A stretch of 64,000 nucleotides of DNA from Mogibacterium sp. (GTDB taxonomy: Bacteria > Bacillota > Clostridia > Peptostreptococcales > Anaerovoracaceae), in NCBI GenBank assembly GCA_024403035.1, contig JAKSSP010000003.1:102032-166031 (forward strand). Direction: 5' to 3'. Below are positions 1 through 64,000 of this stretch, in pieces (within the stretch, counting starts at the first letter, position 1; each line of letters starts with the position of its first letter). Under the pieces are notes generated by a model. It ran no database searches. It was given only the letters and a program-made list of their open reading frames with translations, and was not told the DNA's origin. A program made the translations under genes and the position numbers.

Positions 1-17
1 GATATGGTGGGAAAAAC

Positions 18-80
18 TTGACAAGCTCATATGAATTAGATATAACTAACACAGTTAGAATACACGTGGATATAGCTAAC
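18..80 (+). promoter_or_regulatory. feoAB promoter with two iron-box-like operator copies
   Basis: TTGACA (18-23) and TATAAC (41-46) are separated by exactly 17 bases, a near-consensus sigma-A promoter. Overlapping the -10 box, positions 35-50 match 14 of 16 bases of the perfect palindrome GTTAGATATATCTAAC found at 40844-40859. A second partial copy, GATATAGCTAAC, lies at 69-80, and another half-site GTTAG at 54-58. A repressor bound here would block the promoter. The palindrome has the style of DtxR/IdeR/MntR-family sites, and feo genes are classic targets of such repressors. The regulator itself is not in the window, so its identity is inferred. Confidence 0.75.
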
Positions 81-94
81 TGAATATTAACGAT

Positions 95-2443
95 ATGAAA
101 CTAAGCGATCTAAAACAGGAACAATCAGCGATAATAGAATCGGTCGGAGGCGAGGGCGCCCTCCGCCAGCATCTGCTGGACATGGGAGTCATACCGGGAG
201 CGCAGGTAAAGCTCATAAAGTTTGCTCCCATGGGAGATCCGATCGAGGTGCGCATACACGGGTACGAACTGACCCTTCGTATTTCGGATGCAAAACAGAT
301 AGAGATAACACCGGTCCATGAAGGCCCGGGTGTGAAGAGTGATCTGGCTGACCGCAAAGGCGAGGCGGAGCATCCGGGTCTCGGTGAAGAAGGAAGATAC
401 CACGAGAAAGAAGGAGAGGATCCTCTCCCTGACGGAACAAAGCTCACCTTCGCGCTGGTAGGCAACCAGAACAGCGGCAAGACGACGCTTTTCAATCAGT
501 TGACGGGATCGAATCAGCACGTAGGCAACTTCCCGGGAGTCACGGTCGACCGCAAGGACGGCGTGATAAAAGGATATCCTAACACCCTTATCACAGACCT
601 TCCGGGCATATACTCTATGTCACCGTATTCGGGCGAGGAGATAGTATCAAGGGACTTTGTCCTGAAAGAGAAACCTAAGGCGATAATCAATATACTCGAT
701 GTCACCAGCATAGACAGAAGTCTGTACCTGACAATGCAGCTTCTCGAAATGGGACTGCCGATGGTAGTGGCTCTCAACATGATGGACGAGATGACGGGAA
801 ATGGAGGCTCTGTAGATATCAACCGCATGGAGCAGATGCTGGGCGTACCGGTAGTACCTATCTCGGCGGCACAGAACCAGGGTGTTGATGAGCTTGTAAG
901 CCACGCGGTACACGTTGCAAAGTACCAGGAGGGCCCGCTAAGGCAGGACTTCTGCGACAGCACCGACAATGGAGGAGCCGTGCACCGCTGCATTCATGCA
1001 GTCATCCATCTCATTGAGGACCATGCGCAAAGAGCCGGCATACCTCTTCGATTTGCAGCGGCAAAGCTGATCGAAGGCGATGAGCTAATACTTGAGCAAC
1101 TGGGTCTCGATCAGAACGAGAAGGAGATGCTGGAGCACATCGTTCTTCAGATGGAAAACGAACGCGGACTCGACAGAAGCGCGGCGATGGCTGACATGCG
1201 CTATTCTTTCATATATAAAGTCTGCGACGGATGCATCACAAGACCTAAAGAGAGTAAGGAGCATATAAGAAGCAGTAACGCCGACAATATACTGACTGGC
1301 AAATATACGGCAATACCGGTATTCATAGCGGTTATGGCAGCCGTATTCTTCCTGACATTCGCTGTGATAGGGCCGTTCCTGCAGGGACTGCTCGAGAGCG
1401 GTATAGATGCCCTTGGCTCAGGTGTCGAGAGAGCAATGACCGCAGCCAATGTGAACCCGGCTATCAGCAGCCTTGTGATGGATGGCATCTTTGAAGGAGT
1501 CGGAAGCGTGCTCAGCTTCCTGCCGATAATCGTGACGATGTTCTTCTTCCTGTCGCTTCTAGAAGACAGCGGCTACATCGCCAGAGTAGCATTCGTGATG
1601 GACAAGCCTCTGCGAAAGATAGGACTTTCAGGTCGAAGCATAGTGCCTATGCTGATCGGCTTCGGCTGCACAGTGCCTGCCGTCATGGCGACACGCACCC
1701 TGCCTAGCTCGAGAGACAGGCGCATGACCATACTGCTGACGCCATTCATGACATGCACGGCGAAGCTTCCGATCTACGGCTTCTTCGTTAACGCATTTTT
1801 CCCGGGCAGAGGCTGGTGGATAATAACAGCTCTCTATCTGCTGGGCATCGTATCCGGCATACTCTCGGCCCTATTCCTCAAGAACACTCTGTTCAAAGGT
1901 GAGGCCGTACCGCTGGTCATGGAGCTTCCTAATTACAGGCTGCCTTCTGCAAAGAATGTCGGACATTTGATATGGGACAAATCCAAGGACTTCCTCCAGA
2001 GAGCATTTTCGGTGATCCTCATCGCGACAATAGTCGTGTGGTTCCTGCAAAGCTTCAGTTTCAGCTTCAATATGGTGGCTGACGCGCAGGATTCGATGCT
2101 GGCAGCCATAGCGGGCGTTCTGGCGCCTGTATTCAAGCCTGTGGGCCTCGGAGACTGGCGCATAGTTACAGCCCTCATAAGCGGATTTATGGCCAAGGAG
2201 AGCGTTGTAGCGACCATGAACGTGCTCTTTGCCGGCGGAGTGGCTTCCGCGCTTACATCTCTTACAGCGGCTTCCATGCTGGTATTCAGCCTGCTGTACA
2301 CGCCATGTGTTGCGGCAGTGGCTGCTATCAGGAGAGAGCTCGGAGGCGGATGGGCTCTCTATGTAGTGCTTTGCCAGTGCGGTATTGCCTGGGTCGCCGC
2401 GCTCATCATGCGCCTTATTGGGATAGCCATTGGGATGAGCTAA
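95..2443 (+). CDS. feoB: FeoA-FeoB fusion ferrous iron transporter
   Basis: This inner-membrane protein imports Fe(II). Residues 1-75 form an SH3-like FeoA domain fused to the front of FeoB, an arrangement seen in some Firmicutes. The G domain follows, with G1 GNQNSGKT at 123-130, G3 DLPG at 168-171 and G4 NMMD at 228-231. The usual G1 motif is GxPNxGKS/T, so Gln at the Pro position is slightly unusual. Membrane segments of the nucleoside-gate type begin near residue 405 and include the conserved GCTVPAVMATR stretch. The 782-residue length fits FeoA plus FeoB. No clear Shine-Dalgarno precedes the ATG, but the FeoA domain begins exactly there. The gene stands alone behind its iron-box promoter; no FeoC is seen. 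Confidence 0.96.
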   Translation: MKLSDLKQEQSAIIESVGGEGALRQHLLDMGVIPGAQVKLIKFAPMGDPIEVRIHGYELTLRISDAKQIEITPVHEGPGVKSDLADRKGEAEHPGLGEEGRYHEKEGEDPLPDGTKLTFALVGNQNSGKTTLFNQLTGSNQHVGNFPGVTVDRKDGVIKGYPNTLITDLPGIYSMSPYSGEEIVSRDFVLKEKPKAIINILDVTSIDRSLYLTMQLLEMGLPMVVALNMMDEMTGNGGSVDINRMEQMLGVPVVPISAAQNQGVDELVSHAVHVAKYQEGPLRQDFCDSTDNGGAVHRCIHAVIHLIEDHAQRAGIPLRFAAAKLIEGDELILEQLGLDQNEKEMLEHIVLQMENERGLDRSAAMADMRYSFIYKVCDGCITRPKESKEHIRSSNADNILTGKYTAIPVFIAVMAAVFFLTFAVIGPFLQGLLESGIDALGSGVERAMTAANVNPAISSLVMDGIFEGVGSVLSFLPIIVTMFFFLSLLEDSGYIARVAFVMDKPLRKIGLSGRSIVPMLIGFGCTVPAVMATRTLPSSRDRRMTILLTPFMTCTAKLPIYGFFVNAFFPGRGWWIITALYLLGIVSGILSALFLKNTLFKGEAVPLVMELPNYRLPSAKNVGHLIWDKSKDFLQRAFSVILIATIVVWFLQSFSFSFNMVADAQDSMLAAIAGVLAPVFKPVGLGDWRIVTALISGFMAKESVVATMNVLFAGGVASALTSLTAASMLVFSLLYTPCVAAVAAIRRELGGGWALYVVLCQCGIAWVAALIMRLIGIAIGMS

Positions 2444-2471
2444 CAGGGCAAAGCCGAAGATGAACATAATA

Positions 2472-2522
2472 AAAGGCCCCTGCCTCCGGAATGACCGGCG
2501 GCGGGGGCTTGTTGTTTCCTTT
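2472..2522. terminator. Bidirectional terminator between feoB and the LysR gene
   Basis: A GC-rich hairpin pairs 2476-2484 with 2500-2508 and is followed by a T-rich stretch on the plus strand. An A-run before the left arm supplies a U-tract for the opposite strand. It lies between two convergent genes. Confidence 0.75.
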
Positions 2523-2523
2523 A

Positions 2524-3408
2524 TTATTCTTCCGGTACTGCGGCGCCAAGCTGATCTGCCGCGAATAGAACGAATTCCCTGACAGCAGGCGCAGCGTCCT
2601 CAAGCGATGGCAGGCAAATGCCGAGTTCTATGCTGCTCGGGGGATCTACAGGAATGATGACCGTTCCCGTCTTCCAGTGCTTGGTGATACCTTCATTCAT
2701 AATGCCGATACCGAGGCCCTTTTCTACCATGTTTATGGCCGTATAGTTTTCAAGAGTTGTAAGACGCACATTAGGGAATATCCCGTGACGCTTGAAGAGT
2801 TCCCTTACATCTGCGTCATCTCCCTCACTCGGCATTATGAGGTTTTCTTTTTTACATCTGTCGATAGGGTATGCCTTTAAGCCGGCATCCCAGTGATCTC
2901 TCGGAAGAACGGCTACCATGCGGTCCTCGGCAAAAGGTATCCAGACAAACGATTTGTTTGAGAGCCGTGAAGAGAACGAAAGATCAGCCTTGCCGGAGGT
3001 GACCATCCTGTCGATCTTATTCTTGGTAGCCTCTTCTATCTGAATATTGATGGAAGGGTGCAGATCGCTGAAATCCTTAATGATTTGAGGAAGCACCTGC
3101 GCAGCGATGCTGGAATAGGCAGCGATCATTACGTTGCCCTTGTACATTCCCGAGAGCTCGGTGGCTGCCTTGTATACAGCAGCTTCTTTTTCGATGTACT
3201 CCATGACAATGGGATATATGTATTCGCCCTCGCGTGTCAGGACTACTCCGTTGCTCTTTCGCATCAGCAGCGAAAAGCCGAACTCTTTTTCCATGGCAGC
3301 TACGAGCTGGCTGATACCGGAAGGCGTATAGCCCATTATTTTTCCTGCCGCGGTAAAACTGCCTTCATCTGCGGCAGTTATAAATGCTTTGCATTTCAGA
3401 ATATCCAT
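2524..3408 (-). CDS. LysR-family transcriptional regulator
   Basis: A typical 294-residue LysR regulator. Residues 2-60 form the winged helix-turn-helix (TAAGKIMGYTPSGISQLV region), and residues from about 90 onward form the two-lobed periplasmic-binding-like effector domain. The inducer cannot be read from sequence. It is convergent with feoB and divergent from the membrane protein at 3611. Its promoter (3457-3484) is nearly identical to that of the TauE-like permease at 4302, which may mean they are co-regulated. Function beyond DNA-binding regulation is unknown. Confidence 0.9.
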   Translation of the reverse strand: MDILKCKAFITAADEGSFTAAGKIMGYTPSGISQLVAAMEKEFGFSLLMRKSNGVVLTREGEYIYPIVMEYIEKEAAVYKAATELSGMYKGNVMIAAYSSIAAQVLPQIIKDFSDLHPSINIQIEEATKNKIDRMVTSGKADLSFSSRLSNKSFVWIPFAEDRMVAVLPRDHWDAGLKAYPIDRCKKENLIMPSEGDDADVRELFKRHGIFPNVRLTTLENYTAINMVEKGLGIGIMNEGITKHWKTGTVIIPVDPPSSIELGICLPSLEDAAPAVREFVLFAADQLGAAVPEE

Positions 3409-3456
3409 GAATAAAAACTCGCTTCGATAAATTGATAAAAGAATTTCTTAATACAG

Positions 3457-3484
3457 ATTATACCATTTATTAAAACCAAGTCAA
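3457..3484 (-). promoter_or_regulatory. Promoter of the LysR gene
   Basis: On the minus strand TTGACT (3479-3484) and TATAAT (3457-3462) are 16 bases apart. From -35 through -10 and three bases beyond, it matches the promoter at 5303-5330 at 25 of 31 positions. An inverted repeat TTGACAATAGTCAA lies just upstream at 3495-3508 and could bind the LysR protein. Confidence 0.7.
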
Positions 3485-3610
3485 CACAGTGCAGTTGACA
3501 ATAGTCAAAAACTATAATGCCGCAGAGCTGCTGTGAAAGGGGTGAAAATTTACTTTTAAGTGAAGATAATGTACAATGTGTAGGTAATTTATCAGAGAGG
3601 AGAAAATCAA

Positions 3611-4225
3611 ATGAGACTGGATCCCAACAATGACAAATATCCGGGAGATCTGAATCTGCTCAACAAAAGAAAGCATCAATGGAGCAGGGGAGAGGAGAAA
3701 GGCACCAGATACCGATATGGTTCGATCGCGGTACTCCTGGTCGGATTTGCCGCCATACTGTTCGTCTCAGTAAAGACACACAGCGGCTCTGCAGACGCAA
3801 ATCAGCTGCCGGTGCACCTGACGATCTGGACCACCGCGCTCCTTACCTACCTTGTAGCTCACCGGGGCAGAGTGATATCCCAGATACCGTTCGACGGATT
3901 CCACAGCGCAAGGTTCGAAGTCAGCGATGACACGGTCTACTATGTATTCCAGCAGGGAATGAAGCTCAAGACATATTACATCCGCGACGCCGCTATAAAG
4001 AAGATCAGACGCGATGATGAAGCCGGAGTCCTCTGCATAGAAGGCAAGGCGACCGTCAATATACAGACAAGAAACGATGAAACGGAAGAAGAACTGGATG
4101 AGTTCTACGCGCTTGTGCCATTCGATAAATACGAACTCGATGACCTGCTCGCTCCATATAAAAGGAAGATAGTCAAGGCAGACGGGAAGCTGAGAGAGAA
4201 ATACCGCGAAGAGCACAGTTCGTAA
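3611..4225 (+). CDS. Small membrane protein with cytoplasmic C-terminal domain, unknown function
   Basis: I do not recognise this 204-residue protein with certainty. It has a basic N-terminus of about 38 residues, two closely spaced hydrophobic segments (about 39-55 and 70-84), and then a soluble, charged C-terminal domain of about 110 residues. The layout (two helices plus a PH-like beta domain) recalls the YcxB-like protein encoded at 6106-6837, though sequence identity is not obvious. A good Shine-Dalgarno (AGAGAGGAG) precedes the ATG. It is a single gene ending in the terminator shared with the permease gene on the other strand. Confidence 0.7.
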   Translation: MRLDPNNDKYPGDLNLLNKRKHQWSRGEEKGTRYRYGSIAVLLVGFAAILFVSVKTHSGSADANQLPVHLTIWTTALLTYLVAHRGRVISQIPFDGFHSARFEVSDDTVYYVFQQGMKLKTYYIRDAAIKKIRRDDEAGVLCIEGKATVNIQTRNDETEEELDEFYALVPFDKYELDDLLAPYKRKIVKADGKLREKYREEHSS

Positions 4226-4246
4226 AACTGTAAAAAAGCATAAGAA

Positions 4247-4275
4247 AAGAGCCGGTCGATGTGACCGGCTCTTTT
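4247..4275. terminator. Bidirectional terminator
   Basis: AGAGCCGGTC and GACCGGCTCT form a 10-bp stem around a 5-base loop, flanked by A-run and T-run. It serves the convergent genes at 3611 and 4302. Confidence 0.85.
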
Positions 4276-4301
4276 GATGTCGTTCAGACAGTGATAGTAA
4301 A

Positions 4302-5228
4302 CTATGCTGCTGATCCCTTCTTGATACCGTCTCTCAGGTAGAGGAGAGATGTGATGAAGCAGACGATAACTACCATCAGTGTGAGTGTACGTATGTTCAT
4401 GGAACCTACGATCCAAGCAGCGATAGGAACACCGATCAGTCCGCCGCCGAGAGCCATAGCCCAGCAAGCGTTCATGTCATAACGTCCCTCCTTGATGAAC
4501 TTAGGACCATTGCCGTAAGCCATCAGGAATGCGCAGGATCCCATCATAGCAGGGAATGCGCAGCTTGCATCGAGTCCGAGGATGACGCAGAGAGCCATGC
4601 ATGGAGCATAGAGACCTACGCCGATGGACATCAGTCCGCCGAGGATGAAGTTGACAGCGATAGCAACGATCAGCTTAATTCCTCTGAGACCCATTTCTGT
4701 TCCTTCAAGCTTGAACGGACCCCATCCCATCCATCTAGCAAACATGATGACGGAGAGCAGGAACAGTCCTACGAACAGAGCATAACGTACGTGCTTACGG
4801 TCGAACTTGGATACGACACCGGCCATGAGGTACGAACCGAGAACGGATGCAACGATCATGGTTACGAGTGTGAGAAGATCCATGTCAACGATTCCGAAGA
4901 ATGCCGCAGCCTCTACGCATACAGGAACTGTATCGCCTACGTTGAGTGTACCAGGAACAAGAACGTCGTCGCAGGACTTAGCTACCTTGAACATGGTCGA
5001 TGTAGGAGCGAAAGATCCGATACCGAGAGTGTCGAAGAAGTTAGCGATGATTCCAGGCCCTACGAAGTTGAACCAGAAATGCTTCTTCTGAGACTGCCAG
5101 AGTTCCTCGCCGCTTACTCCGAATTCTGTTTCCGGAAGCGCACGGATCTCTTTCATCTTTCTCCACATCAGGATCACGTTGTAGACGACTCCGAGGAGAG
5201 CGATACCAATAAGAATCCACTTAGACAT
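4302..5228 (-). CDS. TauE/SafE-family membrane permease
   Basis: An integral membrane protein of 308 residues in the TauE/SafE (DUF81) family, whose members export sulfite or sulfonate-derived anions or move related small organic acids. About eight hydrophobic segments are visible, starting with residues 4-20. The loop after the first helix carries FNFVGPGIIANFFDTLGIGSF, reminiscent of the conserved first repeat of the family, and GGLMSIGVGLYAPCMAL marks the second repeat. Substrate is not readable from sequence. A strong promoter with TTGACT/TATAAT precedes it. Its promoter shares a TTGACTTGG -35 region with cysK, so a link to sulfur metabolism is possible but unproven. Confidence 0.85.
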   Translation of the reverse strand: MSKWILIGIALLGVVYNVILMWRKMKEIRALPETEFGVSGEELWQSQKKHFWFNFVGPGIIANFFDTLGIGSFAPTSTMFKVAKSCDDVLVPGTLNVGDTVPVCVEAAAFFGIVDMDLLTLVTMIVASVLGSYLMAGVVSKFDRKHVRYALFVGLFLLSVIMFARWMGWGPFKLEGTEMGLRGIKLIVAIAVNFILGGLMSIGVGLYAPCMALCVILGLDASCAFPAMMGSCAFLMAYGNGPKFIKEGRYDMNACWAMALGGGLIGVPIAAWIVGSMNIRTLTLMVVIVCFITSLLYLRDGIKKGSAA

Positions 5229-5302
5229 AAAAAAACCTCCTATAATAATAATAATCCTTTATAAGAATTGTTTATAAGTGATTATACACTTCTTTAAGTC
5301 TG

Positions 5303-5330
5303 ATTATAGCATCTCTTAAGTCCAAGTCAA
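5303..5330 (-). promoter_or_regulatory. Promoter of the TauE/SafE-type permease
   Basis: On the minus strand TTGACT (5325-5330) and TATAAT (5303-5308) have a 16-base spacer. A short direct repeat, CTTAAGTC/TTTAAGTC, overlaps the promoter at 5292-5322 and could be a regulator site. Confidence 0.7.
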
Positions 5331-5420
5331 TACTAATGTGAAGATAATGTGAATGTTTGATGCTTAAATTTCTTACAGATCTCCATCGCGCAATGGGCCC
5401 TGGACGCAGCCGTTCGAGGT

Positions 5421-5450
5421 TTGATTTGGGTGCTGCTTATATAGTATTAT
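5421..5450 (+). promoter_or_regulatory. Candidate promoter for the flavodoxin-like gene
   Basis: TTGATT (5421-5426) and TATTAT (5445-5450) are separated by 18 bases, 58 bases before the start codon at 5508. The rest of 5331-5420 holds nothing I can identify. Confidence 0.5.
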
Positions 5451-5507
5451 TTTATAGCACAGATCCAGGCGTTTTAAGCCAAAGAATGAGATGAAAGGAA
5501 GAGACAG

Positions 5508-6098
5508 ATGAAGAATCCAAACAGGACGGCAAGAGAGAACCGGAGAGCAGAGACCGGAGATTCTTCAGATACGATAGTCGTATGCTCAGGAAAGTACGGT
5601 ACGGCCCTTCAGTACGCCAAGTGGCTGATGGAGATGCTTGGCTGCGACGGCATGGAGTATGACAAGAAAAACCTCGGATATGTCAGCATGTATAAAAATG
5701 TCGTGTATATCGGCGCTGTGAGGAACGGAGATATCCACATGCTCAATATGCTGTGGCAGAACTATAATAACTTCGGACTTGACGGAAGGAACCTGTATAT
5801 ATGCGGGGTAGGGCTTGGAGATCCGGAAAGCAGATCTTATGTCGATCTGCTAAGGCGCAGGAATGGTTGCGAAGGGCAGGACAATATCGATTTCTTCATA
5901 CTGCCGGGAAGGGTAAAAAAAGAGAGACTGAAACTGCTTGACAGATCGCTGTTCAAAGACTTCATCACAGGAGGAGCTTACGGCATGTATGAAAAGGACG
6001 ACGCGGACCTTATCATGCAAAGGGCAGAGAATAATTATGACGGGATGAGCAAAGAAGCTCTTGATCCCGTCATCAGGAGAATAATGGAGCTGAACTGA
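5508..6098 (+). CDS. Flavodoxin-domain protein
   Basis: A soluble 196-residue protein with a flavodoxin-like fold. After about 20 polar residues, TIVVCSGKYGTALQYAKWL matches the FMN phosphate-binding strand-loop-helix of the flavodoxin_5 / HemG-like family, which has a G-T-x-x pattern instead of the classic T-x-T-G-x-T. Later segments (VVYIGAVRNGDIHML, LYICGVGLGDP) fit the second and third strands. The likely role is electron transfer or FMN-dependent reduction in the cytoplasm. It is a single gene, convergent with the YcxB-like gene; Shine-Dalgarno AAGGAAG is well placed. Confidence 0.8.
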   Translation: MKNPNRTARENRRAETGDSSDTIVVCSGKYGTALQYAKWLMEMLGCDGMEYDKKNLGYVSMYKNVVYIGAVRNGDIHMLNMLWQNYNNFGLDGRNLYICGVGLGDPESRSYVDLLRRRNGCEGQDNIDFFILPGRVKKERLKLLDRSLFKDFITGGAYGMYEKDDADLIMQRAENNYDGMSKEALDPVIRRIMELN

Positions 6099-6105
6099 AA
6101 GAGGT

Positions 6106-6837
6106 TCAGCTCTTCTTTTTTTCCATCTGGTCTCTCACGATGGCGCGCTGCGACCGCATCTTCCTGAGCTTGTTGCTGAACTTGGCAGGGATCCAGCGGC
6201 ATACTTTTTTGCATTTCTTGTACATGAAATCGCCAAAAGTTGACGGATCCCCGATCGTAAACCTGTCCATAGGAATAACAAAGAATTCTCTGCTGGTAAG
6301 ACTGAGATAGTAATAATCCTCATCATAGAATATGGCATCGATGTCTTTGTATCTGCTGCTGTATACAGATAGCTCTCCATCACGGAAGAATGAGGCGTCA
6401 TTCTGCGTGAACTCATATACGAATTCCGTTCCGTTGCGGTAATCTTCATCCGATTTTTTTGTAAGCGCAAGAGATATATACTGACGGAACAGCCCGAGAA
6501 GTACTACCAGTCCGCCTAATACCCATAGAACGACCTTAAGAGCCTGGGCTTTAACAAAAAAGCCGGGTACGAATATCAAAAGTCCGTAGAGTACCATTCT
6601 CGCCGTGACCTTAGGATGGAACACGCGATAGGTAAAAGTGATATATGCTTTCAAAACGCCTGAATCGCGCTGGGTCCTGATCTGATAAAGCACTTCCTTT
6701 GGCTTTTCAGGAGCTTTATCGGTGCCTTTGCTTCCGCCGTTCTGCATTTTGTTATTCTGCGATTTGTTGCTCTGTGATTTCTTCTGCTGTCCTGACTGAA
6801 CGGCAGAACTGCTGCTTCTTGATTTGTTCTTTGCCAT
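6106..6837 (-). CDS. YcxB-like membrane protein
   Basis: The 243-residue product starts with a long Ser/Gln/Asn/Lys-rich low-complexity tail (1-45). Then comes a segment with YQIRTQRDSGVLKAYITFTYRVFHP-like sequence, two adjacent membrane helices (about 79-95 and 98-117), and a C-terminal domain that includes FTQNDASFFRDGELSVYSSRYKDI. The helix pair followed by a PH-like domain is the layout of the YcxB/DUF family proteins in Clostridia. No biochemical function is established. It ends only 7 bases from the convergent flavodoxin gene, with no clear terminator between them. Confidence 0.7.
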   Translation of the reverse strand: MAKNKSRSSSSAVQSGQQKKSQSNKSQNNKMQNGGSKGTDKAPEKPKEVLYQIRTQRDSGVLKAYITFTYRVFHPKVTARMVLYGLLIFVPGFFVKAQALKVVLWVLGGLVVLLGLFRQYISLALTKKSDEDYRNGTEFVYEFTQNDASFFRDGELSVYSSRYKDIDAIFYDEDYYYLSLTSREFFVIPMDRFTIGDPSTFGDFMYKKCKKVCRWIPAKFSNKLRKMRSQRAIVRDQMEKKKS

Positions 6838-7033
6838 GTAAATGATCTCCGCTTATGATTATCAGCTGATTCAATGATCGTTTATGCCTGATTACAGACA
6901 AAGTATAATCGGAAGGCTGCTGCTTGTAAACCGCCATGCCTGTGAAAACTCTGTCTCGCATTTTGGTTTCCGAAATGCTTCTATAATATATATCTTAGGT
7001 GTATAATGATGCCGTAAATACTACGGTTTTAAA

Positions 7034-7049
7034 CAGCGGTCGACCGCTG
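7034..7049. promoter_or_regulatory. 16-bp perfect palindrome in the 5' leader of the EFR1 gene
   Basis: CAGCGGTCGACCGCTG is an uninterrupted palindrome 20 bases upstream of the start codon at 7070. It follows a possible -10 box TATAAT at 7002-7007. It could be an operator or an RNA hairpin; nothing in the window identifies the regulator. Confidence 0.5.
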
Positions 7050-7069
7050 ATGTAAGAAGGAGATTCCAT

Positions 7070-7849
7070 ATGAAAGAGAATGTTATTTTCTGCTATTCAG
7101 GTACGGGCAATTGCCTTGACATGGCAAAGAACATAGCTAAGAGTCTGGGTAATACCGACATCATCATGATGCGCAAGTACCCGGCTGTCACTGACGTCAG
7201 GGGAGCCAAGAGGGTAGGCTTCATCTTCCCTTGCTACGGCGGAGGACTCCCTGGACATGTTGAAAGATATCTGCATGATATCAAAGTCGATCCGGATGCT
7301 TACACGTTCGCGATCAACCAGAGCGCGGCTTACAAGGGCGAGGGACTCAGGAAACTCAATGAGATCATTCCGCTCGACTACTGGGCTGCAGTCACACATC
7401 AGTGCACATGCATATGGCTCTTCCCGCATGACCTCATGATTCCTAAGATGGGCGCTGTAGAGGCTCAGGCGAGATCAGAACATTTTGCGGAAAAATTTGC
7501 AAACGACATTAAAAATAATGTTAAGACCAAGAGGAACGTTCCGAAGGCTTACCTGAATTCCGCAGAGCATGCTGCCTGGCCGAAGATAGCAAGATCAAAG
7601 GGCGCGGATCTCAAAGCTAACGATAAATGCGTAATTTGCGGAACATGCGCAAAGGTCTGCCCGATGGACAATATCAGATACGCCGGTAAGGCTGTCGTAT
7701 TCGGAGACAAGTGCATATCCTGCTGCGCGTGCGTCCAGTACTGCCCGCAGGAGGCTATCAACTTCGGAAAGGTCACAGAGAAGAGGGAACGTTATCACAA
7801 TGTTAATATCTCAGTGGACGATCTGAATGAGGAGATCATTTCGTTCTAA
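7070..7849 (+). CDS. EFR1-family flavodoxin/ferredoxin protein
   Basis: A 259-residue cytoplasmic redox protein of the EFR1 family, which joins an N-terminal flavodoxin-like domain to a C-terminal bacterial ferredoxin. Residues 6-16 (CYSGTGNCLDM) are the FMN-binding loop with the T/S-G-T-G-N pattern. Two four-cysteine clusters near the C-terminus, CVICGTCAKVCP and CISCCACVQYCP, bind two [4Fe-4S] clusters. Such proteins probably shuttle low-potential electrons in anaerobes; the partner is unknown. A Shine-Dalgarno AGAAGGAG lies just before the ATG. The gene is monocistronic and ends at the terminator at 7882. Confidence 0.9.
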   Translation: MKENVIFCYSGTGNCLDMAKNIAKSLGNTDIIMMRKYPAVTDVRGAKRVGFIFPCYGGGLPGHVERYLHDIKVDPDAYTFAINQSAAYKGEGLRKLNEIIPLDYWAAVTHQCTCIWLFPHDLMIPKMGAVEAQARSEHFAEKFANDIKNNVKTKRNVPKAYLNSAEHAAWPKIARSKGADLKANDKCVICGTCAKVCPMDNIRYAGKAVVFGDKCISCCACVQYCPQEAINFGKVTEKRERYHNVNISVDDLNEEIISF

Positions 7850-7881
7850 TCGCTTCTGCCCAGATCAATAATAAAGGAATC

Positions 7882-7913
7882 AAAAAAGCGCCGGCTCTGA
7901 GCCGGCACTTTTG
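7882..7913. terminator. Bidirectional terminator
   Basis: GCCGGC-TCTGA-GCCGGC hairpin with an A6 run on the left and TTTT on the right, between the convergent EFR1 and cytidylyltransferase genes. Confidence 0.85.
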
Positions 7914-7918
7914 CTTGA

Positions 7919-8380
7919 TCATTTATTTTTCTCAGGGTTGGTGTCGATCTCGTCGTGAGAGGTCTTGCTTTCACCGTCGACAGCGTTGGCGTCATAAAGA
8001 TCCCTCTTGATCTGGCTGCTGCTGACTTCAGGCGTACGAGGCAGATATACCACTTCGACACCTTCTTCTCTGAGGAAGTCAAACTTTCCTTTCCAGTCAT
8101 CGCCGATCACGAAAGTATCGATGTGATACTCGTGCATGTCGCGCTTCTTTTGTTCCCAGCTCTCTTCAGGGATGACAAGGTCCACGTATCTGACAGCCTC
8201 TACCAGAGCCTTGCGCTGCTCATATGTGAAATAGCATTTCTTCTGTTTCGAGTTCCAGTTGAACTCATCGGTCGAGATGGCAACGATGAGATAGTCGCCC
8301 AGAGCCTTAGCTCTCTTGAGCAGATTGATATGACCATAGTGCAGAAGGTCATATGTGCCGTATGTTATTACTCTTTTCAT
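7919..8380 (-). CDS. tagD: CTP:glycerol-3-phosphate cytidylyltransferase
   Basis: This enzyme makes CDP-glycerol from CTP and glycerol 3-phosphate for teichoic acid or related glycopolymers. The nucleotidyltransferase signature is clear: GTYDLLHYGHINLLKRA carries the HxGH motif, and RTPEVSSSQIK near residue 118 stands in for the usual RTEGISTTxI. Length (153 residues) is a little over the roughly 130 of the family because of a polar tail. I place the start at 8380 rather than the ATG at 8395, because GGAG, nine bases before 8380, is an ideal ribosome site that overlaps the upstream ATG. No other teichoic acid genes are adjacent. Confidence 0.9.
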   Translation of the reverse strand: MKRVITYGTYDLLHYGHINLLKRAKALGDYLIVAISTDEFNWNSKQKKCYFTYEQRKALVEAVRYVDLVIPEESWEQKKRDMHEYHIDTFVIGDDWKGKFDFLREEGVEVVYLPRTPEVSSSQIKRDLYDANAVDGESKTSHDEIDTNPEKNK

Positions 8381-8529
8381 ATTTATATACTCCATTCGGG
8401 TCTGTTTCGTTTTTACGAAGGTATTGTACCATTGAACCTGAGGAATGGCAATTGAAAGGCGTCTGACTCAATGGACACGAGGCGCGCCCCGTGTTAAGAT
8501 TGGTAGGGAAAAAGAAAGGGGCATAGATA

Positions 8530-9348
8530 ATGGACATCAATATTAGCAACTGGGAAAAACTGCTGGGCAAGATCAGCGATGGCGCGATAGATATAGGCCT
8601 GAAGCTGCTGCTGGCGATAGTTGTCTATCTGGTCGGAAGCTTTCTGATCAAAAGGCTCATCAAAGCGCTCGGAAAACTCCGCTCGTTCAAGTCGATAGAT
8701 CCGACTGCTGAAAGCTACATCATCACCTTCATCAAGGCGGCCCTGTATGTGGTCCTCCTTGTGTCGATAGTAGCTCTTCTGGGAGTGCCGATGTCATCGG
8801 TGATCGCCGCGATCGCGTCAGTAGGAGTGGCGATAGGCCTGGCTCTGCAGGGCGCGCTCAGCAACATTGCGGGCGGCATCATGCTTCTCATCTTCCGTCC
8901 GTTCAGCGTAGGCGACTACATTGTTGCAGGCGGTGAACAGGGTACAGTCAGAAGCATCTCGCTCGTATATACGGTCCTGACCACCATAGACAACCGCAGA
9001 GTATCGGTCCCTAATGGAACTCTGATGAATTCGACCATTTCAAATGCAAGCGTCGAACCTTTGAGAAGGGTAGACATCAACTTCGATATCGCGGGCTCAG
9101 AGGATGCTGACAAGGTCGAGAAGATTCTTTATGATGTTATCGCGAAGTCCGGAAAAGCTCTCAAGGAGCCTGCTTCACAGGCGCTGATCACGGGAGCTGT
9201 CCCTGGCGGACTGACCTATACAGTAAGGGTATGGGTAAAGACTGATGACTACTGGGATGAGTACGGTTATCTGATGAAGGAGATCCCATCGGCGCTCAAC
9301 ACGGCTGAGATCGCCAGACCGTCGACACCGATAAGTGTAAATAAATAA
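8530..9348 (+). CDS. Small-conductance mechanosensitive channel, MscS family
   Basis: A 272-residue channel that releases solutes on hypo-osmotic shock. Three N-terminal membrane helices are seen (about 20-40, 63-85, 90-112). The third, pore-lining helix has the Gly/Ala-rich pattern VGVAIGLALQGALSNIAGG typical of TM3. It is followed by FRPFSVGDYI and the beta domain with VPNGTLMNSTISNAS, and an alpha-beta C-terminal domain. Length matches the short E. coli MscS type. The ribosome site is GAAAGGGG. It is followed 24 bases later by the PAP2 gene and probably forms an operon with it. Confidence 0.94.
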   Translation: MDINISNWEKLLGKISDGAIDIGLKLLLAIVVYLVGSFLIKRLIKALGKLRSFKSIDPTAESYIITFIKAALYVVLLVSIVALLGVPMSSVIAAIASVGVAIGLALQGALSNIAGGIMLLIFRPFSVGDYIVAGGEQGTVRSISLVYTVLTTIDNRRVSVPNGTLMNSTISNASVEPLRRVDINFDIAGSEDADKVEKILYDVIAKSGKALKEPASQALITGAVPGGLTYTVRVWVKTDDYWDEYGYLMKEIPSALNTAEIARPSTPISVNK

Positions 9349-9372
9349 GAAGAAAATAGGAGATGCATTCTG

Positions 9373-10110
9373 ATGAAAAAAGTAATTGGAGCGTTCATTA
9401 CCGGAGTACTGTTTGCGGCTCTGATCGTACTGCTGAAAATCTACGACGTAGCAGCGATAGGGCCTATGGGCACCGAAATAGGATTCTCGCATTTCAATCA
9501 ATTCATTCATGAACTTACAGGCGTCAACATGCTGTGGTACGACATCACCGATTACATAGGCTATGCAGCTATAGGTGTCTGCGTACTGTTCGCTTGTGTG
9601 GGATTCGTGCAGATGGTAAAACGCAGAAGCCTGATCAAGGTCGACAAGGAGATACTGGCGCTCGGAGGTCTCTTCGTGGTAGTGATAGGCTGCTATGTTT
9701 TCTTTAAGAAATACATCATCAACTACAGACCTATAATCATGCCGGGTGAGGACATGCCTGAAGCATCGTTCCCTTCATCGCACACAATGCTCATCATGAC
9801 AGTGTTCATCGCTGTTATGATCATCTCGGACAGATATGTGAACAAGGGGCTGGGTGCTCTGGTAAGGCTGGCATGCTTCCTGATCGTTCTGGTCACGATA
9901 GGCGGCAGGCTGTACTGCGGGGTTCACTGGTGCACGGATATAATAGGCGGTATACTCCTGACCGCGACACTGCTGATGCTGTTCTCGGCTGTTGTGTCTT
10001 CCGGAAGCAAAAAGCTTCGCAAGGCAGATCTGGCATTTGAAGCCGAAGGCAGGACGGAACGTCCTAAAAAGACGGGCGGATCCATGAGCGGCTATAAACC
10101 GAAACACTGA
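9373..10110 (+). CDS. PAP2-family membrane phosphatase
   Basis: A membrane phosphatase of 245 residues. The three-part PAP2 active site is present: KKYIINYRP (residues about 115-123), SFPSSHTM (about 137-144) and GGRLYCGVHWCTDIIGG (about 177-193, with the catalytic His and the supporting Asp). Five or six hydrophobic segments surround it. Known members remove phosphate from phosphatidic acid, phosphatidylglycerol phosphate or undecaprenyl diphosphate; which applies here cannot be told. The C-terminal 30 residues are basic and polar. It probably shares a transcript with the MscS gene and ends about 120 bases before the hairpin at 10229. Confidence 0.9.
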   Translation: MKKVIGAFITGVLFAALIVLLKIYDVAAIGPMGTEIGFSHFNQFIHELTGVNMLWYDITDYIGYAAIGVCVLFACVGFVQMVKRRSLIKVDKEILALGGLFVVVIGCYVFFKKYIINYRPIIMPGEDMPEASFPSSHTMLIMTVFIAVMIISDRYVNKGLGALVRLACFLIVLVTIGGRLYCGVHWCTDIIGGILLTATLLMLFSAVVSSGSKKLRKADLAFEAEGRTERPKKTGGSMSGYKPKH

Positions 10111-10228
10111 GATAAAGTATTTGCGAAATGAAAGAAACCGGACGGGTATTATAGGCTTTATCTATAGTCGGCGATTATACAATCACTTTACTCAATTAGT
10201 TTAAACAATAGGATGAGTATATAATCTT

Positions 10229-10262
10229 ATGAGGCGTAGTAACGCCTCATTCGTTATTTTTT
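10229..10262 (+). terminator. Terminator upstream of the selenium-type cluster
   Basis: ATGAGGCGT and ACGCCTCAT form a 9-bp stem with a 4-base loop, followed by TCGTTATTTTTT. A TATAAT lies directly before it (10220-10225), so a short attenuated leader for yedE is also possible. Confidence 0.7.
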
Positions 10263-10297
10263 GAGACTATTCAATATGGATTATATGGAGGATCAAT

Positions 10298-11377
10298 ATG
10301 GAAAAGAAAAATGATAAGCTGTTTATCATCATCGCCGGTCTCATTATCGGTATCATCGCCGCAGGCCTTGCGTTCCTCGGAAACCCAAAGAACATGGGAT
10401 TCTGCATCGCGTGCTTCCTGCGTGACACTGCAGGCGCTCTTGGACTTCACAAGGCACCTCCGGTACAGTATATCAGACCTGAGATCATCGGAATCGTTAT
10501 CGGAGCTTTCGTAGCTGCATTCGCTAAGAAGGAGTTCGGCTCCAAGGGCGGAAGCGCTCCTATGACAAGATTCGTACTTGGATTCTTCGCGATGGTAGGC
10601 TGCCTTATGTTCCTCGGCTGTCCGTTCAGAATGATCCTGAGACTGGCCGGCGGAGACCTGAACGCAGTTCTCGGGCTCGTCGGATTCGTTATCGGTATCT
10701 TCTGCGGAATCTTCTTTCTCAAGAACGGATACTCGCTCAAGAGAACTTACAGCCTGACAGCCGGTGAAGGTTACTGGATGCCTATCCTCGAGGTAGTTAT
10801 ATTCGTACTTCTCATCGCAAGACCTGCATTCATCGCTTTCTCGGAAGAAGGCCCTGGATCGATGCACGCTGCAGTTATCCTGTCCCTCGCTGCCGGACTC
10901 ATCGTTGGTGTTCTGGCTCAGAGAACAAGACTGTGCATGGTTGGCGGAATGAGAGACCTCGTTCTCTTCAAAGAGACAAGACTCCTTTGGGGATTCATCG
11001 CTATCCTTGTTGCCGCACTGGTTACTAACCTTGTGCTCGGCGGATTCAAGCTTGGATTCACAGAGCAGCCGATCGCACACACCGACGGACTCTGGAACTG
11101 CCTCGGCATGCTCCTCGTCGGATTCGCATGCGTACTGCTCGGCGGATGCCCGCTCAGACAGCTCGTCATGTCCGGCGAAGGCAATGCTGACAGCGCAGTA
11201 ACAGTACTCGGCCTCATGGTAGGCGCGGCATTCTGCCACAACTTCGGACTCGCTTCGAGCGGCGAAGGCCCTACACCTGCAGGCAAGATCGCTGTTATCA
11301 TCGGCATCGTTGTTGTCGCTCTCATCGGCGTAGTCAATACTTACGTCAAGGCGAGCGCAGCTGAAGAAGCCGCGTAG
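10298..11377 (+). CDS. yedE: YedE-type selenium metabolism membrane protein
   Basis: An integral membrane protein of 359 residues in the YeeE/YedE family, in the branch that co-occurs with selenium use. About ten hydrophobic segments are visible. Two inverted-repeat halves each carry the family hallmark, FLGCPFRM (about residues 106-113) and LGGCPLRQL (about 284-292), whose cysteines are thought to handle sulfur or selenium species during uptake. It is followed 18 bases later by a TusA/YedF-like gene and then a DUF3343 gene, the standard trio of selenium-using Firmicutes. That context favours selenium over thiosulfate, but transport has not been shown for this branch. Confidence 0.88.
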   Translation: MEKKNDKLFIIIAGLIIGIIAAGLAFLGNPKNMGFCIACFLRDTAGALGLHKAPPVQYIRPEIIGIVIGAFVAAFAKKEFGSKGGSAPMTRFVLGFFAMVGCLMFLGCPFRMILRLAGGDLNAVLGLVGFVIGIFCGIFFLKNGYSLKRTYSLTAGEGYWMPILEVVIFVLLIARPAFIAFSEEGPGSMHAAVILSLAAGLIVGVLAQRTRLCMVGGMRDLVLFKETRLLWGFIAILVAALVTNLVLGGFKLGFTEQPIAHTDGLWNCLGMLLVGFACVLLGGCPLRQLVMSGEGNADSAVTVLGLMVGAAFCHNFGLASSGEGPTPAGKIAVIIGIVVVALIGVVNTYVKASAAEEAA

Positions 11378-11395
11378 TATATCCGGAGGTGCAAT

Positions 11396-11596
11396 ATGGT
11401 AGATGCAAGAGGACTGTCCTGCCCTATGCCTGTGATCATGACTCAGAAGGCAATGAAGAGCAAAGAGGACTACTATGAAGTAATGGTAGACGCAAAGGCT
11501 CCTCTCGAAAACGTCACTCGTTATGCCGAGAGCCAGGGTTACAAAGTTGAGGTAGAGGAGAAAGGCGGAGAGTATCTGCTGAAGATCTCCAGATAG
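11396..11596 (+). CDS. TusA/YedF-like sulfurtransferase-fold protein
   Basis: A 66-residue SirA/TusA/YedF-family protein. The conserved C-P-x-P motif is present as CPMP with the reactive Cys at residue 9, and a beta-alpha-beta fold is predicted from VMVDAKAP and YKVEVEEKGGEYLLKI. TusA passes persulfide sulfur between carriers; YedF-like members linked to YedE are presumed to carry selenium or sulfur for the same pathway. The ribosome site GGAGGTG is strong. It sits directly downstream of yedE. Full YedF proteins have a second domain; this one lacks it, and the next gene encodes a DUF3343 protein separately. Confidence 0.88.
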   Translation: MVDARGLSCPMPVIMTQKAMKSKEDYYEVMVDAKAPLENVTRYAESQGYKVEVEEKGGEYLLKISR

Positions 11597-11611
11597 CGCA
11601 AGCACAGCTTA

Positions 11612-11640
11612 AAAGCGGGGGGAGCATTCCCCCGCTTTGT
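11612..11640 (+). terminator. Hairpin between the TusA-like and DUF3343 genes
   Basis: AAGCGGGGGGA and TCCCCCGCTTT form a GC-rich stem with a short loop and a weak U-tract (TTTGTGTT). It may reduce expression of the next gene or end the yedE transcript. Confidence 0.65.
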
Positions 11641-11654
11641 GTTATAATGTCGAC

Positions 11655-11903
11655 ATGAATACTTACATCGCTACATTTTTTATGCATTTCGGATCGATCA
11701 GGTTTGAGCGCCTGTGTAAGTCAAAGGGACTCGAGGCGCGGACCATGCCCGTACCAAGGAGCCTCAGCAGCAGTTGCGGTACCTGCGTGAAGTACAGGGC
11801 AGAGGAACCGCTGTTTGACCCTGCCCACGATGAGATGGAGCAGATGGTCATCTGCAACGACGACGGATCGTATACCCAGATATACAAAGCGAAAAACCTG
11901 TAA
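11655..11903 (+). CDS. DUF3343 protein of the selenium-type cluster
   Basis: A small soluble protein of 82 residues in the DUF3343 family, commonly encoded beside yedE/yedF. It shows the family pattern MPVPRSLSSSCGT, here continuing as a CxxC pair (Cys41, Cys44). I start it at the ATG at 11655; a TTG at 11637 lies inside the terminator tail and is unlikely. No Shine-Dalgarno is visible, and TATAAT at 11643-11648 directly precedes the ATG, so a leaderless mRNA is possible. Biochemical function is unknown; the context points to selenium or sulfur carrier chemistry. Confidence 0.82.
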   Translation: MNTYIATFFMHFGSIRFERLCKSKGLEARTMPVPRSLSSSCGTCVKYRAEEPLFDPAHDEMEQMVICNDDGSYTQIYKAKNL

Positions 11904-11907
11904 AACA

Positions 11908-11936
11908 AAACAGGGGCAACGCCTCTGGTTTTTATT
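11908..11936. terminator. Terminator between the DUF3343 and M16 protease genes
   Basis: CAGGGGC-AAC-GCCTCTG hairpin followed by GTTTTTATT, and an A-run on the left that could serve the opposite strand. Confidence 0.75.
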
Positions 11937-11943
11937 GCCTTAT

Positions 11944-14844
11944 TTATAGTGATACTATTTCCAGATCTTCACAGGCTTCGAGTGCCGATCTCGGGCCGGC
12001 CACACAAACTGTACCTTTCTCAGCCAGGTCTTTCAGCACCGCGCTCATGCCGGCAAAGTCGGACGCCTTTGTCTCAAGCATTTCGCGTCGTATCCTTATC
12101 CTGTCCTCATCGGTGAATCCCGAGAAGAAGAAGTCGTCAGCCATCCTGCCCTTTGAGGAAGGAGACATAAGTGGCTCTGCGTTTGCTATTGTGGATATGA
12201 TGAACCCATCGAGCCCTGCGTCTTCCGATGACGCAAATCCGTCGAGGAACTCCTGAAGCGACTTGAAGATACCGAGTGAACGCGCAGGGGTAGGATCTCT
12301 GAACGAGAGAGCGTGGACACTGCCCGTGCGGCCCGCATTCATGGATGTCCCGTAAGCACCGCCCTGTACTCTGACTGTGTTCCAGAGGTACGACAGGGAG
12401 ATGATGTTGGAAGCGACCTGCATGCTGCCGTTCATCCTGTGCCCGTCTTCGTTCATGTCATACGCGGTGACAGCAAACGAGACTGCGGCAGGGAGGTCGA
12501 TGCCCATCCTGCGCGGAAGCGTAGATTCATAATGAGCCTTTTCAGGCATCTTCTCACCCTCAGGCAGCATCTCTGCAAAACGCGAGACATCGGCGTATTC
12601 CGTGGCCGTTACGCTTATGATCGCATTCTGCCTGTTGATACTCTTTTTGATCACATCCTTCGCGAAAGAGGTGAAGGCTTCAAGATCTTCATCCGACGCG
12701 CAGCTCATGGCGTGCATGTACTGCATGAAGCTGCATCCGTTCACTGCCTCTGCGGCAGCGTCTCTTGCCGACCAGTGAGATCTGGCCTCGGCCATGGCAA
12801 GCTTGTGGCCCTGCCCGACGGCGGATCTCTTGGAATCTTCATCTATCTGAGTGATGAGTTCGCGCATCATGGCCTTGTCATCAAACTTTGTGCTGGTCAG
12901 TATCTCGATCATAAGATCTTCCGCATACGGGAGCTTATCCTCAAGCACTGAAGCCCTTACTCTTATGCAAGGAGTGCATGATTCTCTGTCGTCATCCTTC
13001 GCGAGTATATCGAGCCCGAATGACATCGCTCCTACATACATTCGTATCTCATTCTGAAGGGCGAGCACGCTGAAGTTTTCAGTCGGCAGATCCTTATAGA
13101 ATTCCGTGATCAGCGCGGCGGCAGGCAGATCTTTCTGAGGCAGCTGCGTGATAGGGAAGTATGCATTTATATATACGATCCCATTAGAAGCAACAGGGTG
13201 GAAGATCACCTTTGTGCCGCCTGCGTCCTTTATCTCGGTCGTGATCAGATTAGGCAAAGGATCGATGTCCGCGAGATCGAGCTGCGGGATGGTTGCCAAA
13301 GCCACTTCGCTGTCCTCACTCTGCTGCCACTCGATCAGTCCGCTGTTGAGCTCCTCGAGTTTTTTTCTTTCCGTTTTGCTCATCGCTTCCACAGAAGCCC
13401 TGACCCTGGCAGCTTCCTCAGCTGCTTCTTTCGCGCCGTATTCACTGCTTGGAACAAGAATGAGCTTAGACAGCCCGGAGGTATCTCCAAGGACTTCCAT
13501 GGCCAGAGATTCCATCCTGTCTTCATCTATCATGGAGCGCACGTTGGCGATCGCTTCATCTGTAGTCAGGTATAATGCCGGGTCGCCGTCGTAGAGCCAT
13601 GAAGAGAACAAAGCCATTGCTCTGTAGAGCGCCTGAGGCTCCGGGTACTGTCTGAATCTGAAATCTGTCTGGTTTACAGATGCTTCAAGATCTCTCTTTG
13701 AAAAGCCATCGTCAGTGATCTTCTTTATGGTTTCTTCAACTATGGCGAGCAGCTTGTCCGCTATGCTGTCAAGCAAGGCTTTGTCCGGCTTGCTGCCGTC
13801 CTCCGCGGTGATGCCGCGGAAGATCATCACAAGGTAAGGCTGTGCTATGCCGTCGGAAACATAGATCTCCATGTCTTCAGCAAGACCGGATGAAAGGACA
13901 GCGCGTTTCAAAGGAGACTCGTTGGAGTCTGCCATCTGTTCGAGTATCACGCTGAGAGCCAGCATCTTGTCTCTGTCTTCCCAGCTGCCGATTATCTTGC
14001 CGAAGCATATCATAGGCTTGTCATCTTCGCTGCTCACAGCATAGTCAATGGTGCGTTCTGACTTGACAGGGACCTGCGGAACAAACTCAGGGAGGTCTTC
14101 GCGCCTGCCGTAGCCGGCGAGATAGCTCTCGATCATTTCAAGCGTCTTATCGATAGGTACGTCACCGTCCAGATAGAAGTATGAATTGGATGGATGATAA
14201 AACCTTTTATATCTCTCTATGAACGAATCATAGCTAAGCTCAGGGATCTCATCAGGATCGCCGCCTGAATTGTATCCATAGCAATAGTCAGGGAAGAGCA
14301 GCTTGCTTATGTGGCGATCCGCGATCGAATCCACTTCGGACATGGCGCCCTTCATCTCATTGAAAACAACGCCCTTGAATACGGGTTCGCCCTCAGCCGT
14401 ATCGATATGCCATCCTTCCTGGTAGAAAATGTTGGGATCATGCAGGATATTCGGTTTGAACACAGCATCAAGATAGACTCCCGTCAGATTGAGATAGTCC
14501 TGCTCTATGCGGCTGGATACCGGGTAAAGCGTTTTGTCCGAAAAGGTCATGGCGTTCAGGAATGTGTTCATCGAGGTCTTCAGGAGCTCGACAAAAGGTT
14601 CCTTTACCGGATAGTTCTCGGAACCGCAAAGGACGGAGTGCTCAAGGATGTGGAACACGCCCGTGCTGTCCTCCGGAATGGTCCTGAAGCCAACAGAGAA
14701 AAGCTTGTTTTCATCTCCGTTGTCGGTCCATGCGAGCTTTGCGCCGGTCACATCATGTTCCATTTCGACCAGTCTGCCGCCGATCTCTTTTATTTCACGA
14801 ATATTGGTCACGGTGAAGCCGTGAAGTTTGTCGTTTATGTTCAT
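11944..14844 (-). CDS. M16C metallopeptidase, presequence-protease type
   Basis: A 966-residue zinc peptidase of the insulinase superfamily, closest in layout to PreP/Cym1 proteases that degrade unstructured peptides inside a closed chamber. The inverted zinc motif HxxEH is HILEH at residues 65-69, and NEMKGAMSEVDS further on provides the downstream Glu ligand region. The full length covers the four homologous domains of the family. No signal peptide is seen, so it acts in the cytoplasm. I start at 14844 because AAAGG lies eight bases upstream and the homologous region begins there; an ATG 60 bases earlier has no support. It stands alone. Confidence 0.92.
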   Translation of the reverse strand: MNINDKLHGFTVTNIREIKEIGGRLVEMEHDVTGAKLAWTDNGDENKLFSVGFRTIPEDSTGVFHILEHSVLCGSENYPVKEPFVELLKTSMNTFLNAMTFSDKTLYPVSSRIEQDYLNLTGVYLDAVFKPNILHDPNIFYQEGWHIDTAEGEPVFKGVVFNEMKGAMSEVDSIADRHISKLLFPDYCYGYNSGGDPDEIPELSYDSFIERYKRFYHPSNSYFYLDGDVPIDKTLEMIESYLAGYGRREDLPEFVPQVPVKSERTIDYAVSSEDDKPMICFGKIIGSWEDRDKMLALSVILEQMADSNESPLKRAVLSSGLAEDMEIYVSDGIAQPYLVMIFRGITAEDGSKPDKALLDSIADKLLAIVEETIKKITDDGFSKRDLEASVNQTDFRFRQYPEPQALYRAMALFSSWLYDGDPALYLTTDEAIANVRSMIDEDRMESLAMEVLGDTSGLSKLILVPSSEYGAKEAAEEAARVRASVEAMSKTERKKLEELNSGLIEWQQSEDSEVALATIPQLDLADIDPLPNLITTEIKDAGGTKVIFHPVASNGIVYINAYFPITQLPQKDLPAAALITEFYKDLPTENFSVLALQNEIRMYVGAMSFGLDILAKDDDRESCTPCIRVRASVLEDKLPYAEDLMIEILTSTKFDDKAMMRELITQIDEDSKRSAVGQGHKLAMAEARSHWSARDAAAEAVNGCSFMQYMHAMSCASDEDLEAFTSFAKDVIKKSINRQNAIISVTATEYADVSRFAEMLPEGEKMPEKAHYESTLPRRMGIDLPAAVSFAVTAYDMNEDGHRMNGSMQVASNIISLSYLWNTVRVQGGAYGTSMNAGRTGSVHALSFRDPTPARSLGIFKSLQEFLDGFASSEDAGLDGFIISTIANAEPLMSPSSKGRMADDFFFSGFTDEDRIRIRREMLETKASDFAGMSAVLKDLAEKGTVCVAGPRSALEACEDLEIVSL

Positions 14845-14995
14845 GTAATTGCCTTTCTGTGTACAGAGTTTGACCACACAATAATATAACAATGCTTCAA
14901 ACAATGAAAGACTGAAAGGTTGTGCATATGGTATACTTTACGGGTAAAAAGAATATGGGATGAAGCCTTAATTTAAGAGACAAGGAGATATACAA

Positions 14996-16681
14996 ATGGT
15001 AGATAACGGAATGATCTATTTTGCCAGAAAGGGCGACGGAGAAAGCCTGAGCGACAAGATATGCATGCGTCCTGACAAGGCCAACAGACACGGCTTTATT
15101 TGCGGCGCTACGGGCACGGGCAAGTCGGTGACTCTCAAGGTGCTGGCGGAAAGCTTTTCGCAGATAGGAGTACCTGTATTCATGTCCGATGTAAAGGGCG
15201 ACATGGCGGGCATAGCAGTGCCCGGAGAAGACAACGAAGGCATGCAGAAGAGGCTGGACCGCTTTGAGATCCGGGACAGCTTCGAGTTCCGCGGATTTCC
15301 TGTCTCGATATTCGACATCTACTCGGATAAGGGCACACCGCTCCGCACGACCGTGTCGGAGATGGGGCCGCTGCTCTTCAGTCAGGTGCTCGACCTCAAC
15401 GATACTCAGACAGAACTGATGCAGGTCATCTTCAAGATAGCGGACGACCTCGGTCTTGTCCTGACCGACACCAAGGACATGAAGGCTACGCTGCAGTACT
15501 GCGCGGATCATTCAGATGAATTCAAGATGGATTACGGCCTGATCCCACAGCAGTCGACATCGGCCATCATAAGGGCCATCGTAGCGCTTGAATCAGAAGG
15601 GGCGGACAAATTCTTTGGCGAGCCGGCGATAGATATCAGGGATTTCTTCCTGACTGCTCCTGACGGAAGGGGCATCATCAACATACTCGACGCTGAGACG
15701 CTGATCAATAAGCCTAGGCTGTATTCTGCTTTCATGCTCTACCTGCTGTCAGAGCTTTTCGAGGTGCTGCCTGAGGTGGGCGACCCTGAGAAGCCAAAGA
15801 TGGTGTTCTTCTTCGATGAAGCGCATCTGCTGTTCAAGAACGCGTCAAAGAGCTTGCTTGAGAAGATAGAACAGGTAGTGAAACTTATAAGATCAAAAGG
15901 CGTCTCGATATTCTTCGTGACGCAAAGCCCGGGCGATATTCCGGGAGCTGTGATGTCCCAGCTCGGCAACAAGATAGAGCACGGACTGCATGCTTATACC
16001 CCTGCGGAGCAGAAGGCTCTTCAGGCTGCCTCGGATGCTTTCAGGGAAAACCCGGCCTTTAACACCAAAGAACTGATGCAGAATCTGGGCACGGGTGAAG
16101 CCGTGGTATCGACGCTTGATGAGAACGGCGCGCCTACCATGGCGGAGTACGCGTTTATCCTTCCGCCTGAGAGCCGCATGGGCGCTCTGACAGACGAGGA
16201 GAGAAGGAACGCCGTAGATTATTCGCCGCTCAATAATAAGTATCTCAATATGGTGGACAACGTTTCAGCCTATGAAGTCATCACGGGTCGGGTACCGGGA
16301 GCTGCCGTCGCGGCAGAGTCCACCGTTACCGCGCCGGACGGCCAGGTATACGGCAACACTTCCGGTATCCCTGAATCGGAACCGGCAGTACAGCCGGAGA
16401 TCAGCTATGATGTGGAAACACAGCCGGCAGTACAGCCTAAGGTGAAACCTGCGGCCAAAGCTGAGGATGACGGAAAATCGACCATAGGAGAGATCGCAGA
16501 CAACTATCTGGGCAAGTCCGGTACAAAGCAGGTCATAAGATCGACCGGCAGCACCATCGGCAGAGAGATAGGAAAGACCATTGGCGAGGCAGTGCTTGGT
16601 AAGAAGGGCAGGACGATAGGAGGCAATATAGGATCGGCCATCGGACGCAACCTGCTGGGCACTCTTTCAAGCAAAAAGTAA
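14996..16681 (+). CDS. HerA-like ATPase (DUF853 family)
   Basis: A 561-residue P-loop ATPase of the FtsK/HerA superfamily. Walker A is GATGTGKS at residues 37-44 and Walker B is MVFFFDEAH near residue 270; a sensor-like TQSP follows. Archaeal HerA is a DNA translocase in end resection, but bacterial DUF853 proteins have no settled role. The C-terminal about 130 residues are proline/alanine-rich and then become a Gly/Ile-rich repeat (TIGREIGKTIGEAV...), which looks like a membrane- or oligomer-associating tail. The ribosome site is AAGGAGATATAC. No nuclease gene of the NurA type is adjacent. Confidence 0.87.
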   Translation: MVDNGMIYFARKGDGESLSDKICMRPDKANRHGFICGATGTGKSVTLKVLAESFSQIGVPVFMSDVKGDMAGIAVPGEDNEGMQKRLDRFEIRDSFEFRGFPVSIFDIYSDKGTPLRTTVSEMGPLLFSQVLDLNDTQTELMQVIFKIADDLGLVLTDTKDMKATLQYCADHSDEFKMDYGLIPQQSTSAIIRAIVALESEGADKFFGEPAIDIRDFFLTAPDGRGIINILDAETLINKPRLYSAFMLYLLSELFEVLPEVGDPEKPKMVFFFDEAHLLFKNASKSLLEKIEQVVKLIRSKGVSIFFVTQSPGDIPGAVMSQLGNKIEHGLHAYTPAEQKALQAASDAFRENPAFNTKELMQNLGTGEAVVSTLDENGAPTMAEYAFILPPESRMGALTDEERRNAVDYSPLNNKYLNMVDNVSAYEVITGRVPGAAVAAESTVTAPDGQVYGNTSGIPESEPAVQPEISYDVETQPAVQPKVKPAAKAEDDGKSTIGEIADNYLGKSGTKQVIRSTGSTIGREIGKTIGEAVLGKKGRTIGGNIGSAIGRNLLGTLSSKK

Positions 16682-16733
16682 AGTCTTTACGGAGGCGGAC
16701 CGTTTAGGAAAGCGGCAAAAGAAAGGGTATGAT

Positions 16734-17222
16734 ATGACACTTACAAAAGAGGAAGTCCTGAAGTTTCTTGATGACAGTAAGATCAAATACGAAATAGCGG
16801 AACACAAACCTGTATATACAATAGATGAGATGCTTGAGTGCGGACTGCCTCATCCGGAGCAGATCGCCAAGAACCTCTTTGTGCGTGATGACAAGAAGCG
16901 CAAGTACTATCTTATCACATGTCTTGAAGACAAGAAGGTGAACCTTAAGGAATTCCGCAAGGAACATGAAACGCGTCCGCTGACATTCGCGTCGGAAGAA
17001 GATCTTCTGGACAAGATGGGGCTCACACGCGGAGCAGTCACTCCGCTCGGCATACTCGCCAACGAGGACAGGGGCGTCGTGGTCTACATCGACAAGGATT
17101 TCGAAAACAAGCTGATGGGCATACATCCATGTGACAACACTGCTACGGTGTACATAAACACGCGTGATGTGGCAAAGTTGATCAAGAAGCACGGAAACGA
17201 GCTCCACTTCGTTAAGATGTAA
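16734..17222 (+). CDS. YbaK/ProX-type aminoacyl-tRNA deacylase
   Basis: A 162-residue trans-editing enzyme that hydrolyses mischarged tRNA, most likely Ala- or Cys-tRNA(Pro). The YbaK/EbsC fold is recognisable from HKPVYTIDEM, the lysine-bearing AKNLFVRDDKKRKYYLI strand, VTPLGILAN and the closing G-x-H-P-x-x-N-x-x-T motif (GIHPCDNTATVYI). Length is typical of free-standing family members. A Shine-Dalgarno AAAGGG precedes the ATG. Its stop codon lies one base before the start of the probable selenoprotein gene, so the two are likely co-transcribed. Confidence 0.9.
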   Translation: MTLTKEEVLKFLDDSKIKYEIAEHKPVYTIDEMLECGLPHPEQIAKNLFVRDDKKRKYYLITCLEDKKVNLKEFRKEHETRPLTFASEEDLLDKMGLTRGAVTPLGILANEDRGVVVYIDKDFENKLMGIHPCDNTATVYINTRDVAKLIKKHGNELHFVKM

Positions 17223-17223
17223 G

Positions 17224-17550
17224 ATGATTACACTGAACGACGCCGCAATCGAATACATGCGCCGTATGGGATACAGGGACATCGTTCTTCTTGTGGATAA
17301 CGACAAGACGTGATGTACCGGCTCCAGACCGGGGGTGTCGGTGAGTTTCACTGACGGAGACAGATCGGAATACGCCGGCGGCTATCTGCGCGAGGAGTCG
17401 CAGATAGGAGCGGTATACGTACCGGTTCATGGCGTGCTGCTTGAAGAAGGCGCTGCGATCAGGTATGAGAGGCGTCCGTGGATAGAAGGGTTTGAACTGG
17501 ATGGAATAAAACCTGCGCCTGTATGCTGCATACTGTCGCCTTTCGACTGA
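17224..17550 (+). CDS. HesB-like CC/Se-motif protein, probable selenoprotein with in-frame TGA
   Basis: Reading from ATG 17224 gives 29 codons, then TGA (17311-17313), then TGT, then 77 more sense codons in the same frame to a second TGA at 17548. Treated as selenocysteine, the product is 108 residues with Sec30-Cys31 in KT-U-C-TGSRPG. The opening MITLNDAAIEYM and the Cys-Thr-Gly loop resemble HesB/IscA-like proteins, and a small family of such proteins carries Sec-Cys or Cys-Cys at this place. A hairpin (ACCG...CGGT with inner CTCC/GGGG) begins within five bases of the TGA, as bacterial SECIS elements do. The yedE cluster supports selenium use. selA, selB and tRNA-Sec are not in the window, so a nonsense mutation cannot be fully excluded. 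Confidence 0.8.
17314..17344 (+). promoter_or_regulatory. Candidate bacterial SECIS hairpin
   Basis: Directly after the in-frame TGA, ACCG (17317-17320) can pair with CGGT, and CTCC with GGGG inside it, leaving the loop AGACCG. The G-containing apical loop about 15 bases after TGA fits bSECIS geometry. An alternative pairing CCGG/CCGG exists, so the exact fold is uncertain. Confidence 0.55.
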
Positions 17551-17583
17551 TTGTATACAGTTATACAAAATCGTTCAAAATTG

Positions 17584-17663
17584 TGGACAACTCTTCGGGC
17601 ATTTGGTAAAATACACCCATCAAGTATGCCGGACTGCCGGTAAAACGGCAGCCTGTTTTATTT
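17584..17663 (+). promoter_or_regulatory. Promoter and leader hairpin of the alanine symporter
   Basis: TGGACA (17584-17589) and TAAAAT (17607-17612) have a 17-base spacer. A leader hairpin CTGCCG-GTAAAA-CGGCAG (17634-17651) followed by CCTGTTTTATTT looks like a weak terminator, so expression may be attenuated. No known riboswitch consensus was recognised. Confidence 0.55.
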
Positions 17664-17708
17664 AGTAATTGTCTAAGGTAAAAAGGGAATAATCAAAAGG
17701 AGATTCAA

Positions 17709-19136
17709 ATGAGTGGTTTTGTTAGTTTCATGAACGACATTCTCTACAGACCATACATCGTTCCTCTGTTCCTGATCGCTGTAGGCATCTACTTCACGAT
17801 CAGAACAAAGGGCGTTCAGGTCCGTATGTTCGGAGAAATGTTCAGAGTAGTAAGCGAGAAGCCTGCTGATGAAAAGGGCATCTCGTCATTCGGAGCCCTG
17901 ATGGTATCCACGGCTTCCAGAGTAGGAACAGGAAACATCATCGGTGTTTGTACAGCTATCATCCTCGGAGGCCCGGGAGCCATCTTCTGGATGTGGATCA
18001 CAGCTATCTTCGGTGGAGCAAACGCTTTCATCGAGTCCACACTGGCTCAGATCTATAAGAAAAAAGCAGACGACGGCACATATTACGGCGGACCTTCGTA
18101 CTACATGCAGAACGCTCTCGGTCAGAGATGGCTCGGAGTTCTGTTCTCGGTACTGATCATCTTCACATATGCTGTAGGATACAACATGCTCGCGGCATTC
18201 AACCTGCAGTCGACATTCGCGACATTCTCGTTCTATAACGAGAAGTCGACACCGATGGTGATCGGAGTCATCCTGGCGGTATTCTTCGGCGCTACCATCC
18301 TCGGCGGCGCAAAGAAGCTGACAGACGTAACAGGATTCCTCGTTCCTGTAATGGGAGTCATCTACGTAGCGATGTCCCTCGTTGTTCTCGTTCTCAACGC
18401 AAGAAACTTCGGAGCAATGTTCGGACTGATCTTCAGCACAGCATTCGACTTCCAGGCGATCTTCGGAGGATTCACCGGATCGGTAATCATGTGGGGACTC
18501 AAGAGAGGTCTTTACTCCAACGAAGCAGGTATGGGTTCTGCTCCTAACGCCGCCGCAAAGGCTGACGTAGCTCACCCGGTAAAGCAGGGCCTCGTTCAGA
18601 CTCTGTCCGTATTCATCGATACACTGCTGATCTGCTCGGCCACAGCTTTCATGTGCCTGTCCACAATGTCGGTCAGCCCTGCTGATTACGTTCTTGAGGA
18701 CGGCGGAGCCAACGCGGCAGGTTATGTACAGACATGCCTGCACACATCGCTCGGCAGCTTCGGACCGGTATTCATCGCCATCTCGATGACGCTGTTCGCG
18801 TTCACAACGCTGATCGGTAACTATTCATACTGCGAAGGATGCTTCGCGTTCATCCTGAAGAGAGACATGACAAAAACAGAGGTCATGATCTTCAGAGCCG
18901 TAGCGATCGTTCTGGTATTCCTCGGAGCCATCTCGAGTGCTGGACTCGTATGGGATACAGCTGACATGTTCCAGGGACTCATGGTAGTCTGCAACATCCC
19001 GACTATCGCGATCCTCGGCGGAGTTGCCGTCAAGGCTCTTGATGATTACGCAAAGCAGAAGAAAGAAGGCAAAGCGCCTCACTTCAAAGCTGCTGACATC
19101 GGTCTTTCGGATGACAAGGTAGACTGCTGGAAGTAA
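17709..19136 (+). CDS. Sodium:alanine symporter family (AGCS) transporter
   Basis: A 475-residue integral membrane protein that takes up alanine or glycine with Na+. The family signatures GTGNIIGVCTAIILGGPGAIFWMW and MWGLKRGLYSNEAGMGSAPNAAA are both intact, and eleven or so hydrophobic segments cover the chain. Length is standard. A Shine-Dalgarno AAAAGGAG is well placed. It is a single gene with its own promoter and ends at the strong terminator at 19164. Codon use is notably rich in C-ending codons, in keeping with a highly expressed gene. Confidence 0.95.
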   Translation: MSGFVSFMNDILYRPYIVPLFLIAVGIYFTIRTKGVQVRMFGEMFRVVSEKPADEKGISSFGALMVSTASRVGTGNIIGVCTAIILGGPGAIFWMWITAIFGGANAFIESTLAQIYKKKADDGTYYGGPSYYMQNALGQRWLGVLFSVLIIFTYAVGYNMLAAFNLQSTFATFSFYNEKSTPMVIGVILAVFFGATILGGAKKLTDVTGFLVPVMGVIYVAMSLVVLVLNARNFGAMFGLIFSTAFDFQAIFGGFTGSVIMWGLKRGLYSNEAGMGSAPNAAAKADVAHPVKQGLVQTLSVFIDTLLICSATAFMCLSTMSVSPADYVLEDGGANAAGYVQTCLHTSLGSFGPVFIAISMTLFAFTTLIGNYSYCEGCFAFILKRDMTKTEVMIFRAVAIVLVFLGAISSAGLVWDTADMFQGLMVVCNIPTIAILGGVAVKALDDYAKQKKEGKAPHFKAADIGLSDDKVDCWK

Positions 19137-19163
19137 AGCGGAAAAACAATTTATAAACAACAT

Positions 19164-19194
19164 AAAGAGGCTGCCCATGCGGGCGGCCTCTTTT
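19164..19194 (+). terminator. Terminator of the alanine symporter gene
   Basis: AAAGAGGCTGCCC and GGGCGGCCTCTTT pair around ATGC, followed by TTTTATATT. Confidence 0.88.
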
Positions 19195-19298
19195 ATATTG
19201 TCAACATATATCGGTCAGGTTTTTTGTGGTAATATTATTATGTATGACTATAACCATTTAGGTTCGAAAAAAGGGCAAATGGACAGAAGGGAGACAAA

Positions 19299-19515
19299 AT
19301 GACATATTCCATCATCGGGATCCTGGCAGCTATCATCCTGCTTATCATAAACAGGGATGTTCTGTGGGGCTCTGACTGCAAATGCATTTGAAGAGGATGT
19401 GCAGCGCAGCATGCAGGCGGGACTCGATGCCCATCTGTCAAAGCCGGTAGAACCGGAAACACTGTTCAGAACGCTTGAGGATCTCATAGCGAAACGTCAG
19501 GATCCGGAGACATAA
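19299..19515 (+). pseudogene. Deletion remnant of a hybrid histidine kinase
   Basis: A start codon with a good ribosome site (AGAAGGGAG) opens MTYSIIGILAAIILLIINRD, the first membrane helix of a sensor protein. After about 22 codons the frame runs into TGA. In the +1 frame, from about 19369, the sequence ALTANAFEEDV ... AHLSKPVEPETLF continues to a TAA at 19513. That stretch is the end of a response-regulator receiver domain as found at the C-terminus of clostridial hybrid kinases. The head and tail of one gene have therefore been joined out of frame near 19363-19370, with the kinase core lost. No direct repeat large enough to explain the deletion is obvious. Confidence 0.8.
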
Positions 19516-19520
19516 AGACT

Positions 19521-20072
19521 ATGACCAAAATGATCTATATAGACGGGCTTGAGGTGGAGCTTACCAGAAAGCGCGTCAAAAAAATGAATATGCGGGTCAA
19601 GGCGCCGGATGGCAGGATAGTCATCAGCTGTCCGTATATCGTGCCCGACAAAGCGGTGATAGCTTTTGTCAGGAGCAAGCGGGACTGGATAGATAAAGCC
19701 GTTTACCGGACGCGCGCAAAGGCGGCTGCTCATCCGGAACCTGTCGACAAAAGAGAAAAGGAAGCAAGGAGGCGTGAACTCAAACGCCGCATAGAAGAAA
19801 GGCTGCCTGTTATTGAAGAGGCGACCGGACTTTACTGCAACGGATGGACTGTACGTGACATGCACAGCCGCTGGGGCAGCTGCAACACGCAGACACATCA
19901 CATCAACCTAAGCCTCATGCTCGCGACCAGATCGGACGCAGAACTTGATTACGTCATACTCCACGAACTGGTACACACCGTGGTGCCGAATCACGGGCTG
20001 GATTTCTATGCATTGATGGACAGGTTCATGCCGGGCTGGAAAAGGATACGTAAAGCACTCAATTACGGTTAA
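19521..20072 (+). CDS. YgjP-like metallopeptidase (DUF45)
   Basis: A 183-residue cytoplasmic protein with a zinc-protease signature: HELVH at residues 148-152 followed by NHG with His158, a ligand arrangement typical of the YgjP/WLM DUF45 group. The preceding segment MHSRWGSCNTQTHHINLSLML is the other family hallmark. Members are presumed zinc peptidases; substrates are mostly unknown. It starts five bases after the hybrid-kinase remnant and ends 13 bases before the antiporter gene, so a shared transcript is likely. Ribosome site is weak. Confidence 0.88.
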   Translation: MTKMIYIDGLEVELTRKRVKKMNMRVKAPDGRIVISCPYIVPDKAVIAFVRSKRDWIDKAVYRTRAKAAAHPEPVDKREKEARRRELKRRIEERLPVIEEATGLYCNGWTVRDMHSRWGSCNTQTHHINLSLMLATRSDAELDYVILHELVHTVVPNHGLDFYALMDRFMPGWKRIRKALNYG

Positions 20073-20085
20073 TCGAAAGGAATAA

Positions 20086-22413
20086 ATGGAAGTTCCTCAG
20101 CTTATAGTCGATCTTGCAATAATGCTGACTACTGCAGCAGCAGTCACGATAGTTTTCAAAAGACTCAGGATCCCTACGATACTGGGATATATTGTCGCGG
20201 GCTTTCTTATCGGTCCTAATTTCCCGCTCTTTATGAATATTGAGAGCGCAGCATCTGTAGAGACCTGGAGTGAGATCGGTGTCATCATAATACTGTTTCA
20301 TATAGGCCTTGAATTTGACTTCCACAAGCTGTCCGAAATAGGAAGCACAGCAATAGTATCTGCTGCGGTAAAGATGGGCGGAGTCATGCTTGTGGGATAT
20401 GGATTCGGCATTCTCGCCGGTATGAGCACCATGAACTCCGTGTTCCTCGGAGCCATGCTTTCAATCAGTTCTACGGTCGTCATTCAGAAGTGCTTCAGCG
20501 AGATGGGACTTGAAGGTGAAAAGTATACAGGTCTGGTAATGGGATCACTCGTTATGGAAGACGTAATCGCCGTGTTCATGATGGTAGTGCTGACAACGAT
20601 ATCCGCGAGCCAGGCTTCAGACGGAAGCAGCATGGCGCTACGCATGTTCCTGATGATAACATACCTGGTGCTCTGGCTGATTCTGGGCATTTTCTTTCTG
20701 CCAACCATCCTCGACAGAACGATGGGCTTGATGAGTGATGAGACGCTCACTCTTTTAAGCCTCGGTTTCTGTTTCCTAATGGGGATGCTGGCGCACTGGC
20801 TGGGATTTTCCATGGAACTCGGAGCATTCATAGCGGGTTCACTGTTTGCCGGTACCCGGCATGTACATAAAGTTGAAAGGGTGACAGCCGGCATCAAGGA
20901 TATGTTTGGAGCCATATTCTTCCTGTCTGTAGGAATGATGGTAGACCCGGGAATCATCGCTGCCCGCTGGACTTCCATAGTCCCTATAGCGATACTTGCC
21001 GTGGTGGCCAAGCTTATATTCGCTACCATTGGAATGATACTCTCAGGCCAGGAACCGGAGACTGCTTTGAGAGGCGGCATTTCACTTGCGCCTATAGGTG
21101 AATTTTCATTTATCATCGCAAATCTCGGCATCTCACTTGGAGTCATGGACAGCTATCTGTATCCCGTTATAGTTGCTGCATCCATATTGACTATCATCGC
21201 TACTCCTGTACTGATACGGAATCAGGATAAGATAATAAGAGTGATATCCGGGCTGATTCCTGCGAAGGTCAAAGAACTGATCCGCAATTACACTTCTGAA
21301 AACCGGAGCGATGAAGAACACGTTTCTGAGTGGAAGATAGTGCTCAGGGACTACTTCATTAAAGTGGCTGTCTACGGAAGCATCATGCTGGTCCTGACCC
21401 TCGTGTGCTGCAAAGCGCTGTATCCGGCTATCGCGGCTTTTACGGGTGATAATGCTGCCAAGATAGTGACCATCATTTTGAACTATCTGGCATTAGCGGT
21501 CTTTGCGGTGCCTTTCATGGGGAATCGCAGCGTCGCATTTACGCAGCTTTGGATGGACAGGCTGGCAAACAGGCCTCCGCTTGCTGTGATGATACTTATC
21601 AAAATAGTCATTCTGGAGCTCATTGCACTTATCCCGGTGGAGACGCTCCTCAACATAAACAATCTTATAATAGTACTTCTTATTCCGTTGAGCGTATTCC
21701 TGATAGCAAGGTCGGAATTCATAGCTACTTATTATCTGCAGCTGGAGACAAGGTTTTTCGCAAACCTGAATCAGAAGACGATGGAGGAGCGCGGAGGGGC
21801 CAGGCAAAGACAGCACTGGCTCAACGAAGATTACAGCATATTCAGCTGGGACGTTCCGGCAGGAGCGTCATATGAAGGGAAGACGATACAGGAGCTTGAT
21901 TGGGGCAGAAAAGATGCCGTTTATGTGGTCAAGGTAAGGCATGGAGATAAGAAAATGCCTATGCCTCCGGCAAGGACAGTCCTGCATGCGGGAGATCATG
22001 TTCATGTGATTGGCGACAAATCGTCGCTTGAGACATTCTATAAAACACTCGGAATAGATCAGGATGTACATATGCGCACGCTCAAGGAGTTTCTGGATGA
22101 AGATTATACCGGAGGCAATGCGTTGTCGTGCGCGGCCATCCAGGTCAGAGGAACGGAACCGTATGTAGGTAAACCGATCAAAAAAAGCCGTATAACTGCA
22201 CGAAATCACTGCATGATACTAGGCCTTGAGCGCGATGGATATGCGACAACAATGCCGGATTCAAATATGCTCATAGAAAAAGGAGACATACTTTGGATCA
22301 TCGGTACAGGAACAAACCTGAGCAGTATAGCTTCGCATTCGGTCGGGGATACCGGAGTGCACTCATCTTCCCGGACTGATACTGAACTTTCTGAGAGAGG
22401 TGAACTCAAATGA
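20086..22413 (+). CDS. CPA2-family cation:proton antiporter with TrkA-C domains
   Basis: A 775-residue membrane protein. Residues 5-385 form the twelve-helix Na+/H+ exchanger domain of the KefB/CPA2 type. A second hydrophobic region lies at about 425-555, and two TrkA-C-like (RCK_C) domains occupy about 600-680 and 690-755. In Firmicutes such antiporters often bind c-di-AMP through the RCK_C domain and export K+; this is suggestive here because cdaA is encoded 37 kb away. Its stop overlaps the next gene by four bases (ATGA), indicating translational coupling with DUF445. Confidence 0.9.
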   Translation: MEVPQLIVDLAIMLTTAAAVTIVFKRLRIPTILGYIVAGFLIGPNFPLFMNIESAASVETWSEIGVIIILFHIGLEFDFHKLSEIGSTAIVSAAVKMGGVMLVGYGFGILAGMSTMNSVFLGAMLSISSTVVIQKCFSEMGLEGEKYTGLVMGSLVMEDVIAVFMMVVLTTISASQASDGSSMALRMFLMITYLVLWLILGIFFLPTILDRTMGLMSDETLTLLSLGFCFLMGMLAHWLGFSMELGAFIAGSLFAGTRHVHKVERVTAGIKDMFGAIFFLSVGMMVDPGIIAARWTSIVPIAILAVVAKLIFATIGMILSGQEPETALRGGISLAPIGEFSFIIANLGISLGVMDSYLYPVIVAASILTIIATPVLIRNQDKIIRVISGLIPAKVKELIRNYTSENRSDEEHVSEWKIVLRDYFIKVAVYGSIMLVLTLVCCKALYPAIAAFTGDNAAKIVTIILNYLALAVFAVPFMGNRSVAFTQLWMDRLANRPPLAVMILIKIVILELIALIPVETLLNINNLIIVLLIPLSVFLIARSEFIATYYLQLETRFFANLNQKTMEERGGARQRQHWLNEDYSIFSWDVPAGASYEGKTIQELDWGRKDAVYVVKVRHGDKKMPMPPARTVLHAGDHVHVIGDKSSLETFYKTLGIDQDVHMRTLKEFLDEDYTGGNALSCAAIQVRGTEPYVGKPIKKSRITARNHCMILGLERDGYATTMPDSNMLIEKGDILWIIGTGTNLSSIASHSVGDTGVHSSSRTDTELSERGELK

Positions 22414-23306
22414 GCTGGGACATAATATCTGCATATATTCTTTCCCCGCTGGTCGGAGCGGTAATAGGATATTTTACGAATCTTATCGCGGTCAAGATGC
22501 TGTTCTATCCGCATAAGGCTGTTTACGTGTTCGGACACAGGCTGCCGTTTACACCGGGAGCTATACCTAAGGGCAAGGCGAGACTCGCCAAGTCCGCGGG
22601 AAAAATCGTCCAGAACGAGCTTTTTACCCGGGAGGATATCTCCGGCAGGCTGCTGACGGAAGAGGTGGAGAGGCCGCTCATCGACAAAGTGATGAGCATA
22701 CTCGATGAAAACATCAAGGATACCGGCGCTGTAATGACAGGCAGCGAAGAGAAGTTTGACAGGATCGAAGAAAACTTCATTGAGCTGCTTTCATTCAAGA
22801 TTACGGACGCCATAAAAAGAATGGATATACCTGGGACTGTAAAGCAGGAGGGCAAGTCCATGCTGCTGGATCACGTACTGGATTCCAGAGTCCTGGCCCT
22901 GCTGGTCTCGGATAAGATGATCGACAAGGTGATGAACACGGTCGGCGAGAAGATGGAAGAATATATAGACGCGAGAGGCCCGGAGATGGTACGCGAGATC
23001 ACAAACTCCAGGATACATGACCTGGGGGAGAGGACACCGCTCTATGTGCTTGAACTTGCAGGATACGATCCTGATTACGTGAGAAAGAAGATCACGGAAG
23101 CATACCGGGAGTCCGTGGTGAACGCGGTCAACTCCGCGCTTCGCCGGATAGACGTCGCGAAGGTAGTTGAAGACAAGATAAACTCGATGTCGGTAGAGGA
23201 ACTCGAGAAAGGCGTGCTGACTGTCATGAAGACGGAACTCAATATGATAGTAAGTCTCGGCGCTCTCATCGGACTCGTCATCGGTAGCATAAACATATTC
23301 ATTTGA
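22410..23306 (+). CDS. DUF445 (YheB-like) membrane protein
   Basis: A 298-residue protein with a hydrophobic N-terminus (PLVGAVIGYFTNLIAVKMLF, residues about 10-30) containing the family motif GYxTNxxAVxMLF. A long charged alpha-helical middle and a C-terminal membrane helix (LGALIGLVIGSINIFI) follow. The protein is thus anchored at both ends. DUF445 proteins are widespread but lack a defined function; some appear at the cell envelope or spore. It is translationally coupled to the antiporter upstream, and the ABC transporter genes follow within 13 bases. Confidence 0.86.
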   Translation: MSWDIISAYILSPLVGAVIGYFTNLIAVKMLFYPHKAVYVFGHRLPFTPGAIPKGKARLAKSAGKIVQNELFTREDISGRLLTEEVERPLIDKVMSILDENIKDTGAVMTGSEEKFDRIEENFIELLSFKITDAIKRMDIPGTVKQEGKSMLLDHVLDSRVLALLVSDKMIDKVMNTVGEKMEEYIDARGPEMVREITNSRIHDLGERTPLYVLELAGYDPDYVRKKITEAYRESVVNAVNSALRRIDVAKVVEDKINSMSVEELEKGVLTVMKTELNMIVSLGALIGLVIGSINIFI

Positions 23307-23318
23307 CGGAGAATAGGA

Positions 23319-24146
23319 ATGTACGAAACTAACGATCCTGAGCTTAAAGAAAAATACAAGGCGCTGAAAGAAGCGGGACTGCTGGATAATATCCTGGAAA
23401 AAGCTGATGTCCCTGAGGAGAAGGAAGCGGCTGCGGCCGATCCTGATGACTATGTGGTATTCGAACACGTCCGTAAAGTCTATCATGTTGGCGAAGTCGA
23501 CATAGAGGCGCTTGCCGACGCGACATTCAGCGTATCGAAGGGCGAACTTGCCATTGTAGTAGGTGAATCAGGCGCGGGCAAGACGACCCTCCTGAACATA
23601 CTGGGAGGCATGGATACCCTGACAAGCGGCAGGGTGCTTCTGGATGGCCGTGAGATAAGCAGCCTCAATACGCGTGAACTGACAAAGTACCGCAGATACG
23701 ACATCGGCTTCGTTTTCCAGTTCTACAATCTGGTGCAGAATCTTACCGCGCTTGAGAACGTATCACTCGCGACACAGATCTGCAGCGATCCGCTTGATCC
23801 GGCAGAGACTCTGAAGGCTGTCGGACTGGGTGACAGGATGTACAACTTTCCGGGGCAGCTGTCAGGCGGCGAGCAGCAGAGAGTGGCTATAGCCAGGGCA
23901 CTCGCTAAGAATCCCAAATTGCTGCTCTGCGATGAACCTACAGGAGCCCTTGACTACAACACTGGAAAGCAGATCCTTCAGCTGCTGCAGGATCAGGCCC
24001 ACAAGTCCGGCGCGACAGTAATAATCATCACACACAACAAGGCGATCACTCCGATGGGCGACCGCGTCATCAGCGTAAGGAGCGGAAGAGTACAGGATGT
24101 GAAGATCAATCCGCATCCGGTACCTGTGTCCGAAATAGAGTGGTAG
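23319..24146 (+). CDS. ABC transporter ATP-binding subunit, MacB/LolD type
   Basis: The 275-residue ATPase of a FtsX-type exporter. After a 45-residue N-terminal extension, Walker A is GESGAGKTT (82-90), the Q-loop lies in FVFQFYNLV, the signature is LSGGEQQR and Walker B is [12 protein letters not shown]. The extension is unusual for this family and may be regulatory. The partner permease begins 12 bases downstream. Such pairs move lipoproteins, peptides or antibiotics, or transmit force to cell-wall enzymes; nothing here fixes the substrate. Confidence 0.93.
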
Positions 24147-24157
24147 CGGTTTAGAAC

Positions 24158-27100
24158 ATGCTCAGGAAGTCGACTTTCAGGGAAATACGGACCTCGCTTG
24201 CAAGATACCTTGCGATCTTCGCGATCGTGGCGCTTGGAGTGGGGTTTTTCAGTGGCCTGAAAGACTGCAAGGAATCGATGGTAAGCACGGCCAGGAAATA
24301 CCTTGACCGGACCAATTTCTATGACTATCAGATACTCTCATCATACGGTGCCGATGATGACAGCGTGGCTCTCGCGGAGTCCTGGGATGAAGTAAAAGCG
24401 GCCGAGGGATCCATACAGATAGACGTGATGGCGAGATCCGGCGACGGTGATTCAAGAGCGCTCAAGTGCATTTCATTGCCAGATAAAATAAACACGCTGA
24501 ATGTAGTAGAGGGAAGGCTGCCTGAAGCCTCGAATGAGTGCGTGGTTGACTCCTACAGTATCACGGACGCGGGGTTCAGAGTTGGAGACTTCATAGAGAT
24601 CACGGATGAGAATGACAAGGACAAACTTGATGAATTCAGGGAAACGAGATTTGAGATAGTAGGCCTTGTCAATACGCCTATATACCTTGACTACCAGAGG
24701 GGTTCCACCGATATAGGAAACGGCAGCCTTGACACATTCTTCTTTATTGATAAGGATGCCTTTGATGTCGATTATTATACAAACCTGTACATCAAACTGG
24801 ACGGGGATCAGCAGGCTCTGAGTGAAGAACATGAAGACTACCTGAAGGCGAAAGAGGACAGCATGAAAGATCTGGCGGAAGCAGTTACAGCCGGACGCCG
24901 TGAGACGGCACAGGAGGAAGCTCAGAAAGAGCTGGATGAGAAAAAACAGGAATACGAAGACAATCTCGCTAAGTACAAAAGAGAGAAGGCGAATGCCGAG
25001 AATAAACTCAACAAGGCTGAGAATAAGATAAATGCCGGTGAGAAAAAGATAAAGAAAACCAGAAAACAGCTCAATGCTGCTATAACAGAAGCTAACGCAG
25101 GCATAGAACAAGCCAATGCTGCGATAGCAGACCTAAAGACAAAGAAGGCTCAGGCAGAGGGCGGTATTGAAGAGGCAAAGGCTGCAAAGGAGCAGGCAAA
25201 AGCTGCCCATGAGGGTGGAATGATATCCGATGATGAGTACGCAGCTGCCATAGCCCAGGCCGATGCCACCATCAGCGGCCTTGAAGGAAATCTTAACGAT
25301 ATAAACAACGGTATCAGCCAGGCGGAAGCAGGCCTGAAGCAGGCCCAGGAAGGCCTGGCGCAGGCAGAGGCAGGCCTCAAAGAGTTAGACAAACAGAAAA
25401 ACAAGCTGGACAGCAGCGAGAAAAAGCTCAAGAAAGAAGAGCGTAAAGCTGACAATGAATTCGACAAGGCTAAAAGAGAACTTGATGACGCCAAGGACAA
25501 GCTCGATGAAGCACAGGAAAAGATCGACGACATGGAGATCGGAAATTCTTTCGCGCTATCCCGCAAGGAGAACATGGGCTACTCATCGTTCGACAGCAAC
25601 TCCAGCATCGTAAGCAATATATCCAAGATATTCCCGTTGTTCTTCTTCCTGATAGCGGCTCTCGTGTGCATGACTACGATGACTAGGATGGTGGATGAGC
25701 AGCGCACACAGATAGGCGTGTTGAAAGCACTCGGCTACAGCAACAGCCAGATAGTGGGCAAGTACATGTTCTACTCGGGCAGCGGAGCTTTCCTGGGCGC
25801 CGTTCTCGGTTTCTTCGTCGGCTGCAAGGTGTTTCCGACGGTCATCTGGAACGCGTACACCATGATGTACGACTTCAGCCATTCGGTCGACTATATCATA
25901 AACTGGAAGCTCGGCCTCATAGTATTGGCGGTATCGCTGCTCTGCTCAATGGGAGCGACATGGGTATCAATCGCCGCGGATTTCAAGGTCCCGCCGGCAG
26001 AACTCATAAGGCCTAAGACGCCTCCTGCGGGCAGGCGCATACTCCTTGAGAGGATCAGACCGCTGTGGAACCGTATCAGCTTCCTGTACAAGGTATCCAT
26101 CCGCAATATCTTCAGGGACAAGAAGAGGTTCCTGATGATGGTCATCGGAGTAAGCGGCTGTACGGCTCTCCTGATCGCCGGTATAGGGATCAGAGCTACG
26201 ATCTCAAAGATCGCGGACTACCAGTTCGATGAGATCTCCCTGTATGATATCACCGTGATGTTCAGCAAAAACATGACTGAGGACAGGCAGAAGGATTTCA
26301 TGGAGGAGATGAAGGATGCGGGCGTAACCGGTGATAGTGTCAGGTTCCTGCACCGGGGCGAAGTGACGGTGATCATTGGTGACAAAACAACTGACATTAC
26401 ATGTGTAGCCACCGAAGCAGAGGGCTTTGATCAGTTTATTGATCTGCATACCGGTGATCAGCATTTAGACTACCCGGGTCCGGGAGAGGCGATTATTGTC
26501 AAGAAGACCAACCACGACTACGGCATAGGGGTAGGCGATGAGATAACGCTGCGCGACGATTACCGCGAGATGAAGGTGAAGATAGTGGGCGTTGCTGACA
26601 ACTACGTATACGACAGCATTTACATATCTTCCGATACCTACCGCGATGGCTTCGGCATGGAGCCGGATATAAAAGCGGCGTATATCGATTTCGAAGAAGG
26701 TACTGCGGAAGATGTTATCAGAAACGCATCGGCTGACGCTGCAGGTTACGAATATACGGCAGCGGCGCAGACCAACATCGATGTCAGAGAGAACGTCAAC
26801 AAGATGATGAAAAGCCTTAACTCCATCGTCTATGTCGTCATACTCAGCGCCGCGCTCCTGGCGTTCATAGTGCTCTACAACCTGACTAACATCAATATCA
26901 CGGAACGAATACGGGAGATCGCTACCATCAAAGTGCTGGGCTTCTACCAGCTTGAGGTATCGCAGTACGTGTTCCGCGAGAATCTCTTCCTGACGGCGGT
27001 GGCTGCAATAGTCGGCATACCGATGGGCGACGGGCTGCTTAAGTTTGTAATAGACAACATAGTTCTGAGCATGATCTACTTCGAACCAAGACACGGGCCG

Positions 27101-27217
27101 TATGACATACCAATTTCAGTCGCAATGACATTCGTCTTTGCGTTCCTGGTGAATATCGCCATGCAGAAGAGACTGCGCGATGTGTCCATGACAGAATCGC
27201 TCAAAGCTGTGGAATAA
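24158..27217 (+). CDS. FtsX-like ABC permease with a large extracytoplasmic coiled coil
   Basis: A 1019-residue permease. The first membrane helix is at about 15-33. A big extracytoplasmic region follows, whose residues 240-460 are almost wholly Lys/Glu/Ala/Gln heptads with internal repeats (QAEAGLKQAQEGLAQAEAGL), a long coiled coil. The first FtsX domain has helices near 490-510, 545-570 and 585-605; the second half has a helix near 665-690 and the second FtsX domain near 895-1010. This two-FtsX layout matches Firmicute exporters of the YtrF/BceB-like or MacB-like groups. The coiled coil may reach through the cell wall. The ATPase is encoded directly upstream. Confidence 0.9.
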   Translation: MLRKSTFREIRTSLARYLAIFAIVALGVGFFSGLKDCKESMVSTARKYLDRTNFYDYQILSSYGADDDSVALAESWDEVKAAEGSIQIDVMARSGDGDSRALKCISLPDKINTLNVVEGRLPEASNECVVDSYSITDAGFRVGDFIEITDENDKDKLDEFRETRFEIVGLVNTPIYLDYQRGSTDIGNGSLDTFFFIDKDAFDVDYYTNLYIKLDGDQQALSEEHEDYLKAKEDSMKDLAEAVTAGRRETAQEEAQKELDEKKQEYEDNLAKYKREKANAENKLNKAENKINAGEKKIKKTRKQLNAAITEANAGIEQANAAIADLKTKKAQAEGGIEEAKAAKEQAKAAHEGGMISDDEYAAAIAQADATISGLEGNLNDINNGISQAEAGLKQAQEGLAQAEAGLKELDKQKNKLDSSEKKLKKEERKADNEFDKAKRELDDAKDKLDEAQEKIDDMEIGNSFALSRKENMGYSSFDSNSSIVSNISKIFPLFFFLIAALVCMTTMTRMVDEQRTQIGVLKALGYSNSQIVGKYMFYSGSGAFLGAVLGFFVGCKVFPTVIWNAYTMMYDFSHSVDYIINWKLGLIVLAVSLLCSMGATWVSIAADFKVPPAELIRPKTPPAGRRILLERIRPLWNRISFLYKVSIRNIFRDKKRFLMMVIGVSGCTALLIAGIGIRATISKIADYQFDEISLYDITVMFSKNMTEDRQKDFMEEMKDAGVTGDSVRFLHRGEVTVIIGDKTTDITCVATEAEGFDQFIDLHTGDQHLDYPGPGEAIIVKKTNHDYGIGVGDEITLRDDYREMKVKIVGVADNYVYDSIYISSDTYRDGFGMEPDIKAAYIDFEEGTAEDVIRNASADAAGYEYTAAAQTNIDVRENVNKMMKSLNSIVYVVILSAALLAFIVLYNLTNINITERIREIATIKVLGFYQLEVSQYVFRENLFLTAVAAIVGIPMGDGLLKFVIDNIVLSMIYFEPRHGPYDIPISVAMTFVFAFLVNIAMQKRLRDVSMTESLKAVE

Positions 27218-27410
27218 GCAGCGGCGGATGGCACTTGGCCACGTCCTCGAAAGCACGAAGCACAAGCCGCTTCATCGCTCCTCCGGGCGCCAGCGGAAAT
27301 GAGCCCGCTGCACGTGCTCTAGTTTCCGCTGTTCGTTCCGCTGTCGGAGCGCCGCCACGGTGTGCTTCTGCACTTTCTGCGGAGTGTGGCCCACTGCCAT
27401 TCACCGCTGC
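27218..27410. repeat. 193-bp GC-rich imperfect fold-back element
   Basis: The segment begins right after the permease stop codon. Outer arms 27218-27242 and 27386-27410 are inverted copies with 21 of 25 matches. Further in, GAAGCACA pairs with TGTGCTTC, CGCTCC with GGAGCG, and CAGCGGAAA with TTTCCGCTG, so almost the entire segment folds as one rod. There is no T-tract, so it is not a simple terminator. Open frames in it are Ser/Ala/Arg-rich artefacts of palindromy. It could be a miniature inverted-repeat element or a structured RNA; no second copy was seen in the window. Confidence 0.7.
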
Positions 27411-27483
27411 GCTTATGCCGATAGACTAGGGGCAAATTACAATGTATAATAATCTTTAAGCCATACAAATGGAGGTATACTTT

Positions 27484-27963
27484 ATGAAGAAATTCACTAT
27501 AGAAATGGAAGACGGCGGCATCATGAAGGGCGAACTTTATGAAGACATCGCTCCTGAAACAGTCGCAAACTTTGAGAAGCTCGCTAATTCAGAATTCTAT
27601 GACGGACTCATTTTCCACAGAGTCATTCCGGGATTCATGATCCAGGGCGGATGCCCTAACGGAAACGGCATGGGCGGTCCGGGATACACCATCAAGGGCG
27701 AGTTCAGCGCCAATGGATTCAAAAATGATCTGAAGCATGAGAGGGGAGTCCTCTCGATGGCAAGAGCCATGGATCCAAATTCGGCCGGTTCGCAGTTCTT
27801 CATCATGACAACGACTTCGCCTCATCTGGACGGTCAGTATGCCGCGTTCGGCAAAGTGACCGACGGCATGGCAGTGGCAGACAAGATCGTCAATGCAAGA
27901 CGCGATTTCAGAGACAAACCGCTCCTGCCGCAGAAGATAAAGTGCATCAGAGTAGAAGGTTAA
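27484..27963 (+). CDS. Cyclophilin-type peptidyl-prolyl isomerase
   Basis: A cytoplasmic 159-residue cyclophilin that speeds proline cis-trans isomerisation. Core motifs are present: [13 protein letters not shown] (with the catalytic Arg), [30 protein letters not shown], and [13 protein letters not shown] start at 27484 because GGAGG, eight bases upstream, overlaps an earlier ATG at 27469. No signal peptide. The stop codon is directly followed by the ATG of the potassium channel gene, so the two are coupled. Confidence 0.94.
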
Positions 27964-29178
27964 ATGGAAAACAACAGCAATTGGGAAAAAACACAAAAGA
28001 AGCTGTTCGCTATGGTTTCTACCGGCGTGACCGACAGCGGGCTGAATCAGTTCTACGACATGCTCAGTACCGTGGCGCTGATCGCCAACCTGGTATGCGC
28101 TTTCGCGTCGACTTTTGAATCCGCAAGGGCGGCATACGGCACGCTGCTTAACTGGGTAGATGACATCACGGTATTATTCTTTGCGATCGACTATGTGTTG
28201 AGGATACTTACCGCAAGGCAGCAATACAGAGGGTATTCGACAGGCAAAGCTGTAGGCAAGTATGTTACTTCGGGCTACGGTATCATCGACCTTCTGTCGT
28301 TCCTGCCGCACTACCTGCCTACGTTCTTCCCGGCAGGCGCCGCGGTATTCCGCATGTTCAGAGTGGTCAGGATATTCAGACTTTTCAGGATCAACGCGTA
28401 TTCAGATTCACTCACACTCATAGGGAACGTGCTTTCAAAAAAGCGGACTCAGATCCTCGCTTCGATCTTTGTCATAGCGCTGCTCATTTTGGCTTCGAGC
28501 CTTTGCATGTACAGCGTTGAGCATGACGCGCAGCCTGACGTTTTTGAGAACGCGTTCTCAGCCATTTGGTGGGCGACCTCAACGCTGCTGACAGTCGGCT
28601 ACGGCGACATTTACCCGATAACGGTCATGGGCCAGATTATGGGCATAGTGATAACATTCCTCGGTGTGCTTCTGGTAGCCATCCCTACGGGTATCATTTC
28701 CGCCGGATTCGTTGAAGAGTATCAGCTGGCAACAAGGTTGGCGGACATAGAGCAGCAGCAGAACGTCAGATTCATCAAGGCTTCGATCGATCCGGGAGAC
28801 GCGTGGATAGGAAAGACCTTAAGTGAGGTAGCGATGCCGAGCGGCTCTATCATAGCCCTTATCATCAGAGACGGGGAGACGATGGTGCCAAGGGGAGATG
28901 TCGAAATAATGCTTGGCGACAAGCTGATAATCTGCGCCGAGTCGGCTACTGAAGGAATGCTTGAGGATGTGAAAGAGATCATCCTCGGAAAGAACCATCC
29001 GTGGAATGGCCATAAGATAAAAGACCTGGATATTTCACGCCAGACATTTATAGTACTGATAGAGCGCGACGGAAAGACTGTAAAACCGGATGGAGATGTG
29101 GTTTTGCTTGAGGGCGACAGAGTGCTCGTCTATACAAAAGAAAGTATAAGGAAATACACACAGGAGCCGCTTTTCTAG
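27964..29178 (+). CDS. Voltage-sensor type potassium channel with two TrkA-C domains
   Basis: A 404-residue six-helix channel. S4 carries regularly spaced arginines (R130, R133, R136, R139, R142), and the selectivity filter TVGYGD is at 210-215 between S5 and S6. Two C-terminal domains (about 255-320 and 325-400) resemble RCK_C/TrkA-C regulatory modules, each with a G-D-x-L/V-I/V pattern. It therefore looks like a Kv-like channel gated by a cytoplasmic ligand; c-di-AMP is a reasonable guess given the family. It is translationally linked to the cyclophilin gene, and the Nudix gene follows 16 bases later. Confidence 0.92.
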   Translation: MENNSNWEKTQKKLFAMVSTGVTDSGLNQFYDMLSTVALIANLVCAFASTFESARAAYGTLLNWVDDITVLFFAIDYVLRILTARQQYRGYSTGKAVGKYVTSGYGIIDLLSFLPHYLPTFFPAGAAVFRMFRVVRIFRLFRINAYSDSLTLIGNVLSKKRTQILASIFVIALLILASSLCMYSVEHDAQPDVFENAFSAIWWATSTLLTVGYGDIYPITVMGQIMGIVITFLGVLLVAIPTGIISAGFVEEYQLATRLADIEQQQNVRFIKASIDPGDAWIGKTLSEVAMPSGSIIALIIRDGETMVPRGDVEIMLGDKLIICAESATEGMLEDVKEIILGKNHPWNGHKIKDLDISRQTFIVLIERDGKTVKPDGDVVLLEGDRVLVYTKESIRKYTQEPLF

Positions 29179-29194
29179 GCGGCTCGCCTTTATC

Positions 29195-29698
29195 ATGATC
29201 AGATCGACTATTTGCTATCTTGAGAATAACGGCAGCTGGCTGATGCTGTACCGTGACAAAAAGCCCGGAGATATGAACGAAGGCAAGTGGATCAGCGTAG
29301 GCGGCAAGCTGGAAGACGGGGAGACACCGGATGAATGCGTCGTGCGCGAGGTGCTTGAAGAGACGGGACTAAAGCTGAAGTCATGGGCCTTCCACGGTGT
29401 GATCGAGTTCCGCTCGGATCAGTACGAAGATGAGGACATGTATCTGTATTCATCTTCCGACTTTGAGCCCGCGGATGAAGAGGCTGGCCGCATATTTGCG
29501 GAAACCGGCAGGTATGAACCGCCTGAATGCAGGGAAGGAGAGCTGGCCTGGGTGCCGCATGACAAGATGCTGGATCTTCCGGCATGGGAGGGAGACAGAG
29601 CCTTTCTGACGGAGCTGCTCGCCGGCAAACGGGACATAAACATGACATTGCAGTACGAAGGGGAGAAATGTACTGTCATCAAAAACGGCCGGGTGTAG
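29195..29698 (+). CDS. Nudix hydrolase, MutT-like
   Basis: A 167-residue pyrophosphohydrolase. The Nudix box spans residues 37-59 with Gly37, Glu43 and the REVLEETG core, matching GX5EX7REUXEEXGU. The pattern of an 8-oxo-dGTP diphosphatase is suggested by the early lysine-rich KPGDMNEGKW and the position of the box, but substrate prediction within the superfamily is weak. It ends inside the terminator hairpin at 29682. The gene probably shares a transcript with the channel gene upstream. Confidence 0.9.
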   Translation: MIRSTICYLENNGSWLMLYRDKKPGDMNEGKWISVGGKLEDGETPDECVVREVLEETGLKLKSWAFHGVIEFRSDQYEDEDMYLYSSSDFEPADEEAGRIFAETGRYEPPECREGELAWVPHDKMLDLPAWEGDRAFLTELLAGKRDINMTLQYEGEKCTVIKNGRV

Positions 29699-29714
29699 AC
29701 CCGACCGTTTTTCA
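29682..29714. terminator. Terminator overlapping the Nudix stop codon
   Basis: AACGG-CGGGT and ACCCG-CCGTT pair with one bulge on each side and the TAG in the loop; A-run and T-run flank it, serving both the Nudix gene and the convergent mltG. Confidence 0.8.
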
Positions 29715-29725
29715 TTTTTTGATCT

Positions 29726-30871
29726 TTAGTTTCCGTCCGACTCAGCGTCATCGTCCTGAAGCAGTCCGTGCTCATCGATATTGCTTTCGTGACCGGCTTC
29801 ATCCGTGCTGTAGCGTACGACTCCATTCTCATCAGCGATGAAGAACAGGTAATCGTGGTGCTCATAGTTGAGAGTAGCGTCTACAGCGCTTCCGACCACC
29901 TGACAGATAGGCCCAGGCGGGAGACCTGCGTACTTGCGCGTGTTGTAAGGATTAGTGCTTTCAAGCTGGCTTACCTTGAGGTCGACTCTGTCTTCCTGGA
30001 ATATGTAGCAGACCGTGACATCGGACCCGAGAGACATGTCCTTGTTGAGCCTGTTCATGAATACGCCCGCTACGCCTGCCTGATCATCGGCTGTCGCTTC
30101 CTTGGTGACTATTGAGGTCAGCGTCAGGAGCTGGTGAACAGTGAATCCTGAAGTCTCGATCTCGCCTCTGCGTTCTGACAGCTCTTCATCCATCCTGTCA
30201 AGACACATCTCCGTGAAGCCCTCGAGAGTCATATTGTCAGTAACGATGTAGGTGTCCGCGTAAAGGTATCCCTCGAGCGGATACATCACATCTTTGTTGA
30301 GTATCTCGTCTGTAAGGAACCAGTATCTGTCGATAAGTTCGTTCAGATAATCCTTGTCTGCCCATTTCTCAAGGATCTCATCTGCCGAGTACGGGAGCTT
30401 CTCTGAAACAGCTTCGGCTACCTGCTGCAGCCTTGCCCCGTCCTTGACTTCTATGCTTTCCTTGGAGAGATAATCGAAGTCGCCTGTATTGATGGCTGTC
30501 ATCATCTCCTGGAAAGACATCGAAGGACTGAAGATGTATGTGTTTGCCTGAAGGCTGTTGTAGCGGCCTATCCTGCTGTTTACCTTGGCGCAGAACTTGT
30601 TCTTCACGAGCCCGGCCTCATCGAGTATCTCCACGATAGTCGACGCTCCGCTGCCGTTCGGGATATCCACGACGATCTGCTCGTCGCTATTCGGATCGAC
30701 CGGCCTTAGCCCCATTGTGTAATAGCCTCCGCCTCCGACGAGTATGGCCAGGACCAGCACCAGTATCCACAGGCATCCGCCTTTCTTCTTCTTCTTTTTT
30801 CTTTTCTTAACAGAAGCAGCCTGTCTTTCCTGTGCGGCCCGGCTTGCCTCTGCCCGCTCTACACGACTCAT
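29726..30871 (-). CDS. mltG: Endolytic murein transglycosylase MltG
   Basis: A 381-residue YceG/MltG enzyme that cuts nascent peptidoglycan and ends glycan strands. A very basic cytoplasmic N-terminus (run of lysines at 22-30) precedes one membrane helix (about 33-53), and the catalytic domain lies outside. The conserved block LTSIVTKEATADDQAGVAGVF holds the catalytic Glu (family: SIIEKE), and GLPPGPICQVVGSAVDATLNYEHHDYLFF is the C-terminal signature. The C-terminal tail is Asp/Glu-rich. It faces the Nudix gene across a shared terminator and stands alone. Confidence 0.95.
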   Translation of the reverse strand: MSRVERAEASRAAQERQAASVKKRKKKKKKGGCLWILVLVLAILVGGGGYYTMGLRPVDPNSDEQIVVDIPNGSGASTIVEILDEAGLVKNKFCAKVNSRIGRYNSLQANTYIFSPSMSFQEMMTAINTGDFDYLSKESIEVKDGARLQQVAEAVSEKLPYSADEILEKWADKDYLNELIDRYWFLTDEILNKDVMYPLEGYLYADTYIVTDNMTLEGFTEMCLDRMDEELSERRGEIETSGFTVHQLLTLTSIVTKEATADDQAGVAGVFMNRLNKDMSLGSDVTVCYIFQEDRVDLKVSQLESTNPYNTRKYAGLPPGPICQVVGSAVDATLNYEHHDYLFFIADENGVVRYSTDEAGHESNIDEHGLLQDDDAESDGN

Positions 30872-30952
30872 TAGAGACCCCTTTCGCTCGAATAATGTGA
30901 TATAATCTTTCAGATAGTGTTATTGCTTAAATTATAAAGGATTGAGAAGGAA

Positions 30953-32047
30953 ATGACAAAGAATTCCTTTAAAGCGTTCCTAGAACGCAAGAATATAGAG
31001 ATAAGCGCGAGGCGCTATGGGATAGACGCGCTGTCGGCTATGGCGCAGGGTCTCTTCTGCTCGCTGCTTATCGGTACGATCATCAACACGATAGGCACGC
31101 AGTTCCATATCGGATTTCTTACAAATCCGGTCTGCACCATAGGCGGGGCAGATTACACGGTGGGCGGACTTGCCGTAGCGATGACCGGACCCGCGATGGC
31201 GATAGCGATAGGTTACGCGCTCAAGAGCCCTAACCTGGTACTGTTCTCGCTCGCGACCGTGGGCTTTGCGGCCAACGGACTCGGCGGAGCGGGCGGGCCT
31301 CTTGCCGTCCTCATAGTCGCCATTATCGCCGCGGAATGCGGTAAGGCAGTCGCCGGAGAGACAAGAGTGGACATACTCGTTGTTCCGCTGGTGACCATAG
31401 GCGTCGGCGTAGCCTTGGCCGCATGGTGGGCACCGGGACTCGGAGCCGCTGCCATGAAGGTCGGCAATCTTATCATGTGGGCGACAGAGCTGAGACCGTT
31501 CATGATGGGCATCATCGTATCGGTGATAGTAGGCATGGCTCTGACCCTGCCGATCTCGTCAGCCGCGATCTGCGCCGCGTTCGGCCTTGCCGGACTCGCG
31601 GGCGGTGCTGCTGTTGCGGGCTGCTGCGCTCAGATGGTTGGCTTTGCTGTTATGTCGTTCCCTGAAAACAAGTGGGGCGGACTCATTTCGCAGGGCATCG
31701 GAACATCGATGCTGCAGATGGGAAACATCGTAAAGAATCCGCGCATATGGATAGCACCTACGCTTACTTCCGCGATCACAGGTCCGATAGCGACATGCCT
31801 GTTCAAACTGCAGATGAACGGAGCTCCGGTATCCAGCGGTATGGGAACATGCGGATTAGTCGGACAGATCGGCGTTTACTCGGGCTGGGTAGCAGACGTC
31901 GCGTCCGGAGCCAAGGCTTCCATCACAGGCATGGACTGGCTGGGACTTATCCTCATATGCTTCGTGCTGCCGGCAGTGCTGGCTCCGCTGATCAACGCGG
32001 GCTGCCGCAAGCTTGGCTGGGTAAAGGACGGAGACCTGAAACTATAG
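30953..32047 (+). CDS. PTS system IIC-like membrane protein (PTS_EIIC_2)
   Basis: A 364-residue, very hydrophobic protein of the PTS_EIIC_2 family, whose members resemble sugar-transporting IIC subunits but are usually encoded without IIA and IIB partners, as here. Around ten membrane segments rich in Gly and Ala are seen. Recognisable family regions are SAMAQGLFCSLLIGTIINT near the N-terminus and GPIATCLFKLQMNGAPVSSGMGTCGLVGQ near the C-terminus. Substrate and energy coupling are not known; it may be a PTS-independent permease. Monocistronic, closed by the terminator at 32068. Confidence 0.87.
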   Translation: MTKNSFKAFLERKNIEISARRYGIDALSAMAQGLFCSLLIGTIINTIGTQFHIGFLTNPVCTIGGADYTVGGLAVAMTGPAMAIAIGYALKSPNLVLFSLATVGFAANGLGGAGGPLAVLIVAIIAAECGKAVAGETRVDILVVPLVTIGVGVALAAWWAPGLGAAAMKVGNLIMWATELRPFMMGIIVSVIVGMALTLPISSAAICAAFGLAGLAGGAAVAGCCAQMVGFAVMSFPENKWGGLISQGIGTSMLQMGNIVKNPRIWIAPTLTSAITGPIATCLFKLQMNGAPVSSGMGTCGLVGQIGVYSGWVADVASGAKASITGMDWLGLILICFVLPAVLAPLINAGCRKLGWVKDGDLKL

Positions 32048-32067
32048 GATCGTCGATTCTTTAGAAA

Positions 32068-32102
32068 ACAAGCCGGACTTCCTCTGACGGAGTCCGGTTT
32101 TG
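32068..32102 (+). terminator. Terminator of the PTS IIC-like gene
   Basis: GCCGGACT and AGTCCGG pair around CCTCTGACGG-type loop and are followed by TTTT. Confidence 0.8.
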
Positions 32103-32150
32103 CAAATTCAGACAATAAATCCGGATAATCAACTATGGTGTTATCGCAAT

Positions 32151-33347
32151 ATGAGTAAAGCAAAATTTGAAATAGTAATTATAGGCGGAGGAGCATCAGG
32201 TCTCATGCTGGCATCTCAGTTGGATCTGAATGGTGCGCCCGGGCTTGTGCTCGAGGGAGGCTGCTCCCTGGGGACAAAGCTGTTGATGAGCGGGGGCGGA
32301 AGATGCAACATAACGCACGGCGGTTCTATAAAAGACTTTGTATATGCCTACGGAGATGAAGGGCAAACGCTGCGCAGGTGTTTGTACAGGCATAGCAATC
32401 TGGATCTCGCGATGTGGTTTTCCGCGCTGGGCGTAGAGCTTGCGGATGAGAACGGCGACCCTGTATATGCTTATTACGGACCGGACGGCATGGACAGCGC
32501 GGGGCGGATATTCCCTGCATCAGGAAAAGCCAGAGACGTACTCAATACGCTGATAAGTGAAGCTGCCTCAAACCTATGGCAGATAGAGGGGGACGCGAAG
32601 GTCACCGGGCTCCGCAGGGATGAAGGGCTCTGGGAGATCACGCTTGAGAACGGATATGAATTGACAGCAGAGAATGTAGTTATCGCGACAGGAGGCATCA
32701 CCTATCCGGAGACCGGATCGGACGGATCCATGTTTGAGATGCTTGAGGATCTTGGCCTGGATATCAACGAGCCGAGACCCGCGCTGGCACCGGTATATGT
32801 TGAGGATTATCCATACGCTGAATTATCCGGTGTTTCGATCCCGGATGTCACAGCGATAGCGTTCAGCAGCGACGCTGCCTGCACATGCAAGGGCAAGGCT
32901 GCGAAAATGAAGGGAGATCTTCTGTTTACTCACGAAGGCCTGTCGGGCCCGGTGATACTCAACATATCAAAATATGTCAGGCCGGGTGAGCTGATAAGAC
33001 TGTGCTATAATAAGGAACTGTATGAATTGCCTAAGCGCATGCAGGGCATACTGCACGAGCGTTCAAGGGGGCTGCTGGGCGATGTCAGGACAAACGTGCT
33101 GGCGTCATTCCTTGACCACGATGACTTCACCGTCAGCGGAGTCGATAAACGCGGCATGGTGACTGCGGGCGGAGTATCTCTTGATGAGATAGATAACGCG
33201 ACGATGCAGGCAAAGAGATTTGAGGGCCTGTACATAATAGGGGAGGCTCTGGACGCTGACGGAATAACGGGTGGATACAATCTGCAGATGTGCTGGTCAA
33301 CAGCCGGGGCGTGCGCGGATGACCTGAGGGGCAAACTTGAGATATAA
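32151..33347 (+). CDS. HI0933/BaiN-family FAD-dependent oxidoreductase
   Basis: A 398-residue flavoprotein of the HI0933 (YhiN/BaiN) family. The dinucleotide-binding motif [10 protein letters not shown] is at residues 11-20, followed by family motifs [14 protein letters not shown] and [16 protein letters not shown], then [17 protein letters not shown], and near the end [27 protein letters not shown]-like sequence. BaiN in Clostridium was linked to bile acid reduction, but most members have no proven reaction. I start at ATG 32151, since the first strand begins there; no good ribosome site is seen. The threonine aldolase gene follows by 11 bases. Confidence 0.9.
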   Translation: [398 protein letters not shown]

Positions 33348-33358
33348 GGAGAAATATA

Positions 33359-34381
33359 ATGGTTTCATTTGAATGTGACTATATTGCCGGAGCGCACCCG
33401 GAGATCCTGAAGAAGCTGGCTGAAACCAATTTGGAAAGCCTGCCGGGTTACGGAATGGATCATTACACAGAGAGCGCAAAGGAAAAGATAAAGGCAGCGT
33501 GCGGACTTCCGGATGCACAGGTGGAACTTCTGGTGGGCGGCACACAGACTAATGCCGTGGTCATTTCCACGATGCTCCGCGACTGGGAGGGCGTGATAGC
33601 CGCGACCAGCGGACATGTGAGCGTGCATGAATCCGGAGCGATTGAATTCACAGGCCACAAGGTCATAGAACTTCCTGCAAAGGACGGTAAACTTGAAGCT
33701 GATGAAGTCAGGAAGTATCTTGAGACTTTCTACAGCGATATGACTCATGACCATATGGTATTCCCGGGCATGGTATATATCTCGTTCCCGACTGAGCCGG
33801 GCACTCTTTACAGCAAGGCAGAGCTCGAGGCACTGTCCGGTCTCTGCCATGACTATAAGATACCTCTGTATCTGGACGGGGCGAGGCTGGGCTACGGGCT
33901 CATGAGTGATGCCTGCGACCTGACCCTGCAGGATATCGCAAGGCTGACCGACGTGTTCTATATCGGAGGCGCCAAGGTTGGCGCGCTCTGCGGCGAGGCA
34001 GTCGTTTTCACAAAGGGCAACAGGCCGGAACACTTCATGACATCGGTAAAGAAGAGAGGCGCGCTGCTCGCGAAGGGCAGACTGCTGGGAATACAGTTTG
34101 ACACGTTGTTTACTGATGATCTGTATTTTAAGATCAGCCGCCATGCGATAGAGATGGCGCTGAAGATAAAGGAGATCATCCGTAAAAAGGGCTGGAAAGT
34201 TTATATGGATTCGCCTACAAATCAGCAGCTCATACTGATGACTGAAGAGGAGATGGCGGAACTTGGAAAGACGGTCGTGTTTGACCGCTGGGGCATATAT
34301 GATGACACCCATACGATAGTTAGGCTGGCGTCCAGCTGGTCGACAAGTGAAGAGGACATCAAGGCTTTGGCAAATGCCTGA
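33359..34381 (+). CDS. Low-specificity L-threonine aldolase family protein
   Basis: A 340-residue PLP enzyme of the beta-eliminating lyase / threonine aldolase family, which splits threonine or allo-threonine into glycine and acetaldehyde. The PLP lysine lies in FYIGGAKVGALCGEAV (about residue 206), and LYLDGARLGYGL carries the Asp-Gly-Ala-Arg motif. The opening FECDYIAGAHPEIL and VGGTQTNA stretch fit the family. Good ribosome site (TAAGGAG). Probable operon with the HI0933-type gene. Related tryptophanase-like activities cannot be excluded by sequence alone. Confidence 0.91.
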   Translation: MVSFECDYIAGAHPEILKKLAETNLESLPGYGMDHYTESAKEKIKAACGLPDAQVELLVGGTQTNAVVISTMLRDWEGVIAATSGHVSVHESGAIEFTGHKVIELPAKDGKLEADEVRKYLETFYSDMTHDHMVFPGMVYISFPTEPGTLYSKAELEALSGLCHDYKIPLYLDGARLGYGLMSDACDLTLQDIARLTDVFYIGGAKVGALCGEAVVFTKGNRPEHFMTSVKKRGALLAKGRLLGIQFDTLFTDDLYFKISRHAIEMALKIKEIIRKKGWKVYMDSPTNQQLILMTEEEMAELGKTVVFDRWGIYDDTHTIVRLASSWSTSEEDIKALANA

Positions 34382-34396
34382 CGGATCCGTAGAAAC

Positions 34397-34440
34397 AAAA
34401 ATGGCGCAGCTGTATCGTATGTTACGGCTGCGCCATTTAT
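34397..34440. terminator. Bidirectional terminator
   Basis: AATGGCGCAGC and GCTGCGCCATT form an 11-bp stem with a 16-base loop between the convergent aldolase and copA genes; A-run on one side, T-run on the other. Confidence 0.85.
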
Positions 34441-34464
34441 AATGTCTGTGTTTACAGAACAGCG

Positions 34465-37053
34465 TTACTCTATTCCGGCAACTTTGTACTCCTTGGCTTC
34501 TACTGCTTCCTTGAGTACAGCGTCAGCTACATCTGCCGACATCGATACCACTGCGGTGCCTGCCGCATGGCTGACTTCAGCTGCTTCTACGCCTTCGAGC
34601 GCCTCGAGAGCCTTCCTGACTGCTGCCTCACAGTGAGGGCACATCATTCCTTCGATCTTCATTGTTTTCTGCATCAGTTTTTCCTCGCTTTCATTTTTAC
34701 TATTATTGACAGGCGCGTCAGTATCAGCAGAGGCGGCCTGTGATGAACTATTTGTGTTATCCGCTCCGGAGCCTTTTCCGGCACCGGAATCAAACAGGTT
34801 GAGCCTGAGGGCATTGGTGACCACGCAGAAGCTTGAAAGGCTCATCGCGGCAGCTCCGAGCATTGGGTTAAGCGCCCAGCCAAACAGCTTTATGAATGCC
34901 CCGGCGGCCACGGGCATGCAAATCGCGTTATAGAAGAATGCCCAGAACAGGTTCTCATGTATGTTTATAAGCGTCTTACGGCCAAGCCTTACGGCTTTCA
35001 CCGCGTCTGAAAGGCTGCTGTTGACAAGTACGACATCTGCCGCGTCGAGAGCGACATCCGTACCCGCGCCTATGGCTATGCCGACGTTAGCTCTTGTGAG
35101 AGCAGGAGCGTCATTGATGCCGTCTCCTATCATCGCCGTGCGGCCTTGCTCCATCAGCCCGCGTATGACTTCTTCCTTGCCGTCCGGAAGGACTTCAGCT
35201 ATCACCTCATCGACTCCGACCTCCGACGCGATGGCGTCCGCGGTCTTCTTTCTGTCGCCGGTCAGCATGACGGTCCTGATACCCATCTCCCTGAACTGCC
35301 TGATGGCGTCAACACTGTCTTCTCTTACGGAGTCCGCCAAAGCGATAAGACCCAGCAGCCTGCCGCCTTTTTCGAAGAGCACGGACGTTTTGCCGGCGTT
35401 GGCGAATTCGGCCGTTTCTCTCAGCAGACGGTCAACATCCTCAGACGATACTCCATTAGCGGTCATGAACGCGGCATTTCCTCCGGCTATGCTGACTGCC
35501 CTGGAGCCGTCCCATGTGAATGCCTTGACTCCTCCGCCCGGGACTTCAGTATAGTCGCTTATCCTGAGGGTGGTGCCTCCGACATATTCAGAGACTGCTT
35601 TCGCGAGAGGGTGGGTGGATCTTGATTCTACAGCGGCTGCGACGGTGAGCAGCTCATCCTGCGGCACTCCGCGGCAGGTAAATAAATCTGTTACCTTAGG
35701 GTCTCCGCCTGTGATGGTGCCGGTCTTATCGAGTGCAACTATCTCTATGCGGCCCGTTTCCTCAAGCGCCGCGGCGGTCTTGAAGAGTATGCCGTTCCTT
35801 GCGCCTACTCCGCTTCCGACCATTATGGCAACCGGCGTCGCAAGGCCCAGAGCGCACGGGCAGCTTATTACGAGCACTGATATGGCTCTGGCAAGAGCAA
35901 AACCGGCATCCTTGCCGACAGCCAGCCAGATCACGAGTGTAACGAGCGCTATGCCTATTACAGCAGGGACGAAAACTCCCGCAACACGGTCGGCGATCTT
36001 GGCGATAGGAGCCTTCGTGGCTGCCGCGTCGCTCACCATGCGTATGATCTGAGCAAGGGTGGTATCTTCGCCGACCCTTACAGCTCTGCATCTGATGAAT
36101 CCGGACTGATTGGTCGTGGCCGCGGATACGTTGTCGCCGGCTTTCTTATCGACCGGTATGGATTCGCCTGTAAGGGCAGCTTCGTTGACCGCTGAGTTTC
36201 CTTCCAGGATCACTCCGTCTACCGGGATGTTTTCTCCCGGGCTGACCAGGAACACGTCACCTACGCGCACCTGTGATACAGGGATCTCCGTTTCGATCCC
36301 GCCACGTTCAACGACTGCCGTCTGCGGAGCAAGCTTCATCAGGCTTTTAAGCGCGTCTGTTGTCTTTCCCTTGGAGCGTGCCTCAAGCATCTTGCCTACT
36401 GTGATGAGAGTCAGTATCATGGCCGCAGACTCAAAGTAAAAGTCATGCATATAGGCCATTACCGCTTCACTGTCGCCCGAAAGCTGCGCGCCTGTCATAG
36501 CGAAGAGCACGTATGTGCTCCAGCAGAATGAAGCGGCGCTGCCCATGGCGACCAGCGTATCCATGTTTGGGGCGCCATGTATGAGTCCCTTGAATCCGTT
36601 GATAAAGAACTTCTGGTTTATTACCATCACTATTGCCGCGAGTATCATCTGTATGAGTCCCATCGCGACGTGATTTCCTTCGAAGAAAGAAGGGAGAGGC
36701 CAGCCCCACATCATATGACCCATCGAGAAGTACATGAGTACCAGCAAAAAACCGATAGATGCGATAAGGCGCTTTTTAAGGACCGGAGTCTCTCTGTCCT
36801 CGAGGGCAGCTTCATCGGCAGCAAAACTGCTCCGTTCATTTTGAACGGGATCGGAGGACTTTAAGCTGGCACCATAGCCTGCTTCGGTAACGGCGCGTAT
36901 GATATCTTCAGGAGCGGCGCTTCCCTCAACTCCCATTGAGTTTGTAAGGAGGCTGACCGAACATGAGTCGACACCCCCAACTTTGGACACGGCCTTTTCG
37001 ACCCGCGCCTGACAAGCGGCGCAGCTCATTCCCGTGACTATGTATTGCTCCAT
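34465..37053 (-). CDS. copA: Cu(I)-exporting P-type ATPase with metal-binding domains at both ends
   Basis: An 862-residue P1B-ATPase that pumps Cu+ out. The N-terminal HMA domain has GMSCAAC (Cys11, Cys14). The core has the membrane CPC motif in SCPCALGLATP, the phosphorylation site DKTGTITG, and the GDGINDAPAL hinge. Unusually, after a Ser/Ala/Asn-rich linker a second HMA domain with GMMCPHC is fused to the C-terminus; it begins MQKTMKIEGMMCPHC like a complete CopZ chaperone. The start is taken as ATG 37053, with a run of eight G residues acting as Shine-Dalgarno; GTG at 37062 is possible. Transcribed with csoR upstream. Confidence 0.95.
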   Translation of the reverse strand: MEQYIVTGMSCAACQARVEKAVSKVGGVDSCSVSLLTNSMGVEGSAAPEDIIRAVTEAGYGASLKSSDPVQNERSSFAADEAALEDRETPVLKKRLIASIGFLLVLMYFSMGHMMWGWPLPSFFEGNHVAMGLIQMILAAIVMVINQKFFINGFKGLIHGAPNMDTLVAMGSAASFCWSTYVLFAMTGAQLSGDSEAVMAYMHDFYFESAAMILTLITVGKMLEARSKGKTTDALKSLMKLAPQTAVVERGGIETEIPVSQVRVGDVFLVSPGENIPVDGVILEGNSAVNEAALTGESIPVDKKAGDNVSAATTNQSGFIRCRAVRVGEDTTLAQIIRMVSDAAATKAPIAKIADRVAGVFVPAVIGIALVTLVIWLAVGKDAGFALARAISVLVISCPCALGLATPVAIMVGSGVGARNGILFKTAAALEETGRIEIVALDKTGTITGGDPKVTDLFTCRGVPQDELLTVAAAVESRSTHPLAKAVSEYVGGTTLRISDYTEVPGGGVKAFTWDGSRAVSIAGGNAAFMTANGVSSEDVDRLLRETAEFANAGKTSVLFEKGGRLLGLIALADSVREDSVDAIRQFREMGIRTVMLTGDRKKTADAIASEVGVDEVIAEVLPDGKEEVIRGLMEQGRTAMIGDGINDAPALTRANVGIAIGAGTDVALDAADVVLVNSSLSDAVKAVRLGRKTLINIHENLFWAFFYNAICMPVAAGAFIKLFGWALNPMLGAAAMSLSSFCVVTNALRLNLFDSGAGKGSGADNTNSSSQAASADTDAPVNNSKNESEEKLMQKTMKIEGMMCPHCEAAVRKALEALEGVEAAEVSHAAGTAVVSMSADVADAVLKEAVEAKEYKVAGIE

Positions 37054-37071
37054 TTTCAGCACCCCCCCCGT

Positions 37072-37410
37072 TTACTTCATCATTTTCTGAAGAGTGGTGA
37101 CAAGTTCTTCAACGACTTCATCGTTGCCGTCCCGTATATCGTTTCTTACGCAGGTACGGATGTGGTTTGACAGCAGCACCTTGCTGAAACTGTTCAGAGC
37201 CGAGTTGACGGCTGATGTCTGGATCAGGATATCCGGACAGTATGCTCCGCGTTCTACCATCGCCTTGATGCCGCGCACCTGTCCCTCGATACGGCTGAGC
37301 CTGTTTAACAGATCCCTGTATTCTTCTGGACTGCGTTCCTTATGCTTCTCGCTGCACGCGCAGCAGTCTTTTACCGCGCCGTCTTTGCAAATATCGCTTT
37401 TATCTGCCAT
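37072..37410 (-). CDS. csoR: Copper-sensing repressor CsoR
   Basis: A 112-residue all-helical repressor released from DNA by Cu(I). The C-H-C ligand triad is intact: Cys58 in AYCPDIL, His83 and Cys87 in SNHIRTC. LLNRLSRIEGQVRGIKAMVE is the family signature of helix 1-2. The N-terminus adds extra cysteines (8, 16, 17, 19), not part of the core site. It is the first gene of the csoR-copA operon, and two matching operator palindromes lie in its own promoter region, so autoregulation is nearly certain. Confidence 0.95.
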   Translation of the reverse strand: MADKSDICKDGAVKDCCACSEKHKERSPEEYRDLLNRLSRIEGQVRGIKAMVERGAYCPDILIQTSAVNSALNSFSKVLLSNHIRTCVRNDIRDGNDEVVEELVTTLQKMMK

Positions 37411-37451
37411 ATATAACTCCGTTTATGAAATATTTACAATAATGATCAGCC

Positions 37452-37507
37452 ATACCCCATAGGGGTATCTGCGACTCTAATATATACCCCGGGAGGGTAT
37501 AAGTCAA
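37452..37507 (-). promoter_or_regulatory. csoR-copA promoter with two CsoR operators
   Basis: On the minus strand -35 TTGACT (37502-37507) and -10 TATATT (37479-37484) have a 17-base spacer. The palindrome TATACCC-N5-GGGTATA (37483-37501) fills that spacer. A second, ATACCCCATAGGGGTAT (37452-37468), lies just downstream of the expected transcription start. Both match the known CsoR box (TACCC/GGGTA). Confidence 0.92.
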
Positions 37508-37555
37508 GGATCGGATCTGTTTGCAGGTATAACCGTAAAACACCGATATTGTGAT

Positions 37556-37582
37556 ATCCCCTGCAGAGGGATGCTTTTTTTG
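37556..37582 (+). terminator. Weak terminator-like hairpin
   Basis: ATCCC and GGGAT enclose CTGCAGA and are followed by GC and seven T residues. The stem is short and no upstream plus-strand gene is known, so its role is unclear. The remainder of 37508-37614 shows nothing else. Confidence 0.4.
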
Positions 37583-37614
37583 TATCAGTTTTTGCGTAAT
37601 ATAGATGAAACTAA

Positions 37615-37644
37615 TTGTCTGGAAACAGTTTCGCGTGATAAAAT
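37615..37644 (+). promoter_or_regulatory. Promoter of the 2-hydroxyacyl-CoA dehydratase operon
   Basis: TTGTCT (37615-37620) and TAAAAT (37639-37644) are 18 bases apart, 82 bases before the start codon at 37727. Confidence 0.55.
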
Positions 37645-37726
37645 GTTACCAATAGTATGGGCACCTTTTTCTCGGGTATCCGGCGGTCGGCAGGCGGCCG
37701 TATATGTTAACCAAAGAGAGGGAGAG

Positions 37727-38920
37727 ATGAAAGACTTAAAGCACCTGATTTACTTCGAGGACCTGCTGCAGGAAGCAAACAATGATCTTGTTGCGCAGGC
37801 CCAGAAAGAGGGCATGAAGTGCATAGGCTATATGTGCGAGAACGTGCCTGAGCCTCTTCTCAATCTGCTCGGCTGCTTCTCCAGTAGACTCCGCGCTCCG
37901 CGCACGGGTTCGATCGATGTAGGCACCTACTATCTGACCAGCTTCCTTTGTGAATATTCAAGAGCCATTCTTGAGAGAGCTCTTGAGGGAGGCTACAACT
38001 TCCTGGACGCTGTCATCACGCCTGACGGCTGCACCATGCTGAACCGCTGCGTAGAGAACATGGATGTTCTGCAGGCGATCGGCAAGGACAAGAAGGGCTT
38101 CTTCTTCGACTACATGGAGATACCTATGAAGGCTGACTACAACGGCCTCAACCTCTACGTCGTTCAGTGCAAGAACCACATCCTCAAGCCGCTGGCTGAA
38201 AACTACGGCATCGACATCTCCGATGCCGCCATCCGCAAGGCTGTTGATCAGCACAACAAGGTATGCGAACTCATAAGAGCAATCGGAGATTTCCGCAAAC
38301 TTGACGAGCCGACCATCACCGGATACGAGTTCAGTGTCTTCTGCCTGGCATCCTATGTGGCTCCTAAGCATCTCATCATCGACAAACTCGAAGAGACCCT
38401 TGAAGAACTCAAGAAGAGAAAACCTGATCCAAAGCCTTGGTTCAAGGCAAGGGTAGAGGTCGTCGGCTCCGAGGTCGATGATACCGACTTCATCAAACTG
38501 GTAGAGGAAAGCGGCGCGTTTGTCTGTGCCGACAGATTCTGCTACGGCTCGCTACCTGGCAGAGATCCTATCTATCTCAACGATGAAGAGGATGCTCTTA
38601 CACAGCTCTGCAGCGCTTACATGTACAGAGGCGAGTGCCCTCGCTACATGGATACCGTGACGATGGACGGACGCCGTTCATACGTAGACGAGCTTGCTAA
38701 AGAGTACAAGGCTGACGGCATCATCTATCAGCAGATGAAGTTCTGCGACCCATGGGCTTATGAAAGAATGATAGGCTCACACATCCTCAGAAACAGGTAT
38801 GATTGGCCGGTGCTCGCGGTAGACAGACCGTACACTATCGGTTCGTCGGGACAGATGCGCACACGTGTGCAAGCTTTCCTTGAGAGCATCGATATCAAGA
38901 AGATACAGAAGGAGGGTTAG
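37727..38920 (+). CDS. 2-hydroxyacyl-CoA dehydratase subunit (HgdB/BcrB-like)
   Basis: A 397-residue member of the HGD-D family, which in two-subunit radical dehydratases and benzoyl-CoA reductases holds a [4Fe-4S] cluster. The hallmark CENVPEPLLNLLGCFSSRLRAP region is at residues about 33-55, and conserved cysteines recur at DGCTMLNRC and QMKFCDPWAYE. I start at ATG 37727, after GAGAGGGAGAG; upstream in-frame codons lack support. The second subunit follows two bases later. No activator ATPase (HgdC/FldI type), CoA-transferase or ETF gene is adjacent, so the substrate (2-hydroxyglutaryl-, lactyl-, aromatic lactyl-CoA) cannot be inferred. Confidence 0.9.
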   Translation: MKDLKHLIYFEDLLQEANNDLVAQAQKEGMKCIGYMCENVPEPLLNLLGCFSSRLRAPRTGSIDVGTYYLTSFLCEYSRAILERALEGGYNFLDAVITPDGCTMLNRCVENMDVLQAIGKDKKGFFFDYMEIPMKADYNGLNLYVVQCKNHILKPLAENYGIDISDAAIRKAVDQHNKVCELIRAIGDFRKLDEPTITGYEFSVFCLASYVAPKHLIIDKLEETLEELKKRKPDPKPWFKARVEVVGSEVDDTDFIKLVEESGAFVCADRFCYGSLPGRDPIYLNDEEDALTQLCSAYMYRGECPRYMDTVTMDGRRSYVDELAKEYKADGIIYQQMKFCDPWAYERMIGSHILRNRYDWPVLAVDRPYTIGSSGQMRTRVQAFLESIDIKKIQKEG

Positions 38921-38922
38921 TG

Positions 38923-40521
38923 ATGGCAGTCAGAAAATTCAAGACCATGGTAAACCCTGAAAAGATAAGGGGCGATACAAGATACGGTGACCTTTACAAG
39001 CCGCATGGTAAGGTCAGAAAACGCCGTGAGTGGCGCGGAGTGGGAGACACTCTCTATGATTATTCGAGATGGCTGGGCATCATGCTCACACTCGGAAAAT
39101 TCGTTGCAAAACCGCGCAATATAAAGTTCTTCTTCAGATACCGCTGGATGGCCAACTATCTGGCAGTACCTATGATGGTAGACAGATTCACCCAGGGTCT
39201 CAGAGGCGAATACCTCAGAATGGCTCATGAGGAACAGGACCTTATCATCATCGACGTAGCCAAGCTGCTCAACACACTGGCCCGCGGCGACCGCAGGACC
39301 GGTAACGACGAGGAGTTTTCAAAGATCAACGTACTCGTTGACGAGAACGAGATGACAGCAGTCATGATGGGATTCCCTAACCTGAAATGCACATCCCGTG
39401 AGACTCCTTCAACATACGTATCCGTGCTGCTTAACCAGCATGCGATGGAGCACTATATCGACGTAGCTCAGGAATACGGACTTCCTGGTGACGTCTGCCC
39501 GATGCCTGAGGCTGAGGCCGGCGTATCCATTGACGATGACGCTCCTATACTCGGCGCCTGCGCTGTACAGTGCAACACCACATGCGACGGCTCACTGCTC
39601 GGAAACGGCGTTATCTCCGAGAGACTCGAGAAGGAAGACGGCATTCCTGTATTCCAGCTGCCGGCTCCGCTCCGTCACAAGGAAGACGACGTTCAGGAAT
39701 ACGCCGCTGAAGAAGTCAGAAGAGCCATCAAGTTCATCGAAGAGCACACAGGCCACAAATGGGACTGGGATTACTACTTCGAATGCGCTAAGAGAGTCAA
39801 CTTCGCGACAAAGTGCCGCAACGAGTGGCTCGACATGAACAAGACGGATTATCCGCAGATCTTCGGCGGAAACCTCGCTCTCTACACAGAGACCACATAC
39901 ATGGCCATCTGCGGCAAGGTTCCTGAATTCGAGACAGCTGACAAGCGTCTCATGAAGCTGGCAGAGAAGGCATACAAGAAGAGAAAGATGGCTGCTCCTG
40001 AGTACCGCCACAGAGCGATCGTATGGGGCGTTCAGTCACACTACTACATGGACTTCCTGGTATGGCTGCTCAACTGCTGGGGCATCGTGCCTCTGACAGA
40101 CATGCTCAGCTGCATCAACACAGAGATGATCGCGGATACTGATACTCCTGAGAACAGAGAGCAGGCCTACTATGATATGGCCATGCTGACAGAAGAGATG
40201 ATCATGCGTAACCGTACGCATGGCGGATACAAGGTGCTGCTGGACGACCTCTTTGAGTTTGTTGAAGAGTTTAATGCAGATATGATCATCCTCTGGGAGC
40301 ACATCACCTGTAAGGCCCTGGACGGCATGCACGGACTCTTCGAAGATAAGGCAAGAGAACGCGGCATTCCTCTGATCTGGGTAGACCACCAGCTCTTCGA
40401 CCCTCGCGTCATCTCGAGACAGGGCGTAAGAGATCAGGTCAACCAGTACATGAGAACAGTCATGCAGGAAGAACCGCTTGATCCTTCACTCGAGTTCCTC
40501 GAGGACGAGAATGCATGGTAA
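38923..40521 (+). CDS. 2-hydroxyacyl-CoA dehydratase, large companion subunit
   Basis: A 532-residue HGD-D family protein, longer than the usual 400-480 residues because of about 120 N-terminal residues rich in Arg, Lys and Trp. Cysteines in LGACAVQCNTTCDG and CINTEM, and the closing WVDHQLFDPRVISRQGVRDQVNQYM, fit the family. It should pair with the subunit upstream to form the catalytic heterodimer. The start is ATG 38923, seven bases after GGAGG. A small membrane protein gene is next in the operon. The codon bias is strong, suggesting high expression. Confidence 0.87.
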   Translation: MAVRKFKTMVNPEKIRGDTRYGDLYKPHGKVRKRREWRGVGDTLYDYSRWLGIMLTLGKFVAKPRNIKFFFRYRWMANYLAVPMMVDRFTQGLRGEYLRMAHEEQDLIIIDVAKLLNTLARGDRRTGNDEEFSKINVLVDENEMTAVMMGFPNLKCTSRETPSTYVSVLLNQHAMEHYIDVAQEYGLPGDVCPMPEAEAGVSIDDDAPILGACAVQCNTTCDGSLLGNGVISERLEKEDGIPVFQLPAPLRHKEDDVQEYAAEEVRRAIKFIEEHTGHKWDWDYYFECAKRVNFATKCRNEWLDMNKTDYPQIFGGNLALYTETTYMAICGKVPEFETADKRLMKLAEKAYKKRKMAAPEYRHRAIVWGVQSHYYMDFLVWLLNCWGIVPLTDMLSCINTEMIADTDTPENREQAYYDMAMLTEEMIMRNRTHGGYKVLLDDLFEFVEEFNADMIILWEHITCKALDGMHGLFEDKARERGIPLIWVDHQLFDPRVISRQGVRDQVNQYMRTVMQEEPLDPSLEFLEDENAW

Positions 40522-40544
40522 AATAGATTAACGGAGGCACATAT

Positions 40545-40715
40545 ATGAAAAAGAAACTCGCAAAAGCATTACTGTATGTTCTGACCGGAGGCCTCGCATT
40601 TTTCGTGGTCACATTCACAGTCTACTTCTTCAATCTTGACATGAAGCTGACCTCGATGATCGAGCCGTTCCTGCTCAAGTGGTACGACAGGATCCCAAGG
40701 AATCAGCACCTTTAA
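40545..40715 (+). CDS. Small single-helix membrane protein of the dehydratase operon
   Basis: A 56-residue open frame with a strong ribosome site (ACGGAGGC, eight bases from ATG). It has a basic start (MKKKLAKALLYVL), one membrane helix of about 20 residues (GGLAFFVVTFTVYFF) and a polar tail ending NQHL. It starts 23 bases after the dehydratase large subunit and ends just before the operon terminator. I know no named family for it; it could anchor the soluble dehydratase at the membrane, but that is only inference from position. Confidence 0.72.
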   Translation: MKKKLAKALLYVLTGGLAFFVVTFTVYFFNLDMKLTSMIEPFLLKWYDRIPRNQHL

Positions 40716-40736
40716 ACAAGAGAAAAGGGGATACAG

Positions 40737-40792
40737 AGCCGCTGCCGGATGGCAGCGGCTTTATATTTGAAAAATTTTTTAATTTTTCAAAT
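40737..40792 (+). terminator. Terminator and AT-rich hairpin after the dehydratase operon
   Basis: AGCCGCTGCC-GGAT-GGCAGCGGCT (40737-40760) is a perfect 10-bp stem followed by TTATATTT. Directly behind it ATTTGAAAAATT and AATTTTTCAAAT (40765-40792) make a second perfect stem of 12 A/T pairs. Confidence 0.85.
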
Positions 40793-40798
40793 CCTACC

Positions 40799-40859
40799 TT
40801 GACAATAGGAAAAAGAGGTGCTAATATGTGCTTGAAAGAAAGAGTTAGATATATCTAAC
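40799..40859 (+). promoter_or_regulatory. Promoter with perfect iron-box palindrome
   Basis: TTGACA (40799-40804) and TAATAT (40822-40827) have a 17-base spacer, giving a start near 40834. The perfect 16-bp palindrome GTTAGATATATCTAAC (40844-40859) begins about ten bases downstream, where a bound repressor would block elongation. It matches the feoAB operator at 35-50 in 14 of 16 bases. Confidence 0.75.
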
Positions 40860-40937
40860 CGCACCATAATACTTTCATCCCTCTTACATACAATATCTAC
40901 AAACTATACAAAATGGCTGTCATCTGACAGCTTTTTT
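40834..40937 (+). ncRNA. Candidate iron-responsive small RNA or hydE leader
   Basis: Between the iron-box promoter and a perfect terminator (GCTGTCA-TC-TGACAGC then TTTTTT, 40916-40937) lies a region of about 100 nt without a credible open frame. Its middle (40870-40910) is poor in structure and carries the pyrimidine-rich CATCCCTCTTACA, complementary to GAGGG-type Shine-Dalgarno sequences. That is the layout of Fur-controlled FsrA in Bacillus. Alternatively it is a leader that attenuates hydE, whose ATG is 17 bases past the terminator. Ends are estimated from the promoter and terminator only. Confidence 0.6.
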
Positions 40938-40954
40938 GTTAGAATTGATTCATC

Positions 40955-42031
40955 ATGAAAGAAACAGCATATAAGACACAGTGGAAATATCTTATAGACA
41001 GGCTTGAGAATGAGCATGACCTGACAGACGAAGAGTTGAAGGCTGTCCTGCTTTGCGATGCGCCCGGCTTTGATGAGTATATCTCTGGAAAGGCACGCAA
41101 GGTACGTGAAGCGTATTATGGCAAGGATGTATACCTTCGCGGGCTCATCGAGATCTCCAACATCTGCAGGAACAACTGCTATTACTGCGGGATACGCAGC
41201 GGCAACACAAACTGCGAACGCTACCGCCTCAGCAAAGAGCAGATCCTCTCCTGCTGCGACATCGGCTATGAGCTTGGCTTCCGAACCTTTGTGATGCAGG
41301 GCGGCGAGGATCCGTTTTACACGGATGAGCTTATAGTTTCGATCATCAGAGACATAAAGGATAAGTATCCGGACTGTGCGGTCACCCTGTCACTGGGTGA
41401 GTTTGAAAAGGAGAGCTATCAGAAGTTCTTCGATGCCGGAGCTGACAGATATCTTCTCAGGCACGAGACTGCGGATAAGGCGCACTATGAGATGCTGCAT
41501 CCTGCGGAGATGTCTTTTGAGCGCCGTATGCAGTGTCTGCGCGATCTCAAGGAGATTGGATATCAGGTAGGCTGCGGCATGATGGTGGGGTCTCCTTATC
41601 AGACAACGGAGCACCTGGTGGAGGACCTCAGATTCCTTCAGGAGTTCAGACCGGAGATGGTAGGCATAGGCCCGTTTATCCCGCACCATGACACACAGTT
41701 CGCGGATCATCCGGCTGGTACCGTAGACATGACTCTGAGACTGCTGTCAGTCATACGTCTTATTTTGCCTGACGTACTGCTTCCGGCAACTACCGCGCTC
41801 GGAACGATCGATCCACGCGGACGCGAGAAGGGCATATTGGCCGGCGCCAACGTCGTGATGCCAAACCTTTCGCCTTCGGATGTGAGGGGGAAATATCTGC
41901 TGTACGACAACAAGATCTGCACAGGAGATGAGGCGGCCGAATGCATACGCTGCATGGCAATGCGTATAGCTTCAGTGGGTTATGAGACGGTAGTAGCCAG
42001 GGGAGACCATGCCGGATTTGGCACTAAATAA
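40955..42031 (+). CDS. hydE: [FeFe]-hydrogenase H-cluster radical SAM maturase HydE
   Basis: A 358-residue radical SAM enzyme that helps build the H-cluster of [FeFe]-hydrogenases. The cluster motif is CX3CX2C: Cys71, Cys75 and Cys78 in ISNICRNNCYYCGI. The HydE/BioB-like barrel continues with FVMQGGEDPFYTD and HPAEMSFERRMQCLRDL. HydF, HydG and a hydrogenase are not adjacent. The start has no visible ribosome site and lies right behind a terminator, so expression may depend on readthrough from the iron-box promoter. A few PylB-like relatives share the fold, but the motif context favours HydE. Confidence 0.9.
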   Translation: MKETAYKTQWKYLIDRLENEHDLTDEELKAVLLCDAPGFDEYISGKARKVREAYYGKDVYLRGLIEISNICRNNCYYCGIRSGNTNCERYRLSKEQILSCCDIGYELGFRTFVMQGGEDPFYTDELIVSIIRDIKDKYPDCAVTLSLGEFEKESYQKFFDAGADRYLLRHETADKAHYEMLHPAEMSFERRMQCLRDLKEIGYQVGCGMMVGSPYQTTEHLVEDLRFLQEFRPEMVGIGPFIPHHDTQFADHPAGTVDMTLRLLSVIRLILPDVLLPATTALGTIDPRGREKGILAGANVVMPNLSPSDVRGKYLLYDNKICTGDEAAECIRCMAMRIASVGYETVVARGDHAGFGTK

Positions 42032-42057
42032 GATACAAGAGCAGTTTTAAAAACCTA

Positions 42058-42086
42058 TTGACTTGGTAGGAAATAAGAGTTAGAAT
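42058..42086 (+). promoter_or_regulatory. cysK promoter
   Basis: TTGACT (42058-42063) and TAGAAT (42081-42086) are 17 bases apart. The -35 region reads TTGACTTGG, as in the promoters at 3457 and 5303. The stretch TTGGTAGGAAAT could be a binding site for a CymR/Rrf2-type cysteine regulator; that is speculative. Confidence 0.7.
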
Positions 42087-42125
42087 ACCGGCAATCACAG
42101 AGATCATTTTTGAAAGGGACGGACG

Positions 42126-42227
42126 ATGAAAACTGCTTATCTCCCTCTTACAAATAAAAATAACATGATGTGTTGTTGTCTGACGCAAAGCTCCCGGGCG
42201 CGATGTATGGCCGGGGTCTTGTCATAG
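42126..42227 (+). CDS. Poly-cysteine leader peptide of cysK
   Basis: A 33-codon open frame with ribosome site AAAGGGAC eight bases before ATG 42126. Codons 14-18 are ATG ATG TGT TGT TGT, giving Met-Met-Cys-Cys-Cys, and one more Cys codon follows at 42204. It lies about 30 bases after the cysK promoter and ends at TAG 42225. The Cys codons overlap GATGTGTT (42167-42174), which can pair with AACACATC (42245-42252), and the codons right after them form the left arm of the antiterminator. This is the pattern of ribosome-mediated attenuation responding to charged tRNA-Cys. The peptide itself probably has no function. Confidence 0.85.
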   Translation: MKTAYLPLTNKNNMMCCCLTQSSRARCMAGVLS

Positions 42228-42315
42228 GATGACACGCACCTCGTAACACATCGGAATCCGATCCCTGAAATCGAGTGATACGCCCGGGAGCATAAAAAGC
42301 CCCGGGCTTTTGTTT
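42167..42315 (+). promoter_or_regulatory. Cysteine attenuator: alternative antiterminator and terminator
   Basis: GCTCCCGGGCG (42190-42200) can pair over 11 bp with CGCCCGGGAGC (42281-42291). That blocks GCCCGGG (42282-42288) from pairing with CCCGGGC (42301-42307), which is followed by TTTTGTTT and would make a terminator. The leader's Cys codons can pair with 42245-42252, crossing the antiterminator helix. Where the ribosome stands would decide between the folds. T-box and SAM riboswitch consensus elements are absent. Confidence 0.72.
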
Positions 42316-42380
42316 GCTCCCGGACAGGGTAAGGGATATACGTAATTCAGTGAATCAAAGCAAGAAAGGAAGCAAAAGAA

Positions 42381-43313
42381 ATGGCTAATATATATAAAGG
42401 AACACTTGGACTTATCGGAAACACACCGCTTGTAGAAGTTACAAATATCGAAAAAGAGCTGGGCCTCGAGGCAACAGTGCTGGTTAAGCTTGAATACTTC
42501 AATCCGGCCGGCAGCGTAAAGGACAGGATCGCCAAGGCGATGATAGAAGACGCTGAAGAGAAGGGCCTGCTCAAGGAAGGTTCGGTCATCATAGAGCCTA
42601 CATCCGGCAACACAGGCATAGGTCTTGCGTCCATCGCGGCAGCCAAAGGATACAGAGCCATCCTGACCATGCCTGAGACTATGAGCGTTGAAAGACGCAA
42701 CATCCTTAAGGCATATGGCGCTGAGATAGTCCTGACTGAAGGAGCAAAGGGTATGAAAGGCGCTATCGAAAAGGCAGAGGAACTCGCAAAAGAGATAGAC
42801 GGAGGATTCATACCTGGACAGTTCGTGAACCCTGCAAATCCTGCGGTACACAAGGCGACAACAGGCCCGGAGATCTGGAAGGATACTGACGGCGCGGTAG
42901 ATGTCTTTATCGCCGGAGTAGGTACAGGCGGCACGCTCACAGGCGTTGGGGAATACCTCAAGGAACAGAAGCCGGAAGTAAAGATAGTGGCACTGGAGCC
43001 GGCAGATTCACCGGTCCTTTCCGAAGGCAGAGCGGGAGCTCATAAGATCCAGGGCATCGGCGCGGGCTTCGTTCCTGACGTACTGAACACGAATGTCTAC
43101 GATGAGGTCTACAAGGCTGACGGACAGAAAGCATTTGAAGCGGCCAAACTGCTCGCAAAAAAAGAAGGCATCTCCGTAGGCGTATCTTCCGGAGCTGCGC
43201 TTTCCGCAGCACTCGAATATGCGAAGAAGCCTGAGAACAAGGGCAAGACCATAGTGGCTCTGCTTCCTGACAGCGGCGACAGATACTACTCGACTCCGCT
43301 GTTCACAGAGTAA
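42381..43313 (+). CDS. cysK: Cysteine synthase (O-acetylserine sulfhydrylase)
   Basis: A 310-residue PLP enzyme that makes cysteine from O-acetylserine and sulfide. The PLP lysine is Lys47 in [11 protein letters not shown], the substrate loop is [10 protein letters not shown], and [10 protein letters not shown] binds the phosphate. The chain matches CysK rather than cystathionine beta-synthase in length. Shine-Dalgarno AAAGGAAG is well placed. The gene follows a poly-cysteine leader and attenuator, so product-responsive control is expected. Its 3' end overlaps by 28 bases the convergent DUF1461 gene. No cysE or sulfide-producing genes are adjacent. Confidence 0.96.
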
Positions 43314-44038
43314 GCGGCGGTTCTGCCGCGGCGAAGGATGACGGCTGAAACAGCGGCGAACAATGCTGCTGCGGCAAGCCAGATCCCGGCGATCCACATC
43401 GCGGCATCGGAGAACACATCCTCCTGCATGATATTGATCAACTGGTCCTTATCCGGATAGAGTATCCACAGGTCGTTATCGAAAAAGATGTGATGGAACT
43501 CCGTGAAGACCATAGTGAAGTCAATCACGCAAAGGACGGCAATGACCGCGGCGATCATCACAATAAAGACAAGAGACTTCAGATACCCTTTCGCGAGAAG
43601 CGAGGGGGTATTTTTTCCATTATGCGTGTAGATATAGATCACGAACGCGGCCAGAAGCAGGCACGCTATGACGCGCGCTCGAAGACCCTTCCGGAACAGT
43701 ACCCTGCAGTCCGCCAGATGTGATTTCTCGCGGTCGGTGAAGAACGGCTTTGTAACGCCGTCGATCGTCGCTTCGGTATCATCGAGTGTGTCGAGTCTGC
43801 CTATGCAGTATTCAAGCATATCCTCTGTGACATGGACGGCATCATCAAGCGACATCTCGCCCCTGACGTTGGAAGGAGTGTCGTACTTGGCATACTCATT
43901 CCGCCACCAGTCAGGTATCCAGTAGCAAACTGCCTGGAAAGAGGTGATAAGCAAAATGAGCAGCAGACAAAGTCCGCAGATGAATGCCGCTATCCTGTGA
44001 GTCAATGTCGATCCATGAATCTTTTTCATGTGATACAT
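43286..44038 (-). CDS. TIGR01906/DUF1461 integral membrane protein
   Basis: A 250-residue membrane protein of the TIGR01906 (DUF1461) family. Four hydrophobic segments are visible: near 14-34, 125-140, 150-170 and 215-235. The first extracytoplasmic loop holds the conserved stretch [14 protein letters not shown] and the second [29 protein letters not shown], a clear family signature. No function is established; a structural or stress role in the membrane is assumed. I start at ATG 44038, with GGGA upstream; the longer frame back to 44095 or the ATG at 44029 are alternatives. The gene runs 28 bases into the end of cysK on the other strand. Confidence 0.85.
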
Positions 44039-44178
44039 AATATTCCCATGGTGACGGTAATTCAACTCGAAAAAATGCAAAAGAAAACAAAACACTTTAG
44101 CACATTAAAGCGTGAAAGGTGTATACTATAACAAATAATAAATACGCATCGAAGAGACTGCGGGAAAGGCGGTGCACC

Positions 44179-44469
44179 ATGATCACGGATAAAGACAGAA
44201 AAAACATGAGCCAGTTCTATAAAGCTATTCTGGCGCTTAAGGATGAAGAAGAGTGCCGCAAGTTCTTTGACGATGTGGCGACGATCAAGGAAGTGCTTGA
44301 CCTGTCAGCAAGGCTGGAGGTTGCGCGGCTGCTTGACGAGGGGGCGGTCTTCAGCGAGATAAGCAAGAAGACCGGCGCAAGCTCTGCTACGATCAGCCGT
44401 GTCAACAAATGTCTGGCTTACGGAGAAGGCGGATACAAGACTGTGCTCGACAGGATAAAAGAAGAGTAA
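44179..44469 (+). CDS. YerC/YecD-type TrpR-family regulator
   Basis: A 96-residue DNA-binding protein of the TrpR-like YerC/YecD family. Residues 30-85 carry the helix-turn-helix, with DLSARLEVARLLDEG and FSEISKKTGASSATISRVNKCLAYG matching the family. In Bacillus, YerC has been tied to purine and amino acid gene control, but effector and targets are not firmly known. The start at 44179 follows GGCGGTG; a longer frame from 44119 lacks a ribosome site. TATACT at 44122-44127 may be its -10 box. The nadE gene faces it from the other strand. Confidence 0.88.
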   Translation: MITDKDRKNMSQFYKAILALKDEEECRKFFDDVATIKEVLDLSARLEVARLLDEGAVFSEISKKTGASSATISRVNKCLAYGEGGYKTVLDRIKEE

Positions 44470-44498
44470 TAAAAGGCCCGGGGCGACCCGGGCCAGAT
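44468..44498. terminator. Terminator between the yerC-like gene and nadE
   Basis: GGCCCGGG-GCGA-CCCGGGCC is a perfect 8-bp stem with a GNRA tetraloop. The U-tract is better on the minus strand (TTTTATT), so it mainly serves nadE. Confidence 0.8.
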
Positions 44499-44518
44499 TT
44501 GTATTATATGCTTAAGGC

Positions 44519-45277
44519 CTATTCATCGGCCTTGACAACCACTCCGTCATATTTGAAGCAATCCATGAACCTCAGTTTAAAGAGGTTCTTTTTATGCAGC
44601 GAGTCTATGCGCTCTTTGGTAGCCGGATCGTCGATCTCGCCGGTGCGGATGTATCTGTCCAGAACCTCGTAGGTGAAGCCAAGTTTGTCCTCGTCTGACA
44701 TTCCCGAAAGCCCATCGGTAGGGACTTTGTCTATGAGAATCGAAGGGAGGCCAAGAACTCTGCCCATCGCTCTTATCTCGGCGGTAGTGAAGCAGGACAT
44801 GGCGCTGAAGTCACCTGCCGAGTCGCCGTATCTCGTCGAATAGCCTACCCAGTCTTCTGACAGGTTGCAGGTGTTCACGACTCTGCCATTGTGACTCTGG
44901 CCGACAGCATAGAGAGTCGACATGCGAAGGCGAGGCGGGAGGTTGATGATCGAATCCTTTGAGACTTCGATCTCTGCCAGTTCCATCTGTTCGATGATGG
45001 CATCGAACGCGGCCTTGATGTTGATGACGTAGTGCTTTATTCCGAGGTGCTCTACCAGCAGCTTGGCCATGTCTATGTCGGACTGCTCACCGTTAGGCAT
45101 AAGCACTCCTATGACTCTGTCACTACCGAGAGCATCACAGCAGAGAGCGGCAGCGATAGAGCTGTCCTTTCCCCCGCTGATACCGACTATCGCGTTGCAG
45201 CCCGGTCCGTTTCTATCGAACCAGTCTCTTATCCATTCAACTGTCGCCTTTGTGGCTTTATCAGCATCAAATCCCAT
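44519..45277 (-). CDS. nadE: Ammonia-dependent NAD+ synthase
   Basis: A 252-residue enzyme that amidates nicotinate adenine dinucleotide to NAD+ with ATP. The PP-loop SGGKDS is at residues 34-39, and the LSEDWVGYSTRYGDSAGDFS region holds the deamido-NAD binding site. There is no glutaminase domain, so ammonia is the nitrogen source. Good ribosome site (CGGAGG) before the ATG. It is a single gene between convergent and divergent neighbours, with an untyped 178-base intergenic region on its 5' side. Confidence 0.94.
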   Translation of the reverse strand: MGFDADKATKATVEWIRDWFDRNGPGCNAIVGISGGKDSSIAAALCCDALGSDRVIGVLMPNGEQSDIDMAKLLVEHLGIKHYVINIKAAFDAIIEQMELAEIEVSKDSIINLPPRLRMSTLYAVGQSHNGRVVNTCNLSEDWVGYSTRYGDSAGDFSAMSCFTTAEIRAMGRVLGLPSILIDKVPTDGLSGMSDEDKLGFTYEVLDRYIRTGEIDDPATKERIDSLHKKNLFKLRFMDCFKYDGVVVKADE

Positions 45278-45455
45278 AAATGCCTCCGTTCGTTTACAGA
45301 TAATACTATTGTGACCGAATCTTCAATTATGAATTAAAGATCAGCTGTGTTTCTTCACCCGCTGATTATATCATACAGCGGGGCTGTGGTATAATGATTC
45401 GGATAATAATTACACCGATACCGGGAGAGCCGGTACCGGACACAAGGAGAAATGA

Positions 45456-46421
45456 ATGAAACCGTATTACATCAAAGACCTCAGGCCTGATGAAGGTCAC
45501 CATATTGAAGACAGATATCTCGTGAAAAGCGCCGACATACGCGATGGCAACAACGGCAAGAGACACCTTTATATGTCGCTCGCCGACGCGACAGGAGACA
45601 TGCAGGCGGTGAAGTGGAATCTCACACCTGATGAGATAAAAGCTTTTTCAAAGATCGAATCAGGCATGGTAATAACGATAGTCGGCAGGTGCCGCGACTA
45701 CAAGGGCCAAAACCAGCTCGTTATCGATGTCATCAAGGGCAGGGCCCAGGAAGGCTCGTACGAGAGGGCCGATCTCTTCAAGGCCGCTCCTGAGAAGCCT
45801 GAGGATATGTATGATTTCATAGTCGGCCGCATAAAAGCCTTCGAAGACAAAGACCTCAAAAACCTTTGCCTCAGTTTCTATGAGGATGAAAAGGGACGTC
45901 TTATGTATTGGCCGGCAGCCATGAGCAATCACCACGCGGAATACGCCGGTCTGCTATGGCACGTCAAGAGAATGATGATGATGGGCGAACGCGCCTGCGA
46001 GGTCTACCCGTTTCTGAACAAGGACCTGCTCCTGGCGGGAGTCGCACTTCATGACATACAGAAGCTTGATGAGCTCGATTCCGACAAGAACGGGGTGGTT
46101 TCTGAGTACACACTTGAGGGCAAAATGCTGGGGCACCTTGTCATGGGAGTAGAGATCATAGGCGAGCGCTGCATGGAGCTGGGGATCGATGAAGAAAAGT
46201 GCCTTCTTATGCAGCACATGGCACTCAGCCATCACTATGAGCCTGAATTCGGCAGCCCTAAAAAGCCGCTGTTCCCGGAGGCAGAAATGCTCCATTACCT
46301 CGACATGGTCGACGCCAAGATGTTCGACATGGAGGATGCGCTCAGCAATGTAGAGCCGGGCGGCTTCAGCGAGAGGGTGTTCACGCTTGATAACAGGAGA
46401 CTCTATAAAAGGACATTCTGA
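45456..46421 (+). CDS. yhaM: YhaM-like 3'-5' exoribonuclease (OB fold plus HD domain)
   Basis: A 321-residue protein. Residues 1-105 make an OB-fold nucleic acid domain, and residues about 150-300 an HD phosphohydrolase domain with HHAEYAGLLWHVKRM and the metal-binding HD in GVALHDIQK. This is the layout of Bacillus YhaM and Staphylococcus Cbf1, 3'-5' exonucleases acting on RNA and ssDNA. The ribosome site is AAGGAG. A small hairpin TACCGG-GAGAG-CCGGTA lies in the leader at 45419-45435. It begins a tight operon with recD2 and comF. Confidence 0.9.
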   Translation: MKPYYIKDLRPDEGHHIEDRYLVKSADIRDGNNGKRHLYMSLADATGDMQAVKWNLTPDEIKAFSKIESGMVITIVGRCRDYKGQNQLVIDVIKGRAQEGSYERADLFKAAPEKPEDMYDFIVGRIKAFEDKDLKNLCLSFYEDEKGRLMYWPAAMSNHHAEYAGLLWHVKRMMMMGERACEVYPFLNKDLLLAGVALHDIQKLDELDSDKNGVVSEYTLEGKMLGHLVMGVEIIGERCMELGIDEEKCLLMQHMALSHHYEPEFGSPKKPLFPEAEMLHYLDMVDAKMFDMEDALSNVEPGGFSERVFTLDNRRLYKRTF

Positions 46422-46424
46422 TAA

Positions 46425-48659
46425 ATGCAGCAGGAAGGCAAGCTCGGAAAGATAATATTCAACAATCCTGAGAACGGCTATACCGTAGCGGTCTTCGATA
46501 CAGAAGAAGGCTCATTCCGTATAGCCGGTTCTTTTGCTGAGCCAAGGACAGGGACCGCATACAGGCTTGAGGGAAAATTCACCGTGCATCCTAAGTACGG
46601 CGAGCAGTTCAGCTTCGCAAGTTACGAAGAGGTGATGCCTGAAGGAGCCGATGCTATCCTCGAATTCCTTTCTGCAGGCAATATCAGGGGCATAGGTCCG
46701 GCTACGGCGAGAGCGATAGTCGAAACTTTCGGAGATGAGGCTTTGACAGTTATTGAGGAGACGCCGGAAAAACTGCTTCAGGTGAACGGAATAGGCGCAA
46801 AGACGCTTGCGAAGATCGCGGAATCTTTTGGTGAATCGAGAGAATTCGCGAATACATCGATAGAACTGCGGGAGCTCGGCATTGAGATGAGCGAGGCGGT
46901 ACGTGTCTACAAGATCTACGGCAGTGATTCGGTTCGCATCGTTAAGGAAAATCCGTATGTACTGGCTGAAGACATCCGCGGCATCAATTTCAACAAAGCG
47001 GATGAGATCGCCGCCCGCATAGGCGTAGAGCCTGACAGCAGCGTTAGGATAGAAAGCGGCATAAGATACATGCTCAAGGCCTGGGCGGCAAGCGGAAGCA
47101 CGCTGGTGCCTGAAAGGCTTCTTGTTGAAAAGACGGCGGCATTCCTCGATGTGATGATGGATAATGTCCATGACGCTCTGAGGGACATGGTGTTTGCCGG
47201 AGAGCTTGAAGAGGACAGCATCGATGACGTGCAGGTCATCTACCTGTATGGCTATTACCATGCGGAGCAGAGAGTGGCTCACGCGCTGATGAAGATCAGG
47301 AACGCGGCCGTCAGGCCCGTGCCGATGCAGTCAGGCACTGCCATCCACGCCGCGAGGGAAAATGCTCTTTCACTTAGCGGCGGAGAAGTAGAGCTCTCAG
47401 CCGAACAGCAGCGAGCGATCGAAGCCTGCCTTGCAAACAACATCACGATAATCACAGGCGGCCCGGGTACGGGCAAGACCACTATCATAAATACGCTCGT
47501 GAAGATATTCGACTTCGCGGGCCTTGAGACTGCGCTTGCGGCTCCTACAGGAAGAGCGGCCAAGCGCATGGAAGAAGCGTCCGGAAAGCCGGCGATGACC
47601 ATACACCGCCTGCTTGAATTCGTATGGTCCGATGAAGACGATACCCTAAACTTCGGCCGCAATGATGAGAATCCTCTGGAGCAGGACGTGATAATAATCG
47701 ACGAAGCATCGATGATAGATCTGATGCTGATGGACGGGCTGCTGAACGCGGTAAAAGAAGGGACACGCCTGATCTTTACGGGAGACGTTGACCAGCTTCC
47801 GTCAGTAGGAGCCGGCAATGTGCTGCGCGACATGATCGCGAGCGAGTGCATTCCGACCATACGCCTCAGGGAGATATTCCGCCAGGCCGAGGGCAGCGGC
47901 ATAGTCGCGAACTCGCATCTGATCAACAGCGGCGAGTACCCGGCGCAGCAGAGCGGAGACGACTTCTACATAATCAGCAAGAACAGCGAAAACAGCGTAA
48001 GCGACACCATAAAGGAGCTCATAGGCGGACGCATACAGTCGGGCTTTGACTTTGTGCGCTCGGCTGACGATATACAGGTGCTGACACCTACCAAGCGCGG
48101 CATACTCGGAGCGCCGAGCCTCAATGCAGTGCTCCAGGAGGTCATAAATCCTGCTGATGAGACCAAAGCTGAACTCAAATACGGAAGCGTGACCTTCCGC
48201 GAAGGCGACAAGGTGATGCAGCTCAGAAACAACTACGGCGCAGAGTGGCGTACCGACTTCATGTCGGCTGCCGGCGAGGGCGTGTTCAACGGCGATATGG
48301 GCATAGTCGAATCGATCGATACAGAAGACAAGACCATGACTGTCAGAATGGATGACCGCTTGATCGACTATTCCGGAGACATGCTTGAAGAGATAGACCT
48401 GGCGTATGCCGTGACCGTGCACAAGAGCCAGGGCGCGGAGTTTCCGGCCGTTATAATTCCGGTGCTCAACTTCCCGCCTATGCTCATGACCCGCAATTTA
48501 CTCTATACCGCGGTCACAAGAGGCAAGAAACTTGTGATCATAGTGGGCGATCCTAACCGTGTCCGCTCCATGATCGATAACAACCGCGCGGACGGCAGGT
48601 ATACGGGGCTCAGAGCACGCCTGATATCACTTGACGCAGACCCGTTCGGAAGGTACTGA
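46425..48659 (+). CDS. recD2: ATP-dependent DNA helicase RecD2
   Basis: A 744-residue SF1B 5'-3' helicase of the RecD2 type found in bacteria without RecBCD. The N-terminal OB-like domain and helix-hairpin-helix repeats (IRGIGPATARAIV, VNGIGAKTLAKIA) precede the motor. Walker A GGPGTGKTT lies near residue 346, DEASMID is motif II, and the final YAVTVHKSQGAEFPAV with YTAVTRGKK forms motifs V and VI. It starts three bases after yhaM and overlaps the comF operon. A role in replication fork and mismatch repair is known for Bacillus RecD2. Confidence 0.95.
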   Translation: MQQEGKLGKIIFNNPENGYTVAVFDTEEGSFRIAGSFAEPRTGTAYRLEGKFTVHPKYGEQFSFASYEEVMPEGADAILEFLSAGNIRGIGPATARAIVETFGDEALTVIEETPEKLLQVNGIGAKTLAKIAESFGESREFANTSIELRELGIEMSEAVRVYKIYGSDSVRIVKENPYVLAEDIRGINFNKADEIAARIGVEPDSSVRIESGIRYMLKAWAASGSTLVPERLLVEKTAAFLDVMMDNVHDALRDMVFAGELEEDSIDDVQVIYLYGYYHAEQRVAHALMKIRNAAVRPVPMQSGTAIHAARENALSLSGGEVELSAEQQRAIEACLANNITIITGGPGTGKTTIINTLVKIFDFAGLETALAAPTGRAAKRMEEASGKPAMTIHRLLEFVWSDEDDTLNFGRNDENPLEQDVIIIDEASMIDLMLMDGLLNAVKEGTRLIFTGDVDQLPSVGAGNVLRDMIASECIPTIRLREIFRQAEGSGIVANSHLINSGEYPAQQSGDDFYIISKNSENSVSDTIKELIGGRIQSGFDFVRSADDIQVLTPTKRGILGAPSLNAVLQEVINPADETKAELKYGSVTFREGDKVMQLRNNYGAEWRTDFMSAAGEGVFNGDMGIVESIDTEDKTMTVRMDDRLIDYSGDMLEEIDLAYAVTVHKSQGAEFPAVIIPVLNFPPMLMTRNLLYTAVTRGKKLVIIVGDPNRVRSMIDNNRADGRYTGLRARLISLDADPFGRY

Positions 48660-48661
48660 CT

Positions 48662-49447
48662 ATGGACGGTTCATGGCTCGGAAAACTCAGAAACGAATTG
48701 CTGCACCTGGTGTATCCACCGGGTCTTTATTGCATAAGCTGCGGAAAGATAACGGATGACAGCAGAACATACAGGCTGTGCAACGACTGCATGGCCTCGG
48801 TAAACTGGATCACGGACAGGCGCTGCGCCAAATGCGGCAGACCGCTGTCTCCGAACGACCCCGGAGAGACATGCTTCAGATGCTCCGTTAGAGAATCATC
48901 GGGCAGCCCTCAATGCTTCGACAAAGGTCATGCCTGCGCAGGCTACGGGGCTGTTGAGCAGTCGGTCATATTTGCGCTCAAATACGGCAGCCGTCCCGAC
49001 ATCGGCGGCACCTTGGGAGAGATACTGTATGACCGCATGGCCTCCGAATACGGAGAAGACGTTCTTGCCGGCATGTACGATCTGGTGACGCCGGTGCCGA
49101 CGCATAGGGATAAGCAGGCAGTAAGAGGCTACAACCATGCGGATCTCATGGGAAAGCGCTTCGCTAAGCGGGCCGGTCTCCGTTATGATCCGGAGATCGT
49201 GAAAAGAACGCGCCCGACATTGCCGATGAAGGGCCTGGGCCCGGAAGCAAGAATGGCTAACATACAGGGAGCGTTTGACGTACGGGCCCGCAAACTCCCG
49301 CTGATAGCCGGGGCGCGTATCCTGCTGATAGATGATATCTTCACGACCGGAGCGACCATAGATGAGATAGCGCGCATATTAAAAGACGCGGGTGCATCCC
49401 GCGTCGATTTCCTTGCCTTTGCCGCAGCAGGCGATATGATAAATTAG
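48662..49447 (+). CDS. comFC: ComF-family phosphoribosyltransferase-fold protein
   Basis: A 261-residue ComFC/GntX-like protein needed in competent bacteria for handling incoming ssDNA. The N-terminal zinc ribbon has two pairs of CxxC cysteines (CISCGK, CNDC, CAKCGRP, CFRC). The C-terminal domain has the PRPP loop ILLIDDIFTTGATI with the Asp-Asp motif. It is two bases downstream of recD2, suggesting a DNA-repair and uptake operon. No ComEC or ComFA gene is present in the window. Its last four bases overlap the convergent pseudouridine synthase gene. Confidence 0.93.
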   Translation: MDGSWLGKLRNELLHLVYPPGLYCISCGKITDDSRTYRLCNDCMASVNWITDRRCAKCGRPLSPNDPGETCFRCSVRESSGSPQCFDKGHACAGYGAVEQSVIFALKYGSRPDIGGTLGEILYDRMASEYGEDVLAGMYDLVTPVPTHRDKQAVRGYNHADLMGKRFAKRAGLRYDPEIVKRTRPTLPMKGLGPEARMANIQGAFDVRARKLPLIAGARILLIDDIFTTGATIDEIARILKDAGASRVDFLAFAAAGDMIN

Positions 49448-50154
49448 ACTCCGAGTGCCTCAAGCTCATCCGCGGTCAGGCGCCGGCACTCGCCCGGCTC
49501 AAGATCCGGATCCAGAGACAGTGGGCCCATGGAAAGCCGTTTCAGATATGAGACTTCGGCTCCCACGGAACTGAACATGCGCTTCACCTGATGGAACTTG
49601 CCCTCGCGTATGGTGATCTCTGCTTCAGATGTGTATTCTTCTTCTGAAACGGACAGTATCTTCAGATCCGCAGGCATGCATTCAAGGCCGTCAGAGAGGG
49701 CAAGCCCTTCTCTGAACAGTTCTACATCCGGCTCACCGAGTATGCCTGACACTTCAGCATAATAGACCTTATCCACATGATGTTTCGGCGACAGAAGGCG
49801 GTGCGAAAGCGCGCCGTCATTTGTTATGAGAAGAAGCCCTTCGGTATCCCGGTCAAGACGTCCGACAGGGAAAAGGTCTCTTCGCTTCGGCTCCGGGATC
49901 AGGTCGATAACAGTTTCTTCTCTGTCATCCTCGCTTGCGCTGATGACGCCCGCAGGCTTGTTCATCATGTAGTAAACGAATTCCTCATACCTGATAACCG
50001 TCCCCTTGAAGACTACGCGCGAGGACGCGTCAACACCGTGGCCGGGATCCTTTATGACTTCCCCGTCGACGCTGACGCCGCCCTTGCGGATATCCTTTTT
50101 CAGTTCGCTTCTCGTACCGACACCCATGTCGGACAGATACTTGTCCAGTCTCAT
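49444..50154 (-). CDS. rsuA: RsuA-family 16S rRNA pseudouridine synthase
   Basis: A 236-residue enzyme that isomerises a uridine in rRNA. Residues 1-60 form an S4 RNA-binding domain (RLDKYLSDMGVGTRSELKK), followed by the catalytic GRLDRDTEGLLLITNDG block near residue 100 with the active-site Asp. The family (RsuA/RluB/E/F) is clear; RsuA, acting on 16S U516, is the most common single copy in Firmicutes but other sites are possible. I begin at 50154, where the S4 domain starts; the long open extension upstream to 50280 is not homologous. Confidence 0.9.
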   Translation of the reverse strand: MRLDKYLSDMGVGTRSELKKDIRKGGVSVDGEVIKDPGHGVDASSRVVFKGTVIRYEEFVYYMMNKPAGVISASEDDREETVIDLIPEPKRRDLFPVGRLDRDTEGLLLITNDGALSHRLLSPKHHVDKVYYAEVSGILGEPDVELFREGLALSDGLECMPADLKILSVSEEEYTSEAEITIREGKFHQVKRMFSSVGAEVSYLKRLSMGPLSLDPDLEPGECRRLTADELEALGV

Positions 50155-50334
50155 ATTACAATTGTAACACAACGTCCCTGCCGCGTTGAGAGAAGAGGTG
50201 CAATTTGATATATTTAGAATCGATGAAAAGATGAGAATGTTTATAGCGATACAACTGAATGATGACATGAAAGACAGCAAATTGTAAAAGAAGACTGGAA
50301 CATTTCGCTATAAGAGAATATAATCAAATAAACA

Positions 50335-50416
50335 CCAGGGGAGCATTTGCTGAGAGATCCCGAGCGGGATGACCCTTACACCTGATCCGGATAATGCCGG
50401 CGTAGGGAGGTAAATA
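50335..50416 (+). promoter_or_regulatory. TPP riboswitch (THI element)
   Basis: The conserved core is complete: GGGGAGC near 50338, CTGAGA at 50350-50355, GACCCTT, ACCTGATC, GGATAATGCC and GCGTAGGGA. It lies directly upstream of thiT, so thiamine uptake is turned down when thiamine pyrophosphate is abundant. Confidence 0.96.
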
Positions 50417-50448
50417 GTGCAGAACTTTTTTGTTTTGCTTTCAGCGCG

Positions 50449-50479
50449 CTCCTTAATGAATCCATTAAGGAGGTTTTTT
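50449..50479 (+). promoter_or_regulatory. thiT expression platform: hairpin over the ribosome site
   Basis: CTCCTTAATG and CATTAAGGAG form a 10-bp stem that hides the Shine-Dalgarno AAGGAGG, and six T residues follow immediately before the ATG at 50480. The same element can act as an intrinsic terminator or a sequestrator. Confidence 0.8.
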
Positions 50480-51031
50480 ATGGATAAGAATAACAGCAGA
50501 AGAAATTACACCAGTAAACTTACGACCACAGCGCTGTTGGTAGCGCTTGCGATCATCCTCGATCAAATCAAACTTTTCGAGATGCCTCAGGGCGGAGCAG
50601 TCACACTTTTTGGAACACTGCCGATAATCGCGCTCGGATATCTGCTGGGAACCAGATGGGGACTGCTTGGCGGCGCCGTAACGGGGCTGCTGAACCTCAT
50701 CTTCGGAGGATATGTCATCCATCCTGTCCAGATGATACTCGACTATGTTATAGCCTTTGCGGTCATGGGACTGTCGGGACTGGTGAGGAACAGAAAGAAT
50801 GGCCTGACCAAGGGGTATCTGCTTGGCGTCTTCTGCAGATACATCTGCGCGGTCATCAGTGGAGTGGTCTTCTTCGGAGAGTACGCACCTGAGAACTTCA
50901 ATGCTCTCACATGGTCGTTGTGGTACAATATTACATATCTGGCGGTAGAGGGGGTAATGACTGTTATCGTCATCAACATACCGGCAGTAAAGAAGATGTT
51001 TGAGCGCTTCAGGGCGCAGCTGGCAAACTGA
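50480..51031 (+). CDS. thiT: Thiamine-specific ECF transporter S component ThiT
   Basis: A 183-residue membrane protein that binds thiamine and works with a shared ECF energizing module encoded elsewhere. Five to six hydrophobic segments begin near residue 18 (TTALLVALAIILD). Family hallmarks are GAVTLFGTLPIIALGYLLGTRWG and GLLNLIFGGYVIHPVQMILDY. A TPP riboswitch upstream confirms the vitamin. The start is ATG 50480, behind the sequestered AAGGAGG; the in-frame GTG at 50417 would lie within the riboswitch. Confidence 0.95.
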   Translation: MDKNNSRRNYTSKLTTTALLVALAIILDQIKLFEMPQGGAVTLFGTLPIIALGYLLGTRWGLLGGAVTGLLNLIFGGYVIHPVQMILDYVIAFAVMGLSGLVRNRKNGLTKGYLLGVFCRYICAVISGVVFFGEYAPENFNALTWSLWYNITYLAVEGVMTVIVINIPAVKKMFERFRAQLAN

Positions 51032-51088
51032 TACACGTGCTTGATGTATAATAGGGATGTACGATCGGCGGATGGAGAGGTTGTGATC

Positions 51089-52036
51089 ATGGCCAAAAAG
51101 AAAGATACGGGCATTGTCGTTATAGGAGCGGCGTTCGTGGATATAAAGGGATATCCATACGCGCAGTACATACCGGGCGGACGCAACTCGGGACATGTGG
51201 TTGAAGTGCATGGCGGAGTCGCCCGCAATATAGTCGAGGACATAGCCAACGTAGAACTGAGGCCTACTTTTGTGACTGTCGTGGATCCGAAAGGCATCAG
51301 CAATGACGTAGTCGACAAGCTTACAAAGCATAAGGTCAATACTGAATACATAGGGCGTTACGAAGGCGGTCTCGGCACCTGGCTCGCCATATTCGACAAC
51401 AGCGGTGACGTGGCCGCTTCCATATCCAAGAGGCCGGACATCTCCAGGATCGCTGACATCCTTGATGAAAAGGGCGACGAGATATTCAAGGCTGCGGACA
51501 GCATTGCTGTAGAGTTCGACGTCGATGTACCTACACTCAAAAGGGTGCTGGAACTTGCAGAGAAGCACGGCAAAAGGGTATATGCGCCGGTCTCAAACAT
51601 GTCCATTGCCATGGAACGCAGGGACCTGCTTCAAAGCATCAGCTGTCTGGTGTGCAATCTTGAAGAGGCGGGACTGCTCTTCTCCGAAGACTATGAGGGC
51701 AAAGAGCCGGACGAGATGAGTGAGATACTCTCCACCAAGATCTCGCAGGCAAGGATCCCTGCCATGGTAGTCACGATGGGAGGCGAGGGAGCTGTATATG
51801 CGTCGATCGAAGGAGACAAGGGACACTGCCCGGCGCCTAAGACGGAGGTAAGAGATACTACCGGAGCGGGAGATGCTTTCTTTGCTGGAGTGGTCATTGG
51901 ACTGACCTACGGAAAGACACTTGGTGAGTCCTGCGCGATCGGTACAAGACTTGCGAATTCAGTCATTGTTACCGATGAAAACATCTGCCCGAGATTTCTT
52001 CCGGCGGAGTTCGGACTCGATGTAAACAAAGAATAA
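51089..52036 (+). CDS. PfkB-family carbohydrate or nucleoside kinase
   Basis: A 315-residue ribokinase-fold enzyme. The catalytic signature DTTGAGDAFFAGV is near residue 256, and the sugar-binding GGVARNIVEDIANV appears near 47-60, as in pseudouridine and ribokinase-type members. The N-terminal VIGAAFVDIKGYP strand is typical. Pseudouridine kinase is a reasonable guess because of the GGVARNIAENLARL-like stretch known in that group, but no PsuG glycosidase gene is adjacent. The start at 51089 follows GGAGAGG. It ends at the terminator at 52050. Confidence 0.87.
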   Translation: MAKKKDTGIVVIGAAFVDIKGYPYAQYIPGGRNSGHVVEVHGGVARNIVEDIANVELRPTFVTVVDPKGISNDVVDKLTKHKVNTEYIGRYEGGLGTWLAIFDNSGDVAASISKRPDISRIADILDEKGDEIFKAADSIAVEFDVDVPTLKRVLELAEKHGKRVYAPVSNMSIAMERRDLLQSISCLVCNLEEAGLLFSEDYEGKEPDEMSEILSTKISQARIPAMVVTMGGEGAVYASIEGDKGHCPAPKTEVRDTTGAGDAFFAGVVIGLTYGKTLGESCAIGTRLANSVIVTDENICPRFLPAEFGLDVNKE

Positions 52037-52049
52037 AACAGCAGTTATC

Positions 52050-52078
52050 AAAGCGGCGCGGCAGCGCCGCGTTTTATT
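52050..52078 (+). terminator. Terminator of the PfkB kinase gene
   Basis: GCGGCGC-GGCA-GCGCCGC stem of 7 GC pairs followed by GTTTTATT. Confidence 0.85.
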
Positions 52079-52120
52079 GATAAAAAACATAGAAAAGCAC
52101 AGAAAACGACGCCTTTTCCC

Positions 52121-52188
52121 TTGCGGTAAACAGTACTCGATGATAGAATCGACAATGGGAAACGTTGACTATCTGCAAAGTTTCCTAT
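52121..52188 (+). promoter_or_regulatory. tetR-like gene promoter and operator
   Basis: TTGCGG (52121-52126) and TAGAAT (52144-52149) have a 17-base spacer. Just at the expected start, ATGGGAAACGTT (52155-52166) and AAAGTTTCCTAT (52177-52188) form an inverted repeat with 10 of 12 matches, a fitting autoregulatory site for the TetR protein encoded next. Confidence 0.65.
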
Positions 52189-52222
52189 CCCTCTAAGGGG
52201 GATGGGGAAAGGGGGACTGAAA

Positions 52223-52795
52223 ATGGCAGTTAATAACGACCTTCGTGTCCGCATCCTTGATGAGGCTGCGAGACAGTTTGACAAAAAGGGAATCAAATTC
52301 ACGATGGATGATCTTGCCCGCTCTCTGGGCATGAGCAAGAAGACCATTTATACAGTTTTCGAAGACAAAAGGCAGATCATGAATGACACGATCGACCGCT
52401 TCTTCGAAGACGCTTTTGTCCAGGAACAGGAGATCCTGAACGATGAAACCATTGGCGTATTAGAGAAGCTGAGACGCATTATCGGCTCGGTACCTGAGAG
52501 ATACACTCAGAACGATCTCACTCAGCTCTATGTGCTTAAGGAAAAATACCCTTCGGTATACAGACACTGGCAGCACTGCCGTGAGAATTACTGGAACAGC
52601 GTTCAGGTGCTTCTTGACAAAGGCATAGAAGAGGGCTTCTTCAGGCCTGTCACCATGCCTGTTCTCAAGACGATGTTCCAGTCGACCATAGAACAGTTCT
52701 TCCAGAATGACGTGCTCGTTAAAAACCATATCTCATACAGGGAGGCCCTTGATGAGGTCGCGTCGATCCTTGTGACTGGGATCATAAAGATATAG
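52223..52795 (+). CDS. TetR/AcrR-family transcriptional regulator
   Basis: A 190-residue repressor. Residues 7-53 hold the TetR helix-turn-helix (FTMDDLARSLGMSKKTIYTVFEDKRQIM), followed by a helical ligand domain with no strong similarity to a known effector class. The start at 52223 follows GGGGG. It lies 81 bases before the large FAD/Fe-S oxidoreductase gene and may control it as well as itself. A palindromic AACGTT core occurs in that gap (near 52841), but it does not match the operator at 52155. Confidence 0.88.
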   Translation: MAVNNDLRVRILDEAARQFDKKGIKFTMDDLARSLGMSKKTIYTVFEDKRQIMNDTIDRFFEDAFVQEQEILNDETIGVLEKLRRIIGSVPERYTQNDLTQLYVLKEKYPSVYRHWQHCRENYWNSVQVLLDKGIEEGFFRPVTMPVLKTMFQSTIEQFFQNDVLVKNHISYREALDEVASILVTGIIKI

Positions 52796-52876
52796 TTTCG
52801 GTAAGCAGCTCTTCAGGGCGCCACAAATAAAAGAGTTTGTAATAAACGTTATTGTAAGAGAAAGAGAGGGAAAAGT

Positions 52877-55669
52877 ATGGCAAAAAAGGCTAAGCAGCTG
52901 AGCCACGACGAGAAGATCTTCAAGCTCACGAAGATCATTACTGACCGTAAAGAGATCCTCCTTGGACTCGAGAAACCTTCAAAGGATTCTCCTGAGTACT
53001 GGGGATTCGACTGCGGTTATCAGTATATCGTCAGGAGATACGGCAAGGACATCGCTGAGGACTGTCTCGACACAGCTCTCGTGATGGGAAAGCGTAAGCC
53101 TAAGACTTTCGCTAAGATGAAAGAACTGACAGGCTATGATGACGATCATCTGAAGACAGTTCTGGAAGCTCTGGGACAGTTTGGTCTCGTAGAGTGGAAC
53201 AACGAGAACGAGGACGGCAAGAATCCTCAGCATGAGAGACGTTATGTCCTTGACATGTTCGTACCGGGCGCAGCAGAGATCATGGTCATGAGAGACCAGA
53301 TCATGTGTGAGACTCCGCAGGTAGCTGACTTCTTTGAGAGAATGACTTATCTGCCGCTGGCAGGCATCACTCAGATGGTAGGCAAGGGCGGAAACGGCAT
53401 CGGCATGCACGTCATCCCTGTTGAGAAGGCTATCCCTGCTGAGTGCGAGTCGCTCGACGTAGAGCACATCTCGTATTGGCTCAAGAAATACGAAGGCCAG
53501 ATCGGCCTCGGAATCTGCTCCTGCCGCAAGCAGCAGACAGAGAGAGGCGAGGGCTCCGGAGACATCATGCAGTACTGGTGCATGGGCCTTGGTGACTTCG
53601 CAGACTACTGCAAAGAGTCCGGCATGGGCTATGACATCACTTATGAAGAAGCACTCGAAGTACTCGAGAAGGCTGAAGAGAAGGGATATGTACATCAGGT
53701 AACAAACATCGACGGCGAAAACAAGATCTTCGCTATCTGCAACTGCGCAGTAGGTGTCTGCAACGCTCTGAGAACATCACAGCTCTTCAATACACCTAAC
53801 CTGTCGGCTTCCGCATACGCTTCAGAAGTTGACGCTGAGAAGTGCGTTGCATGCGGCAAGTGCGTAGAGGTCTGCCCTGCAGGCGCAGTCAGACTCGGAC
53901 AGAAGCTCTGCACAAAGCACGGCGAGATCGAGTATCCTAAGCAGGAGCTGCCTGACAGCAACTTCTGGCCTGAGGATAAGTGGAACTGGAACTACAAGAA
54001 CGAGAACGGCGTCATCCAGACATGGCCTACAGGTACAGCGCCATGCAAGGCTGCATGCCCGCTCCATATCGCTATCCAGGGTTACATCGACATGGCCAGC
54101 AGAGGAGAATACAACGAGGCTCTCAAGCTGATCAAGAGAGATAACCCGTTCCCTGCAGTATGCGGCGCTATCTGCCATAAGTACTGCGAGCTCGAGTGCA
54201 CAAGAGGTACAGTAGACGATGCTCTGGCTATCGATGATATCAAGGCGTTCATCGCAGCCAAGGACCTCGAGGATGATCACAAGTACATCCCGCCAATGGT
54301 ATCCACAACAAGAGAGCCGTTCGAGCAGAAGATCGGTATCGTAGGATCCGGCCCTGCAGGACTGTCCTGCGCTTACTTCCTCGCTATCGAAGGTTACAAG
54401 CCTGTAGTATTCGAGAAGCAGGAGATGCCTGGCGGAATGATGACACTCGGAATCCCTAATTTCAGACTCGACAAGAAAGTCGTTAACGCTGAGATCGAGA
54501 TCCTCAAGGCTATGGGTGTTGAGATCAGATGCGGAGTCGAAGTAGGTAAGGACGTTACATTCCAGTCCCTCAGAGAAGAAGGCTTCAAGGGCTTCTTCGT
54601 AGGAACAGGACTCCAGGCATGCGGCAAGCTGGGAATCCCTGGCGACGACGCTAGGGGAGTTATCGGCGGTGTTGACTATGTAAAGAACGTAACACTCGGC
54701 AAGGCCAAGAAGCTCTCCGGCGATGTAGTAGTCATCGGCGGCGGAAACATCGGAGCCGACGTAGCCCGTACAGCTATCCGTCAGGGCGCAAAGAGCGTAC
54801 ACCTGTACTGCCTCGAGAGCTATGATGAGATGCCAATGGGCGCTGAGGATCAGGAATTCCTCCAGAACGAAGGCATCGTTATCCACGACGGCTGGGGGCA
54901 GACTGAAGTCGTCACAAAGGACGGCAAGGTCGCAGGCATCAAGTTCAGAAAGTGCCTGTCTGTAAAGAACGCAGAGGGCAGATTCGATCCTAAGTTCGAT
55001 GACAGCGAGACAACTGAGCAGAAGTGCAGCACCATTCTGTTCAGCATCGGCCAGAAGCCTGATTACGGCAAACTGTTCGAGGGCACAAAGGTAGAGCTGA
55101 CACCGAGAGGATTCATCGTTGCAGACCCTGTTACACTGCAGACAGGCGAGCCTGACATCTTCGCAGGCGGCGACTCCGTAAGCGGACAGAAGTTCGTGGT
55201 AGACGCTCTCGCGATGGGACGTGAAGGCGCTGTATCGCTCCACAGATTCGTGAACAAGGGACAGCACCTCATGATCCACAGAAATACACGTCACTTCGAG
55301 CCACTCAACAAGGACGATATCGTACTTCCTGCAGATAGCTACAAGAAGCCTGTACGTCAGATCAGAGAGATCGACGAGAGCAAGAAGCTCACCATGGATT
55401 ACGAGATCAAGCAATTCGCTGAAGAGCAGATCAAGAAAGAAGCTGAGAGATGCCTCAAGTGCGGACGCAGCGTAGTTGATCAGAACAAGTGCATCGGCTG
55501 CGGAATGTGCACGGTACAGTGCAAGTTCGACGCTATCCACCTGATCAGACGTCCGGACGGAGATCTCTACTCCAGAATGATGCGTGCTGAGGATAAGTTC
55601 ATTGGAATCGGCAAGAACATGCCGGTCCGTATCGCAGGCATCGTAAAGAATAAGATTGCACGCAAATAA
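52877..55669 (+). CDS. Multi-cluster FAD-dependent oxidoreductase, GltD/NfnB-like
   Basis: A 930-residue cytoplasmic redox enzyme with an unusual N-terminus. Residues 1-290 combine a winged-helix-like part and cysteine patches (ICSCRKQQ, ICNCAVGVCNALR). A ferredoxin domain (CVACGKCVEVCP, about 322-333) comes next, then the glutamate synthase small-subunit-like iron-sulfur domain (CKAACPLHIAIQGYI). FAD binding (GSGPAGLSCAYFL, about 490) and NAD(P) binding (GGGNIGAD, about 620) follow, with a final Fe-S region (CLKCG, CIGCGMCTVQC, about 858-882). It may bifurcate or transfer electrons between NAD(P)H and ferredoxin. The adjacent hypA-like gene suggests a link with hydrogen metabolism, unproven. 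Confidence 0.87.
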   Translation: MAKKAKQLSHDEKIFKLTKIITDRKEILLGLEKPSKDSPEYWGFDCGYQYIVRRYGKDIAEDCLDTALVMGKRKPKTFAKMKELTGYDDDHLKTVLEALGQFGLVEWNNENEDGKNPQHERRYVLDMFVPGAAEIMVMRDQIMCETPQVADFFERMTYLPLAGITQMVGKGGNGIGMHVIPVEKAIPAECESLDVEHISYWLKKYEGQIGLGICSCRKQQTERGEGSGDIMQYWCMGLGDFADYCKESGMGYDITYEEALEVLEKAEEKGYVHQVTNIDGENKIFAICNCAVGVCNALRTSQLFNTPNLSASAYASEVDAEKCVACGKCVEVCPAGAVRLGQKLCTKHGEIEYPKQELPDSNFWPEDKWNWNYKNENGVIQTWPTGTAPCKAACPLHIAIQGYIDMASRGEYNEALKLIKRDNPFPAVCGAICHKYCELECTRGTVDDALAIDDIKAFIAAKDLEDDHKYIPPMVSTTREPFEQKIGIVGSGPAGLSCAYFLAIEGYKPVVFEKQEMPGGMMTLGIPNFRLDKKVVNAEIEILKAMGVEIRCGVEVGKDVTFQSLREEGFKGFFVGTGLQACGKLGIPGDDARGVIGGVDYVKNVTLGKAKKLSGDVVVIGGGNIGADVARTAIRQGAKSVHLYCLESYDEMPMGAEDQEFLQNEGIVIHDGWGQTEVVTKDGKVAGIKFRKCLSVKNAEGRFDPKFDDSETTEQKCSTILFSIGQKPDYGKLFEGTKVELTPRGFIVADPVTLQTGEPDIFAGGDSVSGQKFVVDALAMGREGAVSLHRFVNKGQHLMIHRNTRHFEPLNKDDIVLPADSYKKPVRQIREIDESKKLTMDYEIKQFAEEQIKKEAERCLKCGRSVVDQNKCIGCGMCTVQCKFDAIHLIRRPDGDLYSRMMRAEDKFIGIGKNMPVRIAGIVKNKIARK

Positions 55670-55687
55670 AAGGACGACCGAAGTTAT

Positions 55688-56086
55688 ATGCACGAACTTG
55701 GACTTGTAAATTATGTAGTAAAAGAGGTCAGCAAAGTCGCTGAGGAAAACAATGTCAGCAGGATCAAGTCGGTCACGCTCGAATTCGGTGAGGTATCCGG
55801 TATAGTCACATCATACCTGTATGATTACTGGAACTGGTATACCAAGAAATACCCGGTATTCGAGGGATCGGAACTCAAATGCGAGGAGATACCGGCTGTG
55901 ACCTGGTGCGATGACTGCAAGATCACTTACTCGACAGTCGCATACGGAAAGACCTGCCCGCGCTGCGGGAGCGGCCGCACATGGCTGCTTCGCGGCAATG
56001 AGATGCGGATCAAGCAGGTCGAGGTATTTGAAGACGGAGAGGAAGGATCAGGCGAACTCGACGCAAAAGGTGAATACAGGCCTTAG
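55688..56086 (+). CDS. hypA: HypA/HybF-family nickel and zinc metallochaperone homologue
   Basis: A 132-residue HypA-like protein. The nickel-binding MHE start (MHELGLVNYVV) is intact, and the zinc site has CDDC and CPRCG pairs. HypA loads nickel into [NiFe]-hydrogenase with HypB. No hyp genes or [NiFe]-hydrogenase subunits are in the window. Instead it follows the large FAD/Fe-S enzyme by 18 bases. A roughly 18-residue acidic tail (EDGEEGSGELDAKG) extends past the normal HypA end. It may serve a distant hydrogenase or have a special role with its neighbour. Confidence 0.88.
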   Translation: MHELGLVNYVVKEVSKVAEENNVSRIKSVTLEFGEVSGIVTSYLYDYWNWYTKKYPVFEGSELKCEEIPAVTWCDDCKITYSTVAYGKTCPRCGSGRTWLLRGNEMRIKQVEVFEDGEEGSGELDAKGEYRP

Positions 56087-56116
56087 CTACAGCTGCCTTT
56101 ATCAGAGGAGGTTAAA

Positions 56117-56311
56117 ATGACCAAACAGGAAATGCGTAACATCAAGGAGTCTCTCAACGTTGAGATGTTCAAGATGAATTACAAAGCCGGCGTCCGTCTT
56201 CCTCAGCTCGAGGCATTCTTTGCGGGAGATGACAACGCTCTCGATGAAAAGGCGCTCGAAAGACTTGAGAAGATGCTTGCCAGCGAGGTAAAGAAGAGCA
56301 GAAAGAAATAA
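56117..56311 (+). CDS. Small charged helical protein, unknown
   Basis: A 64-residue protein with a strong Shine-Dalgarno (GAGGAGGT, seven bases from ATG). It is rich in Lys, Glu and Leu with no membrane segment or cysteine, and probably forms two or three helices (MRNIKESLNVEMFKMNY, LEKMLASEVKKSRKK). It follows hypA by 30 bases and precedes the structured RNA. I recognise no family. The basic C-terminus and high charge would suit nucleic acid or ribosome binding, but that is only inference. Confidence 0.7.
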   Translation: MTKQEMRNIKESLNVEMFKMNYKAGVRLPQLEAFFAGDDNALDEKALERLEKMLASEVKKSRKK

Positions 56312-56317
56312 GTGCTC

Positions 56318-56526
56318 GCGGATAAGATTTGTCCGCATAAAATTGTGAATAGCTCGCAGCCATGTTCGTGGTTGAAAGTCCAAGCCAGATACGGGCAAAG
56401 GGACCCACGTAAGCAGCACGCAGGAAGCGGCTGTGATCATGGCGTATCTTAGAAGTAAGTCCTCCGCAAAGCGGGTCAAGGCAGGTGTGGGGTCAAAGAC
56501 CAGGTCGAGTGGCTGCGGTGCTAATC
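56318..56526 (+). ncRNA. raiA RNA: raiA-type structured RNA
   Basis: A noncoding stretch of about 200 nt with extensive pairing. AGC-CGCAGCC near 56351-56360 closes with GGCTGCG-GCT near 56510-56521, and the interior contains GGTTGAAAGTCC...GGGACC and a series of GC-rich helices. It has no open frame of note. The raiA RNA motif of Firmicutes and Actinobacteria is a structured RNA of this size found upstream of raiA/hpf, and hpf is indeed encoded 410 bases downstream. The match rests on location, size and recalled consensus features, not on a covariance search. Ends are approximate. Confidence 0.7.
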
Positions 56527-56554
56527 ATAAACAATAGTCAAGGGAGGAAACATA

Positions 56555-56797
56555 ATGAGTATAATGATAGATCCGACCATGAATATCCCAATGGAAGAGC
56601 TTCAGCTTATTCTTGCCGGTATTTCTGATGACGGAAAGATCAGCGCAGAGGCAAAGAAGGCTCTCCTCGCCCGCATCGAAGAGGGGAAAGCCAAGGGCTT
56701 CATTAATGAAATGGGAGAAGTCAAGAGACAGCTCAGATGCAAACTCGGTCCTGTTGAGGGAAAGAAGATCGCTGACGCTGTTGAAAAACTCTGGTAA
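56555..56797 (+). CDS. Small conserved-looking protein between raiA RNA and hpf
   Basis: An 80-residue soluble protein with a good ribosome site (GGGAGG). It begins MSIMIDPTMNIPMEELQ and has amphipathic helices; no cysteine and no membrane segment. It lies 30 bases after the structured RNA and ends at the strong terminator at 56847, so it may be expressed with the RNA as one transcript. I do not recognise the family. A second ATG three codons in could be the true start. Confidence 0.75.
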   Translation: MSIMIDPTMNIPMEELQLILAGISDDGKISAEAKKALLARIEEGKAKGFINEMGEVKRQLRCKLGPVEGKKIADAVEKLW

Positions 56798-56846
56798 AAT
56801 TGTCAGACCAGCCACAGGTCTGTGGCGCTGAAAAAAATCAACATAT

Positions 56847-56882
56847 TGTGTGCTTCTTCACAGAGGAAGCACACATTTTTTG
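56847..56882 (+). terminator. Terminator before hpf
   Basis: TGTGTGCTTC and GAAGCACACA form a 10-bp stem around a 9-base loop, followed by a run of T residues. Confidence 0.9.
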
Positions 56883-56936
56883 TCTATCTTGTGGTACAAT
56901 AAGTTAGGAAGATATGACATCAGGAGGATAAGTGAT

Positions 56937-57470
56937 ATGAAGATCAACATTTCATCAAAAAATTATCCAATGAGCGAGAAGCTCAGCAACTACATTGAGA
57001 AGAAACTCGACAAGATAGGCAAATACTTTGACGAGGACACAACAGCCAATATCGTTGTCTCAAAACTCAGAGAGACACCGAAATTCGAGGCTACCATCAA
57101 CGCTAAGCAGGCAGTCCTTAGGGCAGAGATGGCAAATGACAGCATTTATGACGCTGTAGATCTGGTCACAGATAAGCTTGAATACCAGATGAGCAAACTC
57201 AAGGGCAAGCTTGAGTCAAGATATAAGGAAAACAAAGCTCTTAAGCTGGAGTTCGTTCCGGAACCTGAAGATGAGGATTTCGAGGAGGAGATGACCATCG
57301 TCAGAAGAAAGCAGGTAGAGCTTACCCCGATGGTCGCTGAGGAAGCCATCCTGCAGATGGAGATGCTCGGACATGATTTCTTTGTTTTCCTCGACATGGA
57401 TACTGATGATGTCAGCGTAGTGTACAAGCGCAAGGGCAACGCTTACGGACTGATTGAGACCAAGAGATAG
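56937..57470 (+). CDS. hpf: Ribosome hibernation promoting factor, long form
   Basis: A 177-residue HPF/RaiA protein. Residues 1-100 form the ribosome-binding domain (MKINISSKNYPMSEKLSNYIEKKL), and a linker leads to the C-terminal dimerisation domain (EAILQMEMLGHDFFVFLDMDTDDVSVVYKRKGNAYGLIE). Long HPF joins two 70S ribosomes into inactive 100S particles in stationary phase. The start at 56937 follows CAGGAGGA. Its own -10 box may be TACAAT at 56896. It is followed 12 bases later by the LCP gene. Confidence 0.95.
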   Translation: MKINISSKNYPMSEKLSNYIEKKLDKIGKYFDEDTTANIVVSKLRETPKFEATINAKQAVLRAEMANDSIYDAVDLVTDKLEYQMSKLKGKLESRYKENKALKLEFVPEPEDEDFEEEMTIVRRKQVELTPMVAEEAILQMEMLGHDFFVFLDMDTDDVSVVYKRKGNAYGLIETKR

Positions 57471-57482
57471 GAAATACTTTTT

Positions 57483-59030
57483 ATGGCAAATAATGACTGG
57501 GATCTCGATGATCTTCTGAACTTTAATTACGACAGAGAGATCCCGGATAACAATAACGGTTTTGACATATTTGATGAGCTTGAAAGTAAGCCGGAACCCG
57601 CTAAGCCTAAGGCAGAAAAGGGTCTCGGTGATACTTTCGATGCTTATGATGAATACAGACGCTATGAAGCACTGAGGCACACAAGTGACGAGAGCCCTTC
57701 TGCTCCGGCTGCTCCTAAGATAAAAGAGAAACGCCGGCGCGCTCCGGTAGAAGAGCTGGAAGAACAGGGCATGTTCCACACGCCCAAAGAGGTCGAAGCA
57801 ATCAGGAAGGCCTCTCAGGATGCCTATGACAGGTACCGCAGCAATTATGTAAAGGGCAAGAAGAAACGTGAAGGCGGCAGCAGGCATGTGACCGGCTTTG
57901 ACCGCTTCCTTACCGTGATATACATGATCGCATTCGTAGTGTTTGCCCTGGCCATGACCTTCATGAATGTGCTGCCGTTCGGATTCTGGGTGGCGATGAT
58001 GGCCGTTATGGTGCTGCTCAGCCTGGTCATACTCGTTCAGACACGCAAAAGGAGCATAAAGAAGTGGGGCAAACGCCTCGCAACGATGCTTGCCATAGTG
58101 CTGATAGCATTCTACGGAGTAGGTACAGCGTACGCGCTTGGCACGCTGTTCTTCCTCAGCGGAAGCTCAGTAGACAATGAGAATGCCGTTTCGGATGTTA
58201 CCCGAAAACCGTTTAACTTCACCATTACCGGTATCGATGTGGACGGTACGATCGATGAGCCGGGCAGGAGCGATGTAAACATGGTGGTCACGTTCAATCC
58301 GTCCACTCATCAGATACTGATGACATCGATCCCGAGAGACTATGAGATCTACATGCCTGACTTCGACAACGCGATGGATAAGCTGACGCATACCGGTCAC
58401 TATGGAGTATCGACCACTATTGGAGCGGAAGAGCAGCTTCTGGGCGCAGAGATCAATTACTATGTAAAGGTCAATTTCACTACAGTAGAGAGATTCATCG
58501 ACGCGGTCGGAGGAGTCGATGTGGAGTCGGATTATGAGTTCGTGCCGGTCAAGCTGAAAAGCTGGACCGTACAGGAAGGCATGAACCATATGGACGGCAA
58601 GCAGGCCCTTGCTTTCGCGAGAGAGCGTAAGGCCTTCCCTGACGGCGACAGGCAGAGGATCAAGAATCAGCAGGCGGTGTTTGAGGCGCTTATCAGAAAG
58701 GCGACCAGCAGCCGCACCATGATAATGGATTACAACAACGTGCTCTCCAGCCTGCAGGACTACGTCGAAATGAGCTTCAGCTCACGCGAGGTAAGAAGGC
58801 TGGTCAAATTCCAGCTGGCAAAAGATCCTGACTGGCAGATCTACAAAAACACCATAACAGGAGGCGACGGCACAGGAAATACATATTCTGCCGGATACGC
58901 TTATGTCATGACGCAGGATGCCGAAAGCATAGGGAATGCCAAGACCCTCATCAACGCCGTGCTGAACGGACAGATGCTGCAGAAGGATGATGAAGGCAAC
59001 GTCACCGTCGTACCTGAAGAAGGAGAATAA
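57483..59030 (+). CDS. LytR-CpsA-Psr (LCP) family cell-wall polymer ligase
   Basis: A 515-residue membrane protein. A long, acidic then basic cytoplasmic N-terminus (1-138) precedes three hydrophobic segments (about 145-163, 167-187, 202-225). The LCP domain follows from about residue 255, with DVNMVVTFNP, TSIPRDYEIYMP and FARERKAFPDGDRQR carrying the Asp and Arg residues that bind the polyprenyl pyrophosphate substrate. LCP proteins attach teichoic acids or capsule to peptidoglycan. The long cytoplasmic tail is larger than usual. It is followed 12 bases later by cdaA. Confidence 0.93.
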   Translation: MANNDWDLDDLLNFNYDREIPDNNNGFDIFDELESKPEPAKPKAEKGLGDTFDAYDEYRRYEALRHTSDESPSAPAAPKIKEKRRRAPVEELEEQGMFHTPKEVEAIRKASQDAYDRYRSNYVKGKKKREGGSRHVTGFDRFLTVIYMIAFVVFALAMTFMNVLPFGFWVAMMAVMVLLSLVILVQTRKRSIKKWGKRLATMLAIVLIAFYGVGTAYALGTLFFLSGSSVDNENAVSDVTRKPFNFTITGIDVDGTIDEPGRSDVNMVVTFNPSTHQILMTSIPRDYEIYMPDFDNAMDKLTHTGHYGVSTTIGAEEQLLGAEINYYVKVNFTTVERFIDAVGGVDVESDYEFVPVKLKSWTVQEGMNHMDGKQALAFARERKAFPDGDRQRIKNQQAVFEALIRKATSSRTMIMDYNNVLSSLQDYVEMSFSSREVRRLVKFQLAKDPDWQIYKNTITGGDGTGNTYSAGYAYVMTQDAESIGNAKTLINAVLNGQMLQKDDEGNVTVVPEEGE

Positions 59031-59042
59031 GAAAGGATATAA

Positions 59043-59882
59043 ATGATCGACAATCTTACCGGGATTCTGATGAGTATAAAGACAACGGATATCATAGATA
59101 TCGTCGTTGTCGCATACCTTCTGTACAAGCTGCTCGGGTTTATCAAAGAGACCCGCGCTCAGCAGCTGTTCAGAGGAATCCTTTTGATTGTCGTTTTCTT
59201 CCTGATTTCGGAGATATTCAATCTGAGCCTCCTTAACTGGCTGTTCACCAGACTTATCACGGTCGGCCTCATCGCTGTAGTGATACTGTTCCAGCCTGAG
59301 ATCAGAAGAGGCCTTGAACAGATCGGCCGCAGGGGAGTACTCAGCAGGCAGTTCAGAGACATAGGCAAGGAGGAGATCTACGCTACCGTCCACAGGATAG
59401 TAGACGCCGTAGACGATTTCTCCTCGACACATACAGGCGCGCTCATGGCAATTGAACGCGAGACAATGCTTAACGATATCGCGGAGACGGGGGTTATCGT
59501 TGACGCTGAGATCTCCGTAAGGCTTCTGGGCAACCTCTTCTACGAGGGATCACCGCTGCACGATGGCGCCGTCATAATCAGGGGAGACAGGGTGTATGCC
59601 GCAAGCTGCGTCCTGCCGCTCACTGAAAGACAGAACATAGGCAAGAACCTCGGTACGCGCCACAGAGCTGCGCTCGGACTCAGCGAAGTTTCGGACGCAT
59701 TCATCATAGTGGTCTCCGAGGAGACGGGAGCCATATCGGTCGCTCAGAACGGCGAGTTCAGAAGGTTCCTTGACCTCAAGACTCTCGAGAAGATGCTGCT
59801 TGACATATACATTCCTGCCGGTGAGGACAGAGATCTGCTTTCCAGGCTCAGATTCCTGAAGGGAGGCAATGAGGATGAGTGA
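59043..59882 (+). CDS. cdaA: Diadenylate cyclase CdaA
   Basis: A 279-residue membrane enzyme that makes c-di-AMP from two ATP. Three N-terminal helices (about 17-33, 42-60, 70-84) anchor the DAC domain, whose catalytic DGA is at 174-176 and RHR at 206-208. c-di-AMP governs potassium and osmolyte transport; targets in the window may include the antiporter at 20086 and the channel at 27964. cdaR overlaps its end by eight bases. The third usual gene, glmM, is displaced by about 1.7 kb. Confidence 0.96.
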   Translation: MIDNLTGILMSIKTTDIIDIVVVAYLLYKLLGFIKETRAQQLFRGILLIVVFFLISEIFNLSLLNWLFTRLITVGLIAVVILFQPEIRRGLEQIGRRGVLSRQFRDIGKEEIYATVHRIVDAVDDFSSTHTGALMAIERETMLNDIAETGVIVDAEISVRLLGNLFYEGSPLHDGAVIIRGDRVYAASCVLPLTERQNIGKNLGTRHRAALGLSEVSDAFIIVVSEETGAISVAQNGEFRRFLDLKTLEKMLLDIYIPAGEDRDLLSRLRFLKGGNEDE

Positions 59883-60840
59883 CAAAGGCCGCAAGATAAT
59901 CAACATCATATTGGCGCTGCTTGTATCGATGGCTGCGTGGGTCTTTGTCGTGTATAACTACGATCCGATGACCAAGGAGAAGTACTCCGGGATCCCTATC
60001 ACATACACGGGGCTTGAGACTCTCGCCAACAGAGGCTACGCGGTAGCCGAGACCAACCATGAAAGAGTAGATGTGACACTCGAGCAGAAGAGGATAGATA
60101 CAGGAAACATCGGTTCTGAGGACATTTCAGTCACGGCGGACGTAAGCCAGCTTTCAAGCGGCCAGAACACCGTAGCGCTCCACGTGGAGGGACCGGAAGA
60201 TACTTCAGTGAGCGATATATCCCTCAAGACCGTAACCATAGAGATAGAGAGCTCGGACAGTGAAGACATGGAGATCTCCGTCGAGTATCCTGCGGCATCT
60301 GCCGAAGACGATGCTGAACCTATCGTAGAAGAACTGTCTGAAACAGAGGCCACTGTCATCGCTACATCTGACAGGCTTGCAAGAGTCGACAGAGTGGCGG
60401 CAGTGATAGATCCGAACGATCTGAACGATAAGCTCAAGCCGCTGACGGTCGATCTCGCTGCGCTTGACGCTGAGGGTAACAGAGTGCTCAATGTTGTTGT
60501 GTATCCTCAGAGCGTTTCATTCAAGGCCGCTGCCGGTTATGTAAGAGAAGTGCGTCTGATAGTGCCGGTAAAAGATGATTCCGATGACAACTATGAAAGA
60601 ACACACACTGTCCGGAACACGATAGTGATAAAGGGCAGCAAGGACCTTGTCAACAAGACCGGAAGCATAACGGCGGATGAGATCGATATCAGCCAGTACT
60701 ATGAGGATGCCGAAATACCGCTCACATTTGAGCTGCCTGACGGGATATATCTGGAGGAAGGCTATGAAGCTCTGGTACTGAAACTGAAAGTCAAGGAAAA
60801 GGCCACGGAGGAGGAAGCCGGGGACAACCAGACAGGATAG
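59875..60840 (+). CDS. cdaR: CdaR, YbbR-domain regulator of CdaA
   Basis: A 321-residue protein with one N-terminal membrane helix (about 9-29) and an extracytoplasmic region made of YbbR repeats. GVPITYTGLE-like sequence (IPITYTGLETLANRGYAV) opens the first, and the chain ends in an acidic tail. It binds CdaA and modulates its activity. The start at 59875 has GGAGG eight bases upstream and overlaps the cdaA stop region, indicating coupled translation. The gene is closed by a strong terminator at 60862. Confidence 0.93.
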   Translation: MSDKGRKIINIILALLVSMAAWVFVVYNYDPMTKEKYSGIPITYTGLETLANRGYAVAETNHERVDVTLEQKRIDTGNIGSEDISVTADVSQLSSGQNTVALHVEGPEDTSVSDISLKTVTIEIESSDSEDMEISVEYPAASAEDDAEPIVEELSETEATVIATSDRLARVDRVAAVIDPNDLNDKLKPLTVDLAALDAEGNRVLNVVVYPQSVSFKAAAGYVREVRLIVPVKDDSDDNYERTHTVRNTIVIKGSKDLVNKTGSITADEIDISQYYEDAEIPLTFELPDGIYLEEGYEALVLKLKVKEKATEEEAGDNQTG

Positions 60841-60861
60841 AAATCTGAATATCAATAATTC

Positions 60862-60893
60862 GAAAGCAGGGGATCTACCCCTGCTTTTTTTCC
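60862..60893. terminator. Terminator of the cdaAR operon, overlapping the antitoxin end
   Basis: AAAGCAGGGG-ATCTA-CCCCTGCTTT hairpin followed by TTTTTT. The stop codon of the gene on the other strand (60875-60877) sits in the loop. Confidence 0.9.
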
Positions 60894-61600
60894 AGCAATG
60901 ATGAAGGCTCGCAGCCAAGAGCGGCGGAGATAGCGATGATATACTCAGCGCGCGCCCTGTTTATGTCTTTCTGACGCTGCTCGTACTGCTGTATGGTCCT
61001 CAGAGGGACGCCGCTTGCTTTTGCGAGCTGCGACTGACTCAGGCCGTTTCTCATTCGCATGGCCTTGAGAGCTGTATCGGATGATACAGCGGCGCTGCTG
61101 ACTGCCGATACGATCTCCGGTACCGCTTCAAGCGCGTAGTTTCTGCCGTTTTCCCTTATCTTCCTTGTTCTCTCATCCGCTCTGATATCAAGAGGAAGAC
61201 TGTCGAGATATTCGAGACGCTTCCTGCTGTAATCGGAAATTAATCCTGCCACAGAAAATGACTTCATGATGCGGCCGAAAGGAAGGCATGACTCCCATTG
61301 CGCGCGGGCTAGGGCGTATCCACACCAGTACTCCGGGCTGAGGCTTGCGGTGTGCCGCGGCATGGCGCGCTCATATGCCAGTCCGCTGCGGTCCAGAGTT
61401 TCGTACGCGAGTTCGATACCGGACATGCCGGCTGTTACACTGACATCTCCCTGTTCAAAGAAAGAGGCGAGGCCGCAGGAAACAAAAAGCTGCAGCATGA
61501 CAGCAGGATCCTGGCGCAGGCTATGTACCGCGAAGTCCAGCATGCGGCCCAGCGTTCCGGAGGCTCTTTCAAGAAGGATCTCATCATAGGCGCGGGTCAT
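60875..61600 (-). CDS. XRE-type antitoxin with C-terminal helix-turn-helix
   Basis: A 241-residue protein whose first 165 residues form an uncharacterised helical domain and whose last 70 hold an XRE helix-turn-helix (MRMRNGLSQSQLAKASGVPLRTIQQYE). HTH domains of antitoxins are more often N-terminal, so the order is uncommon. The start is taken at ATG 61600, which overlaps the 3' end of the toxin gene by 17 bases; in this arrangement the toxin comes first. A palindrome in the operon's promoter spacer fits autoregulation by this protein. The N-terminal domain is the likely toxin-binding part. Confidence 0.82.
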   Translation of the reverse strand: MTRAYDEILLERASGTLGRMLDFAVHSLRQDPAVMLQLFVSCGLASFFEQGDVSVTAGMSGIELAYETLDRSGLAYERAMPRHTASLSPEYWCGYALARAQWESCLPFGRIMKSFSVAGLISDYSRKRLEYLDSLPLDIRADERTRKIRENGRNYALEAVPEIVSAVSSAAVSSDTALKAMRMRNGLSQSQLAKASGVPLRTIQQYEQRQKDINRARAEYIIAISAALGCEPSSLLEKKQG

Positions 61601-62237
61601 ACGGACGCACCTCCTGTTCGATAAGATCGGTGATGAAAAGACCATCTGCTGTTTTTCTCATGCTTTTGATCGCCCTGAGCTCACGGCTTCTCCTGGCAGG
61701 GAAGGACTCCTCCGCTGAAGCATGGCTGTAGCCCGCAAAACTTACGCGGTCGAATGCGCGGTTGCTTTTTAGCACGAACTGCCTGTTGGAATCTCCGGAC
61801 AGAGAATCGCGGAGGTCCTGATACGAAAGATCGCCGTCAAGGAAGTCCTGCGCAAACATGAAGAGCCTGTTGTCGGCCCTGTATCCGATGATGCAGTCGC
61901 AGCCCTGATAGTCGACGGAAAACCATTTGTTTATGTACTCTCTGGCCCTGTGTGCCGTATCTGAAGATAGATCGAATTCGCGGAAGGTCAGAAGCAGGCT
62001 GAGCCAGTGCAGAGGGTTGTACTGGGGACCGCAGAGATTGATGGTCATGAGCCTGTCGGTATCGATCGTATAAGCGGAGACGAAACCGTTTCTCTCTCTG
62101 CCAACAGCCCATTCAGCGGCATAACGGGAATTGCCGGTGCAATAAAAACCGAGCCCGAAATCATTAAAAGGACGGCCTGCGCCAAACACCGGTGTACGCA
62201 CTATATGGTCTGATCCGTGGTATATCTTTCTCTCCAT
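61584..62237 (-). CDS. DUF3990-family candidate toxin
   Basis: A 217-residue protein of the DUF3990 family, predicted to have an ADP-ribosyltransferase-like fold. The opening YHGSDHIVRTPVF and the DFGLGFYCTGN segment match the family's conserved first strands; FSVDYQGCDCIIGYRADNRLF follows. DUF3990 proteins usually sit beside small helix-turn-helix or DUF3791 genes, as toxin-antitoxin partners, and here an XRE protein follows with overlap. Whether it modifies a target with ADP-ribose is untested. The ribosome site is GAGGGG. The module lies between cdaR and the nagB remnant on the opposite strand. Confidence 0.85.
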   Translation of the reverse strand: MERKIYHGSDHIVRTPVFGAGRPFNDFGLGFYCTGNSRYAAEWAVGRERNGFVSAYTIDTDRLMTINLCGPQYNPLHWLSLLLTFREFDLSSDTAHRAREYINKWFSVDYQGCDCIIGYRADNRLFMFAQDFLDGDLSYQDLRDSLSGDSNRQFVLKSNRAFDRVSFAGYSHASAEESFPARRSRELRAIKSMRKTADGLFITDLIEQEVRPYDPRL

Positions 62238-62265
62238 GAACCCCTCTTTCTTATCCTTTGTTTAG

Positions 62266-62294
62266 AGTATACTCCCACAGGAGTATGATTTCAA
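62266..62294 (-). promoter_or_regulatory. Toxin-antitoxin promoter with operator in the spacer
   Basis: On the minus strand TTGAAA (62289-62294) and TATACT (62266-62271) are exactly 17 bases apart. ATACTCC-CACA-GGAGTAT (62269-62286) fills the spacer and touches the -10 box, ideal for repression by the XRE antitoxin. Confidence 0.8.
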
Positions 62295-62313
62295 ACAAAT
62301 TAGGCGCAGCGCA

Positions 62314-62342
62314 TTTACCGCCATGCTGACAGATGCTATAAT
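62314..62342 (+). promoter_or_regulatory. Promoter for nagB remnant and glmM
   Basis: TTTACC (62314-62319) and TATAAT (62337-62342) have a 17-base spacer. It is the only clear plus-strand promoter between the cdaR terminator and glmM. Confidence 0.65.
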
Positions 62343-62382
62343 TCCCAAGGTTAGTATTAAAAAGCATTGGCAGACACAATAT

Positions 62383-62586
62383 ATGCCGATAACTTTAAGG
62401 AGCGGTCATAACAAGGCAAGAGCCATGGCGGCAGTAGTAGAGGGCGGAGTCAGCCAGAAGTGGACATGCAGTGCTCTTCAGATGCACAACGGCGCCATCA
62501 TCGCCTGCGATGAAGAGGCCTGCGGCGAGCTGACAGTAGATACATATAAGTACTTCCTCGATATCGAGAAAAAGGAGAGACTGTAA
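62383..62586 (+). pseudogene. nagB: C-terminal remnant of glucosamine-6-phosphate deaminase
   Basis: From about 62401 the frame reads SGHNKARAMAAVVEGGVSQK and then WTCSALQMH...ACDEEACGEL...KYF. This lines up with the last 60 residues of NagB (E. coli: GANKALALQAAVEG, MWTISCLQLH, CDEPSTMELKVKTLRYF). The first three quarters, including the active-site region, are absent, so it cannot be an active deaminase. Its TAA overlaps the ATG of glmM (TAATG), which shows an ancestral nagB-glmM coupling. The fragment may still be translated and deliver ribosomes to glmM. The missing part ends next to the toxin-antitoxin module. Confidence 0.8.
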
Positions 62587-63935
62587 TGGGTAAATATTTC
62601 GGAACTGACGGCTTCCGCGGCGAAGCCAACAAGACGCTTACGTTCGATCACGCGATCAAGATCGGCCGTTATCTCGGCTGGTACTACGGCAAGAGGCTCG
62701 ACCGCAAGGCAAAGATCGTTATCGGCAAGGACACAAGAAGATCCAGCTACATGTTTGAGTACGCGCTGTGCACGGGCCTTATGGCATCAGGCGCGGATGC
62801 CTACATCATGCACGTAACGACGACACCATCGGTATCGTATATCGCAAGAGTTGACGACTTTGACTGCGGTATCATGATCTCGGCTTCTCACAACCCGTAC
62901 TACGACAACGGCATCAAGATCGTCAACAACAATGGCGAGAAGATGGATGAGGAGACTCTCCTCAAGATTGAGCAGTACATAGACGGAGAGATGGAAGTCC
63001 CTATGGCTGAGCGCGATGAGATCGGCCGCACGGTAGACTACATTTCCGGACGTAACCGCTACATCGGATATCTCATCTCGATGTCAAAGTTCAGTTTCAA
63101 GGACGTCAAGGTCGGACTCGACGTGGCTAACGGAGCCGCATGGCAGATAGCGAAGGGCGTATTCGACGCTCTCGGCGCCAAGACATATGTGATGAACGAT
63201 GAGCCGGACGGCTACAACATCAACACCAACTGCGGCTCGACTCATATAGAGCATCTGCAGAAATTCGTCGTGGACAATGGTCTCGATGTGGGATTCGCTT
63301 ATGACGGAGATGCAGACAGATGCCTCTGCGTTGATGAGAAGGGCAATGTCGTCACCGGAGACCACATCCTTTATATTTACGGCCTCTATATGAAGGAGAG
63401 AGGCAAACTGCTCAACAACAAGGTCGTTACGACAGTCATGTCCAATTTCGGACTTTACAAAGCGCTTGATAAAGCCGGCATCGAATACGAGCAGACCAAG
63501 GTCGGCGATAAATATGTATATGAGAACATGGTACAGAACGGCCACCGCATCGGTGGTGAGCAGAGCGGGCATATCATCTTCACCAAGTACGCTACTACAG
63601 GCGACGGCATCCTGACATCCCTCAAGCTGATGGAGACAATGCTGGCAAGAAAGAAGAAGATGAGCGAGCTGGCTGCTCCGGTAGTGTTCTATCCACAGGT
63701 GCTCAAGAACGTGAGAGTCAAGAGCAAGGAAGCCTGCATGAACGATCCTGACGTTCTGGCTGCTGACGCTGCGGCAAAGAAGGCGCTTGGGGACAAGGGC
63801 CGCACGCTGCTGAGAGAATCCGGCACAGAGCCTGTGGTCAGAGTCATGGCAGAGGCACCGTCCGAAGAAGAGTGCGAAAAGTACGTCGATCAGATCATCG
63901 ACGTGATACGCGCAAAGGGACATCTGGTAGACTAG
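62586..63935 (+). CDS. glmM: Phosphoglucosamine mutase GlmM
   Basis: A 449-residue enzyme that converts glucosamine 6-phosphate to glucosamine 1-phosphate for peptidoglycan. The phosphoserine loop ISASHNPYYDNGIK has the active Ser101, the metal loop is DGDADR near residue 240, and GGEQSGHII and RESGTEPVVRVM are the sugar- and phosphate-binding motifs. Ribosome site AAAAGGAG. In many Firmicutes glmM directly follows cdaA-cdaR and its product modulates CdaA; here an inverted toxin-antitoxin pair and a nagB fragment lie between. Confidence 0.96.
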   Translation: MGKYFGTDGFRGEANKTLTFDHAIKIGRYLGWYYGKRLDRKAKIVIGKDTRRSSYMFEYALCTGLMASGADAYIMHVTTTPSVSYIARVDDFDCGIMISASHNPYYDNGIKIVNNNGEKMDEETLLKIEQYIDGEMEVPMAERDEIGRTVDYISGRNRYIGYLISMSKFSFKDVKVGLDVANGAAWQIAKGVFDALGAKTYVMNDEPDGYNINTNCGSTHIEHLQKFVVDNGLDVGFAYDGDADRCLCVDEKGNVVTGDHILYIYGLYMKERGKLLNNKVVTTVMSNFGLYKALDKAGIEYEQTKVGDKYVYENMVQNGHRIGGEQSGHIIFTKYATTGDGILTSLKLMETMLARKKKMSELAAPVVFYPQVLKNVRVKSKEACMNDPDVLAADAAAKKALGDKGRTLLRESGTEPVVRVMAEAPSEEECEKYVDQIIDVIRAKGHLVD

Positions 63936-63944
63936 GAGGCGTGA

Positions 63945-64000
63945 ATGTATACGATCAATGATTTATATGACCTTGACCATACTCTGGCTAAGGATTATCT
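63945..64000 (+). CDS. 5' end of a further gene, cut by the window edge
   Basis: After a ribosome site (AGGAGGC) an ATG at 63945 opens MYTINDLYDLDHTLAKDYL before the window ends. The short fragment resembles the start of clostridial GlmU-like UDP-GlcNAc pyrophosphorylase/acyltransferase proteins, which would suit its place after glmM, but 18 residues are too few to be sure. Confidence 0.5.
   Translation, partial: MYTINDLYDLDHTLAKDY

Follow-up and report, generated by a model that had tools for sequence, protein, structure and literature searches.

The stretch of Mogibacterium DNA analysed here (the window, 64,000 nucleotides from a genome of 1.46 Mb that is 77% complete) carries a cysteine synthase gene, cysK, and between it and hydE a leader region with a small open reading frame, several mutually complementary segments and an intrinsic terminator (Table 1). 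The hydE stop codon lies about 60 nt before the inferred leader start, and the start codon of the leader frame about 33 nt from that start. The promoter from which the start was placed is a candidate: sites of its quality occur on average 1.4 times in shuffles of the region, which makes it weak taken alone. Compared with chance, the window leader folds with z = -3.3. Its terminator is absent from the list returned by a simple terminator scan of the region, and Rfam gave nothing above thresholds for the window leader (four matches, all well short of them, came from a permissive scan). Elsewhere in the window, positions 38920-40521 encode a protein whose similarity to double-cubane-cluster reductases and hydroxyacyl-CoA dehydratases is weak and stays under the cut-off, and two known RNAs lie on the + strand: a TPP riboswitch (50327-50425; RF00059, 67.8 bits) and a raiA RNA (56355-56517; RF03072, 130.4 bits).

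Table 1. Features of the cysK leader locus, in order along the window.
Feature	Position	Strand	Basis
hydE, [FeFe] hydrogenase maturase, directly upstream of leader	40955-42031	+	family match
inverted repeat CCTATTGACTTGGTAGG, candidate Rrf2/CymR-type operator over -35 box	42054-42070	+	comparison of leaders
candidate sigma-70-like promoter TTGACT-17-TAGAAT	42058-42086	+	10/12 consensus matches
leader RNA	42093-42380	+	transcription start inferred from candidate promoter
ribosome site AAAGGG	42113-42118	+	sequence
leader peptide ORF, 33 codons, MKTAYLPLTNKNNMMCCCLTQSSRARCMAGVLS	42126-42227 (ATG 42126, stop TAG 42225-42227)	+	sequence
ATG ATG TGT TGT TGT	42165-42179	+	sequence
segment 1, Cys-codon strand (partner 42227-42239)	42170-42181	+	RNAalifold consensus, 19 cysK leaders
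three Cys codons, predicted sensor	42171-42179	+	sequence and comparison of leaders
segment 2, antiterminator 5' strand, GCTCCCGGGCG	42190-42200	+	exact 11-bp complement of CGCCCGGGAGC
antiterminator inner arm: GATGT/ACATC and hairpin P2 spanning stop codon	42202-42252	+	both-side pair changes, alignment of 32; folds
segment 1', Cys-codon partner, overlapping 3' strand of hairpin P2	42227-42239	+	RNAalifold consensus
segment 3, antiterminator 3' strand and terminator 5' strand, CGCCCGGGAGC	42281-42291	+	two alternative pairings
terminator 5' strand GCCCGGG within segment 3	42282-42288	+	pairs with CCCGGGC 42301-42307
segment 4, terminator 3' strand CCCGGGC and T tract TTTTGTTT	42301-42315	+	sequence, consensus fold
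cysK, cysteine synthase A	42381-43313	+	NCBIfam TIGR01139 equivalog, 442.9 bits (cut-off 350.95)

A preliminary description of this region had proposed that the frame is the leader peptide of a ribosome-mediated attenuator. Much of what it listed is plainly there: two ATG codons followed by three TGT codons in frame, an exact 11-bp complement that could form an antiterminator, and a competing terminator followed by a T tract. The 33-codon frame also stands, but the ribosome site, which had been called good, is only moderate. A run of Cys codons is not rare in itself: the two strands of the 64-kb window together hold six stop-to-stop frames that contain CCC and are no longer than 60 aa, so that the run alone is weak evidence, and it is conservation among relatives that is decisive against chance.

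Such relatives exist. A DNA search with the leader matched 19 of 47 genomes of the genus, and a covariance model built from the 19 leaders recovered the identical 19 genomes and, in genome G065, a further leader that is a paralogue. All 19 leaders have cysK downstream, and their peptides share the motif [C/W]CCL, then M, T or K, behind a variable N-terminus. Run against 393 genomes of the order, this first model matched 22, half in the genus (11) and half in other genera of the same family (11); one match (L232) sits within a coding gene and was dropped as spurious. The 10 remaining matches outside the genus are each followed by a gene for O-acetylhomoserine sulfhydrylase (OAHS), identified from the N-terminus. 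OAHS genes also follow three leaders of the genus (in G065, G015 and G069), and the G065 protein scores above the TIGR01326 cut-off. A second model (R2), built from 32 leaders (19 before cysK, 13 before OAHS), matched 53 of 349 genomes of the family, spread over 11 of 92 genera, and 5 of 398 in a phylum-wide sample, these being the window's own genome and four outside the family, two of whose leaders precede OAHS (L238, L239); matches to the models demand resemblance to the starting leaders. Among 27 further loci (L233-L259), 21 precede OAHS, one an ABC permease of the polar amino-acid type and one an ABC ATPase; L245 and L258 carry no gene assignment, and two loci missed by the script were read by eye, L240 as an LCCCCRM leader and L257 as a CMGMRM leader. 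Altogether OAHS lies downstream of 34 of 40 non-cysK leaders (10 of these identified from the N-terminus only), and because most relatives outside the cysK group precede OAHS, the device is not confined to cysK. One genome (G010) has cysK and OAHS adjacent with a single shared CCC leader upstream. At L237 and L255 leaders of this type are followed by two ABC permease genes, one of which, the first, is of the polar amino-acid type, and by an ABC ATPase gene to which the family scan assigned no definite substrate; loci of this kind hint at a wider regulon.

Conservation of the frame was counted on the 57 leaders recognised of 58 tried, recognition requiring one or more Cys codons close to segment 2; the 57 leave out L240, which was omitted from the list, and L257, which has no Cys codon at positions -20 to -14. 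Between 15 codons upstream and 4 codons downstream no stop interrupts the Cys frame in any of the 57; the other two frames are open there in 26 and 8. How the sites were chosen tilts this count a little towards open frames. In 51 of 54 cases (18 expected) the start to which the best ribosome site points is an ATG of the Cys frame. Cys codons stand at -14 in 51 leaders and at -17 likewise in 51, with both positions occupied in 45; position -20 is Cys in 18 of the 19 cysK leaders and Met in 27 of the 38 others. L051 has WCC for CCC, and L257 has Met codons instead.

The RNA pairings are conserved to different degrees. In all 19 cysK leaders segment 2 starts 13 nt after the first base of the third (last) Cys codon, which is about the reach of a ribosome that holds that codon in its A site, and GCCCGGGAGC of segment 3 is unchanged in all 19. 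For 51 of 56 leaders, none of 200 shuffles matches the complementarity between the terminator arm and segment 2. The preliminary description had proposed searching relatives for Cys runs before cysK and for covariation in the two alternative helices: leaders were found, but outside the cysK group mostly before OAHS, and the covariation depends on the alignment. In an unfitted alignment of the 19 cysK leaders, 91.0% of the antiterminator cells are paired (33 to 42% in slid versions) and both-side changes are seen at 6 pairs, where shuffles give 1.9 (4 of the 500 have as many as 6); slid controls also reach 6, so that covariation on this alignment is not decisive, and further pair types equal the shuffles. 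In a model-fitted alignment of 32 leaders, whose fit leans towards the structure, 90.2% of cells are paired and 26 of 37 pairs change on both sides, a number attained in 0 of 500 shuffles, and slid versions give 28 to 44% paired cells and at most 13 such pairs. Helix P1 itself is nearly invariant: L194/L195 have A-U in place of G-C, and L016 and L047 carry a mismatch. Unguided folding with RNAalifold returns an alternative: the Cys codons with 42227-42239, segment 2 with 42209-42220, and the terminator. This fold pairs 97.1% of cells in the 19 cysK leaders with little covariation, its Cys-codon helix 97.7% with almost none, and it and the antiterminator fold are mutually exclusive. The Cys-codon pairing that had been proposed earlier, GATGTGTT (42167-42174) with AACACATC (42245-42252), is indeed complementary but is not conserved in relatives; the pairing that relatives keep, by the consensus fold, is that of 42170-42181 with 42227-42239. 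A pairing of segment 3 with GCTCCCGG (42316-42323), strong in the window fold, is not conserved either and was dropped.

Folding of the whole leader free of ribosomes is ambiguous. The window leader and four other cysK leaders form the antiterminator (2:3) and the other 14 the terminator (3:4), while the 13 OAHS leaders divide into 7 and 6. Ribosome-position folds, in which only the RNA left free by a ribosome is folded, were therefore used; 55 leaders were scored, with L016 and L195 unscored. A ribosome at -14 is predicted to favour the antiterminator (2:3 at P >0.5) in 51 of the 55, as would be expected if, in the words of the earlier proposal, a stalled ribosome changed the folding; the figure is 47 at -17 and 4 at the control position -8. 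With a ribosome on the stop codon 3:4 forms in all 55, if pairing of segment 2 across the ribosome is taken to be impossible, the upstream RNA being omitted from these folds. Position -14 would thus be about the last that still opens the switch. With a ribosome at the first Cys codon 2:3 exceeds 0.5 in 13 of the 19 cysK leaders. The antiterminator is not favoured at -14 in L007, L047, L243 and L244, nor in L016 in the separate folding of 19 leaders. The window's own leader prefers 2:3 when ribosome-free (0.97), so that termination there would have to depend on translation.

Taken together, a conserved frame, a fixed spacing of the Cys codons, mutually exclusive helices, an intrinsic terminator and downstream sulfur genes support the attenuation reading, and the leader is very likely a ribosome-mediated transcription attenuator set by the supply of Cys-tRNA. 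The frame, its codons, the helices, the spacing and the gene context rest on sequence and folding; from these we infer that the frame is translated, that ribosomes stall in it and in which direction the gene responds. RNA polymerase would transcribe the leader while a ribosome translates the 33 codons. When charged Cys-tRNA is scarce, the ribosome would halt at the TGT codons, where it would leave segment 2 just exposed and block the Cys-codon strand from 42227-42239; segments 2 and 3 could then pair, the terminator would not form and cysK would be transcribed. When cysteine suffices, the ribosome would cross segment 2 and reach the stop codon, segments 3 and 4 would pair, and transcription would end before cysK. 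In the homologous leaders the same switching would serve OAHS, with Met and Cys codons as the sensor.

A more ambitious version of this reading, which we regard as unlikely, is that one RNA chassis is retuned by codon exchange and that the position of the halt codes for opposite outputs. If so, sensors would be Cys-only at cysK, Met-Cys at OAHS and Met in one member. A halt at -20, -17 or -14 would open the gene, and a halt at the conserved Met codon -8 would cover segment 2 and close it. Such a leader would make a cysteine/methionine decision, or else MCC[RL]M would be a new nascent-chain sensor. Folding does have a ribosome on the Met codon at -8 close the switch, which gives room for a two-input device.

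Two readings in which uncharged tRNA plays no part are less likely still. In one, the leader is a ligand-binding riboswitch, a three-way junction closed by helix P1, and its frame is rich in Cys codons only because the RNA sequence is conserved. P1 and the inner hairpins do resemble an aptamer with an expression platform, and long stretches of sequence are conserved among cysK leaders. But the frame, its ribosome site and its ATG are kept though the N-terminal codons vary, TGT and TGC are both used and exchange at the Cys codons across leaders, the inner junction is unlike between cysK and OAHS leaders, sister cysK genes have another leader RNA with Cys runs (below), and neither the window leader nor the leaders of 18 further loci matched Rfam, all of which makes a riboswitch improbable. 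Carrying about the same small weight is nascent-peptide arrest, in which a conserved MCC[RL]M..SRA peptide would stall the ribosome on a sulfur metabolite. This would account for strong conservation at codons other than Cys: codon -11 is CGA in 28 and CTG in 28 of 57 leaders, and codon -8 is ATG in 52. Complementarity to a downstream segment explains that conservation only partly; among 56 leaders the pairing of the -11/-8 stretch is equalled in 0 of 2000 permutations in three registers and in 149 in the fourth, and within the 37 non-cysK leaders in 32 to 179 of 2000. To the extent that it follows RNA pairing, as it may in part, it does not call for arrest; moreover, SRA is dictated by segment 2, and the part of the peptide ahead of the Cys run, expected to occupy the exit tunnel, is freely variable.

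Attenuation through Cys-tRNA, the preferred reading, is probably joined by control at the promoter. Of 57 leaders, 52 have a CCTATTGAC-TAGG box lying over the -35 box, and a similar repeat stands before type B and type C leaders (below) and several leaderless cysK genes. We take this inverted repeat to be a putative operator of Rrf2/CymR-type regulators, and repression there would add a layer to attenuation. A search of 4 genomes turned up Rrf2 genes in every one; in G022 such a gene adjoins cysK, and in G213 one lies at a distance of about 2.4 kb from the OAHS leader. At the leaderless loci L017 and L019 a divergent Rrf2-like gene, recognised from sequence (with a Pfam match in the L017 genome only), adjoins cysK. 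That such a transcription factor regulates alone, with the hairpin a plain weak terminator, is hardly credible even with the box so widespread and found at leaderless genes, as it leaves the frame, the Cys codons, their fixed spacing and the mutually exclusive helices unexplained.

The trp, his and leu operons have the classical leader-peptide attenuators. Three of the traits by which attenuators are recognised are found here: in the sequence, a short ORF with a ribosome site and start ahead of the operon; codons for the amino acid produced, namely Cys codons with cysK or mostly OAHS downstream; and, by folding, exclusive helices chosen by ribosome position. Like those leaders and the his leaders of Bacilli, as the available part of that source describes them (PMC2965389), this one has a short frame with codons of the regulated amino acid and mutually exclusive terminator and antiterminator; unlike them, it uses Cys and Met codons, its segment 2 lies inside the frame 13 nt past the first base of the last sensor codon, and several members are predicted to read through untranslated. 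In Staphylococcus aureus a leucine-rich attenuator peptide precedes ilv, and the accessible text shows the same coexistence in Bacillota of leader-peptide attenuation with a protein regulator, though with leucine codons and branched-chain genes (PMC5794164). For cysteine, the uORFC-8-2 motif upstream of cysS in Rhodobacterales has been proposed to act by ribosome-mediated attenuation, and by its description in the portion at hand it shares tandem Cys codons in a uORF and an intrinsic terminator but differs in phylum, in gene and in having two stems (PMC8632094). The window gene is cysK and its near relatives are labelled Clostridiales or Mogibacterium, which places it outside that motif. Cys-run leader peptides also occur upstream of cysteine genes in Actinobacteria; there the Cys codons are near the stop and the available sections report no conserved terminator (PMC1262725). 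The mycobacterial poly-Cys type, leaderless and without a conserved terminator, does not describe the window leader, which has both a ribosome site and a terminator. Mycobacterial Cys frames are said to be leaderless in work that goes under the name of Canestrari, 2020. The design had been called little described for Clostridia. Cys leader peptides are published for Actinobacteria and Rhodobacterales; in the mainly open-access literature, as far as its available text goes, there was no description of them at cysK or OAHS in Bacillota. The leader family itself seems undescribed.

For clostridia, cysteine control has been put down to T-boxes, to repressors of the CymR type and to unknown mechanisms. 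No T-box (RF00230) was matched at the leader, or in genomes G000 (77% complete) and G024; G022 has one match and G213 seven below cut-off. A Cys-specific T-box precedes cysK-cysE in Clostridium perfringens, and clostridial cysK genes without a T-box exist, according to the part of the source available (PMC2940859). As described there, that system likewise ends transcription prematurely upstream of cysK and is relieved at cysteine shortage, a response that would hold here by inference, but it binds tRNA directly and has no leader peptide (PMC2940859). A leader family with intrinsic terminators would add an independent Cys-tRNA sensor to clostridial cysteine control and would show leader peptides recruited in a T-box-rich phylum. 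It would also offer a natural series in which the sensor codons differ and the RNA switch is constant, and it provides a searchable model for sulfur genes of uncultured gut bacteria.

Other cysK genes of the genus have leaders of a different kind, and this distinct Cys-run leader RNA in sister species further backs attenuation. Type B leaders (L026, L027, L029, L030, L031 and L054) encode Cys-rich peptides such as MRNYVTGMCCCICMKGVFPDVCSYAADQVPLDIR, MLNIRKDIMCICCCMKG and MTRTFTVTNDRCCCMGMCPGVC and gave no match to the first covariance model (L027 not included). In five distinct leaders (L027, nearly identical to L026, was left out) the terminator arm is complementary to the frame, with 7, 1, 0, 0 and 5 of 500 shuffles as good. 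In all five the complementary stretch sits 20 to 29 nt ahead of the stop codon, and a finishing ribosome would cover it. For L030, L031 and L054, plain folding gives an antiterminator only with a ribosome at late Cys codons and with an incomplete terminator; with a complete terminator 3:4 is favoured at every Cys codon. By eye, AAGGGAG-like bases after the Cys run of some type B leaders look paired with CTCCCTT before the terminator, and a AGGTGCCTC loop faces GAGGCACC in L026, L029, L030, L031 and L054, a possible pseudoknot antiterminator. The type C leader (L057) has no supported antiterminator (361 of 500 shuffles).

Not every cysK gene carries a leader. The preliminary description had named cysK leaders without the Cys run as evidence against it, and 11 other cysK loci of the genus do lack the run, but there the leader is absent altogether, which we read as different or lost regulation. 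A second cysK paralogue (20 loci, L072-L091) has no leader of this kind, its Cys-containing frames looking incidental. The first-ranked cysK loci in other families of the order (L025, L028, L055, L056, L058-L061, L063, L064 and L066-L068) have no Cys leader, and a Cys-containing frame at L065 was rejected as the opposite strand of a divergent gene. Among 76 compared loci (L092, L093, L094 and L099 set aside), L122, from Lachnospiraceae genome SUG279, has before cysK a frame that ends MCCCLP-stop and an operator-like repeat, with no visible terminator. The CysK protein of the window shares 76-90% identity with its counterparts in genomes that mostly carry a Lachnospiraceae label but only 57-70% with several cysK products of its own genus, which suggests horizontal exchange.
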